From the NCBI RefSeq assembly GCF_017355785.1, contig NZ_JAFEWE010000003.1, forward strand, positions 62,001 to 126,000: DNA of 64,000 nucleotides. Direction: 5' to 3'. The notes under the pieces were generated by a model. That model was not told the DNA's origin. It did not search any database and saw nothing but the letters and a program-made list of their open reading frames with translations. Source of the stretch: Desertivirga arenae. Its GTDB lineage: Bacteria > Bacteroidota > Bacteroidia > Sphingobacteriales > Sphingobacteriaceae. The translations under genes were made by a program, and so were the position numbers. This document shows, in pieces, positions 1 to 64,000 of the stretch. Every line of letters begins with the position of its first letter. The stretch's first letter is position 1.

Positions 1-8
1 GGATAGTG

Positions 9-485
9 CTACTCCCCATAATCCTTATTCGGAATTACCAAAACGGGACATTTAGCCTTTCTGACTACCTTTTCGGCTACACTTCCTGAAATAAAATGAT
101 CAAAACCAGTTCTGCCATGCGTACCTAAAATGATCATATCTGCATTCCACTCTTCGGCCGCACTCAGGATCTCATCCCTTGTATTACCAATTCTGGGAAA
201 GGTATAAATAGGAGCTTTCCCCATCTTTTCGTTGGCAATCCTATCAAGCAATTTTTTACTTGTTTCTTCCTGAACTTTAATGAGTTCTGGCATCATAACA
301 GGTTGCTCTGTTACCAACGGGTCAGCAACATAAGGAGTTGCAACAGGAAGCTCATCCACATGTACTAAGCCCACTTCTGCACCTAACTTCTGAGCAAGGT
401 CAAAGCCATATTCAACCGCTCTGGTAGAATAAAGGCTATCTTCAACAGCTATTAATATTTTATGTACTTCACTTAATGTTTTCAT
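9..485 (-). CDS. Universal stress protein, UspA family
   Basis: A single-domain, 158-residue UspA fold. Near the C terminus it carries the ATP-binding signature G-x2-G-x9-G-S (GTHG, then nine residues, then GS), which places it in the ATP-binding branch of the family. The N terminus KILIAVEDS is the usual first strand. Such proteins bind ATP in the cytosol and support survival under stress; the specific role here cannot be read from sequence. It is transcribed away from the NlpC/P60 gene, and its upstream partner in any operon is outside the window. The ATG start is preceded by an AT-rich stretch with no visible Shine-Dalgarno site. Confidence 0.9.
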   Translation of the reverse strand: MKTLSEVHKILIAVEDSLYSTRAVEYGFDLAQKLGAEVGLVHVDELPVATPYVADPLVTEQPVMMPELIKVQEETSKKLLDRIANEKMGKAPIYTFPRIGNTRDEILSAAEEWNADMIILGTHGRTGFDHFISGSVAEKVVRKAKCPVLVIPNKDYGE

Positions 486-562
486 ATATATAAAAACACT
501 AATTGATTTGGTTAAGTTTTTAAAGTTTATATTCTTGGTAATTTTTGTGTTGATTTGTATAT

Positions 563-1351
563 ATGACAGAATCCGGAATTTGTAATCTTTCCATAGTACC
601 TATTCGCGCCGAAGCCTCCGATAAAAGTGAGATGTTATCGCAGTTGCTATTCGGCGACTGTTTTGAAGTTTTAGAGAAGACGGAAAAGTGGGTGCGTATC
701 CGTACTTATTATGAGAAATATGAGGGATGGATAGATCACAAACAATACGCGATGGTGGAGGAGACTGACTTGTATCAATACCAGAAGGCACTTACATTAA
801 ATCTGGCTGTTAGTCATCCTGTAACAAAAGTGTCAAGCGGAGAGGTCATCCATCTGGTTGCAGGAAGCTCTATACCTTCAACTTTCAGGGACAAAACATT
901 TTCTATCAACCAGGAAACTTATGCTTTTACTGACGAGCCTGTATTCTGTACCAACACCGACTTTAGCAGTATGGTCGAAAGTTTGGCCAGATTCTACCTG
1001 CAGGCTCCGTACTTATGGGGAGGCCGCACACTGTTTGGCATTGACTGTTCTGGCTTCAGCCAGATTGTATATAAGATGTTGGGGCTACAGTTGGACCGGG
1101 ACGCCTGGCAGCAGGCAGAACAAGGTTCTGTGGTAAATTTCTTACAGGAGGTAAAGCCTGGTGATCTTGCATTTTTTGATAATGAGGCAGGAAGGATTGT
1201 TCACGTGGGAATAATGTTAAATGAAAATAACATCATTCATGCATCGGGTAGAGTAAAAATAGATCCGATTGACGATCAGGGAATATACAGTCTTGACCTA
1301 AAAAAGCATACTCATAAGTTACGTATTATAAAGCGATATACTGGTAATTAA
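563..1351 (+). CDS. NlpC/P60 peptidoglycan endopeptidase with SH3 domains
   Basis: 262 residues. The first ~120 form bacterial SH3-like modules (IVPIRAEASDKSEMLSQLLFGD ... WVRIRT ... GWID), which target peptidoglycan in this family. The NlpC/P60 domain follows at about 135-255, with the catalytic Cys in GIDCSGF and the His in DIVHVGIM-like and NIIHASG segments. The organisation resembles YkfC-type gamma-D-glutamyl-diamino acid endopeptidases that cut cell-wall stem peptides. There is no obvious signal peptide, so it may act on recycled muropeptides in the cytosol, although export by another route is possible. Divergent from the usp gene with about 77 bp between them. Confidence 0.88.
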   Translation: MTESGICNLSIVPIRAEASDKSEMLSQLLFGDCFEVLEKTEKWVRIRTYYEKYEGWIDHKQYAMVEETDLYQYQKALTLNLAVSHPVTKVSSGEVIHLVAGSSIPSTFRDKTFSINQETYAFTDEPVFCTNTDFSSMVESLARFYLQAPYLWGGRTLFGIDCSGFSQIVYKMLGLQLDRDAWQQAEQGSVVNFLQEVKPGDLAFFDNEAGRIVHVGIMLNENNIIHASGRVKIDPIDDQGIYSLDLKKHTHKLRIIKRYTGN

Positions 1352-1387
1352 TTGTTTATAGGGTAATTTTATAAGAACTTTGTCCTA

Positions 1388-1395
1388 TACTTTTG
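1388..1395 (+). promoter_or_regulatory. -7 promoter element TACTTTTG
   Basis: Matches the Bacteroidota -7 consensus TAnnTTTG and lies only 8 nt before the ATG at 1404. This places transcription start within a few bases of the start codon and argues against the upstream TTG at 1380, which overlaps the promoter. Confidence 0.6.
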
Positions 1396-1403
1396 TAGAT
1401 CTT

Positions 1404-1769
1404 ATGAAACAGGTAGTACTACTTTCTATTTTTCTTTTTTTTGTTACTGGTGCGTTTGCCCAATATGGTAAGCTTGAACCATTGGATGCAAGCAAGGAGA
1501 CAATTTTTGTTCTTCGTACACCTGAATCGACCTTGAAAAGATTACAAGACACTACTGACAAAGTAAGCAGAAGGAAAGCCGAGTTTATCGAAAATACCGA
1601 GCATCAGCTTGAAATTGCCCGCCAGGGCTTCCTTGCGATGAAGCTACCCACTATTAACGTGCAGTCTTTCCTTAATGCAATAAAATACTTGGAGAACCAT
1701 GGAGTAGACGTGAACTACTACGTTCAGGAATATTTTTACTATTACCCCAACAGACGTAATAGCAGATAA
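1404..1769 (+). CDS. Small secreted protein of unknown function
   Basis: 121 residues from the ATG at 1404. The frame is open from a TTG at 1380, but that lies in the promoter. The N terminus is a signal peptide (Lys, then VVLLSIFLFFVTGAFA, ending before QYGK), so the mature protein of about 100 residues is periplasmic or surface-exposed. The mature part is helical and charged (STLKRLQDTTDKVSRRKAEFIENTEHQLEI style), with a Tyr-rich C terminus ending in YYYPNRRNSR. No family recognised. Convergent and directly abutting the WD40 gene, whose stop codon begins at the next base. Confidence 0.65.
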   Translation: MKQVVLLSIFLFFVTGAFAQYGKLEPLDASKETIFVLRTPESTLKRLQDTTDKVSRRKAEFIENTEHQLEIARQGFLAMKLPTINVQSFLNAIKYLENHGVDVNYYVQEYFYYYPNRRNSR

Positions 1770-2681
1770 TCAGAAGGTCAGTTCCCAGATAATTACATTC
1801 TTATCATCTCCTGTGGAGATCAGATGAAAGGTTTCTCGTTCCCAAAATATCTTGTTTATAGAATGAGAATGACTTTCGAAGCCTTTTTCGCGGCTGATGA
1901 TCTTACGGAGTTTATAGCTTTCTGCATCCCAGATCTTTATACTTTTATCCTGACTTGCAGTAGCAAAATAGGGAAGGGTGGGATGATATTTTATGTCGTA
2001 GATTGCAAATAAATGGGCAGGAATAGTTTCAACTAACGAAAGGTCTTGCACATTCCAGATCTTCAACTGCGCATCTCTGCTTCCGGACAAAAGCCTGTTG
2101 CCATCCGGTGAAAATTGGAGGGATGTTATGGGCATAGTATGCTCGTGAAGCTCTCCAATAAGAGAATAGTCCTCCACATCGTATAGGCGAATGACATTGT
2201 CCTTTGCTCCGAATGCTACTAGTTTCTCATCCGGGCTGACAGCTAAACAACGGACTGTTTCTTTCGAGACCTGGAACTGATAAATCAGCGCAGCATTTAA
2301 GGGATCCAGAACAGACACTGTTCCGTCTTCAGAAGTTGCGAGCAATTCTTTTTTATGATCGATAGAAGACAGTGCGAAGACTGGCTTATTGTGGTGATTA
2401 AAGCTTGCTTTAACCCTTTGTTCTACAAAATCAAAAAGGTTAACTTTTCCACTCCTCTCGCCTGAGGCCAGAAGGGGAGCAAAAGAAAGTGCATGAAGTG
2501 AATAAACTGAACTTGCTACAGGCATCAGTACCTTGATGAACTCCTGTTTCCGGGAGCTCCATTCGACTATGCCTTTATCATTACCCCCTGTAAAAAATAT
2601 ACCGGGTTTTCTGGAAGGTTCAAGTGCATAAATAGGATTTTGGTGTCCGGATAATAATGCCAGTCGTTTTACTTCAATCAT
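1770..2681 (-). CDS. WD40-repeat beta-propeller protein
   Basis: 303 residues from the ATG at 2681. The frame opens at 2711, but a TACTTTTG promoter at 2689-2696 lies inside that extension, so the internal Met starting MIEVKRLALLSGHQ is chosen. Several clear WD repeats are visible, including blades ending in IRLYDV, LKIWNV, IKIWDA and VIIWEL, consistent with a seven-bladed propeller. No signal peptide, catalytic residues or fused domain, so it is probably a cytosolic protein-binding scaffold. The partner is unknown. It lies between the his operon terminator and a convergent secreted-protein gene. Confidence 0.85.
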   Translation of the reverse strand: MIEVKRLALLSGHQNPIYALEPSRKPGIFFTGGNDKGIVEWSSRKQEFIKVLMPVASSVYSLHALSFAPLLASGERSGKVNLFDFVEQRVKASFNHHNKPVFALSSIDHKKELLATSEDGTVSVLDPLNAALIYQFQVSKETVRCLAVSPDEKLVAFGAKDNVIRLYDVEDYSLIGELHEHTMPITSLQFSPDGNRLLSGSRDAQLKIWNVQDLSLVETIPAHLFAIYDIKYHPTLPYFATASQDKSIKIWDAESYKLRKIISREKGFESHSHSINKIFWERETFHLISTGDDKNVIIWELTF

Positions 2682-2688
2682 AGAGATC

Positions 2689-2696
2689 CAAAAGTA
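2689..2696 (-). promoter_or_regulatory. -7 promoter element (TACTTTTG on minus strand)
   Basis: Plus-strand CAAAAGTA reads TACTTTTG on the minus strand, a TAnnTTTG match ending 7 nt before the WD40 gene's ATG. It fixes the start choice and implies a leaderless or nearly leaderless mRNA. Confidence 0.6.
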
Positions 2697-2751
2697 AAAC
2701 TTAAAAATCAAATTGGCTGAAACAGACGCATTCCGCTTTCTTAAATTGCAT

Positions 2752-2780
2752 TAATAAAACAAAAGCCCGTAAACGGGCTT
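2752..2780 (-). terminator. Intrinsic terminator of the his operon
   Basis: Arms 2763-2770 (AAGCCCGT) and 2773-2780 (ACGGGCTT) form an 8-bp stem. On the minus strand it is followed by TTGTTTTATT. It lies about 30 nt downstream of the hisIE stop and before the WD40 gene. Confidence 0.85.
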
Positions 2781-2810
2781 AAAATGTATTTATTTTGCTA
2801 TACGTTTTGA

Positions 2811-3398
2811 CTACCTATGCCTGCTTTCCAGATTTTTAGCTATTGTTTCAAGAGTTAAATTCTTCTCTTTCAATAAAACGAGTAGGTGAAAAACAAGATC
2901 AGAAGCTTCATTGATAAGATCATTTTCCGTTTGAGCCAAAGCTGCTATAACGGTTTCAACACCTTCTTCTCCCACTTTTTGAGCGATTTTGTTCAGACCC
3001 TTTTGTCTCAGCTTGTTTATATACGAACTTTCAACCGGATTTTCAAACCTGTCTTTAATGATCTCCTCCAGTTGGAATATAAAGTTTTGATTGTACTCAG
3101 TTTTAAAGCAGCTACGAGAGCCGGTATGGCAGGTAGGACCAATGGGATTAACTTTTATAAGTAAAGTATCATTATCACAGTCAATACTGATGGACCTTAC
3201 ATTAAGGAAGTTACCGCTCTCTTCGCCTTTTGTCCATAAGCGGTTCTTGGTACGAGAGAAAAAAGTCACTTTTCCTTCGGCCTCTGTTTTCTTAAAAGCC
3301 TCCTCATTCATATAACCAAGCATCAATACTTCCAGCGTACTTTCATCCTGAATTACGACCGGAACTAATCCTCCTGATTTTGAAAAATCTATGTTCAT
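2811..3398 (-). CDS. hisIE: Bifunctional phosphoribosyl-AMP cyclohydrolase / phosphoribosyl-ATP pyrophosphatase
   Basis: 195 residues with two domains. The N-terminal HisI cyclohydrolase (about 1-105) shows the metal-binding Cys residues in IDCDND and CHTGSRSCF. The C-terminal HisE pyrophosphohydrolase (about 110-195) shows the acidic metal site in EEGVETVIAAL and NEASDLVFHLL. Together they carry out steps 2 and 3 of histidine synthesis in the cytosol. It is last in the operon. Its ATG overlaps the hisF stop as TAATG, so the two are probably translationally coupled, and a terminator follows. Confidence 0.96.
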   Translation of the reverse strand: MNIDFSKSGGLVPVVIQDESTLEVLMLGYMNEEAFKKTEAEGKVTFFSRTKNRLWTKGEESGNFLNVRSISIDCDNDTLLIKVNPIGPTCHTGSRSCFKTEYNQNFIFQLEEIIKDRFENPVESSYINKLRQKGLNKIAQKVGEEGVETVIAALAQTENDLINEASDLVFHLLVLLKEKNLTLETIAKNLESRHR

Positions 3399-4210
3399 TA
3401 TAATCTTACTTCGATTTGGTGTTTTTTTAATTCTTCTTTCAACGAAGGTATAAGGATTTCACCATAATGAAAAACTGATGCGGCCAAAGCTGCATCAACA
3501 TCAGTTTGCTGAAAAACATCAATAAAATGCTGAACATTTCCAGCACCTCCGGATGCTATAAGTGGAATTGAAATTTTGTCGTTAACTTTCTTTAAAAGTC
3601 CGTTATCAAATCCTCCTTTGGTACCATCATGATCCATTGAGGTTAAGAGGATCTCGCCGGCACCGCGTTCTTCTGCCTCCTTGATCCACTGCTCGGTTTC
3701 CATTTCTGTAGCAATGCGTCCTCCGTTCAAGTGAACAAGATTCTTCCCGTTTACAAACTTCGTGTCTACTGCAACTACAACAAACTGCTTTCCAAAAGCA
3801 GCAGCAAGTTCATTAATAAGAGCAGGGTTCCTGACAGCAGCAGAGTTAATTGATATTTTATCGGCGCCGGAATTAAGAAGGATATCAGCATCGGCGATTT
3901 CATTAATTCCACCACCGATAGTGAAGGGAATATTAACCTGACGAGCGACAGCTTTCACCAGTTCTACCATGGTCTTGCGTCGTTCGTGTGTTGCCGTAAT
4001 ATCGAGGAACACTAGTTCATCAGCTCCTTGCTTGGAGTATTGATAGGCAAGTTCCACAGGATCGCCGGCATCACGAAGATCAACGAAATTAACCCCTTTG
4101 ACAGTGCGGCCTTCTTTAACATCAAGACAGGGAATAATTCTTTTAGCAAGGCTACCGGCCTCACGGCCCCCTGAAGGGGATGTATGCTTAGCGACTTGTA
4201 CGGTGGTCAA
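3398..4210 (-). CDS. hisF: Imidazole glycerol phosphate synthase, cyclase subunit, with N-terminal extension
   Basis: The (beta-alpha)8 cyclase partner of HisH. It converts PRFAR plus ammonia into imidazole glycerol phosphate and AICAR. Catalytic aspartates are visible in IIPCLDVK and VVAVDTKF, and phosphate-binding loops in GGGI and SGGAG. HisF normally begins M-L-A-K-R; here LAKRIIPC is preceded by about 20 extra residues ([20 protein letters not shown]) and no ATG. The only usable in-frame start I find is the TTG at 4210. The extension is encoded by a GC-rich repeat-like sequence (4145-4180), as if a repeat had landed on the original start codon. A start on an unusual codon near LAKR cannot be excluded. 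Confidence 0.94.
4145..4180 (-). repeat. GC-rich double inverted repeat at the hisF start
   Basis: On the minus strand the region contains CCCCTTCAGGGG and then GGCCGTGAGGCC, two adjacent hairpin-forming palindromes, in an otherwise AT-rich genome. It is translated in frame as SPSGGREAG at the N terminus of HisF. It looks like an intergenic palindromic repeat, but no second copy with this sequence was found in the window. Boundaries are approximate. Confidence 0.4.
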
Positions 4211-4311
4211 AACGGAATCTAAATTTCTAAATACTTCGTCATGGATATGCGGTCTGACAAATACCCGAATGATTCGAGTAGAATCGGCCGCTCTTAATCG
4301 TTTTACTGAAC

Positions 4312-4339
4312 TTCTGGCTCTGATAGAACAGAGCCAGAA
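4312..4339 (-). other. Perfect intercistronic hairpin between hisA and hisF
   Basis: Arms 4312-4322 (TTCTGGCTCTG) and 4329-4339 (CAGAGCCAGAA) pair over 11 bp around a 6-nt loop in the 145-bp hisA-hisF gap. No U-tract follows on either strand, so it fits an RNA-processing or stabilising hairpin better than a terminator. Confidence 0.6.
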
Positions 4340-4355
4340 ATAATGGGTTTGGTAG

Positions 4356-5105
4356 TTAGAAAGAGATCAGACTTTTTAAGTTCCAGTCTTTAACTTCTTC
4401 TATGGTGATTCTACCCTCATAAATGGCTTTACCAACTACACATGATTCCACTTTAATATCTTGCAAAGCTTTAATATCATCCATAGAGCTGATACCGCCA
4501 GATGCAATTAATTTTATGAAAGGGGAGTGGTCAAGTAATTTTTGATATAACTCTACGCCTGCACCGCCTAATTTCCCGTCTTTGTTAATATCGGTACAAA
4601 GAAAGCGGAAGAAACCCAGATTAAGACAACGGTCAACGTAATCCATTAGCTTAATTGGCGAGCTTTCCATCCAACCGGAGTACTTGATCACTTCGTCTAA
4701 AACGTCAATAGCTACTACGATCTGATCTGAAAGTTTTTCCTTACTGCATACCTGTTCGCTTAAAAGAGGAAGGAAGTCTGGATTTGTAATAGCCTGTGTA
4801 CCCACTATAACACGGTGGATACCTGCATCTAACAATTCTTTAACTTTTTCTATACTTCTTACTCCACCACCGTACTGAACCTTCATTTCAGTTTTTCTGA
4901 TGATATCGAAAAGATATTCCTGGTTTGAAAAATCACCCTTTGCGCCGTTCAAATCAATAATGTGTACGTATTCAGTACCATTCGACTGGTACTTTTCAAT
5001 CATCTCCTCTAAGGTTACATCGTACAATGTAGCGTCATCATAGTTTCCTTCACGCAAACGGACAACTTTCTTGTCCAAAATATCAATTGCCGGAATAATA
5101 TACAT
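4356..5105 (-). CDS. hisA: ProFAR isomerase (HisA)
   Basis: 249 residues, the normal family length. It isomerises ProFAR to PRFAR, step 4 of the pathway. The TIM-barrel ends carry the general acid/base aspartates in [13 protein letters not shown] and [10 protein letters not shown], and phosphate sites in YGGGVRS and ASGGISS. It has an ATG start and lies about 60 bp downstream of hisH. A gap of 145 bp containing a strong hairpin separates it from hisF. Confidence 0.96.
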
Positions 5106-5164
5106 AGTTTAACGTTTTGCTTTTATTTAAATAGTCACATGGACTGAAAAAAATACTTTTAATA

Positions 5165-5800
5165 TTAATAGACTTTAATTGATGCAAAGTTCTTTAACAA
5201 TTGCTCACCAGCTAATCCTGACTTTTCAGGATGGAATTGAACTCCGTAGAAATTGTCTTTTTTCAAGGCTGCAGAGTACTTTAATCCATACTCTGTAGAA
5301 GCGATTGTAAAAGTAGGATTAAATTCAATAAAATAGGAATGTACAAAATAAAAGTACGTTCCACTTTGAATATCCTTAAATAGCTCATTATCAAACTCTC
5401 CGTTAACCTTGTTCCAACCCATGTGAGGAACTTTTAGTTTTAGGTTTTCTAAAAAATGACGTGTTTGTAAAGGTGCTATCCCTAATAGCTGCGCATTGCC
5501 CTCCTCAGAATAGTCTGTTAATAGCTGCATACCGACACAAATACCTAGAACAGGTTTTGTGGTAGACTTTATTTTTTCGATCATCCCACTTTCCTGAAGC
5601 TTCTTCATTGCAGCTCCAGCATGGCCTACGCCAGGAATTATGATACGTTCGTAATTATCAAAATTATCAGGAGAATTAATCATCTCATACGAGATGTTCT
5701 GCCGCTCGAGAGCCGCAGTAAGTGAAAAAATATTGCCAGCTCCGTAATTAACGATGCCGACTTGAGCATTGTTAGAATTCCTTTTTATATCGTCACTCAT
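5165..5800 (-). CDS. hisH: Imidazole glycerol phosphate synthase, glutamine amidotransferase subunit
   Basis: 211 residues of class I glutamine amidotransferase. The nucleophile Cys is in GICVGMQLL, the His/Glu pair in VQFHPEKSG, and the oxyanion region in IIPGVGHAG. It supplies ammonia through the HisF barrel. The first ~10 residues (MSDDIKRNSN) exceed the family norm but the ATG is the only good start. It is separated from hisB by 97 bp that contain a hairpin, and precedes hisA. Confidence 0.96.
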   Translation of the reverse strand: MSDDIKRNSNNAQVGIVNYGAGNIFSLTAALERQNISYEMINSPDNFDNYERIIIPGVGHAGAAMKKLQESGMIEKIKSTTKPVLGICVGMQLLTDYSEEGNAQLLGIAPLQTRHFLENLKLKVPHMGWNKVNGEFDNELFKDIQSGTYFYFVHSYFIEFNPTFTIASTEYGLKYSAALKKDNFYGVQFHPEKSGLAGEQLLKNFASIKVY

Positions 5801-5843
5801 AGTTGAATCTTTACCGCCTTCATCTACCTTTTACTTCTTAAAA

Positions 5844-5862
5844 GGATGTGCAACTCACATCC
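5844..5862 (-). other. Intercistronic hairpin between hisB and hisH
   Basis: GGATGTG (5844-5850) and CACATCC (5856-5862) form a 7-bp stem with a 5-nt loop. A competing outer pairing, AAAGGA (5841-5846) with TCCTTT (5874-5879), is also possible. There is no U-tract. Confidence 0.45.
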
Positions 5863-5897
5863 CTGTCAGTTGGTCCTTTGAATAGTAATGAATAAGA

Positions 5898-7040
5898 CTA
5901 TAACAGTCCCTTTGTACTTGGAAGCTGCATGTTATTTACATCACGCTTTACAGCAACCTTAATTGCCTTTGCAAAGGCTTTAAAGATCGCTTCAATTTTA
6001 TGATGTTCATTCTGACCTTCCGCTTTAATGTTTAGATTACTTCGTGAAGCATCACTGAACGATTTGAAGAAATGAAAAAACATTTCAGTAGGCATTTCTC
6101 CTATTTTCTCTCTTTTAAATTCTGCATCCCAGACAATCCAGTTCCGTCCGCCAAAATCTATTGCTACCTGGGCTAAACAATCATCCATTGGAAGACAAAA
6201 TCCATAACGTTCTATACCTCGTTTATCACCCAGGGCTTTTGCCAAAGCTTCTCCTAACGCAATACCAGTGTCCTCAATGGTATGATGTTCGTCTATGTGC
6301 AAGTCGCCTTTGGCTTCAATTTCAAGATCAATACTTCCATGACGAGCTATCTGGTCCAGCATATGATCGAAGAAATGCAGACCTGTAGAAATCTTTGCAT
6401 CACCCTTACCATCCAAATTCAACTTGATATAGATATCAGTCTCCTTTGTCGTTCTACGATGTTCAATTTCTCTTTTACCGACCTTTAAAAACTCGTAAAC
6501 ATCTTTCCAGAGGGTAGTATCAAGGCTTATAAATGGCTTAAGTTCTGTTGCCTGCTCTCTTATCTCATCAGAACCCAACTCTGGGTTTTGTTTGAGCCAG
6601 ATTGCTTTACACCCCAGATTCTTTGCAAGCACAACATCTGTAATACGGTCACCAATTACAAAGGAATTAGCAAGATCATACTTATCACGATCAAAATAAT
6701 GCGTTAAAAGGGCTGTGCCTGGTTTACGGGTAGGTTTATTCTCATGAGCAAATGTCTTATCGATTATAACCTCCTTAAAATAAACCCCTTCAGCTTCAAA
6801 CGAGTCGATGATAAAATTGTGTACCGGCCAGAAGTTTTCTTCGGGGTGAGAGTCTGTTCCCAAGCCATCCTGATTGGTAACCATGACCAAATCAAAATCC
6901 AACTCCTCGGCAATCTTCGTCATGTACTTGAATGCTGACGGATAAAATTTCAATTTCTCAAAGGAATCTACCTGGTAGTCTGCAGGTTCTAGACAGAGAG
7001 TTCCGTCACGGTCGATAAAAAGTACTTTACGAGCGCTCAT
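5898..7040 (-). CDS. hisB: Bifunctional histidinol-phosphatase / imidazoleglycerol-phosphate dehydratase
   Basis: 380 residues. The N-terminal HAD phosphatase (about 1-165) has the nucleophile motif DRDGTL and GDRITDV. The C-terminal IGP dehydratase (about 190-380) has the metal-binding signatures [13 protein letters not shown] and [10 protein letters not shown]. The fusion covers steps 6 and 8 of histidine synthesis and explains why no separate histidinol phosphatase gene is present. One base separates it from hisC, so coupling is likely. Confidence 0.96.
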
Positions 7041-7041
7041 A

Positions 7042-8094
7042 TTATGAGTGAAATGTTTTTAAAGTTTCAACGAGGGTTTCATTTTCGGCTTGAGTTCCAA
7101 TGGTGATCCTCAAACTTCCTTCACAAAGCTCTACTTTGGAACGGTCACGAACTATAATTCCTTTACTGACAAGGTAGTTATAGATGCCTTTTGCATCAGT
7201 AGTTTTGACAAGGATGAAATTGGCGTCTGAAGGGAAAACTTTTAATATAAATGGTAATTTAAGTAATTCTGATACAAGCTTTTCCCGCTCCTTGATCGTG
7301 TCTTTTATCCAATTATTAACCTGCTCTACATTCTGTAAGGCTTCTAGAGCAATAAGCTGTGAGGCCTCATTAATATTATAGGGAGGTTTCACCTTATTGA
7401 ATACCTCTATGATTTCCTCACTGGCGAAGGCCATACCTACACGCAAAGCAGCCAGGCCCCAAGCTTTTGAGAGGGTCTGAAGAACAACAAGGTTACTGTA
7501 TTCAGTAAGCTCCTGAATAAAAGTTTTTTGACGGGAATAGTTAATATAAGCCTCGTCGATCACCACGATACCTTTAAAATTAACCAGTATTGTTTCTATA
7601 TCCTCGCGGTTGATAGAGTTCGCTGTAGGATTGTTAGGGGAGCAAATGAAGATCAGTTTGGTTTGTTCGTCTATTGCCTCAGCTATACCTTCCAAATTAA
7701 GTTGATAATCAGGCGTCAATGGTACCTTTTTAATCGCAACATCATTGATATTGGCCGATACCTCGTACATTCCGTAGGTAGGAGGGACGGTAATCACATT
7801 ATCAACTCCTGGCCGACAAAAAGCTCTAAATAAAATATCAATTGCCTCATCACTGCCATTACCAAGGAAGATATTTTGAGGGGGTACCCCTTTTATCTCA
7901 CTGATTCGTTTTTTAACCTTCCATTGAAGAGGATCTGGATACCTGTTATATTGATCCTTGATTGGAGAGCCATAGCTGTTCTCGTTAGCATCAAGAAAAA
8001 CAGAAGCTTCGCCTTTAAATTCATCCCGGGCAGAGGAATAGGGCACTAAGTTTTTTATATTATCTCTTAAAAGAGCATTTAAATTAAATTCCAT
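7042..8094 (-). CDS. hisC: Histidinol-phosphate aminotransferase
   Basis: 350 residues, fold-type I PLP enzyme converting imidazole acetol phosphate and glutamate to histidinol phosphate (step 7). The Schiff-base Lys sits in [14 protein letters not shown], the PLP-ring Asp/Tyr in VIDEAYINY, and the substrate motif in CSPNNPT. It has an ATG start and lies 10 bp after hisD and 1 bp before hisB. Confidence 0.96.
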
Positions 8095-8104
8095 TGTGTT
8101 AAAT

Positions 8105-9400
8105 TTAGCTGAGTCCCAACTTTCTAACTGTTACAGCGTTCTTATGGGCTTGTAGTCCCTCTAATTCCGCAAGCACTTCCACAGCCGTTCCTATGTTCTG
8201 GATCCCCTGAGGGGTAATGTGCTGAAAGGTGACTTTCTTAACAAAAGAGTCTACTGACACACCTGAATAAGAGCGTGCATAGGCACTAGTGGGAAGGGTG
8301 TGATTTGTACCGGACGCATAATCTCCGGCACTTTCAGGGGTAAGATTGCCTAAGAAAACGGAGCCTGCATTACTGATCTGATCTGTAATGGATGCCCACC
8401 GTTCTGTTGCCAGAATTAAGTGTTCGGGAGCATACAAGTTACTGAAGTCCATAGCCGCTTCCAGACTGTCGGCTAGTACTGCATAGGAGTTCTCTATTGC
8501 TTTTGCTGCAATTTCTTTTCTGGGCAAAACCTGTAGCTGAGCTTCCAATTCCTTAATTGTTTCTGATATTACAACAGAAGAGGTTGAAACGAGTACGGCC
8601 TGAGAATCGACTCCATGCTCTGCCTGAGCCAGAAGATCAGCGGCAACATAAATTGGATTTGAGGTTTCATCTGCTATTACCAGTACTTCTGATGGTCCTG
8701 CTGGCATATCTATTGCAGTCTGGGTTGTTGACTGTATTATAGTTTTCGCCTTCGTTACATATTGATTACCAGGACCGAAGATCTTATCTACTTTAGGGAT
8801 AGTTTCTGTACCGTAAGCCATGGCTGCAACAGCCTGAGCTCCACCAGCAAGGTATATCCTGGTAATCCCAAGCAATTTGGCAACATAAGCAACGTAGCAA
8901 TTTATAGAGCCGTCTTTTTGAGGAGGGGAGCATACTACAACTTCTTTGCAACCAGCGATCTTTGCAGGAATTCCAAGCATTAAAAACGTACTCGGGAGAA
9001 CGGCTGTACCACCGGGAATATACAGACCAACTTTTTCGATGGGTCTTAACTCTCGCCAGCAAGTTACCCCAGGCATTGTTTCAACCTTCTCTTCCTGCTT
9101 AAGTTGCGACTGATGAAACTTATAGATATTCTGATAAGCTGTTTCTATGGCAACTCTCTGTTCTTCTGCAATTGTAGCGGCTATAAGTTCGATTTGCTCC
9201 TTATCCAAAAAAAGGGATTTCAGTATTACTCTATCAAAAGCCTCTGCGAAGCCGAATAATGCCTGGTCTCCTTTTAGTCTTACGTCTGAGATAATTGATT
9301 CGACCCGTTCCCCTATTACGTTGCTTTCATCTGCATTTCTTGAGACAAGTTCTTCTATTGCAGCTGTGCCTAGTTCGTTGTACTTATAAGTCTTAAGCAT
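8105..9400 (-). CDS. hisD: Histidinol dehydrogenase
   Basis: 431 residues, full length. It performs the last two NAD+-dependent oxidations of histidinol to histidine. Family signatures are visible: GPGNQYVTKAK, MPAGPSEVLVIAD, QAEHGVDSQ and YAPEHL (zinc and catalytic Glu/His region), and ASGTNHTLPT. It starts at ATG 9400, 14 nt downstream of a GGAGG that is itself inside a hairpin (9415-9429). Confidence 0.96.
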   Translation of the reverse strand: MLKTYKYNELGTAAIEELVSRNADESNVIGERVESIISDVRLKGDQALFGFAEAFDRVILKSLFLDKEQIELIAATIAEEQRVAIETAYQNIYKFHQSQLKQEEKVETMPGVTCWRELRPIEKVGLYIPGGTAVLPSTFLMLGIPAKIAGCKEVVVCSPPQKDGSINCYVAYVAKLLGITRIYLAGGAQAVAAMAYGTETIPKVDKIFGPGNQYVTKAKTIIQSTTQTAIDMPAGPSEVLVIADETSNPIYVAADLLAQAEHGVDSQAVLVSTSSVVISETIKELEAQLQVLPRKEIAAKAIENSYAVLADSLEAAMDFSNLYAPEHLILATERWASITDQISNAGSVFLGNLTPESAGDYASGTNHTLPTSAYARSYSGVSVDSFVKKVTFQHITPQGIQNIGTAVEVLAELEGLQAHKNAVTVRKLGLS

Positions 9401-9414
9401 CTTTATACCTCACA

Positions 9415-9429
9415 CCTCCTTGATGGAGG
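9415..9429 (-). promoter_or_regulatory. Hairpin-buried GGAGG ahead of hisD
   Basis: On the minus strand CCTCC-ATCAA-GGAGG folds on itself, so the only strong Shine-Dalgarno-like sequence in this operon is paired. It sits 14 nt upstream of the hisD ATG, longer than usual spacing. It could limit hisD translation, or be a repeat remnant without function. Confidence 0.4.
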
Positions 9430-9463
9430 AGTTTTTGAATGTATGAGCTACCTTACGCAGCCT

Positions 9464-10315
9464 TTAAATGATTATCTTTTCAATTGGCATTACCACAATT
9501 CCCTGGGCTCCTGCCGCTTTTAACTGGCTGATCTTTCCCCAGAAATCTTTTTCAGGAATTACAGTATGCACTGCCACCCAGCCCTCTTCAGCCAGGGGAA
9601 CGACCGTTGGACTTTTAATACCAGGCAGAAGAGCCTTTATCTCATCTAAACGGGATTTTTCAACATTAAGAACAACATATTTAGTTTCTTTAGCTCTTAG
9701 AACAGACTGAATTCTCTGAATAAGCTCAACTATTAGCGGGTCACTTTCTTCACCTTTACGCCCAATCAACACAGCTTCTGAATGCAACACATCCCCGAAT
9801 GGCTTCAATCCATTGCTCTTTAAAGTTCCGCCGGTAGAAACCAGGTCACAAATAGCATCACTTAAACCCAGACCCGGAGAAATTTCAACAGAACCAGAGA
9901 TAGTACGTATTTCAGACTGGATATTATTATCTGCTAAAAACTTCTTAAGTATAGAAGGATATGAAGTAGCAATCGCTTTTCCGTTCAGGTCAGCAAGGGT
10001 TTGATAGTTTGCCTGATTGGGAACTGCAAGCTTTAAAGAACACTTCCCAAATCCAAGTCGTTGTAAGTAGGCTACCTCAACTTCGGTTTCACAAATTACA
10101 TTTTCGCCAACAATACCCAGATCAGCAATTCCGTCCTGAACGTATTCAGGGATGTCATCGTCGCGAAGGAATAGGATCTCTAGAGGAAAATTGGATACTG
10201 GGGAAATTAAAGAGCTTTTATAATTTTCGAAATTTAAACCGCAGTTTTTAAGAAGCTCAACAGATTTTTCGTTTAACCTACCCGACTTCTGGATAGCAAT
10301 TTTGAGTGTTTTCAA
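9464..10315 (-). CDS. hisG: ATP phosphoribosyltransferase, long form
   Basis: 283 residues, the long HisG type that includes a C-terminal ACT-like regulatory domain (about 210-283, VHTVIPEKDFWGKISQLKAAGAQGIVVMP region). No HisZ subunit is therefore needed. It catalyses the committed step, ATP plus PRPP to PR-ATP, and is normally feedback-inhibited by histidine. The 13-residue start MKTLKIAIQKSGR is the family N terminus but is read from a TTG codon; a TAA lies in frame two codons upstream, so no ATG is available. First structural gene of the operon, about 83 nt after the leader peptide stop. Confidence 0.95.
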   Translation of the reverse strand: MKTLKIAIQKSGRLNEKSVELLKNCGLNFENYKSSLISPVSNFPLEILFLRDDDIPEYVQDGIADLGIVGENVICETEVEVAYLQRLGFGKCSLKLAVPNQANYQTLADLNGKAIATSYPSILKKFLADNNIQSEIRTISGSVEISPGLGLSDAICDLVSTGGTLKSNGLKPFGDVLHSEAVLIGRKGEESDPLIVELIQRIQSVLRAKETKYVVLNVEKSRLDEIKALLPGIKSPTVVPLAEEGWVAVHTVIPEKDFWGKISQLKAAGAQGIVVMPIEKIII

Positions 10316-10358
10316 TGTTTAAAATTTTATAATCAGTTCAACAAAAATATTCGGGGTA

Positions 10359-10425
10359 AACATGCTTCACGTAGAAACATACAAATTCTATCTATCGCCT
10401 ACTGGCGATGATGGAAATGCATGCT
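10359..10425 (-). promoter_or_regulatory. Candidate alternative RNA pairings of the his leader
   Basis: In the minus-strand RNA, AGCAUGC from the His-codon region (10425-10419) can pair with GCAUGUU (10365-10359) over 7 bp, counting one G-U pair. The same downstream bases can instead form a local hairpin ACGUG-AAG-CAUGU (10372-10360). AUCGCC-AGUA-GGCGAU (10409-10394) folds over the last leader codons and stop. The mutually exclusive pairings suit a ribosome-position switch. A classical terminator with adjacent U-tract was not identified; AUUUUUG lies about 20 nt further on. Confidence 0.35.
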
Positions 10426-10446
10426 ATGTGTGAATTCGTGTTTCAT
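10399..10446 (-). CDS. hisL: Histidine operon leader peptide (attenuator peptide)
   Basis: A 15-codon ORF reading MKHEFTHSMHFHHRQ then TAG, with five His codons, four of them in the last nine. It lies between the his promoter and hisG, in the same orientation. Histidine-rich leader peptides of this size are the hallmark of his operon attenuation in enterobacteria. Ribosome stalling on His codons when charged tRNA-His is scarce would alter folding of the RNA that follows. Five His in 15 codons by chance immediately ahead of hisG is improbable. It is preceded by an A-rich stretch rather than a strong ribosome-binding site. Confidence 0.8.
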   Translation of the reverse strand: MKHEFTHSMHFHHRQ

Positions 10447-10476
10447 TTTGTTGATATCCTGATTAACAGGGAGCCG

Positions 10477-10484
10477 CAAATATA
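10477..10484 (-). promoter_or_regulatory. his operon -7 promoter element (TATATTTG)
   Basis: Plus-strand CAAATATA reads TATATTTG. It ends 30 nt before the leader-peptide ATG, giving a leader RNA of about 155 nt before hisG. A TTTTG about 23 nt further upstream (10508-10512) may serve as the -33 element. Confidence 0.6.
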
Positions 10485-10580
10485 TATAAAAATCAAAATT
10501 AAAAAGCCAAAATTCGAAAAAGCCATACAAGCTCACATTCATTGGTGCATTCTTTAAATTTATCCTTAAATAAATAGCCC

Positions 10581-10588
10581 TATCTTTG
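10581..10588 (+). promoter_or_regulatory. -7 promoter element TATCTTTG
   Basis: Exact TAnnTTTG match ending 4 nt before the helicase ATG at 10593, which implies a leaderless transcript. Confidence 0.6.
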
Positions 10589-10592
10589 CGGC

Positions 10593-11978
10593 ATGGCGCA
10601 AACTTTTGAAGATTTTAAATTAAACCGGCAAATACTTAATGCAATTGATGATGCTGGATATACCCAACCAACGCCAATTCAGGAAAAGGCAATAGGACCA
10701 ATTTTATCCGGTCAGGATATTATGGGAGTTGCTCAGACTGGAACAGGTAAAACGGCTGCTTATGTTTTACCGATGCTAATGAAATTAAAGTATGCTCAGG
10801 GGGTTGATCCAAGGGCTCTAATCCTTGCTCCTACAAGAGAGCTTGCCATGCAAATTGAGGAAAATATTAAAATCTTCGCGAAATATACAGACCTGAGAAC
10901 GGTAGTACTATATGGAGGATTGGGACCTAAAACTCAAATAGCGGAGTTAGAGAAGGGATGCGATATTATAGTAGCTAGTCCGGGTAGGTTCTTAGACCTT
11001 TACCTGGCTGGAAATATAAATACAAAATATCTTCAGTTCCTTGTGATGGATGAAGCTGATAAAATGATGGATATGGGATTTATTGGTTCAATCCATCGGA
11101 TATTGGAGGTTGTACCACGCAAACGACAGAATTTATTATTCTCGGCAACCATGGGGGATCTGGTACATAAAATTGCTGGAGACTTTTTAAAATTTCCAAC
11201 GGTTATTGAGGTTGCGCCCCAGGCAACACCAGCTCAAACTGTAACGCAAATCCTCTATAACGTCCCTAATCTTAAAACCAAACTGAATTTGCTCCAGCAT
11301 CTACTAAAAAATGACGAGGAGTTCCACAGACTTATCATTTTCTGCAAGACAAAAAATGTTGCAGATAACATCTTCAGTTATTGTGAACGTCGTTATGGGA
11401 CTAGTAGTGTGAGAGTAATTCACGCAAATAAAGGCCAAAATACCCGTATAAATTCGATTAATGCCTTTAAAGAAGGGGAGGTTCGGATACTGGTTGCTAC
11501 AGATGTTGCAGCGCGGGGTTTAGATGTAACCAATGTGAGTCACGTTATTAATTTTGATGTTCCTATTGTTATTGAGGACTACGTGCACCGGATTGGAAGA
11601 ACGGGTAGAGCTTATAATACTGGGACGGCGATAACATTCTGCAACCCAGCTGAAACCTATTTTATCAAGAAAATTGAGAAGCTTATCAGACAGGATATTC
11701 CAATTGAAGAAATTCCGGAGGGAGTATTTATTGAGGAAACTCCCTATAATGAACGTCAGGAGATTGCGAAAGAAATAGATATTCAAAAAAGAAAAGAAAA
11801 TCCTGAATTTAAGGGTGCTTTCCACGACAAGAAAGCATCAAATACGAAGGATACTAAGAAAACTAAACCAGGGAAACAGGCTAAAGAATCTAAGGAGAGC
11901 TTTAAGGAGAGAACTGCTGCTGCGAAAAAAGCTCTTAGTAAGGGATCTTTTCAGGGGAATAAACGGGGCAAAAGGTAA
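10593..11978 (+). CDS. DEAD-box ATP-dependent RNA helicase
   Basis: 461 residues. Helicase motifs occur in order: Q motif with GYTQPTPIQEKAI, Walker A AQTGTGKTAA, PTRELA, SPGRFLD, DEAD in VMDEADKMMD, SAT, then the second RecA domain with ATDVAARGLDV and the arginine finger in HRIGRTGR. The last ~60 residues are a Lys-rich, low-complexity tail typical of RhlE-type helicases acting in ribosome assembly or mRNA decay. Six bases separate it from the downstream small membrane protein gene, which is probably co-transcribed. Confidence 0.95.
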   Translation: MAQTFEDFKLNRQILNAIDDAGYTQPTPIQEKAIGPILSGQDIMGVAQTGTGKTAAYVLPMLMKLKYAQGVDPRALILAPTRELAMQIEENIKIFAKYTDLRTVVLYGGLGPKTQIAELEKGCDIIVASPGRFLDLYLAGNINTKYLQFLVMDEADKMMDMGFIGSIHRILEVVPRKRQNLLFSATMGDLVHKIAGDFLKFPTVIEVAPQATPAQTVTQILYNVPNLKTKLNLLQHLLKNDEEFHRLIIFCKTKNVADNIFSYCERRYGTSSVRVIHANKGQNTRINSINAFKEGEVRILVATDVAARGLDVTNVSHVINFDVPIVIEDYVHRIGRTGRAYNTGTAITFCNPAETYFIKKIEKLIRQDIPIEEIPEGVFIEETPYNERQEIAKEIDIQKRKENPEFKGAFHDKKASNTKDTKKTKPGKQAKESKESFKERTAAAKKALSKGSFQGNKRGKR

Positions 11979-11983
11979 GTTTA

Positions 11984-12235
11984 ATGAAAGTAACGCCCTT
12001 CAACCTCATATTTGCAGTATTGCTGGGATATTTTGCAGTTAACTTATTGGGTATTAGGCAAACAACCGCGGGAAGCTCGCCTTCTAACTTTAGCTTCTGG
12101 CATCTTGGATGGTTAGTAATCATTATAGTTTCTGATATTATTTTCCGGGCTTTAATCGCAGACATAAAAAGGCTTTGGTTAATAGAATCCCTCTTGGTGG
12201 TAATTATTGCGGGGATAGTTCATCTTATCCTATAA
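11984..12235 (+). CDS. Small integral membrane protein, unknown function
   Basis: 83 residues with three predicted membrane-spanning stretches (about 6-24, 42-58 and 64-83) and a short polar loop containing RQTTAGSSPSN. Its ATG is 6 nt after the helicase stop, indicating an operon. No catalytic motif or recognised family. The codon usage and start context look like those of its neighbours, so I take it as a real gene. Confidence 0.65.
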   Translation: MKVTPFNLIFAVLLGYFAVNLLGIRQTTAGSSPSNFSFWHLGWLVIIIVSDIIFRALIADIKRLWLIESLLVVIIAGIVHLIL

Positions 12236-12353
12236 TCACAGGAACATCATTATTCAATTAATCATTTTGATTGTAGATAAAGCTTTTAACATCTTTGCGG
12301 CCAATAGAATAATGGTGCAGCCACCAACTAGATCAAAGTAATCAATTCAAATA

Positions 12354-12689
12354 ATGAAGAAAGCAGAAATAAAACTTACGATAGAACTGGATGATAACAA
12401 CGTCCCTGAAAACATAACATGGGAATCAACTGACGGTGAAAACAAAGAGGCTCTTCCAGTTAAGTCGATGATGTTAGCTCTGTGGGATCATAATTATAAA
12501 AATTCCTTACGTATTGATCTCTGGACGAAAGATATGCCTGTGGATGAAATGAAGCGGTTTTTTTATGAGACCCTGCAAACTATGGGGGATAGCTTTTTAA
12601 GAGCAACAGGAGAGAAGAACATTGTGGAGGATTTACGCGATTACTGCGCACACTTTGCTGAAAAAATGGAAATAACCCAACAGGGCTAA
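12354..12689 (+). CDS. gldC: Gliding motility protein GldC
   Basis: 111 residues, close to the length of GldC from Flavobacterium. The N terminus KKAEIKLTIELDDNNVPENITW and the central WDHNYKNSLRIDLWTKDMPVDEMKRFFYETLQTMGDSFLRATG segment match that family as I know it. GldC is a small cytoplasmic accessory protein and is widespread in non-gliding Bacteroidota, so its presence does not show motility. No gldB or other gld genes are nearby. A TTTTG / ACATCTTTG promoter-like sequence lies at about 12265-12288. Confidence 0.85.
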   Translation: MKKAEIKLTIELDDNNVPENITWESTDGENKEALPVKSMMLALWDHNYKNSLRIDLWTKDMPVDEMKRFFYETLQTMGDSFLRATGEKNIVEDLRDYCAHFAEKMEITQQG

Positions 12690-12695
12690 GTAGAA

Positions 12696-12720
12696 AGCGG
12701 GGATATTGCTTATCCCCGCT
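12696..12720. terminator. Strong hairpin between convergent gldC and DUF4142 genes
   Basis: AGCGGGGATA (12696-12705) and TATCCCCGCT (12711-12720) form a 10-bp GC-rich stem with a 5-nt loop in the gap between convergent genes. The U-tracts are poor, but position and stability suit a bidirectional terminator. Confidence 0.6.
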
Positions 12721-12741
12721 AATCAATCATCTGCAAAACAA

Positions 12742-13254
12742 CTAGGGTGTAACAGTGGCTTTCAATGTTGTAGCGTGCTCCAAATGCATCTTCAGGATTG
12801 GGAGTTTATCTTGAGCGAACTTCTTAATCTCAGGATCGTCCAGGTCGTCCGCTGCTTCATCAAAGAGGTTCACCGTTCTTTGATGAGAGTCTACCATCAT
12901 TTGTGCATATGCCCGATCGAAATCAGCACCAGAACGAGCATTGAGATCGTTGTACATGGCCATATGCTCGTCGTTCATATTGGTAGGTACAGCTATACCG
13001 TTCTGATCTGCAACGGTTTTAAGTTCTGCGGTTGCCGTGGTATGATCTGAGACCATCATACTGCCATAATTTTTAACTTCAGTTCTTACTCCCTTAGAAA
13101 TAGCAAGTTTACCTGATTCTATTTCAAAAATATTGCTACTGGCTGCCTTCGAAATGAATTCCGTTTCATCCCCCTCATCAATGTCGTCTTTGTCACATGA
13201 TTGCAGTGTACATGCACCAATTAAAATTAGTCCGATAATTCTCAATGTTTTCAT
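12742..13254 (-). CDS. DUF4142 domain lipoprotein
   Basis: 170 residues. A type II signal peptide ends with the lipobox LQSC, followed by an acidic linker (DKDDIDEGDETE), so the mature protein is a membrane-anchored lipoprotein. The rest is a helical ferritin-like DUF4142 domain (FISKAASSNIFEIESGKLAISKG ... VKNYGSMMVSDHTTATAELK ... HLEHATTL). The domain is common in Bacteroidota and its function is not established. It lacks the full iron-ligand set of ferritins, so iron storage should not be assumed. Confidence 0.88.
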   Translation of the reverse strand: MKTLRIIGLILIGACTLQSCDKDDIDEGDETEFISKAASSNIFEIESGKLAISKGVRTEVKNYGSMMVSDHTTATAELKTVADQNGIAVPTNMNDEHMAMYNDLNARSGADFDRAYAQMMVDSHQRTVNLFDEAADDLDDPEIKKFAQDKLPILKMHLEHATTLKATVTP

Positions 13255-13400
13255 AATGTAGATATTAAATTTGCTGTTACTTTGCTGGTGAACAATACCA
13301 GATGAGAGGGGTTCTTTAAAAATGCAAATGGCGTATTTGACCCCCTATTAATAAAATTATGCAAGTGAACCCCCTTTGTTAAGTTAATCTTCCTAAAAAC

Positions 13401-13408
13401 TATCTTTG
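13401..13408 (+). promoter_or_regulatory. -7 promoter element TATCTTTG
   Basis: TAnnTTTG match ending 8 nt before the ccmB ATG. TTTG at 13375-13378, about 22 nt upstream, is a plausible -33 element. Confidence 0.6.
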
Positions 13409-13416
13409 CATCTCTG

Positions 13417-14076
13417 ATGAGCACATTTTCGCAAGTTAAATTTTTGGTTAAGAAAGAAATACTGCTGGAGTGGCGGTCTAAATATGCTATTAATGGAATT
13501 TTACTCTACCTGGTATCAACCATTTTTGTATGTTTCTTGTCTTTTAAAAAGGTTGACCCTATAACATGGAATGCCTTATTTTGGATTATTATGCTGTTTG
13601 CTTCCGTTAATGCAATAGCAAAAAGCTTTCTACAGGAGAACAAGGGCAGGCAATTGTATTATTACAGTATTACCAGTGCAAAAGCAATAATCCTTTCTAA
13701 GATTATTTACAATGTCTTGCTCATGTTAATACTATCGGCTATAGCTATAGCTTTCTATTCTATAGTCTTTAAAAATCAAATAGGGGACGTAGTATTCTAC
13801 CTTTTGTCTGTTTTTATCGGTAGCATCAGTTTTGCCTCTGTTTTTACCATGATCTCAGGCATTGCAGCAAAAGCTAATAATAGTGGTGCTTTAATGGCGA
13901 TTTTAAGTTTTCCTGTAATTATTCCATTGCTAATGCTTCTGATTAAATTTTCAAAGAATGCTATGGACGGCTTGCAGCGAGATGTTAGCCTGGATGAACT
14001 TGGAGTACTTATAGCTATCAATATTGTTGTTATTACAGCTTCGCTAATTCTGTTTCCATTTCTCTGGAAAGAATAA
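13417..14076 (+). CDS. ccmB: Heme exporter protein B (CcmB), cytochrome c maturation
   Basis: 219 residues with six membrane helices and the CcmB N terminus (KFLVKKEILLEWRSKYAING). CcmB is the membrane subunit of the CcmAB ABC complex that works with CcmC and CcmE to deliver haem for c-type cytochromes. In many Bacteroidota it is followed by ccmC, but here the downstream strand holds only a 37-codon minus-strand ORF and then an unrelated gene, so the other ccm genes must be elsewhere. The gene has its own promoter. Confidence 0.88.
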   Translation: MSTFSQVKFLVKKEILLEWRSKYAINGILLYLVSTIFVCFLSFKKVDPITWNALFWIIMLFASVNAIAKSFLQENKGRQLYYYSITSAKAIILSKIIYNVLLMLILSAIAIAFYSIVFKNQIGDVVFYLLSVFIGSISFASVFTMISGIAAKANNSGALMAILSFPVIIPLLMLLIKFSKNAMDGLQRDVSLDELGVLIAINIVVITASLILFPFLWKE

Positions 14077-14079
14077 CAG

Positions 14080-14193
14080 TTAGGAATAGTAGAAATTATA
14101 CATAAGATAAAGACTAAGGGCAGCAAGCAGTAGAACCAAAAGAGAATCTCTTAAACCTTTTCGCATACTGTTGAGTTCAGGATTGCCTTTCAT
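14080..14193 (-). CDS. Possible 37-residue single-span membrane protein
   Basis: ATG at 14193 and TAA at 14080-14082. The polar, positively charged N terminus (MKGNPELNSMRKGLRDS) is followed by one hydrophobic helix (LLVLLLAALSLYLMYNFYY). The arrangement, Lys/Arg before a clean helix, suits a real small membrane protein anchored with its N terminus in the cytosol. It is convergent with ccmB, leaving 3 bp between stop codons. No TAnnTTTG promoter is visible upstream, so support is limited. Confidence 0.4.
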   Translation of the reverse strand: MKGNPELNSMRKGLRDSLLVLLLAALSLYLMYNFYYS

Positions 14194-14368
14194 GACCGTT
14201 TTATTTTTAAAACAATTTCAAACGCGTTTGGTTTTCGCCCAGAGGTCTGAAAGTTTGTTCATTTTTCTAGACATTCCAGGCTTAGAGTTAGTGTTTAAAA
14301 GCTAATATGGCCATAATTAGCGTGTGGATTGATTTTTGATTTTAATAATTACACTTAGATATGGACCT

Positions 14369-16024
14369 ATGAGAAGAAATACTCACCCTTTTAATGTACT
14401 TTATTATTCTTTCTTAACTTCCTGCATCATTTCCTTATCTCTTTCTGGTTGTGGAAAAACGGCTAAGATAGGAGCGCAACCTCTGGTAGACAGCGTATAT
14501 ATTACCAGTTTTATGCAATCTCAACCTGCCTTCAAGGATGAACTGGTGTTCGCCAAAAACTTCTATCGGGAAAGAGGTTTTAAATTAGGTTGGTTTAAAA
14601 ATCACGAGGTTGTTCCTCAGGCTGAAAAAATGCTTTCGGTAATAGCGAAAGCTAACGAAGAGGGACTTGATCCGAAAGATTACCAGATCATCAATTTCGA
14701 TGAGAAATTCAAAGCACTTAAAGAGGCAAGAAAAGATACAACTAAGGTTAAGGAACTAGAAAAAGAAATAGACCTGGGCTTATCAGCGACCTATTTCAAT
14801 TGGGCATCAGATTATTACAGAGGCCTGGTTATTCCAAAGAAAAACCCTGAAACGGAGTGGGATGTTAAGCGCAACAAGATAAAACTTCACAAAGCTTTGA
14901 TGACTATACTGGGTGAACGTGAAAGTAAATATCCTTATGCTGATTTTAGTCCTTTACATCCGCAATATACGAATTTGAAGAAAGCCTTGGCCCGCTACCG
15001 GGATGTTCAGGCAAAAGGAGGCTGGCCAAATATTCCTGCAGGATCAAAAGTAAAGCTAGGGGAGCCGTCACCTGTTGTACCTATGCTCCGTAAACGACTG
15101 GCCGACTTTGTTGACAATGCAGACAGCGTTAATGCAAATAGTGATGTTTTTGATGCCAATCTTTCAGAAGCGTTAAAAAAATTCCAGGGATACAACAACT
15201 TAAAGCCCGATGGCGGCTTGGGTCCTGCAACCATAGCTAAACTTAATATTCCTGTCCAGGATCAAATTAAACAGATCATTATTAACATGGAGCGTTGGAG
15301 GTGGATACCAAAAAGCTTTGAGCAGGACTATATTATTGTGAATATACCTGAATACAAGCTACGTGTCTATGAAAAAGCCCGGCAGGTTATGGATATGAAA
15401 GTTATTGTAGGAAAAACTTTGCACGAGACGCCAATTTTTAGTGATAAAATGGAGTATGTCGTAATATCTCCCTACTGGAATATTCCATCAAATATATTAA
15501 AGAACGAAATAGCTCCAAAAGCAATGGCTGACCCGGGTTTCTTAGACCGTATGGACATGGAGGTAGTTACATCTAAAGGAGTTAAAGTTGATGCTTCTTC
15601 AATCGACTGGTCAATGGCAGGGGAGCCTGGATTCAAATATATAGTTAGAAGAAGACCTGGCCCTAAAAATGATCTTGGAGAAGTAAAGTTCATTTTCCCT
15701 AACGAAAATGATATCTATTTGCACGATACGCCGCACGATGAATTGTTTAGCCAGACAAAAAGAGGCTTCAGTCACGGTTGTGTAAGGGTAGAAAGACCCC
15801 TTGACCTTGCAGCATATTTGCTGAAAAATTCAGGATACGACCGTTCACGTATCATGCAACAGATTAGCACAAGGAAGGAAAAATTTGTATCACTAAAACA
15901 GAAACTTCCTGTCTACCTTGTTTATTTTACTGCTGCTGCGGATGAAAATGGCAGAGTTAGTTTTTATGAGGATATTTATAACCACGATAAAAAATTAATG
16001 TCGATGTATTTTAGTAAGCTATAA
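14369..16024 (+). CDS. L,D-transpeptidase of the YcbB type
   Basis: 551 residues from the ATG at 14369; the frame is open from a TTG at 14336. An N-terminal lipoprotein-type signal ends SLSLSGC. A scaffold region follows, then a peptidoglycan-binding repeat (SEALKKFQGYNNLKPDGGLGPATIAKL) and the YkuD catalytic domain with HDTP and the nucleophile motif SHGCVR (Cys about residue 471). These enzymes make 3-3 crosslinks or attach proteins to peptidoglycan in the periplasm. The domain order matches Escherichia coli LdtD (YcbB). Monocistronic in appearance. Confidence 0.93.
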   Translation: MRRNTHPFNVLYYSFLTSCIISLSLSGCGKTAKIGAQPLVDSVYITSFMQSQPAFKDELVFAKNFYRERGFKLGWFKNHEVVPQAEKMLSVIAKANEEGLDPKDYQIINFDEKFKALKEARKDTTKVKELEKEIDLGLSATYFNWASDYYRGLVIPKKNPETEWDVKRNKIKLHKALMTILGERESKYPYADFSPLHPQYTNLKKALARYRDVQAKGGWPNIPAGSKVKLGEPSPVVPMLRKRLADFVDNADSVNANSDVFDANLSEALKKFQGYNNLKPDGGLGPATIAKLNIPVQDQIKQIIINMERWRWIPKSFEQDYIIVNIPEYKLRVYEKARQVMDMKVIVGKTLHETPIFSDKMEYVVISPYWNIPSNILKNEIAPKAMADPGFLDRMDMEVVTSKGVKVDASSIDWSMAGEPGFKYIVRRRPGPKNDLGEVKFIFPNENDIYLHDTPHDELFSQTKRGFSHGCVRVERPLDLAAYLLKNSGYDRSRIMQQISTRKEKFVSLKQKLPVYLVYFTAAADENGRVSFYEDIYNHDKKLMSMYFSKL

Positions 16025-16080
16025 TTAATAAACAGGTAGTTATCTCACAAACATCTTAAAAAAACTTTCCTTATTAAAAA

Positions 16081-16806
16081 ATGATAGGTGAAGAAGAAAT
16101 AGAAAATGTGACCGAATACCTAAATGTTATTAAAGCTTATAAAATAAAGGCGAATGCCGAGGGAAATGTTGAAGACTTTGTATTTAGGGGTCAGACTGGA
16201 GACCTTCCCCTGATCCCTAAAATAGGACGGTTAAGTCCCTTTGGAGATCTTCTTCATACAGAGCGTCTTCTGCTGGAAGAGTTTAAACGAACTAACCCTC
16301 TCTTAATTGAAGCTCACCGACCGTATGACGACTGGGACTACCTAACGTTGGGGCAACACTTTGGGCTTCCCACACGGTTGTTAGATTGGTCGCATAATGC
16401 CCTCACTGCTTTGTGGTTTGCTACTAACGAACATTTGCAGCGGAATTCTTCAGATTATGCTATTGTTTGGGTATTAATGGCCCAAAGCGATGATTACGAA
16501 TTTAAAATAGAAGGTAATCACCCGTTTCTGATTGAGAAGACCAGGATTTTCAGGCCAAGGATTATAAAGCAGCGAATCAACAACCAATCGGGGGTATTTT
16601 CTATACAGCCATCTAATGAGATTGAGAATAAATGTGAATTAGATAAAACAGATAACTTTTCGAATAAGTTACTTAAGCTTAAAATACCCGTATCCAGTTT
16701 TAAGGAAATCAAAGACGATCTTAACACACTAGGGATTAATGCATTTACTATTTTCCCGGAATTGGAGGGGCTTTGTGCATATTTACAGTGGCGATATTTC
16801 CAGTGA
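16081..16806 (+). CDS. FRG domain-containing protein
   Basis: 241 residues with the FRG signature (F-V-F-R-G-Q at residues 33-38) and the second conserved block QHFGLPTRLLDWSHNALTALWFA at about 92-114. No signal peptide or membrane helix. The biochemical activity of FRG domains is not established; they occur in mobile and defence-type gene neighbourhoods as well as alone. Here it stands as a single gene between a cell-wall enzyme and a PAP2 phosphatase, with no toxin-antitoxin partner visible. Confidence 0.85.
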   Translation: MIGEEEIENVTEYLNVIKAYKIKANAEGNVEDFVFRGQTGDLPLIPKIGRLSPFGDLLHTERLLLEEFKRTNPLLIEAHRPYDDWDYLTLGQHFGLPTRLLDWSHNALTALWFATNEHLQRNSSDYAIVWVLMAQSDDYEFKIEGNHPFLIEKTRIFRPRIIKQRINNQSGVFSIQPSNEIENKCELDKTDNFSNKLLKLKIPVSSFKEIKDDLNTLGINAFTIFPELEGLCAYLQWRYFQ

Positions 16807-16864
16807 TTGGGTTTGGGGCGATAGATAAACGGCTGGAAAACAATATTTATAAAATTTAAGAGAC

Positions 16865-17587
16865 TTGAACATTCCGCTTAAGAAAGTTTTCCGGAGATTG
16901 GCTGCTTCTGTTATGTTATTTACCGCAGAAGCTATTCTGGCAGCCTTACTCTTTATATCCTTAGTATTAACATTCCTGGCAATTGCCCATTACGTTCTAT
17001 CCAATAACAAGAATAGTTTTGATGCAGCTGCTTTTGAATTTGTCCAAACCTATGTGAGCAATTCAACAACTAAAGTAATGCTCTTTTTTACGACACTGGG
17101 AAACTATCAATTCTTAGTATTAGCAAATGTCTTGCTTACACTATATTTTTTGGTCATCAAGCGGCATAAATGGTACTCCATCAAAATAGCAAGTATTGCC
17201 CTAAGTAGCGTTACTGTAATGTCTTTAATGAAGCTATGGTTTAACAGATCTCGTCCTTTAATGCCCTTACTTGAACCAGCGCGAGGTTTAAGTTTTCCAA
17301 GCGGGCATGCGATGAGTAGTGTTACCTTCTTTGGACTAATTATTTATTATGTATATAAAAATGTAAAAAGCAGAGTTTTAAAGATTATTCTAATAGCTAT
17401 TTTGGTTTTATTGATCCTGGTGATAGGAGTTAGCAGAGTTTACCTGCGGGTACATTATGCCAGCGATGTTCTTGCTGGATTTTTCGCCGGGGCAATCTGG
17501 TTGATGATCTCTATTTGGATACTTAAGAAAATTGAGCTTTACAGTAAGAGAGAGCTAAACGATGTAGTTGAAAAAGTTGAGGTATAA
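16865..17587 (+). CDS. PAP2-family membrane phosphatase
   Basis: 240 residues with five to six membrane helices. All three phosphatase motifs are present: KLWFNRSRP, PSGHAMSS and SRVYLRVHYASDVLAG (consensus KxxxxxxRP, PSGH, SRxxxxxHxxxD). Such enzymes dephosphorylate undecaprenyl pyrophosphate or phosphatidic/phosphatidylglycerol phosphate at the outer face of the inner membrane. The substrate cannot be told from sequence. A TTG start at 16865 is used because a stop lies a few codons upstream and the next Met (codon 18) would cut into the first helix. Confidence 0.9.
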   Translation: MNIPLKKVFRRLAASVMLFTAEAILAALLFISLVLTFLAIAHYVLSNNKNSFDAAAFEFVQTYVSNSTTKVMLFFTTLGNYQFLVLANVLLTLYFLVIKRHKWYSIKIASIALSSVTVMSLMKLWFNRSRPLMPLLEPARGLSFPSGHAMSSVTFFGLIIYYVYKNVKSRVLKIILIAILVLLILVIGVSRVYLRVHYASDVLAGFFAGAIWLMISIWILKKIELYSKRELNDVVEKVEV

Positions 17588-17591
17588 ATAA

Positions 17592-17620
17592 GAATACCGG
17601 TATAACAATAACCGGTATTC
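17592..17620. terminator. Bidirectional terminator hairpin
   Basis: GAATACCGGT (17592-17601) pairs perfectly with ACCGGTATTC (17611-17620) around a 9-nt loop. T-rich sequence follows on both strands. It separates the convergent PAP2 gene from the gene ending at 17632. Confidence 0.8.
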
Positions 17621-17631
17621 TTATTCTGTAA

Positions 17632-19422
17632 TTACACTTCGGCCGATTGGCTGATATTGAGTGCTTCTAATTGATTTTGAAAGGTGCTCAATTCAATATC
17701 CATCTGATACTTATCTGCAAAAGGTATCTGTGGAAGCAGACTCCTATAATACGCTATGCCTCTCAATAATTCTGATCTGAAATTTTCCAGTTGTTTAAGC
17801 TTCTTATCGTTTAGATTACCTTCATTATTTTCAATATCTTTTTTAAGATAGTCTACATATAAGTGTAATTCCTTAATGAATAAGTTTGGCCTCTTAATAT
17901 CTTTTAACAAATCAGTTCGACCATAAATGTGTCCAACTAACTCATTTAATGTATAGATATCATTAAAATAAGCGGTGTTTGGTCCAGGGCATATCGCTAC
18001 AGCCCTGTTTTCTCTGGGCTTAAGCATATCATTTTTTAATATGGCTGATGTACACAAGCCCACACACAGACACAATTTCTCCGTGATATTATTGAATCTC
18101 CGCTTATATTCATTCTCTGGCAAGTCTAACTTATCAAGCTCCTCAAGTTTCAATTTCTGGTATTCCCTTGACGCTGTACAGATAGGATCACTGGTAAATT
18201 CAGTATTAGAAACAAGGAACTTTTTTGTACAAGGGCTGCCGGGTCTCCCTTTAGCTATTCGTTCAAGACGAAGTGCCTCTGCTGTACTTTTACTAAAGTT
18301 ATTAAAAGGTACACCTAGGGGAGAGGCTGCACTAATGTAAAAATCTCTTTCTACAGCATTTTTTAGAAGATCCAACGTATCCCTATCCACATTTGTTACT
18401 TCAGGTACCAATAAGAAGGGACTTCCCCATCCAGTTCCATCCAGCTTATAATAGTCTCGCAAAAATTCATCTTCCGCTTTCGTTCCAATGCCACCCTGGA
18501 CAGTGAAGCGAGTGGAAGGTTGCCGTGGTTCGCTTCCAGTTTTGGCTACAATTGCATTTTTGTAAATTCCATAAAGATCCTCTAACATTGAAGGTCTCTT
18601 TTCCTTGAATTCCTCCAAAATAGGTCCGAGTAAATAACCTTCCGTAGCGAACGCATGACCGCCACAGTTCAGGCCTGATTCAATCCTGAATTCATGGACC
18701 CACAGACCTTTTTTTGCAAGGAATTTCGCTTGTATTAAAGCAGACCGAAAATCGCTTACCTTAAGAATTACCTTCTTTTTCGCTTGCTTGTCCGCACTTG
18801 GAAAGAAGTCCTCGAATTCACTTAAATAGGTGTATAACTTAGGATTCATACCTGCAGACAGCACTACTGATGTGTTAAGTTCACTTTCAGCAAAACCACG
18901 TAATGCCGCCAGAGCATCAGTGAACTTATCTCCTAAAGGGAACCCATCTTTTCCGAGATTCACTTTATCAACTTTAACCATGATATTGACCTCTGCATCA
19001 CCTTTCTTTATAAAAGTTCTCAAAAGATTTTGAAGTTCCTCTTTCTTTTGAGGGTCTGTTTCAAACTGCATTTCCTTGTAAACTTGTTGCTCCTGGCAAG
19101 ACTCCGGAAGAAGCTCAAAGTATCGGCAGATATCAGATCCTTCTACGAAAGGCTCTTGCTTCAACTCCGAATGTTGACTTTCGATAAGCATATTCACGAG
19201 GTTGAGGTATGCTTTCACTCGCTTTGCACGGTGATCCATCTCTACTTTTCTGATTGGATGATAGTCGATATTATTTTGTTTCGAATGAAATTCTCTCATT
19301 CGTTCAATCATCTCATCATCTACGATAGATGCAACTGAAGAAATTCCATACCTCGCTACCTTTAGCGGTGTGTCTACGGAAAATCCTAATCCTAAAACGG
19401 GAATATGAAAGCTATGACCCAT
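17632..19422 (-). CDS. Uncharacterised TIM-barrel-like, Cys-containing protein in an oxygen-response operon
   Basis: About 596 residues from the ATG at 19422 (the frame opens at a TTG two codons earlier). I do not recognise a characterised family. Features: an N terminus VLGLGFSVDTPLKVARYGISSVASIVDD; a mid-section with FRIESGLNCGGHAFATEGYLLGPIL and VQGGIGTKAEDEFL, which look like phosphate/FMN-loop segments of nitronate-monooxygenase-like barrels; then GTGWGSPFLLVPE. The C-terminal third has cysteines near 398, 415, 451, 453, 457 and 478 (SPCTKK, DPICTAS, LCLCVGLC, AICPGP), suggesting a metal or Fe-S site. It lies about 50 bp after hemN with no promoter between, so it is probably in the ldhA-hemN operon. 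A redox role is inference. Confidence 0.7.
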   Translation of the reverse strand: MGHSFHIPVLGLGFSVDTPLKVARYGISSVASIVDDEMIERMREFHSKQNNIDYHPIRKVEMDHRAKRVKAYLNLVNMLIESQHSELKQEPFVEGSDICRYFELLPESCQEQQVYKEMQFETDPQKKEELQNLLRTFIKKGDAEVNIMVKVDKVNLGKDGFPLGDKFTDALAALRGFAESELNTSVVLSAGMNPKLYTYLSEFEDFFPSADKQAKKKVILKVSDFRSALIQAKFLAKKGLWVHEFRIESGLNCGGHAFATEGYLLGPILEEFKEKRPSMLEDLYGIYKNAIVAKTGSEPRQPSTRFTVQGGIGTKAEDEFLRDYYKLDGTGWGSPFLLVPEVTNVDRDTLDLLKNAVERDFYISAASPLGVPFNNFSKSTAEALRLERIAKGRPGSPCTKKFLVSNTEFTSDPICTASREYQKLKLEELDKLDLPENEYKRRFNNITEKLCLCVGLCTSAILKNDMLKPRENRAVAICPGPNTAYFNDIYTLNELVGHIYGRTDLLKDIKRPNLFIKELHLYVDYLKKDIENNEGNLNDKKLKQLENFRSELLRGIAYYRSLLPQIPFADKYQMDIELSTFQNQLEALNISQSAEV

Positions 19423-19471
19423 AACCAAGTCGTTAAGTTTTTGTATTAAATATTTTGCTAATTATATAATC

Positions 19472-20818
19472 CTAGATGGCTTTACTAAATAATTGAGATT
19501 CGGGCTTCTTTTGCCACAATCGCATATCAAATGCCATACAAACATTCCTGAGGAATGCTCTTCCGGTTTCAGTTACCTGAACCCGAGATCCCTCAACCTC
19601 AACTAATCCATCATCCTCCAGCGGATTAAGCCTTTGCCTTACTTCTTGAAATTCTTGCTTAAGCCAATCACAATCTGTAAATCCTTTACACATTAGTTGG
19701 AGAATATGCTTCCTGAATACCAGATCCTGATCTGTTAAAATATGCCCTTTTAATAAGGGGAAGGAACCTTTATTAACCATGTCAAGGTAAAGCTCAACAT
19801 GTTTGACATTTTGGGCAAAACCGTACCAACTATCGCTTATAGATGAAACACCCAGGGCTATTGATAACTGGGTATATTGATCTGTATAACCCATGAAATT
19901 GCGGTGGAGGGTATGGTTCTTTGAGGCCTTGTAAAGACTATCAGATTTCAGAGAGAAATGATCCATTCCGATGTCGTAATAGCCTTTATTCAGGAACATT
20001 TCGCGTCCTTTCTCATAAAGGGCCCTTTTCTCGTCATCCTGAGGAAGATCAGCTTCTGTAAATCTTCTTTGACCTGGCTTTACCCAAGGAACGTGAGCGT
20101 AACTGTAAAAGGCAATCCTATCGGGCATTAATGTAATTACCTTCTCTACGGTGTCTTGTATACTTTGTAATTTCTGTAAGGGCAGCCCGTATATCAAATC
20201 ATAATTGACAGAAGTGTAACCGAGGCTGCGGGCATCATCAGTAACTTTTTTTACCTGTTCGTAACTTTGCCTTCTATTAATAATCTCTTGAACCACAGGG
20301 TCGAAGTCTTGGATCCCAAGGCTTATTCTCCTGAACCCTGCCTCGTAAAGAACTTTAAGATGGCTATAACTGGTGTTTGCAGGATGTCCCTCAAAAGAAA
20401 AACTGGTTTCTGAAGCAAGAGTAGCCCCATCCAACAGGCCATTCATCAACATTTCCAGATTTTCAGGGCTGAAAAACGTTGGAGTACCTCCTCCAAGATG
20501 AATTTCCCTGATGTGTGGAGCTTTTCCTATAACTTCCTTGTACATCTGCCATTCTTTAAGAACAGCTTCTATATACGGTCTCTCAACAGCGTGATTCTTA
20601 GTGATACGGGTATTACAACCGCAGTATGTACACAAGCTTTCGCAGTAGGGCAGGTGAATATACAAACTTAAACCTGCAGCAGAACTTTCGTTCATTGCTA
20701 TCCTCACCGTATCGAGCCAACCAGTTACGCTCCACTGCTCCTCCTCCCATAAAGGAACAGTGGGATAACTAGTATATCGTGGTGCTGCTATATTGTATTT
20801 TGATATTAATGTGTTCAT
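19472..20818 (-). CDS. hemN: Oxygen-independent coproporphyrinogen III dehydrogenase
   Basis: 448 residues, a radical-SAM enzyme that decarboxylates coproporphyrinogen III to protoporphyrinogen IX without O2. The 4Fe-4S motif CxxxCxxCxC is at residues 59-68 (YCESLCTYCGC), after YIHLPY, the HemN hallmark that separates it from HemW-type proteins. The SAM-binding GGGTP is in LGGGTPTFFSP. Its ATG overlaps the upstream dehydrogenase stop as TAATG, so the two are co-translated. Its place behind a Crp/Fnr-type site suits low-oxygen induction. Confidence 0.95.
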   Translation of the reverse strand: MNTLISKYNIAAPRYTSYPTVPLWEEEQWSVTGWLDTVRIAMNESSAAGLSLYIHLPYCESLCTYCGCNTRITKNHAVERPYIEAVLKEWQMYKEVIGKAPHIREIHLGGGTPTFFSPENLEMLMNGLLDGATLASETSFSFEGHPANTSYSHLKVLYEAGFRRISLGIQDFDPVVQEIINRRQSYEQVKKVTDDARSLGYTSVNYDLIYGLPLQKLQSIQDTVEKVITLMPDRIAFYSYAHVPWVKPGQRRFTEADLPQDDEKRALYEKGREMFLNKGYYDIGMDHFSLKSDSLYKASKNHTLHRNFMGYTDQYTQLSIALGVSSISDSWYGFAQNVKHVELYLDMVNKGSFPLLKGHILTDQDLVFRKHILQLMCKGFTDCDWLKQEFQEVRQRLNPLEDDGLVEVEGSRVQVTETGRAFLRNVCMAFDMRLWQKKPESQLFSKAI

Positions 20819-21843
20819 TATGCAATAGCTAGATTATTTTCAATACAGGCCTTTCCACAGCAGCAGGCATTTCCTGCACATCTACCGGCTTCCCACAGGT
20901 CCATGCTGGAGATAGTCTTCTCTGCAATGATCTTAAGCGCTTCCTCTGTTAAAAAGGCCTGATGAGGGGTTAATAGTATCCGCTGATTCTGTATCAGAGA
21001 CTGTAGTAAGGAGTCTTGTATAGGTTTTTTCCTATGGTTGAAAAAAAACACGTTCTGTTCGAATTCATAAACATCCATGCCGATCTTACCGATCTTACCT
21101 GTTAGAAGTGCTTCGTAAACGTCCTGGGTATTGAAGACAGCCCCACGGCTGACATTTATCAGCATCACGCCGTCCTTCATTTTCTTTATACCGTCAGCGT
21201 CTACGAGGTGATGAGTATTTTCATTTAAAGGAATATGATAAGAAATAATATCACAGCGGCTATAGAGTTCATCTAAAGATACCTGAGTGGCTCCAATTGT
21301 GCCGCAGTCGTTCTTTTCCTCTATATCATTAACAAGTATTTTTGCTCCAAATCCGCTTAAAATCTTTCCAAGAGCCTTGCCGGTTCCACCAAAGCCAACT
21401 ATACCAACAGTTTTACCTTTGATAGTATTACCGACAAGATTATTGAGACTAAAATCATGATCATGCATTTGATTTTGAGACACAAGAATATTACGGGAAA
21501 GTGCGAGGATCAGAGTAATGGCATGTTCGCCTACTGACTCAGGGGAATAGGAGGGAACGTTAGCTATCTTTAAGCCTAGTCGGACGGCTTCAGGAAGATC
21601 TATATGATCCGTGCCCGTTGAACGGGTAGCTATATACTTAACGCCTCTTCTTTTAAGCTCTTGAAGAATAGAGGCCGGCAAACTATCTCCGGGAAACACT
21701 AATACAGCATCTTTTCCGTCTGCGTAAGCTGCTGTATCAGTTGTTAACCTATTGGATATTAAAGTTATATCGTGCTTTTTCTGATTAGCCTTAATTAAAA
21801 GCTCTTTTTCACAGTTTTTTATGCTGTATGCGACCGCTTTCAT
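20818..21843 (-). CDS. ldhA: D-lactate dehydrogenase / 2-hydroxyacid dehydrogenase with Cys-rich tail
   Basis: 341 residues from ATG 21843. An ATG 7 codons upstream lies inside the promoter and is rejected. NAD-binding GxGxxG-type loop in VGIVGFGGTGKALG, catalytic Arg region in INVSRGAVFNT, and catalytic His in TPHQAFLTEEA are present. The overall sequence resembles fermentative D-LDH (LdhA), which reduces pyruvate to D-lactate. Odd feature: the last 20 residues contain five cysteines (RCAGNACCCGKACIEN), including CCC, unlike the usual single Cys near the end of LdhA. First gene of a three-gene operon with hemN and the 598-codon gene. Confidence 0.88.
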   Translation of the reverse strand: MKAVAYSIKNCEKELLIKANQKKHDITLISNRLTTDTAAYADGKDAVLVFPGDSLPASILQELKRRGVKYIATRSTGTDHIDLPEAVRLGLKIANVPSYSPESVGEHAITLILALSRNILVSQNQMHDHDFSLNNLVGNTIKGKTVGIVGFGGTGKALGKILSGFGAKILVNDIEEKNDCGTIGATQVSLDELYSRCDIISYHIPLNENTHHLVDADGIKKMKDGVMLINVSRGAVFNTQDVYEALLTGKIGKIGMDVYEFEQNVFFFNHRKKPIQDSLLQSLIQNQRILLTPHQAFLTEEALKIIAEKTISSMDLWEAGRCAGNACCCGKACIENNLAIA

Positions 21844-21861
21844 TCCGTTTCTGTTTAGAAA

Positions 21862-21869
21862 CAAAGGTA
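21862..21869 (-). promoter_or_regulatory. -7 promoter element of ldhA-hemN operon (TACCTTTG)
   Basis: Plus-strand CAAAGGTA reads TACCTTTG. No TTG-type -33 element is found 17-24 nt further upstream, which suggests dependence on an activator. Confidence 0.55.
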
Positions 21870-21910
21870 TCCAGACGGGCTGCTTTAATGCGTGAGGCTA
21901 ATCAAAGTAA

Positions 21911-21930
21911 AAAGTGATATTTATCACTTT
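21911..21930. promoter_or_regulatory. Crp/Fnr-type palindrome upstream of ldhA
   Basis: AAAGTGATA-TT-TATCACTTT is a perfect 9-bp inverted repeat, with core GTGAT-N4-ATCAC, the architecture of Crp/Fnr superfamily sites. Its centre (21920.5) is about 60 nt upstream of the transcription start predicted from the -7 element, the class I activator position. The gene directly upstream encodes a Crp/Fnr-domain response regulator, the natural candidate binder. The core is one base per half-site away from the FNR consensus TTGAT. Confidence 0.7.
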
Positions 21931-21937
21931 ATTACCT

Positions 21938-23005
21938 TTATTGTTTGACGCGTTTCAGTTTCTCAATGGATAGAACTTTAATTGTATTGCCTTCTTTTAC
22001 AATTAACCGCTCCTCTTTAAAGTCTGATAATGTGCGACTTATGGTCTCCGTAGCAGTTCCTACCATAGCCGCGAGGTCGTCACGGGATACTTTAATCTCA
22101 CAGGAGTCTGAAGGCTCCTTCATGAACTTATCAGAAAGAATTATCAATGCATCAGCAACACGTTTACGAACCGAATTGTAGGCCAGCTTAAGCAACTGCT
22201 CCTGTTTTTCAACAATATTATCAGATAGCAGCTCTATAAATCTTTTTGCAATACCTATATCTTTAAACAACAACGTATTAAATTCGCTCTTTCTAATCAG
22301 GTGAAGCTCAGAATCATCCATGCTCTCTGCATTTTCAGTATAGGATTTGTTTAAAAGCACTGCTTCATATCCAAAAAAGTCTCCCTCTGAATGCATGCCG
22401 GTAATGATCTCCCGGCCGTCCTCGTAAATTAAATAGGTTCTGATCTTTCCCTTTTTAACAAAGTAAACATTCTGCGGTGTATCACCGTCCATGTAAATGT
22501 TCTGCTTCTTTTTAAATGATCTTAACCTTCCGCTTTCAGACAACTCCGTCAGCAACTTAGCAGAGCGAGCTTCATCTAACAAGTTTTCTAAACTAGCAGC
22601 TGTTGCTGAACTCTTCAGGACGCGTTCCCTTTTAGAAAGCCTGCTTTCTACAGCATTTATAAGTTCCATATCGTCAAAGGGCTTAGTCAGGTAATCATCT
22701 GCCCCCATTTCCATACCTTTTCGCATATCAGCCCGTTCTGCTTTCGCAGTTAAAAAAATGAAAGGGATGTTTGCTGTATTTTCGTTTTTGCTTAAAAGGT
22801 ATAAAACGCCGTAGCCATCCAACTCTGGCATCATTATATCACAGAGGATAATGTCTGGAAGTTGTGCTTGAGCAAGTTCAACTCCTTTTTTTCCGTTCTC
22901 TGCGGTGTAAACACTAAAATTAGCAAGCTCCAAAATCTCGGCGGTGCTTTCACGGATATCTTGATTATCCTCAATTATCAGTACAGTTTTTTTCTGCTGG
23001 TTCAT
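21938..23005 (-). CDS. Response regulator: receiver domain fused to Crp/Fnr transcription factor
   Basis: 355 residues. The N-terminal receiver (about 5-125) has the acidic pair ED at 12-13, phospho-acceptor Asp56 in LCDIMMP, Thr86 and Lys108 in YLTKPF. After a linker comes a cNMP-binding-type beta-roll (about 155-265, with RSFKKKQNIYMDGD and GDFFGYEAVLLN) and a Crp-family winged helix (about 275-350). The recognition helix TATETISRTL keeps the E-x2-S-R pattern of FNR. No N-terminal Fe-S cysteines are seen, so sensing probably comes through phosphorylation by the partner kinase. Its ATG overlaps the kinase stop by 4 bp. It combines the FixJ and FixK roles in one protein (inference). Confidence 0.9.
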   Translation of the reverse strand: MNQQKKTVLIIEDNQDIRESTAEILELANFSVYTAENGKKGVELAQAQLPDIILCDIMMPELDGYGVLYLLSKNENTANIPFIFLTAKAERADMRKGMEMGADDYLTKPFDDMELINAVESRLSKRERVLKSSATAASLENLLDEARSAKLLTELSESGRLRSFKKKQNIYMDGDTPQNVYFVKKGKIRTYLIYEDGREIITGMHSEGDFFGYEAVLLNKSYTENAESMDDSELHLIRKSEFNTLLFKDIGIAKRFIELLSDNIVEKQEQLLKLAYNSVRKRVADALIILSDKFMKEPSDSCEIKVSRDDLAAMVGTATETISRTLSDFKEERLIVKEGNTIKVLSIEKLKRVKQ

Positions 23006-24198
23006 CCTTTTTTAAAGATTAAAGCAATGGTAGTGCCTTCATTTTGCGCACTTTGGCAAATAACGTCACCACCCATTAGTTCGACGTATCGTTTAACAAT
23101 ATTTAGTCCCAACCCTGTTCCCGGGATATTTCCGGTGTTATGAGCTCTAAAAAACGGTTCAAATAAGTTCTTCTGTTCATCTTCCGGAATTCCAATTCCA
23201 TTATCCTTCACAGAGATACACACCTCGGAATCTGAAACCTCCGTATTAAACTCTATAAAAGTATTCTCTCCTGAATACTTTATTGCATTCGATACAAGGT
23301 TAATAATTGAATTCCTAAGTAAAGAAGGGTCAAGATATACTTCACCTGTTTCGCCTGTGTGCTGGTAAAAAATGTGCTGATTTTGTTTTGCAATTAATTG
23401 CATCTCTTCAATAATACCCTCTGAAAACTTAACCAGGTCAAAGTGCTGAAACTGAACTTCAGTCCTTCCAGCTTCCAGTTTCTCCAAAGACAAGAAATCG
23501 TTAAGTATTCCGGTAAGATGGCCTACCGAATTTTTGATCTTGGAAGTGTGTTTAAGGATGTTTCCCTCATCTTGTTTCTGAAGATACTTTTCTATCAATG
23601 AGGCAGAAAGCTGTACCGAGCTTAAGGGTGTGCGGAACTCATGAGAGGCCATCGAAACGAATCGCGTCTTCAACTGATTCAGTTCTTTCTCCTTTTCAAG
23701 AGAGTGACTGGCTTCATCTCGGGCTATCTCGAGCTCTGAAATTAACTCCCTTAAATCGTGAGTTCGCTCTTTTATTGTTTCTTCGAGTTTTTCGGTGTAT
23801 TTGCGAAGATTCTCTTCTGCCGCTTTTTCCTTCGAAAGGTCGTGTATAAAACCTGTGAATATTTTTCGGTTTTCGTACTCCACCTCACTAACAGCCAGGC
23901 GGAAAGGAAATGTTGTTTTATCCTTTCTCAAGCCTTTAACTTCACGCCCGATACCAATAATACGTCTTTCGCCTGTAGACTGGTACCTATGTATGTACCC
24001 ATCGTGTGCGCTTTTATCGGGTTCAGGCATTAATACAGAAATATTTCTTCCAACCAACTCATCTTCCTTCTCATACCCAAATAAGCGTAATGCCGCCGGA
24101 TTCATACTTTCAATTAACCCACCAGAGTCAATGGTAATTATGCCGTCAATAGCAGTACTTATAATGGCATGTAGAAGATTTAATTTATCTATGCTCAT
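23002..24198 (-). CDS. fixL: FixL-like oxygen-sensing PAS histidine kinase
   Basis: 398 residues, no membrane helix. The PAS domain (about 5-125) aligns closely with the haem PAS of rhizobial FixL. His65 in HDGY corresponds to the haem-ligating His200 of Bradyrhizobium FixL, and Arg85 in IIGIGR to the O2-sensing Arg220. Ile80, Leu101 and Val103 match the haem-pocket residues 215, 236 and 238. A coiled-coil linker (about 122-175) leads to the HisKA domain with His186 (SHEFRTPLSS) and a HATPase with NLVSNAIKYSG and GTGLGLNIV. It should autophosphorylate when haem is deoxy and pass the phosphate to the overlapping receiver-Crp/Fnr gene. The symbol is by homology; nif/cbb3 linkage is not seen here. 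Confidence 0.88.
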   Translation of the reverse strand: MSIDKLNLLHAIISTAIDGIITIDSGGLIESMNPAALRLFGYEKEDELVGRNISVLMPEPDKSAHDGYIHRYQSTGERRIIGIGREVKGLRKDKTTFPFRLAVSEVEYENRKIFTGFIHDLSKEKAAEENLRKYTEKLEETIKERTHDLRELISELEIARDEASHSLEKEKELNQLKTRFVSMASHEFRTPLSSVQLSASLIEKYLQKQDEGNILKHTSKIKNSVGHLTGILNDFLSLEKLEAGRTEVQFQHFDLVKFSEGIIEEMQLIAKQNQHIFYQHTGETGEVYLDPSLLRNSIINLVSNAIKYSGENTFIEFNTEVSDSEVCISVKDNGIGIPEDEQKNLFEPFFRAHNTGNIPGTGLGLNIVKRYVELMGGDVICQSAQNEGTTIALIFKKG

Positions 24199-24262
24199 TC
24201 AAAAGCAAACTTAATGTTCCTAAGTAAAAAAAGAAAATTATTATTGGGAGGATATTTTAGTC

Positions 24263-24293
24263 CAAAAGTAATTTTTACAAGACTGTAAAACAA
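24263..24293 (-). promoter_or_regulatory. Promoter of the kinase-regulator pair
   Basis: TACTTTTG on the minus strand (24263-24270) with TTG 20 nt further upstream (24291-24293), a complete Bacteroidota-type -33/-7 pair. It lies about 65 nt before the kinase ATG. Confidence 0.6.
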
Positions 24294-24394
24294 GAATGAA
24301 TTATTGTTTTTAAATTAGTTTTGAAGGTGTTTCTGCTTCAAACGAGGAGGCGTTTAGAGGTGAATTAAAAAAATTCAACCCTACTTATTAAAAA

Positions 24395-24485
24395 GTTATA
24401 AAGCCGCCCAAAGACGAAGTATCTACCACAAACAAACCCAAGGGGTGTTCATTTGCAATAAAAAAAGGTTCTGGGCAGCTTCGAT
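24395..24485 (-). ncRNA. Possible structured RNA downstream of ppnP
   Basis: In the minus-strand RNA after the ppnP stop, AAGCUGCCCA and, about 60 nt later, UGGGCGGCUU can pair over 10 bp (one G-U). The second arm is followed by U-rich UUUAUAACUUUUU. An alternative pairing CGAAG/CUUCG overlaps the same arm. It may be a long-loop terminator or 3' UTR element. The 298-bp stretch 24199-24496 otherwise holds only the kinase promoter. Confidence 0.3.
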
Positions 24486-24496
24486 AGATTTAAAAA

Positions 24497-24778
24497 TTAC
24501 TTATACTTACACAGATAAGAAGTTTGTCCTTCTGCTTTCACTTTAAAAGATGCGTTAGCAGGAACTTCGAAAGACTGGCCATTAGTGTAAGAAGCCCATT
24601 CTGAAGCTCCCGGAAGAAGCGCTACCAGCTTACCTTCAATTACAACCATAGTTTCGTGTTGAGAAGTTCCAAATTCATATTCGCCGGATTCTATTACCCC
24701 GATTGTTGATTTTCCATCTACAGACTGATATGCTAATGACTTTACAGCTCCGTCAAAATATTCGTTAACGTTGATCAT
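24497..24778 (-). CDS. ppnP: Pyrimidine/purine nucleoside phosphorylase PpnP
   Basis: 93 residues, a single cupin-like domain matching the YaiE/PpnP (former DUF1255) family in length and sequence: NEYFDGAVKSLAYQ, GVIESGEYEFGTS, ETMVVIEGKLVALLPG and GQSFEVPANASFKVKA. PpnP in Escherichia coli phosphorolyses a broad range of nucleosides to base plus ribose-1-phosphate in the cytosol. ATG start, monocistronic, with a promoter element 15 nt upstream. Confidence 0.93.
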   Translation of the reverse strand: MINVNEYFDGAVKSLAYQSVDGKSTIGVIESGEYEFGTSQHETMVVIEGKLVALLPGASEWASYTNGQSFEVPANASFKVKAEGQTSYLCKYK

Positions 24779-24792
24779 ATTTTAAATTTTCG

Positions 24793-24800
24793 CAAATATA
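24793..24800 (-). promoter_or_regulatory. -7 promoter element of ppnP (TATATTTG)
   Basis: Plus-strand CAAATATA, reading TATATTTG, ends 14 nt before the ppnP ATG. Confidence 0.55.
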
Positions 24801-24972
24801 GTATTGCTTATAATTTTAACATAACAATTAAGAGATAAAGCTTTATATGGAACAATATTAAAATTGATCCATGAAAAGCGGGAATAATCTTCACAATTTT
24901 TCGTTAGCATTTTACAAGTTTGATTACGAGACTTAGTATTACTTTTATGGATATCGAGAAAGATTTGAAACT

Positions 24973-25356
24973 ATGATCGGAATTTCAAAATTCAGGATAG
25001 GGAACTATGCTATGTTTGATGGGCTAGTACAAAAAATAGAAACATCATCAGGCTTAAGAGATTCGGATTTTCTTGATCCAATACCAGTTTCTATCTTAAG
25101 TTTCAATACAATTGGCATAACCGGACGATCAGAGGAAGGCGGGCGGCTGCGCTATTTTTTTGCCACTGTAAAAGGAGACGGAATAATTGTAACATTTCAA
25201 GAGAACAACTTCTTTATTATTACTGAAAAGGTATCAGGCATAGAATTCCCTTTTCTGCGATGGGTACATGAATTACAGAACCTGGTAGAAGACAAAACAA
25301 AGGGAAGCCAACCAACTCTAGTTGGCGAAGAAAGGAGAACTATCACTGTAAAATAG
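24973..25356 (+). CDS. Conserved-looking hypothetical protein
   Basis: 127 residues, soluble, no signal peptide. No family recognised. The N terminus ISKFRIGNYAMFDG and the alternating strands around it suggest a small beta-rich fold; the C-terminal 25 residues are charged. Coding quality is supported by normal codon use and by a stable hairpin spanning its stop codon. The upstream TACTTTTA at about 24940 is one base off the -7 consensus. Convergent with a small lipoprotein gene. Confidence 0.6.
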   Translation: MIGISKFRIGNYAMFDGLVQKIETSSGLRDSDFLDPIPVSILSFNTIGITGRSEEGGRLRYFFATVKGDGIIVTFQENNFFIITEKVSGIEFPFLRWVHELQNLVEDKTKGSQPTLVGEERRTITVK

Positions 25357-25375
25357 TTCTCCTGAAATCTATTTT
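25333..25375 (+). terminator. Terminator overlapping a stop codon
   Basis: AGGAGAACTAT (25333-25343) and ATAGTTCTCCT (25353-25363) make an 11-bp stem that includes the TAG stop of the upstream gene. GAAATCTATTTTTTC follows. It also lies just beyond the convergent lipoprotein gene. Confidence 0.75.
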
Positions 25376-25545
25376 TTCTTACGCTGACCTGGTGCGTAAG
25401 GCTTAGCTGATTTGGATCCTGTGATCTTCTTTGCTTTTCCCGGCGGAACATTACCACTTCTTCCCGCGGTATAAGTTGTACAACCAGCAAATAAGAATAA
25501 ACTCAAGGTAATCAAAGCAGCAAATTGCAGTGTCTTTCTAAGCAT
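25369..25545 (-). CDS. Small basic lipoprotein
   Basis: 58 residues from the ATG at 25545; the frame opens at 25605 but the extension lacks a signal sequence. A hydrophobic stretch (LQFAALITLSLFLFAGC) ends in a lipobox, giving a mature lipoprotein of about 36 residues that is rich in Lys, Pro and Gly (PPGKAKKITGSKSAKPYAPG, then a basic end). Such tiny Pro/Lys-rich lipoproteins recur in Sphingobacteriaceae, but no function is known to me. An upstream TATCTTCG is one base off the -7 consensus. Confidence 0.6.
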   Translation of the reverse strand: MLRKTLQFAALITLSLFLFAGCTTYTAGRSGNVPPGKAKKITGSKSAKPYAPGQRKKK

Positions 25546-25627
25546 GTTTATTTTGTTTTGTATGCGAAGATAAGAACATCGGCGAACATCCTGAGATGTT
25601 GCCAATTGTATCTAGGCTGATGGATTT

Positions 25628-26347
25628 TCATTTTACTGCCCCAAAAGCGGCAAAAGAACTGTTCTTATGTAATATGTCCACATAGCGGAACCCAACTTTC
25701 CTCATCATTTCCATTTGAAAAGTTACTGACTGCGGAGTGTCTTCCTTATCGATATAATCGAGCACCCTTTGCTGAAATGCGTCTCCACCTAAATCACTCA
25801 GATAACCTGCGTACTTTTTCCAAAAAAGTTCAGTGATAATTGGCGCTTCGTGAACCACAAGATCGCTAATCCAAAAACTTCCTCCTGGCTTCAATGCTAC
25901 GTAAATTTTTCTAAAGACCTTTTCCCATTCTTCTTCGTTTCTTAAATGATGTAGAACAGCACCTGCGAGAACGATATCAAAATAGGATGACTTTAACTCA
26001 ACATCCCTGATATCTCCCTGTATTGTATGAACCTCAGCCTCTGTTTGTTGTTCAACTCTTTGTTTAGCCCTTTCTAGCATGGGAATACTCAAATCAATTA
26101 GGGTGCAACTTAGGTTATTAACCTTTGTGAGCATTTTTAAAGTGTAATTGCCAGCACCGCATCCAATATCAAGCAAATTTTCAGCAGCTGCATTAACGGA
26201 GCCTGCGGCATCTGTTATCAATTCCAAACTTAAAGGAGCATCAATTGTAGTTTGCTGACCAGTCTCAAGGTTTGAAAACCTCTCAACATCATGATCAAAT
26301 CTTTCTCTGATTTCGTCAATAGTGGATTTCGGTCTTTCTCTTTGCAT
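25628..26347 (-). CDS. Class I SAM-dependent methyltransferase
   Basis: 239 residues with a Rossmann methyltransferase core at about 45-160. Motif I is LLDIGCGAGNYTLKML (SAM glycine loop), followed by CTLIDLSIPMLERAK, IQGDIRDVEL and the post-motif FDIVLAGAVLHHLRNEEEW. The C-terminal part (ELFWKKYAGYLSDLGGDAFQQRVLDYIDKEDTPQS) resembles tRNA-modifying or ubiquinone-type methyltransferases of the CmoA/UbiE group, without a decisive feature. The substrate is unknown. Divergent from the LysR gene, which may control it. Confidence 0.88.
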   Translation of the reverse strand: MQRERPKSTIDEIRERFDHDVERFSNLETGQQTTIDAPLSLELITDAAGSVNAAAENLLDIGCGAGNYTLKMLTKVNNLSCTLIDLSIPMLERAKQRVEQQTEAEVHTIQGDIRDVELKSSYFDIVLAGAVLHHLRNEEEWEKVFRKIYVALKPGGSFWISDLVVHEAPIITELFWKKYAGYLSDLGGDAFQQRVLDYIDKEDTPQSVTFQMEMMRKVGFRYVDILHKNSSFAAFGAVK

Positions 26348-26436
26348 AGTTTCTGATTTCTTGTTGCCAAAACTATTCGTATTATTAATATTTGTAAAAT
26401 ATCAATTTCGTCAATCATTCATTCCCCTTAGGTATC

Positions 26437-27363
26437 ATGGAACTGCGCCACCTTCTATACTTTCAGGCAGTAGCCGAAGAACTTCACTTCAGAAAGGCTG
26501 CTGAAAGACTATTTATTTCTCAACCTCCACTTAGCAGACAGATAAGAGAACTTGAAGAGGAATTAGAGGTTACACTTTTTGAAAGAAACAATAAACGGGT
26601 AGCATTAACAGAAGCCGGAAAATACTTTAAAATTGAGGTAGACGAAATACTCGCTAAAATAGATGCAAGCAGACACCGGGTAAAGGAAATTGAAGGATCT
26701 GTAACCGGGCAGCTGAGGATAGGTTATATCAGTTCAGTAAATCAGCACCAACTGATGGCCGTGCTAAAAGACATAAAAAAAACATTTCCTTATGTAAAAA
26801 CCCGTTTATATGAATTGCCAACTATAAAACAAGTAAAAGCTCTTGAGGAAAACAAATTGGATATCGGAATTATGAGAGCACCGGTGAAGTCAGACAGGTT
26901 AGAGGTGAAGACTCTATTCAATGAGCCGTTTGTTTTTGTTTTTGCCCGCGGGGAGGTGGATCCCCTGGATTTTGAAAGCACTAAAAAGTATTTAGCGAAA
27001 CGATCATTCATTTTTTTCAATAGAGATTACGCGCCAGAATATTTTAACAAACTGGAAGAAATTTGCCAGCGCCTCGGTTTTTATCCGGAAGTAACCCACG
27101 AAGTGAATAACGTTCATTCAATCCTGCAACTGGTAGAGAAGGGACTGGGAATATCAATTGTTCCTTCGTCACTTAAAGACAACTTTGATCATCTTAAATT
27201 AAGTTTCATTGACTTGAAACATCTACCAGTTACAACTGAGGTGGTATTAGCTTTTAAGGTTGGAAACGCGCATCCTGCTTGCCGGTGGTTCGTCGAAAAA
27301 TTTCTTGCTCAAACACTACCAGCTGATCGGCAGGTGAATGCAGAAACGGGAACCCTTTCCTAG
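26437..27363 (+). CDS. LysR-family transcriptional regulator
   Basis: 308 residues. N-terminal winged helix (1-60) with the family pattern MELRHLLYFQAVAEELHFRKAAERLFISQPPLSRQIRELEEEL, then a periplasmic-binding-protein-like effector domain (about 90-300). LysR regulators usually act on the divergent neighbour and bind a small coinducer; here the neighbour is the methyltransferase, 89 bp away. Its last 48 bp overlap the 3' end of the convergent CHASE kinase gene. Confidence 0.93.
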   Translation: MELRHLLYFQAVAEELHFRKAAERLFISQPPLSRQIRELEEELEVTLFERNNKRVALTEAGKYFKIEVDEILAKIDASRHRVKEIEGSVTGQLRIGYISSVNQHQLMAVLKDIKKTFPYVKTRLYELPTIKQVKALEENKLDIGIMRAPVKSDRLEVKTLFNEPFVFVFARGEVDPLDFESTKKYLAKRSFIFFNRDYAPEYFNKLEEICQRLGFYPEVTHEVNNVHSILQLVEKGLGISIVPSSLKDNFDHLKLSFIDLKHLPVTTEVVLAFKVGNAHPACRWFVEKFLAQTLPADRQVNAETGTLS

Positions 27364-29037
27364 TTCGCTTTCCACACTTATATCGCCCTGATGTCTTCTT
27401 ACGATTTCATGAGCTATAAATAAGCCCATTCCAAGTCCTGAGAAAAATGGAGACAAGTCTTCCGAACGGTAAAACTTTTCAAATATGCGGGCTTGATGCG
27501 TTCTGGAAATACCTATTCCTTGGTCTTCCACGCAGATTGTAACCTTATTGTTGGTAGTTGATATAGAAAGTTCGATAGCTCCTGTACCTGGAGAATATTT
27601 AATGGCATTAACTAATAGATTTATAAGTGCTTGTTCCAGCCTTAGCTTATCACCCTGAAGAGTGATCACCGGAACAGTTTCAGGTCCATTAATTGAATGC
27701 GATGAGAACATATGCATAACACTCTCGATACTTTCACTTATAAGTTCAGACAACGGAAAAGGAACTTTATTAATTTTAATACTACCCGCCTGAATTTTGG
27801 AAACATCCAATAGGTCGGCAATCAGACTGTTTAATTTATTAGCTTGAGTGTTCGCCTTTTTGACGAAGTTTTTCTGCTTTTCACCCAAATCAGACCTTTC
27901 GAGCATCTGGAGATAAGCTTTGATGCTAGTAAGAGGAGTCTTTAGTTCGTGACTTGCTATTCCTATAAACTCATCTTTCTTGCGTTCGATTTCCTTGGTA
28001 AAATTCAACTCTTCCAAGGCTGTTTGGCGCTTGTGAATATAATTGAGGGTTACAATATAAAGAAGTATTGAAATTGCGACACCAAATACAAGGACAATTT
28101 GTGGCTGAGCCCGCTCTACCTGTGAACCGAATGTATTGTCAGTAGAATAAAATAAAGTCCATCTGTTTCCTGCTATGTTAATAGTACGCGTTGACTGAAA
28201 TTCAATTGGAGACCGCTGTTGCTGCCTTAGAGATTCAGGCACCTCCTTTGTTTTATAAAGCAAATTATCTGCCTTTAATTTGTCCTGGTCGTATATCTGA
28301 ATATCAAGATCTGGAAAGCCACTAAAAACAGCATTCATCAGGTCATGGGCTCTGAAAGGAATATAAACAAATCCATTTATATTATTAATTACACCTTCAG
28401 TAAGTTTTCGCTCCGGATCATCATATACTGGTAAATACAAAAGAAATCCAGGCTGTATTCCGATGTTTGTCTCCTGGATAAGGGTAACTTTTCGTGTAAT
28501 TGAAGCCTCGCCTGTCCTCATTGCCCTCAGCATAGCCTGCCGGCGCACCACTTCACTAAACATGTCAAAGCCAAATGCTCTGATATTCCGTTTATTTTTC
28601 GGTTCAATATATATGATAGGAGTGAGATAAGACTGCGAGCCCTCTGTCTTAATTTTAAAATCCGGATAACTTTTTTTCATTTCTAGTTCTAACGAAGCTA
28701 TCTGATCTCTCCTAATATACTTTGCAAAACCTATACCTTGGATCCCAGGGTAATTGTCCGAAAGGTTGAGGTTCCTGGTATAAGTCTTCCATTCGAACGG
28801 CGTAACAGAACCTGAGGAGTAAAATAAAGATTGGCATCCTTTCAGTATCTGAGTATAATCTATAATCCGTTTTTCAAGCCTTTCAGTAGCTTGATTAGTG
28901 TAAAGTTCAAATAACTTTGCGCGCCTTAGTTTGGCTGATTTACCAAGCTGGTAGAATGAAAACAAGGAAAAAGAGAGTACTGCTATAAACACCAGTACCG
29001 CCGGAAGATAAGTTTTCAGCGCATTTTTAGGTTTCAT
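27316..29037 (-). CDS. CHASE-domain sensor histidine kinase
   Basis: 573 residues. Membrane helix at about 12-30, extracytoplasmic CHASE domain at about 75-260 (NLSDNYPGIQGIGFAKYI, LTPIIYIEPKNKRNIRAFGFDM), second helix at about 312-333, then HisKA with ASHELKTPLTSIKAYL and HATPase with LINLLVNAIKYSPG, DQGIGIS and GLGMGLFIAHEI. CHASE domains sense small extracellular ligands; the ligand is unknown. No response regulator gene adjoins, so it is an orphan kinase. The 3' end overlaps the LysR gene on the other strand. Confidence 0.93.
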   Translation of the reverse strand: MKPKNALKTYLPAVLVFIAVLSFSLFSFYQLGKSAKLRRAKLFELYTNQATERLEKRIIDYTQILKGCQSLFYSSGSVTPFEWKTYTRNLNLSDNYPGIQGIGFAKYIRRDQIASLELEMKKSYPDFKIKTEGSQSYLTPIIYIEPKNKRNIRAFGFDMFSEVVRRQAMLRAMRTGEASITRKVTLIQETNIGIQPGFLLYLPVYDDPERKLTEGVINNINGFVYIPFRAHDLMNAVFSGFPDLDIQIYDQDKLKADNLLYKTKEVPESLRQQQRSPIEFQSTRTINIAGNRWTLFYSTDNTFGSQVERAQPQIVLVFGVAISILLYIVTLNYIHKRQTALEELNFTKEIERKKDEFIGIASHELKTPLTSIKAYLQMLERSDLGEKQKNFVKKANTQANKLNSLIADLLDVSKIQAGSIKINKVPFPLSELISESIESVMHMFSSHSINGPETVPVITLQGDKLRLEQALINLLVNAIKYSPGTGAIELSISTTNNKVTICVEDQGIGISRTHQARIFEKFYRSEDLSPFFSGLGMGLFIAHEIVRRHQGDISVESELGKGSRFCIHLPISW

Positions 29038-29157
29038 TAAGGCAGATTAATCGAACATTGCTCTCTTCTTGGAAAGCTATGTCTATATAAACAATATTTG
29101 AACAAATAGTTTCCTTTATAAAGTATGGAAAAATAGAGCTTGAGGGAATAGGCAAAA

Positions 29158-29185
29158 ACAAAAAAGCCGGTGCTGAGCCCGGCTT
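29158..29185 (-). terminator. Intrinsic terminator after amt
   Basis: AAGCCGG (29164-29170) and CCGGCTT (29179-29185) pair around an 8-nt loop. On the minus strand a run of seven or more U residues follows. About 15 nt after the Amt stop. Confidence 0.85.
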
Positions 29186-29199
29186 ATTAATAAGTATTG

Positions 29200-30513
29200 T
29201 TAAAGACTCTCGTCATGCTGACTTATATCCAACCCTAAACGTTCTTCTTCTTCAGAAACTCGAAGGGGTGAAATCAAATCTGTTACTTTGAGAAGCAACA
29301 TTGATCCGCCAAAAGCAAATACAGAAGCGCCTACTAATGCAATCATTTGCACTCCGAACAGGTGAGTTTCGCCAAAAATCAACCCATTACCGGTAACATT
29401 TCCAGGGTTGATGGATTGGTTTGCAAAAACTCCTGTAAGAACCATACCAACCATACCGCCAACTCCATGACAAGGAAAAACATCCAAAGTATCATCTATC
29501 GAAGTTCTGGTACGCCATTCGACAACAAGATTACTGATAACAGAGGATAGTATTCCTATAAGTAATGAATGTGGGATAGTAACAAAACCTGCTGCTGGAG
29601 TTATTGCAACAAGACCCACAACTGCACCAATACAAGTACCCATGGCCGACGGCTTTCTACCCTTAAAAGCATCAAAGAACACCCAGGCGATAGCAGCAGC
29701 TGCTGAGGCTGCCATTGTGGTGCAAAGAGCGATAACAGATAATCTACCTACCCCAAATGCAGACCCCGCATTGAAACCGAACCATCCAAACCAAAGTAGT
29801 CCGGTACCCAGCATTACGTAGGTTATACGGGCAGGGTTATGATTAGGCTCGTTACGGCGCTTCAAATAAATAGCGGATGCAAACGCTGCCCAACCTGCAG
29901 ACATATGTACTACCGTCCCCCCTGCAAAATCCAGTACCCCTAATTTAAAAAGAATACCTTCGGGATGCCAGGTGGCATGTGCAAGAGGAGCATATATAAA
30001 AATGAAGAAAAGGCATATGAAGAATACGTACGAGATAAAACGTATTCTTTCAGCAAATGCACCTGTAATTAAGGCCGGAGTTATAATTGCAAATTTTAAC
30101 TGGTACATTGCAAACAATGCTAATGGAATTGTAGGGGCAAGCTCCCAGGGTTTGCTGTCTAAAACGTTCTGCATCATAAAAAACTCCGAAGGATCTCCTA
30201 TAATACCTCCTACACTTTTTCCAAAAACTAGTCCGAAGCCAAATACAAACCAGATAACTGTCACAACAGACATACAAATAAAACTTTGCAACATTGTAGA
30301 AATGACATTCTTTTTGTTAACCATTCCACCGTAGAAAAAGGCTAGGCCAGGTGTCATAATCAAAACCATTGCTGTAGCAGTAAGCATCCAGGCGATGTCT
30401 GTAGGATTGTATACGGTTTTATCCGAATTGTGCGGCACCGAGGGAAATAAAAAACAGAGAAGCGTAAAAACTAAGATGAAAAGAAAGGGAATACGCGACA
30501 ATTTATTTGCCAT
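29200..30513 (-). CDS. amt: Ammonium transporter (Amt/MEP/Rh family)
   Basis: 437 residues with an N-terminal signal-like helix and eleven core membrane helices. The pore histidines are in GGTVVHMSAGWAAF and FPCHGVGGMVGM, and the family start WMLTATAMVLIMTPGLAFFYGGMV is intact. It mediates ammonium uptake across the inner membrane. It is usually paired with a PII gene (glnK), but none lies beside it here. The promoter element is 28 nt upstream and a terminator follows directly, so it is monocistronic. Confidence 0.95.
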   Translation of the reverse strand: MANKLSRIPFLFILVFTLLCFLFPSVPHNSDKTVYNPTDIAWMLTATAMVLIMTPGLAFFYGGMVNKKNVISTMLQSFICMSVVTVIWFVFGFGLVFGKSVGGIIGDPSEFFMMQNVLDSKPWELAPTIPLALFAMYQLKFAIITPALITGAFAERIRFISYVFFICLFFIFIYAPLAHATWHPEGILFKLGVLDFAGGTVVHMSAGWAAFASAIYLKRRNEPNHNPARITYVMLGTGLLWFGWFGFNAGSAFGVGRLSVIALCTTMAASAAAAIAWVFFDAFKGRKPSAMGTCIGAVVGLVAITPAAGFVTIPHSLLIGILSSVISNLVVEWRTRTSIDDTLDVFPCHGVGGMVGMVLTGVFANQSINPGNVTGNGLIFGETHLFGVQMIALVGASVFAFGGSMLLLKVTDLISPLRVSEEEERLGLDISQHDESL

Positions 30514-30541
30514 ATTTTAATTTTTGGTTGTGTTGTGGGCG

Positions 30542-30549
30542 CAAAGATA
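30542..30549 (-). promoter_or_regulatory. -7 promoter element of amt (TATCTTTG)
   Basis: Plus-strand CAAAGATA, TATCTTTG on the minus strand, 28 nt before the Amt ATG. Confidence 0.55.
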
Positions 30550-30640
30550 TTTTAAATACCTTCAAGGATGAAGATTATTTAAAACTTTATTAACAAACGT
30601 ACGTTTCAACCAATTTTTAAGCAATAAGTTAGACAATTTG

Positions 30641-31252
30641 TTAAATTTTCACAATTCCATTCGTCAGGCTTTTCCACTGTGCCTTTGAAACACCAAGAAT
30701 AGCCCCTACAGCCACAATAGTATTACGTATTTTATCCACTATTTTATCGGTATCAGTGTTTGGTTGTTCATTTCTACCATGCACTTCTGCACTTACGGCA
30801 AGGCCAATTCTTTTAACCATAAAATAACTATTGGCTTCATCAGAAAAAAAATGTGCCGTGTTATTATCAGATGTTCCAGGATTATCTGTGGGTCTCACTT
30901 TGATAAGTGTGTACTCCCAATCGTCCTCTTCATTATGTCCTTCCTCTACTTTCTCAACCTGCACCCAGTCGAATCCAGAACCAGAATCTGTTCCGGGTGC
31001 GGGTATATTAATTTTAAAGCGGTCACCTTCACTAACAAGGTCTGCCTTTTCATGTCCAGCACCATCCGTTAAGGAGAATTCGGCGGAGGCAATGCCGGCA
31101 TACTCATGCCATTTAAAAACAGACAATAAACGTTTACGGACTACAGTGTAATGTTTTTTAGCAAGTTCGACGGAAGAGAATGATTCGGTAGAAATCGTGT
31201 CGGTTTTAGCCCCTTTTACATTTTCGGGCACTATAGAATCAGGATGTTTCAT
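30641..31252 (-). CDS. Hypothetical soluble protein
   Basis: 203 residues, no signal peptide or membrane helix. No family recognised. The centre is acidic and strand-rich (GDRFKINIPAPGTDSGSGFDWVQVEKVEEG, WEYTLIKVRPTDNPG). The C terminus (DKIVDKIRNTIVAVGAILGVSKAQWKSLTNG) looks helical and amphipathic. It lies 60 bp from purU on the same strand and may be co-transcribed. The sharply regular strand pattern suggests a jelly-roll or similar beta fold, which is inference only. Confidence 0.6.
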   Translation of the reverse strand: MKHPDSIVPENVKGAKTDTISTESFSSVELAKKHYTVVRKRLLSVFKWHEYAGIASAEFSLTDGAGHEKADLVSEGDRFKINIPAPGTDSGSGFDWVQVEKVEEGHNEEDDWEYTLIKVRPTDNPGTSDNNTAHFFSDEANSYFMVKRIGLAVSAEVHGRNEQPNTDTDKIVDKIRNTIVAVGAILGVSKAQWKSLTNGIVKI

Positions 31253-31312
31253 AGTAAGACTTTACAATAAAAACATCCTGAAGAAATAATGTTTGTTGAA
31301 GTTAAGAAAGAG

Positions 31313-32152
31313 CTATTCGAAAATAATGGTTTTATTACCTGTGATAAAGACGCGATCCTGAAAAACAAGCTGCAAAGCTTTACTTAAAACAGATTTTTCT
31401 ACTTCTTTACCAGCAGTCACCATATCACTTACCTTAAAGGTGTGATTAACAGGAATCGTTTGCTGAACTATTATCGGCCCTTCGTCCAGATCATTAGTTA
31501 CGAAATGAGCAGTGGCGCCTATTACTTTTACTCCTCTTTCATGAGCCTGTCTGTAAGGACTAGCACCTATAAAGGCGGGAAGGAAAGAATGGTGGATGTT
31601 TATAATTTTATGTTTAAAGCGGGCAACAAAGTCAGGGGAGAGGATTCTCATAAATTTTGCAAGCACGATATAGTCAGGATTAAATTCCTCAATTGACTTT
31701 ACTAAATCTTTCTCAAAATCTTGTTTAGACCTGCCTTCATGAGAAACATAGAAAAATGGCACATCAAAACGATTAGTAAAAGGCTTCAGAACATCATAAT
31801 TACCAGCCACCATGCAAACATTTGCACCAAGTGTATTAAAGCTATGTCTGATAAGAATATCCCCTAGACAATGATATTCCTTTGTAACTAACACAGCAAC
31901 CTTTTTTTCCTTTTTAGGATTTATCGTAATTTTTGCTTCCTCCGGCAACACCTCCTTCAATTCATTTAGAAGTTTAACTTCACTGACCACGCTACCAAAG
32001 CATTCGATGCGAGCAAAAAAAGTATCGTTGTCCTCGTCAACAAATTCCCTCATTGCAGTGATGTTCAAATGATGTTTTGCCATTAATTCTGAAATGATTG
32101 CCACTAAGCCAACTTTATCTTTGCATTCAATCAGTATTAAATTTTCATTCAT
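31313..32152 (-). CDS. purU: Formyltetrahydrofolate deformylase
   Basis: 279 residues. An N-terminal ACT domain (1-75) senses Met/Gly in the Escherichia coli enzyme. The formyltransferase-fold catalytic domain follows, with IINIHHSFLPAFIGASPY and GATAHFVTNDLDEGPII carrying the Asn-His-Asp active site (HHS, H in TAHF, D in DLDEGP). It hydrolyses 10-formyl-THF to formate and THF, supplying formate or balancing one-carbon pools. It is divergent from the MBL hydrolase with about 140 bp between. Confidence 0.94.
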   Translation of the reverse strand: MNENLILIECKDKVGLVAIISELMAKHHLNITAMREFVDEDNDTFFARIECFGSVVSEVKLLNELKEVLPEEAKITINPKKEKKVAVLVTKEYHCLGDILIRHSFNTLGANVCMVAGNYDVLKPFTNRFDVPFFYVSHEGRSKQDFEKDLVKSIEEFNPDYIVLAKFMRILSPDFVARFKHKIINIHHSFLPAFIGASPYRQAHERGVKVIGATAHFVTNDLDEGPIIVQQTIPVNHTFKVSDMVTAGKEVEKSVLSKALQLVFQDRVFITGNKTIIFE

Positions 32153-32262
32153 GGGCCTAATATAAAAGTTAATTATTTATTTGAAGCTGTCATCACTAAT
32201 TCCATCTCTCCTTATAGTAAATCAGATTTAACAACAATTCTGATATTTGACTTTGAAAAAAC

Positions 32263-32270
32263 TATCTTTG
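32263..32270 (+). promoter_or_regulatory. -7 promoter element TATCTTTG
   Basis: TAnnTTTG match 23 nt upstream of the MBL hydrolase ATG. Confidence 0.55.
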
Positions 32271-32293
32271 AATAACAAGGACAGACAGGGGAA

Positions 32294-33109
32294 ATGGCAT
32301 TGGAAATGTGTTCGTTAAATTCTGGTAGTAATGGAAATTGCTACTATATAGCAGGCGAAGATGACGCGGTATTAATAGACGCAGGATTATCCTGCAGAGA
32401 AACCGAGAAACGGATGAAACGCCTTGGCTTACATATGGACAAAGTAAAGGCCATCTTTATTAGTCACGAACATACTGATCATATTAAAGGAGTAGCCTCC
32501 ATCGCAAAAAAATATAAACTTCCAATTTATATTACTCCAAACACTTATCGAAACTCTGGGTTGCAATTGGATCAGGAATTAATTCTATCATTTAAAGCTA
32601 ACATTCCTGTAATTGTTGGTTCTCTTTCCATTACAGCATTTCCAAAATTTCATGATGCAGCAGATCCGCATAGTTTTATAGTCGGTAATAACAATAACAG
32701 GGTTGGAGTTTTTACTGACATAGGTATTGTTTGTGAAAATGTCATTGAACACTTCCAGCAGTGTCATGCTGTATTTCTGGAAGCTAATTATGATGACGCG
32801 ATGCTGGACCGCGGAAGGTACCCTTATTTTCTTAAGAATAGGATCAGAGGAGGGCAGGGCCATCTTTCCAACGCCCAGGCCTTAAAACTATTTCGTGATT
32901 ACAAATCGAACCAACTGAAATACCTGTTTCTGTCGCACCTATCTAAAGACAACAATTGTCCCGATCTGGCATATACTACATTTAATATAGAAGCTGGAAA
33001 AACAGAAATAGTAGTTGCCTCAAGACACGAAGAAAGCAGGATCTATTATTTAGAGAGCCCAAAAGTTATTCCTGAAGACAAGTTTATTCAACTGCAACTG
33101 GATTTTTAA
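32294..33109 (+). CDS. MBL-fold metallohydrolase (YycJ/WalJ-like)
   Basis: 271 residues, a metallo-beta-lactamase fold. The metal-binding HxHxDH motif is in FISHEHTDHIKG. Further ligands come from KFHDAADPHSF, GVFTDIG and LFLSHLSKDNN. The N terminus CSLNSGSNGNCYYI is characteristic of the YycJ/VicX (WalJ) group, proposed to be a nuclease acting in DNA replication or repair. Single gene with its own promoter; a hairpin terminator separates it from the convergent amidohydrolase. Confidence 0.9.
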   Translation: MALEMCSLNSGSNGNCYYIAGEDDAVLIDAGLSCRETEKRMKRLGLHMDKVKAIFISHEHTDHIKGVASIAKKYKLPIYITPNTYRNSGLQLDQELILSFKANIPVIVGSLSITAFPKFHDAADPHSFIVGNNNNRVGVFTDIGIVCENVIEHFQQCHAVFLEANYDDAMLDRGRYPYFLKNRIRGGQGHLSNAQALKLFRDYKSNQLKYLFLSHLSKDNNCPDLAYTTFNIEAGKTEIVVASRHEESRIYYLESPKVIPEDKFIQLQLDF

Positions 33110-33145
33110 TAAGCGATGTTGTAAGTTCCTTCAGAAAGTTGAAAA

Positions 33146-33176
33146 TACTTCCCATGGTTCGAAACCAGGGGAAGTA
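33146..33176. terminator. Bidirectional terminator hairpin
   Basis: TACTTCCC (33146-33153) pairs with GGGAAGTA (33169-33176), with an inner GGTT/AACC stem. On the minus strand TTTTC follows. It serves the convergent MBL and amidohydrolase genes. Confidence 0.7.
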
Positions 33177-33185
33177 CAATAAAGG

Positions 33186-36100
33186 CTAATCACACTCGGG
33201 GTGCGTATAAATAAATGTCTCTGATTGGTTTGAAAAGTTCCCAAAACTTTCGCCGCGACCGGTTTGCCACCACATTTTATTTCTTAACTTCTCTAAGTTT
33301 CCGGTCTCATTAAGGTTCTCATCATATAAGTGACCGTTAAGCATTATATATTTGATACGCTCCGTATTCCGGATGTCTTCAAGAGGATTCTCATCCAATA
33401 CTATCAGATCTGCTAGTTTGCCCGGCTCAATGGAACCAATTTCTTTAGACATACCTAGGTATTCTGCTCCGTTTATTGTTGCGGCTTTCAAGACCTGAAG
33501 AGGTGACATCCCGCCTTGTGCCAGCATCCACATTTCCCAATGCGCCCCTAAGCCTTGCAATTGACCGTGCGACCCCAGGTTTATTTTAGTACCACCATCA
33601 GCAAGTTGCTTTACTGCTTTTGAAATTTCGATATGGCCATAATCTGCAAATTCAGAAGTATTTCGTCTACGGGCACGACTATCAACTACCGGGCGTGGTA
33701 CGAAATTCAGCAAACGCTCATTTTCCCAAACGTTTGTTCTGTCGTACCAAAAGTTCTCTCCTGACTGAGCTCCATATGCTACTATTAATGTTGGAGTATA
33801 GGCAGTCTTGCTGGCATTCCATAAAGCTTTTACATCCTTATAAACTGGCACTACAGGAATGTTATGCTCGATGCCCGTATGCCCGTCAAGGATCATAGAC
33901 ATATTATGAGAAAAAGTTGATCCACCTTCAGGAACAACTTCCATTTTAAGCTCTCTGGCTGCCTGTATAATCTGCTGACGTTGTTCTCTTCTTGGCTGGT
34001 TGTATGATTTAACAGAGAAGGCCCCAAGAACCTTCAATCGACGCAGGCTAGACCGTGCCTCGTCAAGACTGTTGATGACTGCTTTAAAATCCCCCTCCGC
34101 ACCGTATAGAATTGTGCCGGTTGAAAAGATTCTTGGTCCGGTCAATATGCCTGCCTTTTGCATCTCAGACTGGCTAAATACCATTTCAGAATTACTGGAT
34201 GGATCATGGGAGGTTGTCACCCCAAAGGCTAAATTAGCTAGGTACCCCCAATCAGATTGAGCCGAAACACCATCTGGACTTGTTGGTAAGTGTGCATGAA
34301 CGTCGACAAGGCCAGGCATAATTGTCTTATTTTCCGCATTTACAACTTTTGCATCTTCTGGCACCTTAACCTGATCAGATGGGCCAACAGAAACAATCTT
34401 ATTCTCCTTAATTACAATCGTTCCGTTTTCAATAACCTGATCTCCCTTCATTGTAATTATCCTTGCATTTGTTAATGCAATAGAGCCTGTGGGAACATCA
34501 GCTTTAAGCTTTAAACCAATGTCTATTCCTGAACTGTCTGAATTATTTTCCGCCCCGCCGGCAAGATCTTTTATTTCTTCCGAAAAATATCCTGAACCTA
34601 GCGTCCAGTTAAGCTTTTTACTGTCTTTACTCCAATGAATATAAGTTCCTGCATCCCTTGTAATCTTGCTAAGGGGAAGAGCTTTGTTATTTGAAGAAAG
34701 ATCGAGTGAACTATTGGTATTAACTAAAGGTGTTAAATAGACATTGAAAAGCTCGTTGAACGCCATCCATTTACCATCAGGACTTGGAACAAATTGGGTG
34801 GCGTACTGGGAAACGTAATGAGTACGAATGTTCGCCCCATTCACATCCATACTCTTAAATGCCTTCTTACCATTTTCATTAGCCTGGAAGTATATTCTGG
34901 TATCTGTAGTATTGAAAACTGGCCTTATTCCTGTGTCCGAAATTTTTATTGCCGGCCCCCCTGTGGCGGGCATGGTGTAAATCCCTCCGTTCTTACCATA
35001 AGTAAAGCCTAACATCATATTACCGGCACCCTTTCTATAGACAATCCTGTCACCTTTATTTGAGAATTTAGGTGAATAGAAAAAACCTCTGTCTAAAGTA
35101 AGCTGTGTAACCCGCCCTGTTGCCAATTCAACTTTATTAATCGAACCCTTCAACTCATCGCTCCAGTTTACGTAGATAATGGACTTGCCATCCGGACTAA
35201 ATTCGGGTTCAAATTCGAAATCTGTTCCATTTGTAACACGAACCGGCTTACCATTAGGAAGATCCTTGATATAAATATAACCGGCAGCATTGAACGCTAC
35301 TTTTTTCCCATCGGGTGAGGTGGTTAACTGGCGTATCATCTTCACTTTAACGTCTTCAGAAAAAACTTTCTGGTCGAAGTGTAAAGCTTCGGTTATTGAA
35401 TGATTCGAAGTAAGCTCAAAAGGAATGATTGAAACAGTCTGTGTGTTAACGTCCAGCTTTCTAATTTTCCCCTTAGAATAGAAAATTATCTCCTTACTAT
35501 CCGGGGTCCATGCGAAGTTAGGATACACGCCGAAAATAGCCCATGTTTCTTGTTGATCACGGGAAAGGTCGTCATATAATGGCCACTCTTCTCCTGTTGA
35601 AAGGTCCTGTACATATAGTACTGTTTTAAGCCTGACCCGCTTAACAAAGGCCATCAACTTTCCATCGGGAGAGATTTCCGGTCTGACAGCTCCTCCTTGA
35701 CCTCCTGCAACAGTTTCGAATTCACCTGTTTCACGATCAAGTTTTCTAATATTATAAATTTCGCCGTTTGGGTCTTTGTTATATTCAAAATATGGACCGG
35801 GGCTCACATCCTCACTAAAGTACAGATATCGCCCATCGGGAGAAACTTCGGGCTCACCAGCGTCCTGCTGATCATTCTTTCGTTTCGTAAGCTGTATTCC
35901 ATCTCCACCATTAATACTGTAAAGCCACATTTCACCCGCGCCTAGAGATCTGGTGCTTGTAAAATGCTTTCGGGCGATAATATATTGGTTATCTGGAGTC
36001 CAGGCTGCATTGTTGAGGAGTCGAAACGATTCCTTAGTAAGAGAGTGTTTTCCTGTACCGTCCGCATTCATGACCCAGATATTATCACCACCCTCTTTAT

Positions 36101-36398
36101 CACTTGTATAGGAAATGTATTTCCCATTAGGACTAAACCGTGGCTGTACTTCATAAGCCGAACCTGCAGATAATACCGTTGCTCTTCCACCAGCTATTGG
36201 CATCTTGTATATGTCACCCAAAAGATCAAAAACTATTTCTTTTCCATCGGGACTAACATCAAGGTTCATCCAGGTTCCTTCATCAACAGTGAAAGCAACT
36301 GATTTTGCAGGAGCGTTAGTTTTCTCTATATTCCATTTCTGCTGACTAAATACTGGGCTTGCAAAGAGGCCTAATAGGACGACGTATAGTTTTTTCAT
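33186..36398 (-). CDS. Secreted TolB-propeller / amidohydrolase fusion protein
   Basis: 1070 residues. A signal peptide (KKLYVVLLGLFASPVFS, then QQKW) is followed by a TolB/WD40-like propeller with many D-x-S-P-D-G-K repeats (about 35-600), then an amidohydrolase domain (about 640-1040). The latter shows the metal-binding MPGLVDVHAHLP, a His in DGHTGIEHN, and GSIEPGKLADLIVLDENPLEDI. The architecture occurs widely in Bacteroidota as a periplasmic putative imidazolonepropionase- or prolidase-like hydrolase; the substrate is not known. The promoter element is about 160 nt upstream, leaving a long 5' UTR. Confidence 0.92.
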   Translation of the reverse strand: MKKLYVVLLGLFASPVFSQQKWNIEKTNAPAKSVAFTVDEGTWMNLDVSPDGKEIVFDLLGDIYKMPIAGGRATVLSAGSAYEVQPRFSPNGKYISYTSDKEGGDNIWVMNADGTGKHSLTKESFRLLNNAAWTPDNQYIIARKHFTSTRSLGAGEMWLYSINGGDGIQLTKRKNDQQDAGEPEVSPDGRYLYFSEDVSPGPYFEYNKDPNGEIYNIRKLDRETGEFETVAGGQGGAVRPEISPDGKLMAFVKRVRLKTVLYVQDLSTGEEWPLYDDLSRDQQETWAIFGVYPNFAWTPDSKEIIFYSKGKIRKLDVNTQTVSIIPFELTSNHSITEALHFDQKVFSEDVKVKMIRQLTTSPDGKKVAFNAAGYIYIKDLPNGKPVRVTNGTDFEFEPEFSPDGKSIIYVNWSDELKGSINKVELATGRVTQLTLDRGFFYSPKFSNKGDRIVYRKGAGNMMLGFTYGKNGGIYTMPATGGPAIKISDTGIRPVFNTTDTRIYFQANENGKKAFKSMDVNGANIRTHYVSQYATQFVPSPDGKWMAFNELFNVYLTPLVNTNSSLDLSSNNKALPLSKITRDAGTYIHWSKDSKKLNWTLGSGYFSEEIKDLAGGAENNSDSSGIDIGLKLKADVPTGSIALTNARIITMKGDQVIENGTIVIKENKIVSVGPSDQVKVPEDAKVVNAENKTIMPGLVDVHAHLPTSPDGVSAQSDWGYLANLAFGVTTSHDPSSNSEMVFSQSEMQKAGILTGPRIFSTGTILYGAEGDFKAVINSLDEARSSLRRLKVLGAFSVKSYNQPRREQRQQIIQAARELKMEVVPEGGSTFSHNMSMILDGHTGIEHNIPVVPVYKDVKALWNASKTAYTPTLIVAYGAQSGENFWYDRTNVWENERLLNFVPRPVVDSRARRRNTSEFADYGHIEISKAVKQLADGGTKINLGSHGQLQGLGAHWEMWMLAQGGMSPLQVLKAATINGAEYLGMSKEIGSIEPGKLADLIVLDENPLEDIRNTERIKYIMLNGHLYDENLNETGNLEKLRNKMWWQTGRGESFGNFSNQSETFIYTHPECD

Positions 36399-36557
36399 TC
36401 AAATAATTAATTTTGAAACAACGGGAAAACCTATCTGGAAAAGCAATATCCCAACATAAGCATCCCTATCCCGCTTCAACTTATTGTTATAATAAGATAA
36501 TCGACCCGTTACTACCAAAGAGTTATAGTAGCCGGAAAAATATCTAATGTGTTGGCG

Positions 36558-36565
36558 CAAATATA
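36558..36565 (-). promoter_or_regulatory. -7 promoter element of the amidohydrolase gene (TATATTTG)
   Basis: Plus-strand CAAATATA in the divergent gap with recQ. It would give an untranslated leader of about 150 nt, long for this genome. Confidence 0.5.
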
Positions 36566-36620
36566 CCGCTTGTTTTGTGGGTAAAACTAAAATTTCCGGC
36601 AATTATTGTCCGGTCTTTGT

Positions 36621-36628
36621 TAGTTTTG
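36621..36628 (+). promoter_or_regulatory. -7 promoter element of recQ (TAGTTTTG)
   Basis: TAnnTTTG match ending 4 nt before the recQ ATG, implying a leaderless mRNA. Confidence 0.55.
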
Positions 36629-36632
36629 AAAA

Positions 36633-38525
36633 ATGTCCATTTACCAGGTACTAAAAAAATATTGGAACTTTGACTCATTCCGACCACTTCAGGAAGATAT
36701 TATCCTTTCTATCCTAGAAGGGAGGGATACCCTTGCATTGCTGCCTACTGGAGGAGGAAAGTCAGTTTGCTTCCAGGTACCCGCTCTGGCAATGCCAGGG
36801 ATATGTATCGTAGTTTCTCCGCTTATTGCCCTGATGAAAGATCAGGTTGAAAACTTGAAAGCACGAGGTATAGAAGCTGTGGCTATAGTATCAGGAATGG
36901 GCAAAAGAGAAGTTGACATTCTTCTGGATAATTGCGTTTATGGTCCAATTAAGTTCCTTTACCTGTCACCGGAAAGATTAATGTCTGATCTGGTACGTGA
37001 ACGGATAAGGTATATGAATGTTAATCTGTTCGCCGTAGATGAGGCTCATTGTATTTCTCAATGGGGATACGACTTCAGACCACCATATCTTGAGCTTGCC
37101 AACTTGCGGGAACTACACCCTAAAGTTCCGGTACTGGCTCTTACTGCTACTGCAACAGAGTTCGTGGTTGAAGATATCCAGGTAAGGCTAGCATTTAAGA
37201 AAAAAAACGTATTCAGAAAAAGCTTTGAACGCAAAAACCTTAGCTATATAGTCTCTCATGAGGATAATAAGTTGCGAAAGTTATTTGCAATAGCAAACAA
37301 GGTGCCGGGTACAGGTATTGTGTATGTAAGAAATCGACGTGAAACTCAGGAAGTGGCAAGGCAATTAAATGCACATGGAATTCAGGCGGATTATTATCAT
37401 GCAGGGATTCCCGGGTTACAGAGGAGTGAAAAACAGGAAGCTTGGAAAAATAATGAAGTTCGTGTAATTGTTGCTACGAATGCATTCGGGATGGGAATAG
37501 ACAAACCTGACGTAAGGTTTGTGGTACATTTAGATCTTCCCGAGAGTCTGGAAGCATATTACCAGGAAGCGGGTAGGGCAGGACGAGATGAGAAAAAGGC
37601 TTTTGGTGTCCTTCTATATAACAAAGCTGACCGTTTACAACTTGAACGAAAACTTGAGCTAAGTTTTCCCTCTGCTGAAGAAATTAAACAGGTTTACCAT
37701 TTCCTGGGAAACTATTTCCAGTTGGCTTACGAATCAGGAGAGGGTCTTACTTTTGAATTCGATATTGCTGATTTCTGCTCCAGATATAAGTTAGAGCCAA
37801 TAAAAACATTGAATATTTTTAAATTTCTGGAACACGATGGCTACATTTCTCTTACAGAAAGTGTTTACCTGCCTTCAAGGGTGAAAATAGCAGTAGGCAA
37901 CGAGGAGTTGTATAGGTTTCAGATTGAATATGCGAATTACGACGCATTTATAAAAATGCTACTGCGTTCGTACGGAGGCATGTTCGATCAGTATGCAATG
38001 ATTAGGGAGGCTGATCTCGCAAAACGTGTCGGGATGAGATTTGACGACGTGGTAAAAACTTTGGATAAACTTGAACAGCTTGAAATTATCTCCTACCTAA
38101 AACAAACAGACAAGCCGCAAATCTTTTTTAGCAGAGCAAGGGTAGATACCCAAAACCTACATGTAGATACAAAATATATAAGGCAACGTAAAGAGGTAAT
38201 GCAACAGCAGGTAAATGCTGTATTAGAATATGCAGAGGTAAAAAAATGCAGAAGCATTATGCTGCTGAGATACTTTGACGAGACAAGCGAAGAAAAATGT
38301 GGGGTATGCGATGTTTGTATCGCAGAAAAGCGATCAGAAAGCAAGGAAACTGTTGATGCCCGGATCAGTTATGAAATACTGGAAATTCTAGCGGTGGGGC
38401 ATTTTACAATTGATGAACTGTTGGTAAGGATTACTGTAGGAAGTGAAGCTGAAAAAATAGCAGCCTTCAGGAATTTACTGGATGCAGGGAAGTTGAAGAT
38501 CGACGGAGAGAAATACTACCTGTAA
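36633..38525 (+). CDS. recQ: RecQ-type ATP-dependent DNA helicase
   Basis: 630 residues. Motif 0 FRPLQEDII, Walker A TGGGKSVCFQVP, DEAH box VDEAHCISQWGYDFRP with the RecQ aromatic-rich loop, SATATE-type motif III (LTATATE), and the arginine finger in QEAGRAGRDE. A zinc-binding region with four cysteines follows (KKCRSIMLLRYF, EKCGVCDVCIAEK). The RQC/HRDC end is short compared with 610-700-residue relatives; no clear HRDC domain is visible. It unwinds DNA 3' to 5' in recombination and repair. Confidence 0.93.
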   Translation: MSIYQVLKKYWNFDSFRPLQEDIILSILEGRDTLALLPTGGGKSVCFQVPALAMPGICIVVSPLIALMKDQVENLKARGIEAVAIVSGMGKREVDILLDNCVYGPIKFLYLSPERLMSDLVRERIRYMNVNLFAVDEAHCISQWGYDFRPPYLELANLRELHPKVPVLALTATATEFVVEDIQVRLAFKKKNVFRKSFERKNLSYIVSHEDNKLRKLFAIANKVPGTGIVYVRNRRETQEVARQLNAHGIQADYYHAGIPGLQRSEKQEAWKNNEVRVIVATNAFGMGIDKPDVRFVVHLDLPESLEAYYQEAGRAGRDEKKAFGVLLYNKADRLQLERKLELSFPSAEEIKQVYHFLGNYFQLAYESGEGLTFEFDIADFCSRYKLEPIKTLNIFKFLEHDGYISLTESVYLPSRVKIAVGNEELYRFQIEYANYDAFIKMLLRSYGGMFDQYAMIREADLAKRVGMRFDDVVKTLDKLEQLEIISYLKQTDKPQIFFSRARVDTQNLHVDTKYIRQRKEVMQQQVNAVLEYAEVKKCRSIMLLRYFDETSEEKCGVCDVCIAEKRSESKETVDARISYEILEILAVGHFTIDELLVRITVGSEAEKIAAFRNLLDAGKLKIDGEKYYL

Positions 38526-38620
38526 CCGTCATTTAGAAATATTCTTCAAATAGGTCTGTGCTTATAACTCCAATAAGTTAGGCGTCCTAAGAAAATGATA
38601 AGGCATAAACAACAAGGTAT

Positions 38621-39361
38621 TCAATAACCGCTTTTTTGATATTTTTTGAACCAGCTACCTACTTTCATTTGAATAACACCGAAGAAGGCTTCTCTAAAGA
38701 TCCGTGTACTCATTTTAGATTCGCCTTCTGTGCGATCCGTAAAAATGATAGGCACTTCAACAACCTTAAACCCGTGTTGGATTGCTGTAAACTTCATTTC
38801 AATCTGAAAAGCATACCCCACGAATCTAATTTTGTCAAGATCAATCGTTTGTAGTACCTTTCTTTTGAAGCACTTAAAGCCCGCTGTTGCATCTTGAATA
38901 TCTATTCCAGTTACAAATCTTACGTAAACAGAAGCAAAAAATGACATTAGGACACGACTCATTGGCCAATTTACTACATTAACCCCTTTTATATACCGCG
39001 AGCCGATCGCTACATCTGCTCCATTTGTACATGCTTCCCTAAGCTTAATAAGATCATCTGGATTATGAGAAAAATCAGCATCCATTTCAAATATAAATTC
39101 GTAATCATGCTTTAAGCCCCATTTGAAGCCATGGATGTAGGCAGTACCTAAACCCAGCTTGCCTTTCCGTTCTTCGATGAACAGCTTACCGCTAAATTCA
39201 CCTTGCAAATGTTTAACAATTCCGGCAGTGCCGTCAGGAGATCCATCATCAATAATTAAAATGTGAAAAACGTGAGTTAAAGAAAAAACCTTACGTATGA
39301 TTTTCTCAATATTCTCTTTTTCATTATAGGTGGGAATAATTACTAGACTGTCTGAAAGCAC
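38621..39361 (-). CDS. Polyprenol-phosphate mannosyltransferase-like GT2 glycosyltransferase
   Basis: 246 residues of GT-A fold. The N terminus LVIIPTYNEKENIEKII, the nucleotide-sugar motif IDDGSPDGTA, the DxD-type EMDADFSHNPDDL and the downstream SRYIKGVNVVNWP match dolichol/polyprenol-phosphate mannose synthases. It transfers a sugar from GDP- or UDP-sugar to undecaprenyl phosphate for later use outside the membrane. It lacks the C-terminal membrane domain found in ArnC-type enzymes. The start codon is GTG. The promoter element TACTTTTG is at 39380-39387. Confidence 0.9.
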   Translation of the reverse strand: MLSDSLVIIPTYNEKENIEKIIRKVFSLTHVFHILIIDDGSPDGTAGIVKHLQGEFSGKLFIEERKGKLGLGTAYIHGFKWGLKHDYEFIFEMDADFSHNPDDLIKLREACTNGADVAIGSRYIKGVNVVNWPMSRVLMSFFASVYVRFVTGIDIQDATAGFKCFKRKVLQTIDLDKIRFVGYAFQIEMKFTAIQHGFKVVEVPIIFTDRTEGESKMSTRIFREAFFGVIQMKVGSWFKKYQKSGY

Positions 39362-39379
39362 GGATTAGTATTAAAGCAG

Positions 39380-39387
39380 CAAAAGTA
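39380..39387 (-). promoter_or_regulatory. -7 promoter element (TACTTTTG)
   Basis: Plus-strand CAAAAGTA, 18 nt before the GTG start of the GT2 gene and downstream of the POT operon terminator. Confidence 0.5.
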
Positions 39388-39401
39388 ATTTTAAAAAAGA
39401 C

Positions 39402-39432
39402 AAAAAAAAACCCCGTTATCTAAACAGGGGTT
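39402..39432 (-). terminator. Intrinsic terminator of the DPP-POT operon
   Basis: AACCCC (39409-39414) and GGGGTT (39427-39432) pair; on the minus strand a run of nine U residues follows. It lies 13 nt after the last transporter stop. Confidence 0.88.
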
Positions 39433-39444
39433 AAAATTTGTTAA

Positions 39445-41208
39445 TTAGTGAACTCCGTGCATCAGTCGCTTTACCAAAGGAGTAAGTAGCATTATAAAAA
39501 TCCCCACAACAATAGGTATTAGTGTGAAGATGAGAAAGAAAGTTGACATAGAATATTGGGCTGTGATCTTATCAATCATCCCACCTGTTGTGCCGGCAAC
39601 CTTGTTGCCAATTGCAATGGCGAGATACCAAATACCAAACATTATTGCAATCATCCTTCCTGGTACCAGCTTACTCACATATGACAGCCCTACAGGTGAG
39701 ATGAACAACTCTCCCATAGTGTGAAAGAAATACGCGAATACTAGCCAAATCATGCTAACAGAAGCAATCTTTGCCCCTTGAGGAATATCGCTCGCCCCGT
39801 AAGCCAGTGCAGCAAATCCGATTCCCAAAAGGACCATTCCGAACCCGTATTTCAAGGTTGCGAAAGGATTGTATTTACTCTCCCAGATTTTGGATACAAG
39901 GGGAGCAAAGGTAATAATGAACAAGGAGTTTAAAACGTTAAACCAGGACGCTGGAACCTCTGCTTGCACATCATTATATTGGTTCTTCAACATATAAATT
40001 ACGATACCCCAGATAATTACGAAACTTGTTGCCAAAATACCATTCCCCAGAGCATATCTATCAAAAGTCGAACGGAACAGTTTGAATAATACATAGGAGA
40101 TAATTAGCAACGGGATGACGGTGATAGCTGTATTTACCACGTTAAATATCAGCTTTGAATTTCCTTCAAGAACACGGGCGGTGTAATCTTTTGCAAAAAT
40201 AGTCATTGATCCCCCTGCCTGCTCAAAGGCTGCCCAAAAAAATATGGTGATAAATGCCAGGCAAATAACTGCAATCATACGGTCTCTAAGGACCGGTGTA
40301 TACTGACTAATCCTCTTGATCAATATAAATACAAAAAGGATAAGAGCGAAAAGGATCACAACGTTGTCGCCCTGCAAATTGCCGATGGAGAAATTAAACA
40401 GATTAGACTTGGTTATTTTAGAAACAGGATCATTAATGGTCCACACAAGCCCAAGGATCGAAATTAATCCTATGATAATAAGATCAAAGGATGAAAATGG
40501 GTTTCTCTTCGCAACACGAGCATCTTCAGTAGCATCTGTCGATTCCTCATCTGTTATAGGTTTCAATCCTATATCGCCGAAAATGTTTCGGGTGAAATAA
40601 AATTGGAGCATTCCTATAAACATGAAAATGCCAGCTAGTCCAAAACCATAACTCCACCCCCAATTAGGATTTTCGCCAACATAACCACAAAGTAGAATTC
40701 CCAGAAAAGCCCCGGAGTTAACGCCCATGTAAAAAATAGTGTACGCTCCGTCCTTCTTTTCAGGATGCTTTTTATACATATGAGAAAGAATAGAAGTCAT
40801 ATTGGGCTTAAAAAATCCGTTGCCAATTACTAGAAGTCCTAGTCCCAGGTACATAAAAAAGGAGTGAAATTCCATGGCCATAGATAGATGGCCAAGCGTC
40901 ATCAGAAAGGCACCTAATACCACCGCCCATCTGTAACCTATTATTCTGTCGGCTATATATCCTCCAAGAATGGGAGTTAAGTAAGCTAAAGATGTATAAG
41001 AACCATAAACCGCCAACGCGCTTTCTCGTTCCCATCCCCATCCAGGGTTATTTCCAGTAATTGCAGAAGTAAGAAACAGCACAAGCAGCGCCCGCATTCC
41101 ATAATAGGAAAAACGCTCCCACATCTCCGTAAAAAATAAAACGAACAGTCCCTCAGGATGTCCAATCACTTTCCTATCAAATAAACGATCGTTTGTAGTA
41201 TATGTCAT
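39445..41208 (-). CDS. POT/PTR2-family proton-coupled peptide transporter
   Basis: 587 residues with 14 predicted membrane helices, the bacterial POT layout. The family motif E-x-x-E-R-F-x-Y-Y-G is present as FFTEMWERFSYYGMRALLVLFL, and GNGFFKPN and the FYxxINxG-type motif (FYMGVNSGAF) follow. It imports di- and tripeptides with protons across the inner membrane. Second transporter in the operon, 15 bp after its paralogue. Confidence 0.93.
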   Translation of the reverse strand: MTYTTNDRLFDRKVIGHPEGLFVLFFTEMWERFSYYGMRALLVLFLTSAITGNNPGWGWERESALAVYGSYTSLAYLTPILGGYIADRIIGYRWAVVLGAFLMTLGHLSMAMEFHSFFMYLGLGLLVIGNGFFKPNMTSILSHMYKKHPEKKDGAYTIFYMGVNSGAFLGILLCGYVGENPNWGWSYGFGLAGIFMFIGMLQFYFTRNIFGDIGLKPITDEESTDATEDARVAKRNPFSSFDLIIIGLISILGLVWTINDPVSKITKSNLFNFSIGNLQGDNVVILFALILFVFILIKRISQYTPVLRDRMIAVICLAFITIFFWAAFEQAGGSMTIFAKDYTARVLEGNSKLIFNVVNTAITVIPLLIISYVLFKLFRSTFDRYALGNGILATSFVIIWGIVIYMLKNQYNDVQAEVPASWFNVLNSLFIITFAPLVSKIWESKYNPFATLKYGFGMVLLGIGFAALAYGASDIPQGAKIASVSMIWLVFAYFFHTMGELFISPVGLSYVSKLVPGRMIAIMFGIWYLAIAIGNKVAGTTGGMIDKITAQYSMSTFFLIFTLIPIVVGIFIMLLTPLVKRLMHGVH

Positions 41209-41223
41209 AAAGAATTTTAGCTA

Positions 41224-42786
41224 TTACCTTACTTCGCCCATTAATTTTTTTATTGCCGGCGATACAGCAATCATCACAATACCAGCAATAAGAGCATAGA
41301 TCCCTAATTGCTTGTAACCTTCGGTATAGGTAAAGAGTTTTTGCATCAAAGAGTCATTCTCATTTCCTTGAGCAATACCTGCACCTATTATACCAGCGAC
41401 ATATTGCCCATAAGCACTTGCTAGAAACCACATTCCCATCATAACACCCTGAAGTTTAGGAGGAGAAAGCTTAGTCATAGCAGAAAGGCCTATAGGCGAG
41501 AGGCACAGCTCTCCAATAGAAATAATAAAATAGGCAATTGTAAAAACATCAAGTGAAGCTACGCCGGAACTATTGGCAAAAAAACGGGTAGCATAGAAAA
41601 TAAAGAAGGCTCCGGCCAGAAAGATGAATCCTAATCCAAATTTAACTACGGTATTAGGTTCCTTATTATTCCTGGCAAGCCTAACCCAAATAAGACCTAA
41701 TACCCCGGCGAAGATGATCACAAAAAGTGAATTAGCCGCATTATTTACACCATTTGGATCAAGAGTAAATATACCGAAAAGACTATGGCTTAAATTATTG
41801 GCGGCAAAAAGGCTGAGCGATCCACCACTTTGTTCAAAAAAGGCCCAAAACAGTATGGAGAACAAAATGAAAAACAAGGCTGCAAAAAGCTTATTTCGTT
41901 CGGCTTTACCGTACTGGGACATTTCGTAAAAAAGATAAAGGAGGGTGGCAGGGCCAATGGTATACATAAACCAGTCTGTATATTGTGTTTGTGCAACCAT
42001 TACCATTATAAGGGGGATAACTGCCAGGGACCCAAGATACACAAGGTAGGTTAGCCAAACCTTCGGCTTCGCTTTTTGAACTACCATTGCAGGTGCGGTA
42101 TAAGCAGTTCCCCCAACGGAATCTGTTATTATTGGCTTGACAGTAGCATCTGCAGCGGGAGGGAGGCCAATAGGGCCAAGACTTCTTTGTGTAAAAAGGA
42201 ATGTCACCAAACTAATCGTCATTACAATACCTGCGAGACCAAAAGCAAGATTCCATGAATACTCTTTTCCAATGGCAATACAGGCATAACCGCCAATTAA
42301 CGCTCCAACATTAATTCCGGCATAAAACAATGAAAAGCCAGCGTCGCGTCTGGAATCCCCCGCCTTATAAAGAGAACCCACCATTGTAGAGATATTGGGC
42401 TTAAAAAAACCAGTACCCACTACAGTAAAACTAATTCCAAGAAAGAAAAATTGATGAGGGTCGAGCGCAAGTATACCGCTACCAACGATCATTAAAAGAC
42501 CACCCCAGAATAAAGAGCGCCTGAATCCCAGAATCTTGTCGGCAAACAAACCACCAATAAAAGTAAAAGCATAAACAAAAGCCTGAGTAGCTCCGTATTG
42601 TAAATTTGCTTTTTCTTCATTCATCAACAGCTCATGCGCCATAAAATAAGTAAGCATACCTCTCATGCCGTAGAAACAGAAGCGTTCCCACATCTCGGAG
42701 AAAAACAGGTACCAAAGCTGCCGAGGATAGGATCCCTTAAAATTTTGGATCTCCTCCAGGGTTAATTCTTTTTTAACGTCAGCCAT
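41224..42786 (-). CDS. POT/PTR2-family proton-coupled peptide transporter
   Basis: 520 residues, paralogue of the following gene. Motifs: FFSEMWERFCFYGMRGMLTYFM, GTGFFKPNISTMVGSLY and FYAGINVGALIGG. The 67-residue shorter length comes from the middle loop and C terminus. Its ATG overlaps the DPP-IV stop by one base, so the peptidase and transporter are co-expressed. Two transporters in tandem may differ in peptide preference. Confidence 0.93.
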   Translation of the reverse strand: MADVKKELTLEEIQNFKGSYPRQLWYLFFSEMWERFCFYGMRGMLTYFMAHELLMNEEKANLQYGATQAFVYAFTFIGGLFADKILGFRRSLFWGGLLMIVGSGILALDPHQFFFLGISFTVVGTGFFKPNISTMVGSLYKAGDSRRDAGFSLFYAGINVGALIGGYACIAIGKEYSWNLAFGLAGIVMTISLVTFLFTQRSLGPIGLPPAADATVKPIITDSVGGTAYTAPAMVVQKAKPKVWLTYLVYLGSLAVIPLIMVMVAQTQYTDWFMYTIGPATLLYLFYEMSQYGKAERNKLFAALFFILFSILFWAFFEQSGGSLSLFAANNLSHSLFGIFTLDPNGVNNAANSLFVIIFAGVLGLIWVRLARNNKEPNTVVKFGLGFIFLAGAFFIFYATRFFANSSGVASLDVFTIAYFIISIGELCLSPIGLSAMTKLSPPKLQGVMMGMWFLASAYGQYVAGIIGAGIAQGNENDSLMQKLFTYTEGYKQLGIYALIAGIVMIAVSPAIKKLMGEVR

Positions 42787-44966
42787 TATAAGTTCTTAAA
42801 TATAAAATCAGTTAATTTGGAATAAAGATGGAACGTAGTGTTTCCTCCATATATCCCGTGATTTTTATTGGGATAGTAAGCCTGCTCAAAAGACTTACCA
42901 GCCTGGATAAGGGCTTCTGAGAACATTGCACTATTCTGAAAATGAACGTTGTCATCGGCGGTCCCATGAACAAGCAAAAATTTGCCTTTCAAATCTTTTG
43001 CAAATTGGATAGGAGAGTTAGAATCGTAACCCTCCGGATTTTCTTGAGGAGTTTGAAGAAAACGCTCAGTATATATAGAATCGTAAAATCTCCAGGTTGT
43101 AACCGGGGCAACGGCCATGGCCATTTTGAAAATTCCATTTCCTTTTGTTGCACAGAGCGAAGAGAGATAACCACCAAAGCTCCATCCCCAAATCCCAATC
43201 CGCCCGCTATCAACATAAGGCTGTGATGCAAACCATTTAGCTGTTTCAATCTGGTCAATTGCTTCCAATTTTCCTAATTGCTTGTAAGTAACCTTCTTGA
43301 ATTCTGCCCCCCTAAATCCAGTTCCTCTATTGTCAACACAAGCAATGATATAACCCTTCTGCGCTAGCATATTAAACCATATATCTCGTGTTCCTCCAAA
43401 GTTATCGTCTGCATTCTGGCTACCCGGCCCGCCGTAAACATACAAGAGCACAGGATACTTTTGTTTGACATCGAAATTCTTTGGTTTAATCATATAGCCA
43501 TTAAGTTCTATTCCTTGGGATGTTTTAAACTGAAAGAATTCACTTCCACGATATCCAAATTGTTTAAGCCTTTGTTTGAGCGCTAGATTTTCTTCTAAAA
43601 CTCTAACTAGTTTACCAGATTTTTCATGCAAGGTTATATAAAGTGGCTCATTTATAGTTGAGTGTGAAAGCGTGTAATAACTAAAATCGGAGCTAAAATC
43701 AGCGGAATTAGTACCTGGTATTAAACTCAATTTCTTTTTTTCTGTTCCGTCAATACTTATGGAATAAACATCTCGACGCAGGGGAGAAGACTCTGTACTC
43801 TGGAAGAAGATTAAACCCTTTTTTTCGTCAACGCCATAAACCTGAGTTACCTCCCAACTCCCTTTAGTAAGCTGTTTAAGAACTTTACCCTCATTATTGT
43901 AGAGGTAAATATGATTAAATCCATCCCGTTCACTTACGTTAAAAAAACGTTTACCATCATTTAGGAACGTTAGTTGTTCTTTTTCAATATCAATATACGC
44001 CTTGTCCTTTTCTGACATTACCACTTTTGATACTCCAGTAATTGCATTTGTAAAAAGGTAGTCCAATGTGTTCTGATGTCTGTTTAATCTCAAAATGCAT
44101 AACGTATTCGACAAATTCGTCCATTTAATTCTGGGTAAGTATTGATCTGTCTGGTCGCCTACGTCTGCTTTGGTTGTAATACGGGAATTAGAATCATAAA
44201 CATGAATGCTTACTTCAGAGTTCTTTTCTCCGGCTTTCGGATATTTATATCTATATTCTCTTGGATATAATCCCTCATAAATAGGCATAGAATATTCCTG
44301 AACGGCAGTTTCATTAAATTTGTAATAGGCTAATTTATTACCGTCAGGGCTCCAGGAAAAAGCTCTTGCAAAAGAAAATTCCTCCTCATATACCCAATCA
44401 GCCCATCCATTAATAATATGGTTCTTTGCCCCATCTTTCGTGATCTGCTCTTCCTTGCCACTAGTAAGGTTAAGAATATAAATATTATTATCTATAACAT
44501 AAGCCAACTTGTTTCCGTCGGGTGAGAACGTGGGAAACTGCTGCTTTCCTATTTTTGAAACGGGTGCTACTTTTTTACTTGTTATATTGTATATGTAATA
44601 CCATGCCTTTCTGGAATGTCTATATATTTCTTCCTCATCCTTCGCCAATAAAACTCTTGTTTCATCGGGGCTAAAATCTGTACTTACCTGCAAACTATCT
44701 TTACCGGAAACGATATCTGCTTCGCTGTAAATGATCCGGGCAACTTTATTATCTCTATAAGTATTGCTAACCACGGTGAGGAGCCCGCTTTTAGGATCCC
44801 TCACGATTGAGGCATAAGATTTCCCATCCTTCAAAGGCTGCTGCCCATATACAAAATTCTGTCTGAAAGTACCTTTTTTGAAGATATCTTCAAGAGTGAT
44901 ATCTTTAGGTTGTTGGGCAAAAGAAGCTGAAAAAATAAGTAACAGGATACTTAAAGAACTTTTCAT
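42786..44966 (-). CDS. Dipeptidyl peptidase IV-type S9 serine peptidase
   Basis: 726 residues with a signal peptide (SILLLIFSASFA, cut before QQPKD). An eight-bladed propeller (about 60-480) carries the N-terminal-binding Glu pair in VYEEEFSFARAF. The alpha/beta-hydrolase domain has nucleophile Ser in GWSFGGYLSSL, Asp in HGTADDNVHF and His in NKNHGIYGG. It removes X-Pro or X-Ala dipeptides from peptides in the periplasm. Co-transcription with two POT transporters makes a dipeptide release-and-uptake operon. Confidence 0.94.
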   Translation of the reverse strand: MKSSLSILLLIFSASFAQQPKDITLEDIFKKGTFRQNFVYGQQPLKDGKSYASIVRDPKSGLLTVVSNTYRDNKVARIIYSEADIVSGKDSLQVSTDFSPDETRVLLAKDEEEIYRHSRKAWYYIYNITSKKVAPVSKIGKQQFPTFSPDGNKLAYVIDNNIYILNLTSGKEEQITKDGAKNHIINGWADWVYEEEFSFARAFSWSPDGNKLAYYKFNETAVQEYSMPIYEGLYPREYRYKYPKAGEKNSEVSIHVYDSNSRITTKADVGDQTDQYLPRIKWTNLSNTLCILRLNRHQNTLDYLFTNAITGVSKVVMSEKDKAYIDIEKEQLTFLNDGKRFFNVSERDGFNHIYLYNNEGKVLKQLTKGSWEVTQVYGVDEKKGLIFFQSTESSPLRRDVYSISIDGTEKKKLSLIPGTNSADFSSDFSYYTLSHSTINEPLYITLHEKSGKLVRVLEENLALKQRLKQFGYRGSEFFQFKTSQGIELNGYMIKPKNFDVKQKYPVLLYVYGGPGSQNADDNFGGTRDIWFNMLAQKGYIIACVDNRGTGFRGAEFKKVTYKQLGKLEAIDQIETAKWFASQPYVDSGRIGIWGWSFGGYLSSLCATKGNGIFKMAMAVAPVTTWRFYDSIYTERFLQTPQENPEGYDSNSPIQFAKDLKGKFLLVHGTADDNVHFQNSAMFSEALIQAGKSFEQAYYPNKNHGIYGGNTTFHLYSKLTDFIFKNL

Positions 44967-45658
44967 TAAAATATTAAAACTAATCTGTGTGTATTGTACG
45001 TTGCATTTCTACTATGCGGCTTCCTGCTGAGGTATCAAACCAGTAATGAAACTAGTGCAAATTATAGAAAAAGGCTTAATAAATGAAGAGGAGAGGACAG
45101 CTTTTAGTGTAATAAAGGGAGAGAAATTATTATACACCATTTATTTTAAAAGAATTACTATGATAAAACACTAATTGCTATTGTTTATACCATAGTTCTT
45201 TACTAAAAAAAATTCATTTCTTGCCTTCTTTCCTGCAGATCAATTTAGACTGTTAAAGAAATTAATCCATAGGAGAAATTTGGTATTAGAGGCCGGTAAT
45301 AAATCGAAATGGAGGATTCTGAAGAAAGCGGCACTGCAGATCTTTAAAAACTACTATTTGAGAAGGTATATTGAATGAAGATATCTTCCCTGTCAAAATC
45401 TACAAAGTTTTTAACTGTTGGTTACATCCTCTGTTTCTTATGAAGATCCTCCTTTTAATGCTACTGACCGCAATCCTCTCAATAATCTCTGTACTTCAAT
45501 ATGTTATCAATTTTTCTCAGATCACCCGTACTTTTTTTAATTCTGTGAAATTTTTGCGAAAAATACTTCACATTTTTTACGAATTTTTAATAAGTTTGAT
45601 TTGTATCATTAGAGTTAATTATATTTACATTACAAACTTATACATCTACTTAACACTT
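44967..45658. other. Gene-poor stretch upstream of the DPP-IV gene
   Basis: About 690 bp. No convincing gene. A long frame from a TTG at 45371 is open to 45787 but its first ~95 codons are hydrophobic, AT-rich and without family resemblance. Another frame (about 45205-45375), ending in KWRILKKAALQIFKNYY-like sequence, has no start codon. Both look like decayed or random sequence. The DPP-IV promoter should lie near 44970-45050, but I see no clear TAnnTTTG. Confidence 0.4.
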
Positions 45659-45787
45659 ATGGAACATGAAATTACTAACTCCATCTTGACCAGGTATCGA
45701 GGATACAATGGTTTGAAAGGTTACCTCTACCTGACAAAAGACCGCTTGAGCTTTAGTGATGCTAATACAACTAAAGTTTATTATTAG
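45659..45787 (+). CDS. Possible 42-residue ORF with GRAM-like motif, perhaps truncated
   Basis: From ATG 45659 the 42 codons include LKGYLYLTKDRLSFS, which resembles the first strands of a GRAM domain. GRAM domains are about 60-100 residues, so this would be a fragment that stops at TAG after TKVYY. I looked for continuation in other frames and found none. Weakly supported. Confidence 0.25.
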   Translation: MEHEITNSILTRYRGYNGLKGYLYLTKDRLSFSDANTTKVYY

Positions 45788-45941
45788 CTTACCCAGCTCA
45801 TTAACTTAGACAATTAACTAATCACCAAATTTATGTAACCATAGAATAGATTATTTAAGCAGCTTATTGCCCTGTAGCTGTTTAAACCAGTAAGAGATTA
45901 ACTGTAAATTCAATATTGGCTATTTTATAAAAATTATTAAT

Positions 45942-46304
45942 ATGCATTACGGAGAAACTGTAGAACTAGTGGTTCGTCGTGATAACATCAGTATCAGCGA
46001 ACTTTCAAGGCGTCTGAACGTGAGCAGACGATCTATTTACAATTGGTTTTCGCAGGAAAATTTAAACTTTGAAATTATTTGTAAGATCGGAGACGTGCTC
46101 AGTCATGATTTTTCTGTTGAATTCCCTGAACTTTTCACTAAACACCATAGGCTCGGCCAGGTAAAGTACTTTAATGACTCGCGTATGTCTGATTTTGCTG
46201 AAGATTCTGTGCAGTACTGGAAAGACAAATACATCAACTTACTTGAAAAGCATAATGATTATCTGCGTCACGGCACACAAAGTGTTGCTGCATTTAATTA
46301 TTAA
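45942..46304 (+). CDS. Small helix-turn-helix DNA-binding protein
   Basis: 120 residues. An N-terminal HTH (about 5-55; VELVVRRDNISISELSRRLNVSRRSIYNWFSQENLNFEIICKIGDVL) has the XRE/phage-repressor pattern, with SISELSRRLNVSRRSIYNW as helices 2-3. The remainder is a charged helical tail (EDSVQYWKDKYINLLEKHNDYLR), possibly for dimerisation. It precedes the exopolysaccharide locus by about 550 bp and has its own terminator, so it is a candidate regulator of that locus; this is inference from position. Confidence 0.8.
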   Translation: MHYGETVELVVRRDNISISELSRRLNVSRRSIYNWFSQENLNFEIICKIGDVLSHDFSVEFPELFTKHHRLGQVKYFNDSRMSDFAEDSVQYWKDKYINLLEKHNDYLRHGTQSVAAFNY

Positions 46305-46398
46305 GGTTTAAACAAAGTCCATGAATTAACTTTACACTTTCACTAATTTTCTATTTGTTAATCAGAAACAGATAGAAAACATTCCGGAAAATACCTCC

Positions 46399-46430
46399 AC
46401 AGCCCTGCTTACCAGTAGGGCTGTCTTTGT
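46399..46430 (+). terminator. Intrinsic terminator after the HTH gene
   Basis: ACAGCCCT (46399-46406) and AGGGCTGT (46417-46424) form an 8-bp stem with a 10-nt loop, followed by CTTTGTATT. Confidence 0.7.
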
Positions 46431-46805
46431 ATTATCAGAAGTGATCAACTTAAGGAGAACCGGAACACCACCATAAATATCGTTCAAATCAAACTCATCA
46501 CATTTACTTCACAAAAGCAAAAAAGGGCTTAATCAAATCCTGCACAAATTATAACGGATAAGGGTAATTCCTACAAAATGATAAATGTTATTACCATTAA
46601 AAGGGAAAAATTAGCGGCTGTAAAGAAGCTTCACAATGGCTATAGCAGTCTAATAATTTTTGAACTTCCAACAAGTGATTAAAAAATACACTAATCAAAT
46701 TTTATCACAAAAGAGGGGAAAAAATGCATTGTATCGTTAATTGTACAGCCTATACAACTTGATTTACATTCCGGGAAAAGTGTGTTTTTTTTCTCGTTTA
46801 CTATC
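46431..46805. other. Intergenic stretch before the polysaccharide locus
   Basis: About 375 bp, AT-rich. It contains a 34-codon ORF at 46578-46682 (starts MINVITIKREKLAAVKK) with no recognised similarity and no promoter, which I do not count as a gene. The wza promoter follows at 46806. No repeat or mobile element ends were seen. Confidence 0.4.
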
Positions 46806-46813
46806 TAGATTTG
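46806..46813 (+). promoter_or_regulatory. -7 promoter element of the polysaccharide locus (TAGATTTG)
   Basis: TAnnTTTG match about 44 nt upstream of the wza-type ATG. No good -33 TTG is seen at the usual distance. Confidence 0.5.
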
Positions 46814-46834
46814 AATCGTCAATAGAAAGCAAAG

Positions 46835-46862
46835 TACTACCTATAAAATACTACCTATGAAA
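46835..46862 (+). repeat. Tandem TACTACCTAT repeat spanning the wza start
   Basis: TACTACCTATAAAA (46835-46848) is followed at once by TACTACCTATGAAA, so a 14-nt unit is repeated and the second copy contains the ATG start codon. Related CTACCTA sequences precede other starts in this locus. Confidence 0.6.
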
Positions 46863-47609
46863 AACTTTTATCTTTTCCTGGCACTATGCCTTACCGGATG
46901 TTCGGCTTCCAGGAACTTGGTTTACTTCAGCGATCTTAATCAAAAGTCAGAAGGAAATGAAGTAGTAGTTGCAGAACTTGAACCTAAAATTCAGAAAAGT
47001 GATCTACTAAATATCTCGGTTACTTCATCCAGTTTAGAGTCTAATGTTTTATTTACTGCAAACGTAACAGAATCAAGGAAAGGAAACTATGAAAAAGAGG
47101 GCTATCGCGTAAATAAAAATGGAGAGATAAACTTCCCGGTAGTTGGAAATGTTAAATTAGAGGGATTGACTATAGACCAGGCTCAAAAAGCATTAACAGC
47201 TCAACTGGGTAACTACGTAAAGAAACCTATCGTAAACGTTCAATTCCTAAACTTTAAAGTTACTGTAATTGGCGAGGTGAACCATCCTTCAACTCTACAG
47301 GTTAACAGCGATAAAATAACCCTTCTAGAAGCACTCGGAATGGCTGGTGATATGACAGCTTATGGCAAGCGGAATAATGTATTAGTGATTAGGGAGATGG
47401 GAGATAAAAGAACAATGGCCCGTCTTAACCTGAATAAAAAAGAAACACTTACATCTCCTTACTTTTATCTACAGCAAAATGATGTGGTATATGTAGAGCC
47501 AGATAAAGCAAAAGCATTGGAGTATAGCAGGAGCAATACCTTCAGGCCACTGGTAATAGCAACTATCTCGGCAGTAGCTGTCATTACCACAGCTTTCATA
47601 CGTAATTAA
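46857..47609 (+). CDS. Polysaccharide export lipoprotein (Wza-type)
   Basis: 250 residues. A lipobox LTGC follows a short signal sequence, so the protein is a lipoprotein from Cys15. The Poly_export domain (about 35-125, IQKSDLLNISVTSS ... GYRVNKNGEINFPVVGNVKLEGLT) and an SLBB domain (about 130-190) follow. A C-terminal hydrophobic helix (FRPLVIATISAVAVITTAFI) is the Bacteroidota variant of the outer-membrane anchor. It forms the export channel with the Wzc-type kinase encoded next. Confidence 0.92.
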   Translation: MKNFYLFLALCLTGCSASRNLVYFSDLNQKSEGNEVVVAELEPKIQKSDLLNISVTSSSLESNVLFTANVTESRKGNYEKEGYRVNKNGEINFPVVGNVKLEGLTIDQAQKALTAQLGNYVKKPIVNVQFLNFKVTVIGEVNHPSTLQVNSDKITLLEALGMAGDMTAYGKRNNVLVIREMGDKRTMARLNLNKKETLTSPYFYLQQNDVVYVEPDKAKALEYSRSNTFRPLVIATISAVAVITTAFIRN

Positions 47610-47652
47610 CCAATACAAGGAAAATACACCTATCTACCTAATATTCTACCAT

Positions 47653-49902
47653 ATGAAAGAGATCATGACCTATGTTAACCGGTGGTACCTATTCGTACTG
47701 GCCATCGCGATAAGCCTCACATCCGCCTTCTTCTATTTAAAATTTGCTACACCAATTTATAAAATCACAAGTACCCTGCTTATTGAAGACAATAAAGAGA
47801 AGGGAAATCAAGTACTGCAAGGTACTCCGTTCAGCGATCTCGATATGTTTCGGATGGCAAAAACAGTAGATAATGAAATTGAAGTATTACGATCTAAAGA
47901 CCTTTTAGCCAAAGTAATAAAGTCTTTAGACTTACAGGTAACTTATAAGGTGCAAAACGTATTTGTTAAAAAGGAACTATATGGAAAAAAATTACCTGTT
48001 CGGGTAAATATTCACAAGTTGGAACAAGCTGCTTATTTAAAAAAACTTTCAATAGAGGTTATTGATAAAGAGACTTTTATATTTAATGACGGTGAAAATA
48101 GAACCAGATATAATTTTAATCAAAAAATACGCAGACCCGAGTACACCATAAGTGTAGGAAAAGGGCCCGATTTTAAGACTGCTGCCGCTGAAGTGTTCTT
48201 CCAGTTTAACAATCAGAAACAACTAACAGAGTCTTATAACCTATCCAGACTTATCATCATGCCTGTAGTAAAAGATGCAAATACGATTGTATTAAGCCTG
48301 GAAGACGCAGTACCTCAGCGAGGAGTGGATTTTCTGAACACCTTAATTGCCATGTACAACCTCCGCGATGTCAATCAGAAAAACATCATTGCAAGAAGTA
48401 CTATAAAATTTATAGATAATCGCTTAAGATATCTTACAGGAGACCTTGCGCAAGTTGAAAAAGACGTTGAAAACTATAAGCAGCAAAACAAGGTAACAAA
48501 CATCTCTGCAGACGCTGAACAAAGCCTGCAGCATTCGGGAACTTATGATCAGCAGCTTGCAGCCGCAGACATCCAACTAAATATTGTAAGCTCCCTAGAA
48601 AACTATTTAAATAAAAATGATGACGGGAATGGACTCGTACCCAGCACTCTTGGACTTCAGGACGCAACTCTCTTATCTTTAACAAACCGCTACAACGAAC
48701 TTCAACTGCAGCGTCAGCAATTATTGCACACAGCAAATGCTCAAAACCCCCTTGTGTTAAATATTTCAGAACAGCTGGAAAAAATAAAGATCAGCTTAAA
48801 GGAAAGTTTAAAGAACGTAAAACGAGGTTTATTGGTACAGCGAGAAAACTTTGCTTCGAAGTATGATGACCTGGATTCAAGGATCAGATCTGTACCAGCT
48901 ATAGAACGGGGATTGCTTGAGCGTAGCCGGGAAGAATCAGTTAAACAAACCCTTTATCAATATTTGCTTCAGAAAAGGGAAGAAGCAGCTTTATCCATCT
49001 CTGCTACAATACCTACCTCCCAAGTAGTTGACAAACCTTCATTCGGAAGCATGCCTGTATCTCCTAAGCGTCAGCTAATCTACCTTGCAGCTTTCCTGAT
49101 AGGATTAATCATCCCTGCCTCAGGAATCTACGCAAAAAACAAGCTGAATTTTAAAGTAAAGGATATGAATGAAGTGGAGTTAATACCTGGCGCAAAAATC
49201 CTTGGAGAATTGTCTCATCAACCTCAAAAGGAGCCTCTTGTTGTCCAACGCGGCAGCAGAACTACTATATCCGAACTATTCCGTTACATACGTAATAACC
49301 TGAGATTTATGACCACTGATGGTAAAAATCAGGTACTGTTAATTACTTCCGGTATACAAGGCGAAGGAAAAACCTTCTTCAGCATCAACCTTGGAGCCAC
49401 CCTTTCATTAACAGACAAGAAAGTTGTCTTACTTGAATTTGACTTGCGGAAACCTGACCTTCTCAATAATTTGAAGATTAAACAGCAAAAAGGCATAGCT
49501 GAATATTTAGTTTCAAGTACAATGTCTGTCGATGAGATAGTAAGACCCTCACACATACTGCCTAATGTCTGGGTGATTGGCTGTGGACTGCCGCCTGAGG
49601 ATCCTTCAGAACTATTGTTAAGTCACAAGATGGAAAAGCTTTTTGACAGCTTGCGACAAAAGTTTGATTATATCCTTATTGACACGTCTCCCGTTGGTCA
49701 GGTATCCGATGCCTTTAGTATTGCGCCTTATGCTGATTCAAGCATCTACCTTATACGGTACAACTACACAAATAAGTTACAGTTAAAGGTGTTGGAAGAC
49801 ATTTACGAACAAAAGCGCTTTAACAACCCTATGATTGTATTTAACGACGCTAAGGTGAACAACAGAACTTATGCGTATGGTAACTCAAAATATGGAACAT
49901 AA
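47653..49902 (+). CDS. Wzc-type polysaccharide copolymerase and tyrosine autokinase
   Basis: 749 residues. A Wzz domain lies between two membrane helices (about 10-30 and 475-495), with a long coiled periplasmic region. The cytoplasmic BY-kinase domain has Walker A SGIQGEGKTFFS, Walker A' VVLLEFDLRKPDL and Walker B YILIDTSPVG. The C terminus carries only a few tyrosines (TYAYGNSKYGT), a short version of the usual Tyr cluster. It controls chain length and export with the Wza-type protein. Its start lies 43 bp after wza within a CTACCTA-rich spacer. Confidence 0.94.
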   Translation: MKEIMTYVNRWYLFVLAIAISLTSAFFYLKFATPIYKITSTLLIEDNKEKGNQVLQGTPFSDLDMFRMAKTVDNEIEVLRSKDLLAKVIKSLDLQVTYKVQNVFVKKELYGKKLPVRVNIHKLEQAAYLKKLSIEVIDKETFIFNDGENRTRYNFNQKIRRPEYTISVGKGPDFKTAAAEVFFQFNNQKQLTESYNLSRLIIMPVVKDANTIVLSLEDAVPQRGVDFLNTLIAMYNLRDVNQKNIIARSTIKFIDNRLRYLTGDLAQVEKDVENYKQQNKVTNISADAEQSLQHSGTYDQQLAAADIQLNIVSSLENYLNKNDDGNGLVPSTLGLQDATLLSLTNRYNELQLQRQQLLHTANAQNPLVLNISEQLEKIKISLKESLKNVKRGLLVQRENFASKYDDLDSRIRSVPAIERGLLERSREESVKQTLYQYLLQKREEAALSISATIPTSQVVDKPSFGSMPVSPKRQLIYLAAFLIGLIIPASGIYAKNKLNFKVKDMNEVELIPGAKILGELSHQPQKEPLVVQRGSRTTISELFRYIRNNLRFMTTDGKNQVLLITSGIQGEGKTFFSINLGATLSLTDKKVVLLEFDLRKPDLLNNLKIKQQKGIAEYLVSSTMSVDEIVRPSHILPNVWVIGCGLPPEDPSELLLSHKMEKLFDSLRQKFDYILIDTSPVGQVSDAFSIAPYADSSIYLIRYNYTNKLQLKVLEDIYEQKRFNNPMIVFNDAKVNNRTYAYGNSKYGT

Positions 49903-49978
49903 TAACCAAATATAAATCGCAATAGGCCCTGCATCTACCTAAGGGATAATTAAGTACAAAGTTGTGTTAGAATGGTGA

Positions 49979-50001
49979 GGGGGCAGCGTTGGGCTGCCCT
50001 C
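49979..50001 (+). other. GC-rich hairpin downstream of wzc
   Basis: GGGGGCAGC (49979-49987) and GCTGCCCTC (49993-50001) pair over 9 bp (one G-U). No U-tract follows. It is the first of several structures in the wzc-upxY gap and may be an attenuation or pause site acted on by UpxY. Confidence 0.5.
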
Positions 50002-50014
50002 CAAACCAAACCTT

Positions 50015-50048
50015 GATACAGTATTGATCAACAAGCAAGAACTGTATC
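50015..50048 (+). other. Second hairpin in the wzc-upxY leader
   Basis: GATACAGT (50015-50022) and ACTGTATC (50041-50048) form a perfect 8-bp stem with an 18-nt loop. Confidence 0.4.
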
Positions 50049-50163
50049 CTTAGAAACTATTGCCTGAAATTAGCCTGGATAGTATCTCTTCCAGCGCAGG
50101 ACAAGAAGGTGGGAAGACAAGCAGAAAGAAATTGAGTTGAACCAAGCTCATAAGTAAAAATAG

Positions 50164-50298
50164 TCATGTAAGTGAGTTGGCGAAGCTGTATTCCGCCTCC
50201 AATCATGATTACCCATAAGAACCCTTCTAATTAAGGGAGCTCCAAAAAGCCTCTAAAAGAAAAAATTTGATCATGTAAGTGAGTTGGCGAAGCTGTAT
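50164..50298 (+). repeat. Duplicated 28-nt element ahead of upxY
   Basis: The 28-nt sequence beginning TCATGTAAGTGAGTTGGCG occurs identically at 50164-50191 and 50271-50298, in direct orientation, 107 bp start to start. Both lie in the 427-bp noncoding gap between wzc and upxY (49903-50329), the second ending 31 nt before the upxY ATG. The gap also has the two hairpins listed above and no -7 promoter, so it is probably part of a read-through transcript. A role as UpxY loading or antitermination signal is inference. Confidence 0.7.
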
Positions 50299-50329
50299 CA
50301 AGACTCAAAGACAATATTGAAATCTACCT

Positions 50330-50854
50330 ATGGAAACAAGGACCTTTAAGAAGCCCGAAAAAAAATGGTTAGCTGTTTATACGCGACCACGCTGGGAAAA
50401 AAAGATCGATCATCTTTTAAAAGAACAGGGAGTTGAGTCGTTCTGCCCGGTTCGAAGAGTTGAAAGCCAATGGGCTGACCGAAAAAAAGTGGTTGAACTC
50501 CCGCTTTTTAACTCCTATGTCTTTGTGAAAGTTGATCCCAAAGAAGAATTAACAGTGCGGCAGACAATTGGCGTACTTAACTTCATTTACTACATGGGAA
50601 AACCCGCTGTATTACGAGAGTCAGAAATGGAGAATATTAAACATTTGGTGGACACCCAAAACGATATTGAAGTGATAAGTCTATCGAACTTATCCGTGGG
50701 AGATCGTGTGATGATCAAAAGCGGTATCATGAGCAAGCAGGAAGGAGCCGTTCTAAAGATAAATGGCAAAAATGTCCTGATGGTATTTGATAAACTTGAC
50801 TTCGCTGTAGTTACGAGGGTAGATCTTGCAAATCTTACACCTGTAACCTACTGA
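50330..50854 (+). CDS. UpxY-family transcription antiterminator (NusG paralogue)
   Basis: 174 residues. An N-terminal NusG domain (about 10-110; WLAVYTRPRWEKKIDHLLKEQGVESFCPVRRVESQWADRKK) and a C-terminal KOW domain (about 120-170; VGDRVMIKSGIMSKQEGAVLKI). In Bacteroides these proteins bind RNA polymerase near the 5' leader of their own capsule operon and prevent early termination. Here it is third in the locus rather than first and is preceded by a repeat-bearing leader. The start context is CTACCTATG, as at wza. Confidence 0.93.
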   Translation: METRTFKKPEKKWLAVYTRPRWEKKIDHLLKEQGVESFCPVRRVESQWADRKKVVELPLFNSYVFVKVDPKEELTVRQTIGVLNFIYYMGKPAVLRESEMENIKHLVDTQNDIEVISLSNLSVGDRVMIKSGIMSKQEGAVLKINGKNVLMVFDKLDFAVVTRVDLANLTPVTY

Positions 50855-50885
50855 TTCTTAATCAGTATCCTTTTAACACTAGATC

Positions 50886-52325
50886 ATGAGTTTAAGAGAG
50901 AAAACGGTATCAGGCATATCATGGTCTTTGGCCGAGCAGTTCGGCAGTAAAATAGTTGGCTTCGTTATATCCATTATTCTGGCAAGATTACTGCTTCCAG
51001 AACAATTTGGTCTGATTGCAATGCTTTCCATTTTTATTTCCATTGGAAACTCTCTGATGGACAGCGGACTAACATCTTCCCTAATCAGGACAAACGACGC
51101 AAACCAAAGGGACTATTCGACAATTTTTTTCTTCAATCTTATTGGAAGCGTCCTCATTTATTCGATTATATATATAGCTGCACCTTTGATATCCGGCTTT
51201 TATAAACAGTCTTTATTAACCAATATTATCCGGGTTTATAGTATATCCTTTATAATCAACGCATTCTTTTCCATCCAAAGTACGCGATTGACTAAAGAAA
51301 TGAACTTCAAGGCACAAACGGCTATCAAAGTACCATCTTCAATTGTCGGTGGAATTTCAGGAATAGTAATGGCAAAAATGGGACTAGGAGTGTGGAGCCT
51401 GGTGGCCATGTATCTCTTAAACTCGTTTTGCTCAACCCTGTTGCATTGGATCTACTCCGATTGGAGGCCCAGCTTTTTATTCGACCGTAACAGCTTTAAA
51501 AGACACTTCTTTTTCGGTTATAAAATGACTATTTCCGGTCTACTAGAAACGCTCTATCAAAATATTTATGTTGTTATTATCGGAAAGAACTATCCGGCAT
51601 CTCAATTGGGTTTTTATTCCAGGGCAGACACCATAAGTCAACTCCCTATTAGCAATATATCCATTGCCATCAATAAAGTCACTTATCCGGTTCTGGCCAA
51701 GATTTCAGACGACAGTTCAAAATTGAAAGAGGTTTATCGCCAATTGCTTCAACAGATAATATTTTGCAACACACCAATCTTGATTTGTCTATCTGTGATT
51801 GCAGAGCCCTTATTCAGGTTTCTTTTAACGGAAAAATGGCTTACAGCCGTTCCGTATTTTCAGATACTCTGCCTGGCCGGCATATCTTATCCACTTCACT
51901 CATACAATCTAAATATATTAAAGGTAAAAGGCCGTAGTGATCTTTTACTTCAATTGGAATTAGTAAAAAAAGTAATAAGCATAGTCGGAATTATATGCGT
52001 AATCCCTTATGGAGTTTTGGGTTTACTGTATTTTCAGCTTGCATTCAGTTTCGTAAGCTACCTTATAAACTCCTTTTACAGTGGTAAGATTATTAATTAT
52101 CCTGTGAAAGAACAAGTGGCAGATGTTTACCCATCACTACTCCTTGCCTCAATTGCCGGGTACATCTGCTATTTGTTCGATTTTTACCTGAGCTACTATC
52201 AGGTAGTAGATCTTGCAAGAATAATAATTAGCTCATTCATATATTTTGCAGCCTACCTGGGCGCAAGTTACCTGCTAAAACTAACAGCAATAACCAATCT
52301 AAAGCATCTAATCCTACGAAAATGA
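50886..52325 (+). CDS. Polysaccharide flippase (Wzx/MOP family)
   Basis: 479 residues with about 12-14 membrane helices. The N terminus (REKTVSGISWSLAEQFGSKIVGFVISIILARLLLPEQFGLIAM) is typical of the WzxC-like polysaccharide exporters in the MOP superfamily. It flips lipid-linked repeat units across the inner membrane. The presence of both a flippase and a polymerase indicates a Wzx/Wzy route. Its stop overlaps the start of the next gene by 4 bp. Confidence 0.92.
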   Translation: MSLREKTVSGISWSLAEQFGSKIVGFVISIILARLLLPEQFGLIAMLSIFISIGNSLMDSGLTSSLIRTNDANQRDYSTIFFFNLIGSVLIYSIIYIAAPLISGFYKQSLLTNIIRVYSISFIINAFFSIQSTRLTKEMNFKAQTAIKVPSSIVGGISGIVMAKMGLGVWSLVAMYLLNSFCSTLLHWIYSDWRPSFLFDRNSFKRHFFFGYKMTISGLLETLYQNIYVVIIGKNYPASQLGFYSRADTISQLPISNISIAINKVTYPVLAKISDDSSKLKEVYRQLLQQIIFCNTPILICLSVIAEPLFRFLLTEKWLTAVPYFQILCLAGISYPLHSYNLNILKVKGRSDLLLQLELVKKVISIVGIICVIPYGVLGLLYFQLAFSFVSYLINSFYSGKIINYPVKEQVADVYPSLLLASIAGYICYLFDFYLSYYQVVDLARIIISSFIYFAAYLGASYLLKLTAITNLKHLILRK

Positions 52326-53488
52326 TCCCTGTAACAAAACCCTACCTTCCTGACCTAAAGGAATTTGATGAGTATATCGCTAGTATTTGGGAACGTCAAT
52401 GGCTAACTAATAATGGACCATTGGTAAACGAACTTGAAATACGACTTAAGGAGTATCTGAATGTTAATCATATGCTTTACGTCTCAAATGGAACGATTGC
52501 ATTACAGATAGCAATTAAAGCTCTTGGTCTTAAAGGCGAAATCATTACTACTCCCTTTTCATTCATTGCTACAACAAGCAGTATCGTTTGGGAAGGATGC
52601 GAACCAGTTTTTGTTGATATCGAAGCAGACACTTTTAACATAGACCCATTAAAAATAGAAGAGGCTATTACTCCAAAAACATCAGCTATTCTGGCTACAC
52701 ATGTTTTTGGGAATCCATGTAAAGTTGAAGCGATACAAAGGATAGCAAACAAGTATGGATTAAAGGTGATTTATGATGCTGCCCATTGCTTTGGCACAAA
52801 ATATAAAGGCCGGTCAGTCTATGAGTACGGCGACATAAGCACAACCAGTTTCCACGCAACAAAACTGTTCCATACAATTGAAGGAGGCGCCGTTTTTACC
52901 CAGAACCCAGACCTTTTAAAAAGGATGGTGTACATGAGGAACTTCGGCCACCACGGACCAGAAGAATTTGTTGAAGTAGGAATCAATGGCAAGAATTGCG
53001 AACTCCATGCTGCCATGGGACTATGCAATCTTAATCATGCTGATGAGATCCTTGCAAAGAGAAAACTTCTCTACGAATATTATCTTAAAAGACTAGCTAA
53101 CGTTAAATGCTCATTCCAGCAACTGGAAGCTAACCAAATATATAATTACGCTTATTTCCCTGTTGTTTTTGAGAGTGAAGAGCTGATGCTTAATTGCATG
53201 AATGAACTAAAGAATGAGAAAGTATTTTGCAGAAGGTATTTCTATCCTTCCCTGGCAAGCTTACCTTTTCTTGATAAAACAGAAATGCCTGTTTGCGATA
53301 GTATTGTAAATAGGATCCTCTGCTTGCCATTGTATCATACTTTAACCACTGTAGATCTTGACATGATCTGCCGCATTATACTGCGCGTTCAGAACTACAG
53401 CGAGCCAAAGGTATTCTCCGCAGAACAACAAGAGCAGATTATGATTGAAAAACAAATTGATGACCTGCTTCGCGACTTTAGAGTATAA
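52322..53488 (+). CDS. DegT/DnrJ/EryC1 PLP-dependent sugar aminotransferase
   Basis: 388 residues. The catalytic Lys is in SFHATKLFHTIEGGAVF and the PLP Asp in VIYDAAHCFG. The N terminus IPVTKPYLPDLKEFDEYI ... QWLTNNGPLVNELE matches the VioA/FdtB-like group that aminates dTDP- or UDP-keto-sugars. The product would be an amino-deoxy sugar for the polymer. The nucleotide-sugar synthesis genes it needs are not in the window. Overlaps the flippase gene by 4 bp. Confidence 0.9.
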   Translation: MIPVTKPYLPDLKEFDEYIASIWERQWLTNNGPLVNELEIRLKEYLNVNHMLYVSNGTIALQIAIKALGLKGEIITTPFSFIATTSSIVWEGCEPVFVDIEADTFNIDPLKIEEAITPKTSAILATHVFGNPCKVEAIQRIANKYGLKVIYDAAHCFGTKYKGRSVYEYGDISTTSFHATKLFHTIEGGAVFTQNPDLLKRMVYMRNFGHHGPEEFVEVGINGKNCELHAAMGLCNLNHADEILAKRKLLYEYYLKRLANVKCSFQQLEANQIYNYAYFPVVFESEELMLNCMNELKNEKVFCRRYFYPSLASLPFLDKTEMPVCDSIVNRILCLPLYHTLTTVDLDMICRIILRVQNYSEPKVFSAEQQEQIMIEKQIDDLLRDFRV

Positions 53489-53531
53489 GTTCAAACCCTT
53501 TCGATAATTCCATAACAATACTGTAAAACCT

Positions 53532-54395
53532 ATGAAAGACGATCAAAATCAGATCACCCTTAGTGTCTGTTGCATTACTTATAATCATGAAAAATATATC
53601 GCCGAATGCATCGAAAGCTTGGTTGAGCAAAAAACAACGTTCAACTATGAGGTTGTAATAGGAGAGGACTGTTCCACCGATAATACGAGGCAGATCATCC
53701 AGTCTTACTGTGAAAAATACCCTGACAAGATCAAACTAATCACTTCAAATAAAAATGTTGGGGCCGTAAATAATCAGGTACGGGTACTAAAAGCTCTAAA
53801 AGGCAAATACATTGCAATGTGCGATGGGGATGACTTTTGGACAGATCCAGATAAGCTTCAAAAACAGGTAGACTTTCTTGAAAGTAACACTGATGTCGTT
53901 ATTTGCTGCACCTATTCCCGGGTAATCGATGATGATGACAATCTCGTATATGAACCATCAGGAAACCGACCGTTTGAATACAATTATCAGGACCTCCTGG
54001 AAGGGAAGAGAGAAGAAACCCGCATTAGCTCCGCGGTGATTAGAAATACTACTATTTTTAGGCAGATGTTGGAGAATGACTGGTATTATAAGTCTTACGG
54101 TACCGATGTATTAATCAAGCTTTATATGACCGGGCATACGGGGGGTAAGATCTATGTTATTCCGGAAATAACAAGCTGTTACAGACTTCATCTTGGAGGA
54201 ATTTATAGTATGGTTAATCCTAAAGCCAGGAAAAGGAAACTTCTTAACGACTTTAATATTCTTGTGAACCATTTTCCATACGACAGCCAGCAGAAAAAGC
54301 AACTTCTAAGGAAATACTTACGTGAATTTTTTGTATTTGAATTAAAGGACTCAAAGGTCAGAAAGGCCCTAGCGACAATATCGAGTTTAATCTAA
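53532..54395 (+). CDS. GT2 family glycosyltransferase
   Basis: 287 residues, GT-A fold. The N-terminal LSVCCITYNHEKYIAECIESLVEQKTTFNYEVVIGEDCSTDNT and the metal-binding DGDDFW (about residue 98) are typical of GT2 enzymes. It adds one sugar to the lipid-linked repeat unit on the cytoplasmic face. The donor and linkage are not predictable. The start context AAAACCTATG resembles others in the locus. Confidence 0.9.
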   Translation: MKDDQNQITLSVCCITYNHEKYIAECIESLVEQKTTFNYEVVIGEDCSTDNTRQIIQSYCEKYPDKIKLITSNKNVGAVNNQVRVLKALKGKYIAMCDGDDFWTDPDKLQKQVDFLESNTDVVICCTYSRVIDDDDNLVYEPSGNRPFEYNYQDLLEGKREETRISSAVIRNTTIFRQMLENDWYYKSYGTDVLIKLYMTGHTGGKIYVIPEITSCYRLHLGGIYSMVNPKARKRKLLNDFNILVNHFPYDSQQKKQLLRKYLREFFVFELKDSKVRKALATISSLI

Positions 54396-54415
54396 AATCC
54401 CAATAACACCTTGTT

Positions 54416-55516
54416 ATGAAAACGAAGCTAGTATTCGTGGTTAGCTCACTACGAGGGGGTGGGGCAGAGCGTGTAGTGAGTACCCTTTGCAATTGCTTAA
54501 GTAAAGGCACATTTCAGGTTACTATAATTTGCTTGATAAAAACTGAACATGCATACAGAATATCTGAGAATGTGAAAGTAGTTCAGTTGGTTGAGAGGAA
54601 GTTTGATACAAAAATATTCTTTCGTTGCTTGTATGCAATCCTAACGCTTACAAGACTAATCCTTACCCTTATAAAAGAGAATCCAAAATGTGCAATATCT
54701 TTTATGACTACAGCAAACTTGTGGACCGGGCTTACCTGTTGGCTAGTGAATGTTCCCTATTTTGTGTCTGAACGAATAACTCCCGATTATACTATCCATC
54801 AATTTAACAGATTTGTTAAGTGGTTCTCGTATCAGGTATATAGAAAATCAAAAGCTATTGTTATTCCCGCAAAAGGCATTGAAGACTGTTTTAAAAAGTA
54901 TAAAGCTTTCGAAAAAGTAACTAATTTCCAAACCATACATAATCCCGTAGGCAGGTTGGGACCAGGTTCTCAAACTCCAATTTATGATCGGCAATTTATC
55001 CTCGGGGTTGGACGACTTGATCCTCAAAAAGGATTTGACTTATTAATCGATGCCTACTTTAAGTTGCAACCGGTTCACCTGGATCTTTTAATATCAGGTG
55101 ATGGCCCCGAAAGAACAGCGTTACAAGATAAGATTAGAAGGTATGGCTTAGAAAGTAGGATAAAGCTTATTGGCTTCAAGAATAATATCAGCAGTTATTA
55201 TCAACAAGCTGAAATGTTTGTCCTATCGTCAAGAAACGAGGGCTATCCGAATGCGCTTGTTGAAGCTATGAGTTTTGGTTGTCCCGTTGTAGCTGCAAAT
55301 TGCGAGTTTGGACCATCTGAAATAGTAATAAATGAAAAGAATGGCCTGCTAGTGAGACCAGAAAGTTCTTCGGCTCTACTTAAAGGAATCGAGAGATTGA
55401 TTAATGACCCAATATTAAAATATAGAATTTCTCAGAACGCCATCATGATCAACGAAACTAACTCGCTTGATGCTATTTCTAAAAAGTGGACAAATTTAAT
55501 CCTCAGTCATGTTTAA
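54416..55516 (+). CDS. GT4 family glycosyltransferase
   Basis: 366 residues, GT-B fold. The N-terminal domain opens with the glycine-rich LRGGGAERVVSTL. The C-terminal domain has VGRLDPQKGFDLLIDAY, SGDGPERTALQDKI and the E-x7-E element SRNEGYPNALVEAMSFGCPVV of GT4 enzymes. It assembles the repeat unit. Its stop overlaps the polymerase gene start by 8 bp. Confidence 0.92.
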   Translation: MKTKLVFVVSSLRGGGAERVVSTLCNCLSKGTFQVTIICLIKTEHAYRISENVKVVQLVERKFDTKIFFRCLYAILTLTRLILTLIKENPKCAISFMTTANLWTGLTCWLVNVPYFVSERITPDYTIHQFNRFVKWFSYQVYRKSKAIVIPAKGIEDCFKKYKAFEKVTNFQTIHNPVGRLGPGSQTPIYDRQFILGVGRLDPQKGFDLLIDAYFKLQPVHLDLLISGDGPERTALQDKIRRYGLESRIKLIGFKNNISSYYQQAEMFVLSSRNEGYPNALVEAMSFGCPVVAANCEFGPSEIVINEKNGLLVRPESSSALLKGIERLINDPILKYRISQNAIMINETNSLDAISKKWTNLILSHV

Positions 55517-56714
55517 GAAATTTCTCATTCCCCTGTTGATGTTTCTGTATCTCTACACTTTGACATTCAATATCTTTATGACTAATCTCATAAGAATTCC
55601 TTCCCCCATAGCGTTTGCCTTACCTTTGGTTTTTCTTTTCCGGCAGAAGGATTACAAGTTTATATACATACGGGAGACTTTTGTTTTTCTCATTACAGCA
55701 ATGCTTTTACACTTGTTTGCATTGGAAAGTGTAAAAGCATTTAGCGTCTTCATGATAATCACCGTTTCTTGCTCGCTATATTTTAACTACTTCATTGGAG
55801 AGAGTAAAGAGAGATTGAAATTATCAATACGGATTTTCTTTGCGCTACTAGTCTTATCCGCATTAATAATGGTGGCAAACCATGTCGAACCAGCAAAGAT
55901 CATTGTCCTTCGTTCCCTTCTTGTTGGAGAACCCGTACAACAATCACCGTCAGGCATAACACCCTGGATATTTTCATTTGGATTTCAAATTGCAGCTTTA
56001 ACAACTTTTGCGGTAGTAGCATCTGCTGTATATAAAAGGGCAATACTATTTCAGGCAATAGTTTTTACCTCGGCGTTAACACTTCTTCTTCTAGGGATGA
56101 ATAGATCGGCATTTCTAGTATTTGCTTTAGCTGTGGGGCTATTCTGGTTACTCTACTTCCGGTTCAAAACTGTTTTAATAATTGGCTCGCTACTGTGCAT
56201 TGCTGTTGTATTAAAATCTGAAATTGCAGCACTGTCAACTGGTAGACAACAGAATATTCTAGCCAAGAATAGTAACAAGATAAACGAAAACCGTTCGTCT
56301 CTAACGATAGAAAATTTGAAAATAATAGAAGACTACCCTTTAGGAATTGCTTTCTCTGGCAAAACCTGGAACCAGGTAGCTATACATAACCCGGCATTTC
56401 GGATAGGAGAGACTGGGCTGGTCACTTCCCATAACGGCTATTTAATGTTTATTACATATTTAGGAATTGTAATTGGAAGTCTGTTGTTATTCCTCATCTA
56501 TCAGAACGTTTTTAAGATATTTATTAAGGTGATAAAAGGCTTAAAAGATCCAGACAACGCTTTGTTGGCAGCTCTTTGCTTTTCGCTAATGGCCATATCT
56601 GTAAATTCATGTTTTCATAACGAATCCCTTCTCGCAGGAAGTGGACCTATTCTTTTCTTATACTTCAGCGTTTTGCACCTATCAAAAATTCAGAGCAATG
56701 AGGCTCTGGTCTGA
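55509..56714 (+). CDS. O-antigen polymerase-like membrane protein (Wzy)
   Basis: 401 residues with about ten to twelve hydrophobic helices and a larger extracytoplasmic loop around 250-310 (ALSTGRQQNILAKNSNKINENRSSLTIENLKIIEDYPLGIAFSG) that contains the NR and H/G-rich stretch often seen in Wzy/ligase proteins (TSHNGYLMFITYLG). Sequence conservation in this class is poor, so the call rests on topology, that motif and context. It would join repeat units in the periplasm. Confidence 0.8.
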   Translation: MFKKFLIPLLMFLYLYTLTFNIFMTNLIRIPSPIAFALPLVFLFRQKDYKFIYIRETFVFLITAMLLHLFALESVKAFSVFMIITVSCSLYFNYFIGESKERLKLSIRIFFALLVLSALIMVANHVEPAKIIVLRSLLVGEPVQQSPSGITPWIFSFGFQIAALTTFAVVASAVYKRAILFQAIVFTSALTLLLLGMNRSAFLVFALAVGLFWLLYFRFKTVLIIGSLLCIAVVLKSEIAALSTGRQQNILAKNSNKINENRSSLTIENLKIIEDYPLGIAFSGKTWNQVAIHNPAFRIGETGLVTSHNGYLMFITYLGIVIGSLLLFLIYQNVFKIFIKVIKGLKDPDNALLAALCFSLMAISVNSCFHNESLLAGSGPILFLYFSVLHLSKIQSNEALV

Positions 56715-56814
56715 AAGACCTGATAATAATTAACGATTTTCTAACGAGGGCATATTGATAATCCGTGGATCTAAACAAGGAACACGAGTGATATATACCT
56801 ATAAAAAGACTAAA

Positions 56815-58086
56815 ATGATGAAGATTCCCTTTTCTCCCCCGTTTATTGACAAACATGTTATAGATGAAGTTGTAGACACGTTGCAATCAAATTGGATTAC
56901 AACAGGACCTAAAGTGAAACAGCTTGAGCTGGAGATGACCAAACTAACAAAAACACAAGCGGCAGTTTGTGTAAATTCGTGGTCTTCAGGTGCTTGTTTA
57001 ACGCTGAAATGGTTCGGATTGAAAGAAGGCGATGAAGTAATTTTGCCAGCTTATACATACTGCGCCACTGCACTAAGTGTAATTCATTGCGGTGCAAAGC
57101 CGGTAATTGTTGACATCCTTGATGACTTAACTATCGATCCTGAGGAAGTAAAAAAAGCTATAACTCCCCGTACGAAAGCAATCATTGCAGTAGATATAGC
57201 CGGCTTACCATGCAACTATGGGGCTTTAAGGTCTATCATACAATCACCGGAAGTCAAGAAACTATTTAATCCAGAAACAGAGAAACAGTGGCGTTTAGGA
57301 CGAATCTTATTAATTGCTGATGCTGCACATTCTATTGGGGCTAAGGTAGATGGATTACCAGCCTCTTTGCAGTCAGATATTAGTATCTTCTCTTTTCACG
57401 CTGTCAAAAACCTTACAACAGCAGAAGGCGGATGCGTTTGCTTAAATCTCCCTTGTCATTTTAATATCGAAGAAGAATATCGCTTTTTAAAAGTTTTTTC
57501 ATTAAACGGTCAAAACAAAGATGCTTTTACTAAGAATAATGGTGGCGGTTGGCGGTATGATGTTTTGTACGCTGGTTTAAAAATTAATATGCCCGATATC
57601 TGTGCGGCAATAGGTCTAGCACAAATCAGGCAATACGAAAACTTTCTTTTTGAGCTACGAAAAATCATTGCGCATAGATACAACGATGCATTCAAAAACA
57701 GGGACTGGTATATTCAACCAATACTTTCGGACAAAAAAAGAGAAAGTTCCTACCACATTTTCCCATTAAGAATAATAAATGTGAGCGAACAGCAGAGAGA
57801 CAGTATTATTCAACGAATAATGGATAAAGGAATAGTGGTCAATGTTCACTTTATACCCCTGCCAATGTTATCCATATTTAAAAGTCTGGGTTATTTGATG
57901 GAGGATTGTCCCAATGCCTATCTCCAATACTCTTGTGAAATTTCCCTTCCTATCTACCCTCAACTAAAAGGAGAAGAAATTAATTTTATTATCAACACCG
58001 TAATTGAGGAAGTAGAAAGGGAATTCGAGATGGAAAAAATCTCAAACCCTGCTTATCTGACAAAAAACTATGAAAAGAGTATTTGA
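56815..58086 (+). CDS. DegT/DnrJ/EryC1 PLP-dependent sugar aminotransferase (second)
   Basis: 423 residues from the ATG at 56815, with another ATG at 56818; the frame opens at a TTG at 56755 but MKIPFSPPFIDKHVIDEVV is the normal family start. The catalytic Lys is in FSFHAVKNLTTAEGGCV and the PLP Asp in LIADAAHSIGA. The pattern SNWITTGPKVKQLE matches aminotransferases making UDP- or GDP-4-amino sugars. With the other aminotransferase it suggests two different amino sugars, or two steps of one. It overlaps the sugar transferase gene by 17 bp. Confidence 0.9.
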   Translation: MMKIPFSPPFIDKHVIDEVVDTLQSNWITTGPKVKQLELEMTKLTKTQAAVCVNSWSSGACLTLKWFGLKEGDEVILPAYTYCATALSVIHCGAKPVIVDILDDLTIDPEEVKKAITPRTKAIIAVDIAGLPCNYGALRSIIQSPEVKKLFNPETEKQWRLGRILLIADAAHSIGAKVDGLPASLQSDISIFSFHAVKNLTTAEGGCVCLNLPCHFNIEEEYRFLKVFSLNGQNKDAFTKNNGGGWRYDVLYAGLKINMPDICAAIGLAQIRQYENFLFELRKIIAHRYNDAFKNRDWYIQPILSDKKRESSYHIFPLRIINVSEQQRDSIIQRIMDKGIVVNVHFIPLPMLSIFKSLGYLMEDCPNAYLQYSCEISLPIYPQLKGEEINFIINTVIEEVEREFEMEKISNPAYLTKNYEKSI

Positions 58087-58663
58087 TCTAATAGCATCAG
58101 GCTTTGCTCTCCTGCTTCTTTCACCAATTTTAATTGTTATAGCAATCATAATTATTGCTGATTCAAAAGGGCCAGTGATTTTTAAGCAGACGCGGGTTGG
58201 CCAACATGGAAATGATTTTAAGCTTCTTAAATTCCGTACCATGCGGGTTAACAACTCTGATAAGATTCAAATCACAATCGGAAGCCGCGACAACAGAATC
58301 ACTAAAGCGGGATACTGGTTACGGAAGTACAAGATTGACGAATTACCTCAATTATTTAATATTCTTAAGGGGGAGATGAGCATTGTCGGTCCCAGACCAG
58401 AGGTTAGGAAGTATGTTAATCTTTACAACGATGAACAACAAAGGGTGCTCATGGTAAAACCTGGATTAACGGATTGGGCTTCCATTGAATTCAGAAATGA
58501 AAGTGATCTTCTTGCTAAATCCTCAGATCCAGAAAGCTTTTATATAAAAGAAATTATCCCGGCCAAGCTATTAAAAAACTTAAGCTACATCGAAAAGAAC
58601 AATCTGTGGATAGATTTCACGATCATATTAATGACAATAAAAAAGATCATGTTCGTCCGATAG
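58070..58663 (+). CDS. Initiating sugar-phosphate transferase (PglC-type, small)
   Basis: 197 residues: one membrane-associated re-entrant helix (KRVFDLIASGFALLLLSPILIVIAIIII), then the conserved catalytic core with GPVIFKQTRVGQHGNDFKLLKFRTM, the Asp-Glu in YKIDELPQLFNILKGEMSIVGPRPE and GLTDWASI. It moves a sugar phosphate from UDP-sugar to undecaprenyl phosphate, the first step of repeat-unit synthesis. It lacks the N-terminal membrane domain of WbaP/WcaJ-type enzymes. Confidence 0.93.
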   Translation: MKRVFDLIASGFALLLLSPILIVIAIIIIADSKGPVIFKQTRVGQHGNDFKLLKFRTMRVNNSDKIQITIGSRDNRITKAGYWLRKYKIDELPQLFNILKGEMSIVGPRPEVRKYVNLYNDEQQRVLMVKPGLTDWASIEFRNESDLLAKSSDPESFYIKEIIPAKLLKNLSYIEKNNLWIDFTIILMTIKKIMFVR

Positions 58664-58672
58664 CATTAGACG

Positions 58673-59737
58673 ATGAAAAAACTTTACTTTTTAGATTGGC
58701 CTGACTATAAATACAAGTCAGATAGCCACCCATTATATCGTTGGAAAAAAAAATTAAAAGACCATGGTATTGATGTCCGCTTTTGCTATGATCATACTAA
58801 AAAGGAGCTTAAAAATATAGATTATCTTTTTATTCATTCCCGTTACTTCGATAAAGGTTGGCAAAATATCGCTTTCCGTAGTTCCCAGAACGAAGCGTCC
58901 TTGATGAATTACTTAACCGAAATGAAAAGGTACGTTGGCAAATTGATTTGGTTTGATACAGCAGATTCGACTGGCTCTTCCGATTTTCCGATCATACACC
59001 TCGTGGATGCTTTTGTGAAAAAGCAACTTCACAAAGATCTGAATATCTACTGCAAACCTGAGAAATTGAGAACCTGGATTGAAACTAGTGCTTCTGATAA
59101 AGAAAACACTTTCGATCCATGTCATCCGCTTCAATTATATAAGATAAAGCTCGGATGGAATATCGGATTGAAGGATTATAGATATTTCGGCTATAAAATG
59201 AATAGATTAAGTAATTACCTAAGCTATTCAATTTACCCTAATAAATATCATCCAGTTGATATTGATAGAACGTTTGACCTGACTTTTCGTGGCTCTATCC
59301 CTAAAAGCAATGGCAGCGAAATAGCCAGGCAACGCACTTTCGTTATGGAACTAATTAATTCTATAGAGAGAAATAAGTTGACTGGGCTTCCGGTAAGTAA
59401 AAAACGCTATCTGAAAGAGTTACGACAATCGAAAATCTGCATAAGTCCATTTGGTTGGGGAGAGATTTGCTATCGGGATTTCGAAAGTTTCATTTCGGGT
59501 TCGCTATTAATTAAACCAAGAATGGACCATTTAATAACCTATCCAAATGTATATAAAGAGAACGAAACTTATTTGCCCGTATCATGGAAATTAAATGACC
59601 TCCAACCATTAGTGGAATATTCTCTTGATCACTATAAAGACATAAAAAAAATAGCCCAAAATGGGCAAGAACTTTATCGAAAAACCGTAGCAGACGGCGA
59701 GGCATTTGTAACATTGATAAAAAACATACTCAATTAA
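58673..59737 (+). CDS. Putative glycosyltransferase, unassigned family
   Basis: 354 residues, no membrane helix. I do not recognise the family with certainty. The C-terminal block (SKICISPFGWGEICYRDFESFISGSLLIKPRMDHLITYPNVY) resembles the sugar-nucleotide-binding half of spore-coat or exostosin-like GT-B enzymes, where E-x-C/Y-R-D-F-E is conserved. The N-terminal half starts KKLYFLDWPDYKYKSDSHP and lacks a clear glycine-rich loop. It lies between the sugar transferase and a GT4 gene, so a role in repeat-unit assembly is likely. It could also be a polymer-modifying enzyme. Confidence 0.7.
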   Translation: MKKLYFLDWPDYKYKSDSHPLYRWKKKLKDHGIDVRFCYDHTKKELKNIDYLFIHSRYFDKGWQNIAFRSSQNEASLMNYLTEMKRYVGKLIWFDTADSTGSSDFPIIHLVDAFVKKQLHKDLNIYCKPEKLRTWIETSASDKENTFDPCHPLQLYKIKLGWNIGLKDYRYFGYKMNRLSNYLSYSIYPNKYHPVDIDRTFDLTFRGSIPKSNGSEIARQRTFVMELINSIERNKLTGLPVSKKRYLKELRQSKICISPFGWGEICYRDFESFISGSLLIKPRMDHLITYPNVYKENETYLPVSWKLNDLQPLVEYSLDHYKDIKKIAQNGQELYRKTVADGEAFVTLIKNILN

Positions 59738-59786
59738 GGGGACTAACCAATTTATCTCTCCAAACACCATAATTATTATTATATCT

Positions 59787-60896
59787 ATGAAATGCAAAGT
59801 TTGGTTCATGATGAGCCATGCAAGGGCAGGCGGTGCAGAAAGAGTATACTGGATTCTTTCGCAATACTTCGACAAATCTAAATTTGAAGTAAGTTTAGTA
59901 CTTCTTGACGCTTCTCGCCCTTTCTTCTCTACTAATTTAAAGGATGTTTCGATTATCTATCTTAAATCTCAAAGGGCTTCGAAGGCGTTTTTCAAATTAT
60001 GTAAGTTAATTAAAGAAGAGAGACCTTCCGCCATATTTTCAAACGGCTCACATTTAAATATTTTAATGGCTATGGTTTCGGTATTTGCCCCTATACCTTT
60101 ATTAATAGGAAGAGAGGCTAACGTTCCCGAAGAACATGCAAAGCAAGGATCCTTTAAAGACTTTTTCTGGGATAAATTCCTTTCTCTGGCTTATAAAAGA
60201 ATAGGGTGGGGAATATGTCAATCCGAAGAAATCAAACGGTCCCTTTCCCGGAAATACAGGATCCCTTCGAAGAAACTGACCATTATTCCAAATCCGGTAC
60301 TTGCAACACCTATCAGGAGATCAAGTGGAGGTTTAAATGGACGAAAACTAATAGCAGTGGGGCGGCTATCTACCGAAAAAGGACTTTTCCGCCTGATCGA
60401 TATAATAAAGAATTTACCAGAAGAATATACCCTGAGTATTGCTGGAGATGGGCCTCTGAAAGACTCTTTGCAAAAAAAGATAAAAGAACTAAATCTTGAA
60501 GATCGGATAACGTTACTGGGAATGATAAAGAATGTACAGCAAGTGATCTCTGAACATGATGTCTTAGTTCTACCTTCATTTTCAGAAGGATTTCCTAATG
60601 TTGTACTAGAAGCTCTTTCTGTTGGCGTACCAGTTGTCAGTTTTAAAGTTAGTGGAATCTCTGCTATGATAGAACATGGTTTTAACGGCTATGTCGTTAG
60701 TCAAAACGACTTAGAGGGTTTTAAGAAAAAGATCATACTTGCCATTGAAAATGATTGGGATATTCAATCAATTAAAGCAGATGTTAGTGCAAAATTCGGT
60801 GTACATAAAGTCGTCAAGATGTACGAAAGTCTTGTACCCACCGCCTTAAACGGCCTTCCGTTAAGCCCAAAAATCGCCGCTGAATGGCGCGATTGA
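59787..60896 (+). CDS. GT4 family glycosyltransferase
   Basis: 369 residues of GT-B fold. Glycine-rich start SHARAGGAERVYWILSQY; C-terminal motifs VGRLSTEKGLFRLIDII, AGDGPLKDSLQKKI and the E-x7-E region SFSEGFPNVVLEALSVGVPVV. The donor is unknown. About 50 bp follow the upstream gene, and the gap to the asnB-like gene is 58 bp. Confidence 0.92.
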   Translation: MKCKVWFMMSHARAGGAERVYWILSQYFDKSKFEVSLVLLDASRPFFSTNLKDVSIIYLKSQRASKAFFKLCKLIKEERPSAIFSNGSHLNILMAMVSVFAPIPLLIGREANVPEEHAKQGSFKDFFWDKFLSLAYKRIGWGICQSEEIKRSLSRKYRIPSKKLTIIPNPVLATPIRRSSGGLNGRKLIAVGRLSTEKGLFRLIDIIKNLPEEYTLSIAGDGPLKDSLQKKIKELNLEDRITLLGMIKNVQQVISEHDVLVLPSFSEGFPNVVLEALSVGVPVVSFKVSGISAMIEHGFNGYVVSQNDLEGFKKKIILAIENDWDIQSIKADVSAKFGVHKVVKMYESLVPTALNGLPLSPKIAAEWRD

Positions 60897-60954
60897 TTTT
60901 CCACCCGTTTCAACTTATTAGTTCTACTATAAAATTCACCTACCTATAAATCCT

Positions 60955-62823
60955 ATGTGCGGAATCTACGGCTCAACTACCATTCATACGTTGGAGATAT
61001 TAAAAGAAAAAATGGCCCGAATCAACTTTCGCGGACCTGATTACTCCGGTATACACCATACTGAAGATATTATCCTTGGGCATAATCGCCTCGCCATTAT
61101 TGACCTGGACTACCGATCCAATCAACCCTTTATTTTTGAACATTTATCTATTGTCTTCAACGGTGAAATCTATAATTATCAAGATATCAGAAACACACTT
61201 GCGAACAAAGGCTATAAATTCCAAACAACATCAGATACCGAAGTGATTTGTGCTGCATATCTGGCGTTTGGACCCGAATGCCTGCATCATTTCAACGGAA
61301 TGTTTGCCTTTGTAATTTACAATTCGAAAACAAAAACTCTGTTTGGAGCAAGGGATCGCTTTGGTAAAAAGCCCTTATACTATTATCATAATGGAGTAGA
61401 TTTTGAGTTTGCGAGCCAGCCCTCACAAATTAAGATCGCCCGAAATTTAACCGTAGATACCCAGGCTATCAATGAGTACTATATTTGGGGTTATATACCA
61501 GAGCCAAGATCAATTTGGAAGGAAGTAAAAAAATTACCTGCAGCTCATTCCTTTACCTATAATTTACAGACGGGGGAATTTCTGATGCAAAAATACTGGG
61601 ATTTGGAACAGAGTCCCTCTTCGCGGTTTAGTGGCACTTATAATCAGGCGAAGGAAGAACTGTCGGAGTTACTTCTTGACGCGGTAAAAATCCGGATGTT
61701 TGCAGATGTCCCTCTCGGAGTTTTTCTTTCAGGTGGAGTAGATTCTTCTCTTATAACAGCTCTGGCTACTAAGAATACCAGTAATCTTCAGACTTTTTCA
61801 ATTAAGTTTCATGAGCAAGGTTTTGATGAGAGCCCTTATGCAAAGCAAGTAGCAGACCATTTAGGAACACAACATAATACAATTGATTGCAACTATAACG
61901 AAGGCATTAATCTGATAAAAAATTTTGGACAATACTATGATGAGCCATTTGCCGACTCAAGTGCTATTCCCTCATTGCTATTGAGCAAGTACACTCGTCA
62001 ACGAGTAACAGTCGCTTTAAGTGGAGATGCAGGCGATGAGGGATTTATAGGATATTCACGATATAAATGGTTTAAGATGGTAAGTCCGATTTTCACTTTA
62101 CCTCTTGTTGTTAGGCATCTTATTGGATCGACCGCCCGGATGTCACCTAACTATGTCCATAAACTTGTTGGGATGGGTATATCAGTGAAAGACTTAAATA
62201 CGCTTTACAAAAAGATGTTTGGCGGAATGGAAAATTCGTGGGTAAAGTTTCAGGAAGCGGGTTTGAACTCTCCGTTTACCACACTTCTCATGAATAAATC
62301 GAAACCCCTTGTAGAGAACCTGGCTGACTTTGACATTAAAACTTACCTAAACGGCGATATAAACACTAAGGTGGATAGAGCCTCGATGGCATTTTCTTTA
62401 GAATCACGTTCTCCATTAATGGATTACCGGGTTATCGAATTCGCAAGAAGCTTGCCTCTTGAATATAAATACAATGGAAAAGTCCAGAAACGAATTCTCA
62501 AAGACCTTCTATACCAACACGTGCCAGCGAAAATATTTGATAGGCCAAAAGCTGGCTTCACTATGCCTTTTAAAGAGTGGTTTAGAAACGAGCTAAAAGA
62601 GTACGTGCTTGATAACCTGTCTAATAAGGAACTACAAAATATACCAGGCATTAATATACAAAGAACAGAAGAAATTATTAAGGAGCATATGACGGGAAAG
62701 TGGAACCGATATCCCCAGATATGGAAACTACTGGTTCTTTCACAATGGCTTAAACAGCAGAAGGAGGGCTCTTTAGATGCAAACTTTATACAGAGCGCAG
62801 CTAACAATAACCAGTTTGTCTAA
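60955..62823 (+). CDS. asnB: Asparagine synthase-like glutamine amidotransferase in the polysaccharide locus
   Basis: 622 residues. The N-terminal Ntn glutaminase begins MCGIYGS (Cys2 nucleophile after Met removal) with NGEIYNYQD and SDTEVI. The C-terminal synthase domain has the PP-loop LSGGVDSSLITAL and SGDAGDEGFIGYSRYK. Members of this family inside polysaccharide loci amidate sugar acids (WbpS-like) rather than make asparagine, so the symbol reflects homology only. The start lies in CACCTACCTATAAATCCTATG. The last residue block is low in motifs. Confidence 0.88.
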   Translation: MCGIYGSTTIHTLEILKEKMARINFRGPDYSGIHHTEDIILGHNRLAIIDLDYRSNQPFIFEHLSIVFNGEIYNYQDIRNTLANKGYKFQTTSDTEVICAAYLAFGPECLHHFNGMFAFVIYNSKTKTLFGARDRFGKKPLYYYHNGVDFEFASQPSQIKIARNLTVDTQAINEYYIWGYIPEPRSIWKEVKKLPAAHSFTYNLQTGEFLMQKYWDLEQSPSSRFSGTYNQAKEELSELLLDAVKIRMFADVPLGVFLSGGVDSSLITALATKNTSNLQTFSIKFHEQGFDESPYAKQVADHLGTQHNTIDCNYNEGINLIKNFGQYYDEPFADSSAIPSLLLSKYTRQRVTVALSGDAGDEGFIGYSRYKWFKMVSPIFTLPLVVRHLIGSTARMSPNYVHKLVGMGISVKDLNTLYKKMFGGMENSWVKFQEAGLNSPFTTLLMNKSKPLVENLADFDIKTYLNGDINTKVDRASMAFSLESRSPLMDYRVIEFARSLPLEYKYNGKVQKRILKDLLYQHVPAKIFDRPKAGFTMPFKEWFRNELKEYVLDNLSNKELQNIPGINIQRTEEIIKEHMTGKWNRYPQIWKLLVLSQWLKQQKEGSLDANFIQSAANNNQFV

Positions 62824-62835
62824 ATCTATCAACTT

Positions 62836-63933
62836 ATGAAATCTCGAGTTCTATTTATAACACCAAGCCTAACGAAAGGTGGTGCAGAAACGCAGCTTAT
62901 AAAAGTTGCGAGATTCTTAAATAGCAAGCAGTTTAATGTAATGATAATTTCACTTAAACCTATTCATCAATTTCAACATTTAAAGCTGGAGGAAGAAGGA
63001 ATAAAAGTGCTCCTTTTGGACAATTGGCCGGGGCGTTTTACATCGAATGTTAGAATGCTTTATAAGGCTGTAAGATTGTTTCGGGCGGAGATTGTAGTTG
63101 CATTCATGTTTATTGCGATTATCTTTGCGAGGATCCTTAAACTATTCCTGGGATTTAAACTTGTTTCTACTATTCGTATTTCCGTAATTAAACCTAAGTG
63201 GTATATTCCATTTAAACTCACCTCCGTTCTTGATGATATTATAGTATACAATTCCAAGGCATCAAAATTTAATTTCGAAAACAAAAGACTGGTAAATAAG
63301 CCCGGGATAGTGATATACAACGGAATAACTATTCCTGAATGGAATTCACCCGAAGCGGAAAACCACGATAAAACTTTTGTTTGGATTTGTATCGGTCATT
63401 TTAAATACAACAAGGACTACCCAACTCTATTTAAAGCTGTATCCCGTCTGAAGGATCACAATTTTAGGGTAGATATTCTCGGGAGATATGACGACCAGGA
63501 ATGGCCATTTAAGATGATCGAGGAGCTGGGAATCGAAAATAACGTCCGATTGCTTGGATTTAGACCCAATGCAACTGATTATCTCAAAACTGGCGATGCT
63601 TTTGTTTTATCCTCATATTCTGAAGGAATGCCAAACGGAATTCTGGAAGCTATGGCCTATGGTAAACCAATAGTAGCTACTAATATAGATGGAAATAATG
63701 AGCTTTTGACAGAAGCTGAATGTGGCTTCTTATCACTACCATCAGACCCAGAGGACCTTGCAGCGAAAATGCTTGAGGTGATGCAAATGCCACCAGCCCG
63801 ACGCTTTGTCCTTGGCAACAATGGCCGCAAGTTCATAAGCACCAATTTTGCTGAAGAAAAAGTAATGTTAGACTGGTTGAACCTGATTCAAGATTACAAA
63901 ACTGAAGACCTCTTATTAAAACAACTAGCATAG
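62836..63933 (+). CDS. GT4 family glycosyltransferase
   Basis: 365 residues. The N-terminal loop is LTKGGAETQLIKVARFL. C-terminal motifs are CIGHFKYNKDYPTLFKAV, LGRYDDQEW and the E-x7-E element SYSEGMPNGILEAMAYGKPIV. It is 12 bp after asnB and is the last complete gene. The 67 bp beyond it carry no gene, so the locus probably continues outside the window. Confidence 0.92.
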   Translation: MKSRVLFITPSLTKGGAETQLIKVARFLNSKQFNVMIISLKPIHQFQHLKLEEEGIKVLLLDNWPGRFTSNVRMLYKAVRLFRAEIVVAFMFIAIIFARILKLFLGFKLVSTIRISVIKPKWYIPFKLTSVLDDIIVYNSKASKFNFENKRLVNKPGIVIYNGITIPEWNSPEAENHDKTFVWICIGHFKYNKDYPTLFKAVSRLKDHNFRVDILGRYDDQEWPFKMIEELGIENNVRLLGFRPNATDYLKTGDAFVLSSYSEGMPNGILEAMAYGKPIVATNIDGNNELLTEAECGFLSLPSDPEDLAAKMLEVMQMPPARRFVLGNNGRKFISTNFAEEKVMLDWLNLIQDYKTEDLLLKQLA

Positions 63934-64000
63934 TTGCAGAGTGGGTGCTAAGGCCCGCTAAGCTTACATCACAAGAATAGTTACGATTCTCCGGTATCTA

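Follow-up and report, generated by a model that had tools for sequence, protein, structure and literature searches.

The window, which is the whole 64-kb stretch of DNA analysed here, encodes a FixL-type PAS histidine kinase next to a response regulator that carries a Crp/Fnr-type domain behind its receiver. To judge by sequence and by analogy with characterized systems, this pair probably acts as the bacterium's low-oxygen switch (a rough probability of 0.78), in which the fused regulator would accomplish the work of both FixJ and FixK in a single protein. The source genome comprises 6.19 Mb in 43 contigs with a completeness of 99.8%, and the locus consists of the following features:

23002–24198, minus strand: FixL-type PAS histidine kinase, 398 aa, ATG start (ORF list, Pfam)
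21938–23005, minus strand: response regulator composed of a receiver and a Crp/Fnr-type domain, 355 aa, ATG start (ORF list, Pfam)
23002–23005, minus strand: ATGA start/stop overlap of 4 bp between the kinase and regulator genes (ORF list)
21910–21931, no strand: presumed operator, palindromic, AAAAGTGATATTTATCACTTTA (matrix score, core pattern)
21914–21927: operator core GTGAT-N4-ATCAC
20818–21864, minus strand: D-lactate-dehydrogenase-like gene (D-2-hydroxyacid dehydrogenase), full length (similarity)
19472–20818, minus strand: hemN, oxygen-independent coproporphyrinogen III oxidase (TIGR00538, 411 bits, cut-off 325)
17632–19428, minus strand: 598-aa protein, kept in the same gene cluster of relatives (conservation)

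The ORF coordinates, the ATGA tetranucleotide and the Pfam domains agree with the preliminary description of this locus as a kinase gene that overlaps by 4 bp with a gene for a receiver-Crp/Fnr fusion. PAS, HisKA and HATPase_c in the kinase as well as Response_reg, cNMP_binding and HTH_Crp_2 in the regulator all exceed their gathering scores, and the marks of two-component signalling, comprising the HisKA histidine, the HATPase and the receiver aspartate and lysine, are all present in the pair. Regarding the neighbours, the ldh-like gene, for which the ATG at 21843 is the likely start, stays below every NCBIfam cut-off, and the 598-aa protein has neither a Pfam or NCBIfam family nor a relative in the PDB.

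The PAS domain of the kinase extends approximately from residue 9 to 122, and His186 is the phospho-acceptor. Searched alone, the PAS part finds FixL chains as its best PDB match (E 4.1e-32), the next haem PAS being that of E. coli DOS/DosP (E 4e-15). A chance PAS match is ruled out by comparison with the runner-up within the bacterium's own genome, which reaches only 35% identity at E 5e-11. His65, Ile80, Arg85 and Leu101 are identical to the aligned residues of the FixL chains 1dp6 and 1d06, and Val103 matches 1d06 (1dp6 has Ile there), which places all five pocket residues that had been named beforehand on FixL columns. We take His65 and Arg85 to be His200 and Arg220 in the numbering of Bradyrhizobium FixL. 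The residue set of a FixL haem PAS, namely the proximal His, the distal Arg and the hydrophobic pocket, is present in the kinase; His65, Ile80, Arg85 and Leu101 do not vary among 26 aligned FixL-type kinases, at least 90% of which have Val103. The pocket being kept together in this manner, in addition to the close match to FixL, bears out the earlier assignment of a FixL-type PAS.

This assignment rests on the PAS domain as a whole, since sister kinases with another PAS likewise feature His at column 65 (31/31) and partly Arg at column 85 (13/31); these two residues alone are no proof of haem, and the notion that they suffice is rejected. The kinase had been described beforehand as soluble; in its predicted model (mean pLDDT 84.8, pTM 0.52), the sole helix ahead of the PAS, which starts at residue 9, comprises residues 3–14. 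The fusion model attains a mean pLDDT of 89.1 and a pTM of 0.58, and in view of both pTM values the domain arrangement is trusted in neither model. The 50 Foldseek matches listed for the kinase model consist of full kinases, with HK853 and LOV-FixL chimeras among them, but do not contain any entry of a FixL PAS; the identity of the PAS is therefore derived from sequence. A FixL-type kinase of Dyadobacter sp. CECT 9623 (L088, 9986–11176) has the haem ligand replaced by Gln, bears Phe at position 103 and, as far as these residues tell, is a natural ligand-less variant; its locus still contains the fusion, the ldh-like gene and an operator-type site.

As regards the regulator, the receiver with Asp56 and Lys108 had been described as joined to a Crp/Fnr part, which is confirmed by the order of its Pfam domains and by the invariance of both residues in 43 aligned receiver-Crp proteins. 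The recognition helix reads ETISR and is identical to that of A. fischeri FNR, the fusion has two cysteines, none of them N-terminal, and a structure search with its model returned Crp and FNR chains. In Crp, cAMP is contacted by a Glu and an Arg in the phosphate cassette; the stretch GDFFGYEAVLLNKSYTENAES of the fusion contains no Arg. Two more receiver-Crp proteins are encoded in the same genome (L003, 8077–9144, and L004, 8348–9466, both on the minus strand), which show 46% and 42% identity and the helix ESLIR; one of them overlaps a kinase gene tail to tail, and one adjoins a universal-stress-protein-like gene (labelled by eye).

The two proteins are not members of rhizobial FixL, FixJ, Caulobacter FixK or FNR as such. 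For rhizobial FixL, the equivalog model NF041777 of NCBIfam yields 180.7 bits, with 850 needed; the FixJ model NF006900 reaches 70.3 of 255 bits and covers the receiver part only, the output of the fusion being HTH_Crp_2. The output domain of FixJ is of the NarL type. Scores for Caulobacter FixK (NF050806, 95.4 vs 300 bits), Fnr (83.2 vs 228) and Crp (79.1 vs 266) also remain below the cut-offs, and FNR as such is further rejected because the fusion has no N-terminal cysteine cluster.

According to PMC4999443, binding of O2 to the FixL haem inactivates the kinase in Alphaproteobacteria, and the FixK regulon includes cco, hemN and fixLJ. With the FixL-FixJ-FixK cascade of rhizobia and Caulobacter, the present pair shares the FixL-type haem PAS as well as the predicted targets cco and hemN (PMC4999443); unlike in that cascade, the receiver itself bears the Crp-type domain, and there is neither a FixJ nor a separate FixK. 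In Rhizobium leguminosarum, as reported in PMC7888657, hFixL acts via FxkR, which binds the K-box and induces fixK, the pathway ending at fixNOQP. That system resembles the present one in that a FixL variant works through a regulator other than FixJ, yet FxkR still needs the induction of fixK, whereas the regulator in the window is of the Crp type itself. Regulators of the FixK2/FNR type have in common with the fusion the Crp/Fnr domain, the ETISR helix and the TGAT-N4-ATCA core of its presumed site, FixK binding the anaerobox TTGAT-N4-ATCAA (PMC7888657). They differ from it in the N-terminal receiver and the missing N-terminal cysteine cluster of the fusion, and in the outer base, which is T in their sites and G or C in the presumed ones; in the window, the FixK-like core is flanked by G.

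The distribution of the pair was examined in 60 genomes of relatives, including its own, 37 of which belong to the family of the window. A PAS match with 53% identity or more occurs in 21 of the 60, and 20 of these are family members; in all 20, a receiver plus Crp sequence directly follows the kinase. A fusion at E 1e-80 or better is present in 20/20 FixL-bearing but 1/17 FixL-less family genomes; for all such comparisons in this work, Fisher p-values overstate the significance, given that the sequences are mutually related. In the sole FixL-less carrier (G030), the PAS of the partner kinase is not FixL-type and the helix is ESLIR. The pairing of kinase and receiver is supported by this co-occurrence together with the 4-bp overlap and the adjacency. 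Outside the family, G037 harbours kinase and fusion on one contig in non-adjacent positions. In genome G015 there is a second FixL-like kinase (L033), which is not followed by a receiver within the stretch examined.

Across the phylum, a PAS match at 1e-18 was found in 85 of 395 genomes, and 13 of the 30 loci listed from this search (L040, L042, L046, L048–L055, L057, L058) have no receiver within 1.5 kb on either side of the PAS kinase. The 80 named loci are the best 80 of 587 candidates, a sample which is therefore biased towards close relatives, and comprise 48 FixL-type kinases, 31 with another PAS and one without a PAS match. Within this sample, the fusion is the next gene within 158 bp in 44 of the 48 FixL-type kinases, His65 is present in 47, and the closest kinase core and receiver, at 80% identity, belong to Daejeonella lutea. 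The 48 derive from Sphingobacteriaceae (Daejeonella, Pedobacter, Mucilaginibacter, Sphingobacterium and others), Flavobacterium, Dyadobacter, Saprospiraceae, Lewinella, a Cytophagaceae MAG and other MAGs. The FixL-type kinase with its fusion partner is a conserved system of Bacteroidota and not unique to the window. In the open-licence literature, no earlier description of the pair was found.

Behind the fusion, the window contains the ldh-like gene and then hemN. Of 27 named loci of the Sphingobacteriaceae type (L059–L084, L113), 25 feature an ldh-like gene behind the fusion; this gene is full length (338–354 aa) in 10 and short (118–199 aa) in 15 of them, and hemN lies within 3 kb in 19 of the 27. 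The short genes (L060–L068, L071, L072, L075, L077, L080, L083) match only about the first 100 residues of the dehydrogenase. A second, short ldh-like copy is present in the genome of the window (L185, 2961–3425, plus strand), preceded by a site with a score of 19.9.

The ccoN gene is located at most 24 kb from the kinase in 12 of the 15 family FixL genomes with a close ccoN match, the exceptions being G019, G027 and the genome of the window. In a congeneric genome (L187), 16 kb of one strand encompass a DsbD-like gene, fixH, ccoG, ccoP, ccoNO, a ccoI-like gene, the gene of a 598-aa-type protein, hemN, ldh, the fusion and the kinase. The cco genes of the window's own genome reside on another contig (L184), where ccoN, ccoO and ccoG score above the respective NCBIfam cut-offs and ccoP below, and where FixH and DsbD_2 were found by Pfam. 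The label ccoI is based on similarity and position, the protein passing no cut-off but the generic one for P-type ATPases.

In the intergenic stretch that separates the fusion from ldh, the window contains a TGAY-N4-RTCA core, as do 19 of the 25 named loci whose fusion is followed by an ldh-like gene. A symmetric matrix trained on 22 sites before ldh-like genes assigns 22.0 to the site of the window, no other site in the 64 kb reaching 14; shuffled sequences score at least 16 at a rate of 0.0007. With this threshold of 16, the upstream regions of 37 loci were counted; the 28 genes that diverge from a labelled one were kept apart from 289 others. Sites were detected before ccoN in 14 of 19 cases vs 15 of the 289 other genes, before ldh in 26/33 (training genes included), before the kinase gene in 15/29, before the gene of the 598-aa-type protein in 9/11, before hemN in 1/5 and before the divergent genes in 18/28; in the same 37 loci none was found before ccoI (0/9), ccoP (0/20), ccoG (0/9), the fusion (0/5) or USP (0/2). 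Eight unlabelled positives that were scanned comprise two universal stress proteins, a zinc alcohol dehydrogenase, a MOSC protein, YceI, a methyltransferase and two proteins without a family. An earlier count of the bare core, made before the matrix and on a larger set of loci, had given a background of 88/406, with 27/34 for ldh and 10/20 for ccoN.

The position of the site before ccoN is likewise related to the presence of FixL. In 14 of the 15 family FixL genomes the best site lies 103–127 nt before the F.YDN codons (scores of 13.3 to 26.1), the 15th being G029 with 191 nt, as compared with 253–286 nt in the five FixL-less family genomes, where four sites are ATGAT-type and one is weak; a proximal site is thus present in 14/15 vs 0/5. 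Outside the family, FixL-bearing G037 has no good site before ccoN. In the genome of the window, the ccoI site scores only 11.2 and no matrix site precedes the kinase gene. Scans of this genome gave 41 sites vs 34 in the control for RTGATN4ATCAY, 18 vs 5 for AASTGAYN4RTCASTT with one mismatch, and 5 vs 2 for AANTGAYN4RTCANTT. Fifteen of the 18 were located, eight of them inside genes; of seven further GTGAT-N4-ATCAC sites, five lie inside ORFs and one scores 19.5.

Instead of the fusion, an FNR-like regulator or some further member of the Crp family might bind the palindromes ahead of ldh-hemN and ccoN, with the pair being FixL-like but the regulon of the fusion lying elsewhere, a scenario we regard as unlikely yet to be reckoned with. 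It is favoured by two Crp/Fnr proteins of the same genome (L204, 1438–2169, minus strand, and L208) with N-terminal cysteine clusters, by which FNR-like O2 sensors may act beside FixL, and by several other Crp-family proteins with ETLSR or ESLSR helices. On the other hand, an FNR-like relative at E 1e-40, a cut-off below which weaker FNR proteins could still exist, is found in 8 of the 15 family FixL genomes with ccoN, and the proximal site is kept in 6 of the 7 without one; conversely, in FixL-less G006 two FNR-like matches come without a proximal site. The ccoN site hence follows FixL and the fusion rather than the FNR-like proteins, and the location of the ldh site directly behind the fusion gene in most named loci speaks in the same direction. 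Alternatively, the PAS could have the fold and residues of FixL but bind no haem, or its haem could sense NO, CO or the redox state. The ligand His common to the non-FixL PAS of sister kinases, the Dyadobacter operon kept despite its Gln, and kinases of the same type with another PAS near ccoN are in line with this rather improbable reading; it is countered by Ile80, Arg85, Leu101 and Val103 being kept together with His65 and by the O2-linked nature of the associated genes. That the main partner of the kinase is a different response regulator, the fusion being fed by another kinase, is very improbable: the genome does have three receiver-Crp proteins and many receivers, but the gene overlap, the adjacency throughout the family and the joint conservation of kinase core and receiver (both used in the tree) oppose it. 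In sum, the low-oxygen switch has against it the ligand His and Arg in non-FixL PAS domains, the other Crp proteins with helices of the ETxSR type, other-PAS kinases near ccoN (L194, L195), the loose-pattern count in its own genome, hardly above the control (41 vs 34), and, in that genome, the location of ccoN on another contig, the low-scoring ccoI site and the kinase gene without a site.

The 31 kinases with another PAS resemble the FixL-type ones in their kinase core and mostly share their fusion partner, but lack the FixL distal pocket, and the helices of the fusions paired with them (L105–L138) are mostly ESLIR or ETVIR. In both genomes checked, L194 and L195, ccoN lies near such kinases; a link to respiration is therefore not confined to the FixL class. 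In a tree calculated from kinase core and receiver together (74 rows), PAS class requires 5 changes vs a shuffled mean of 23; as the starred branches force only one change, it is suggested, and no more, that the PAS sensor was swapped. At helix position 323, 35 rows have Ser, 37 have Ile and one has Val, the residue being missing in one; the Ser rows form one well-supported side of the tree and are all FixL-type (Sphingobacteriaceae, Flavobacterium, Dyadobacter, MAGs), and the FixL-type pairs of Saprospiraceae have Ile. A 7-kb contig labelled as a Halobacteriovoraceae MAG (L131, Bdellovibrionota) contains a pair with another PAS, owing to either misbinning or transfer. Tentatively, and at somewhat less than even odds, Bacteroidota would possess a receiver-Crp family with exchangeable sensor PAS, one branch of which gained the FixL haem PAS along with a helix and an operator of the FNR-like kind; independently of the cascade in rhizobia, this branch would thus have built up a one-step O2 circuit that serves cbb3 oxidase and the anaerobic synthesis of haem.

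Returning to the low-oxygen switch, O2 on the PAS haem would keep the kinase off, by analogy with FixL. As O2 falls, the kinase would autophosphorylate at His186 and pass the phosphate to Asp56 of the fusion, which in its phosphorylated form would bind TGAY-N4-RTCA palindromes. The fusion would thereby activate ldh-hemN in the window and, at other places in the genome, ccoN and probably the ccoI-like gene, as well as its own kinase gene in many relatives, so that the genes for cbb3 oxidase and HemN would be switched on directly. What was observed directly is the order of the genes, their domains, the pocket residues, the conservation of the pair and where the operator-type sites lie, whereas haem binding, the effect of O2, phosphotransfer, DNA binding, and activation instead of repression are each steps that we infer. 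Since presumed operators precede FixK-type targets (ccoN, ldh-hemN), no separate FixK step would be needed; with synteny and co-occurrence pointing the same way, the merged FixJ/FixK role that the preliminary description had put forward is supported.

The pair represents a conserved variant of FixL signalling which is new as far as the open-licence literature goes, where no description of a FixL pathway in Pedobacter, Mucilaginibacter, Flavobacterium and relatives was found. For these bacteria it provides a concrete and testable low-O2 regulator. Moreover, one-step and two-step O2 circuits built on the same kind of sensor become comparable, and the natural exceptions, i.e. the Dyadobacter kinase with Gln and the pair with another PAS, permit clean tests of what the PAS domain contributes.
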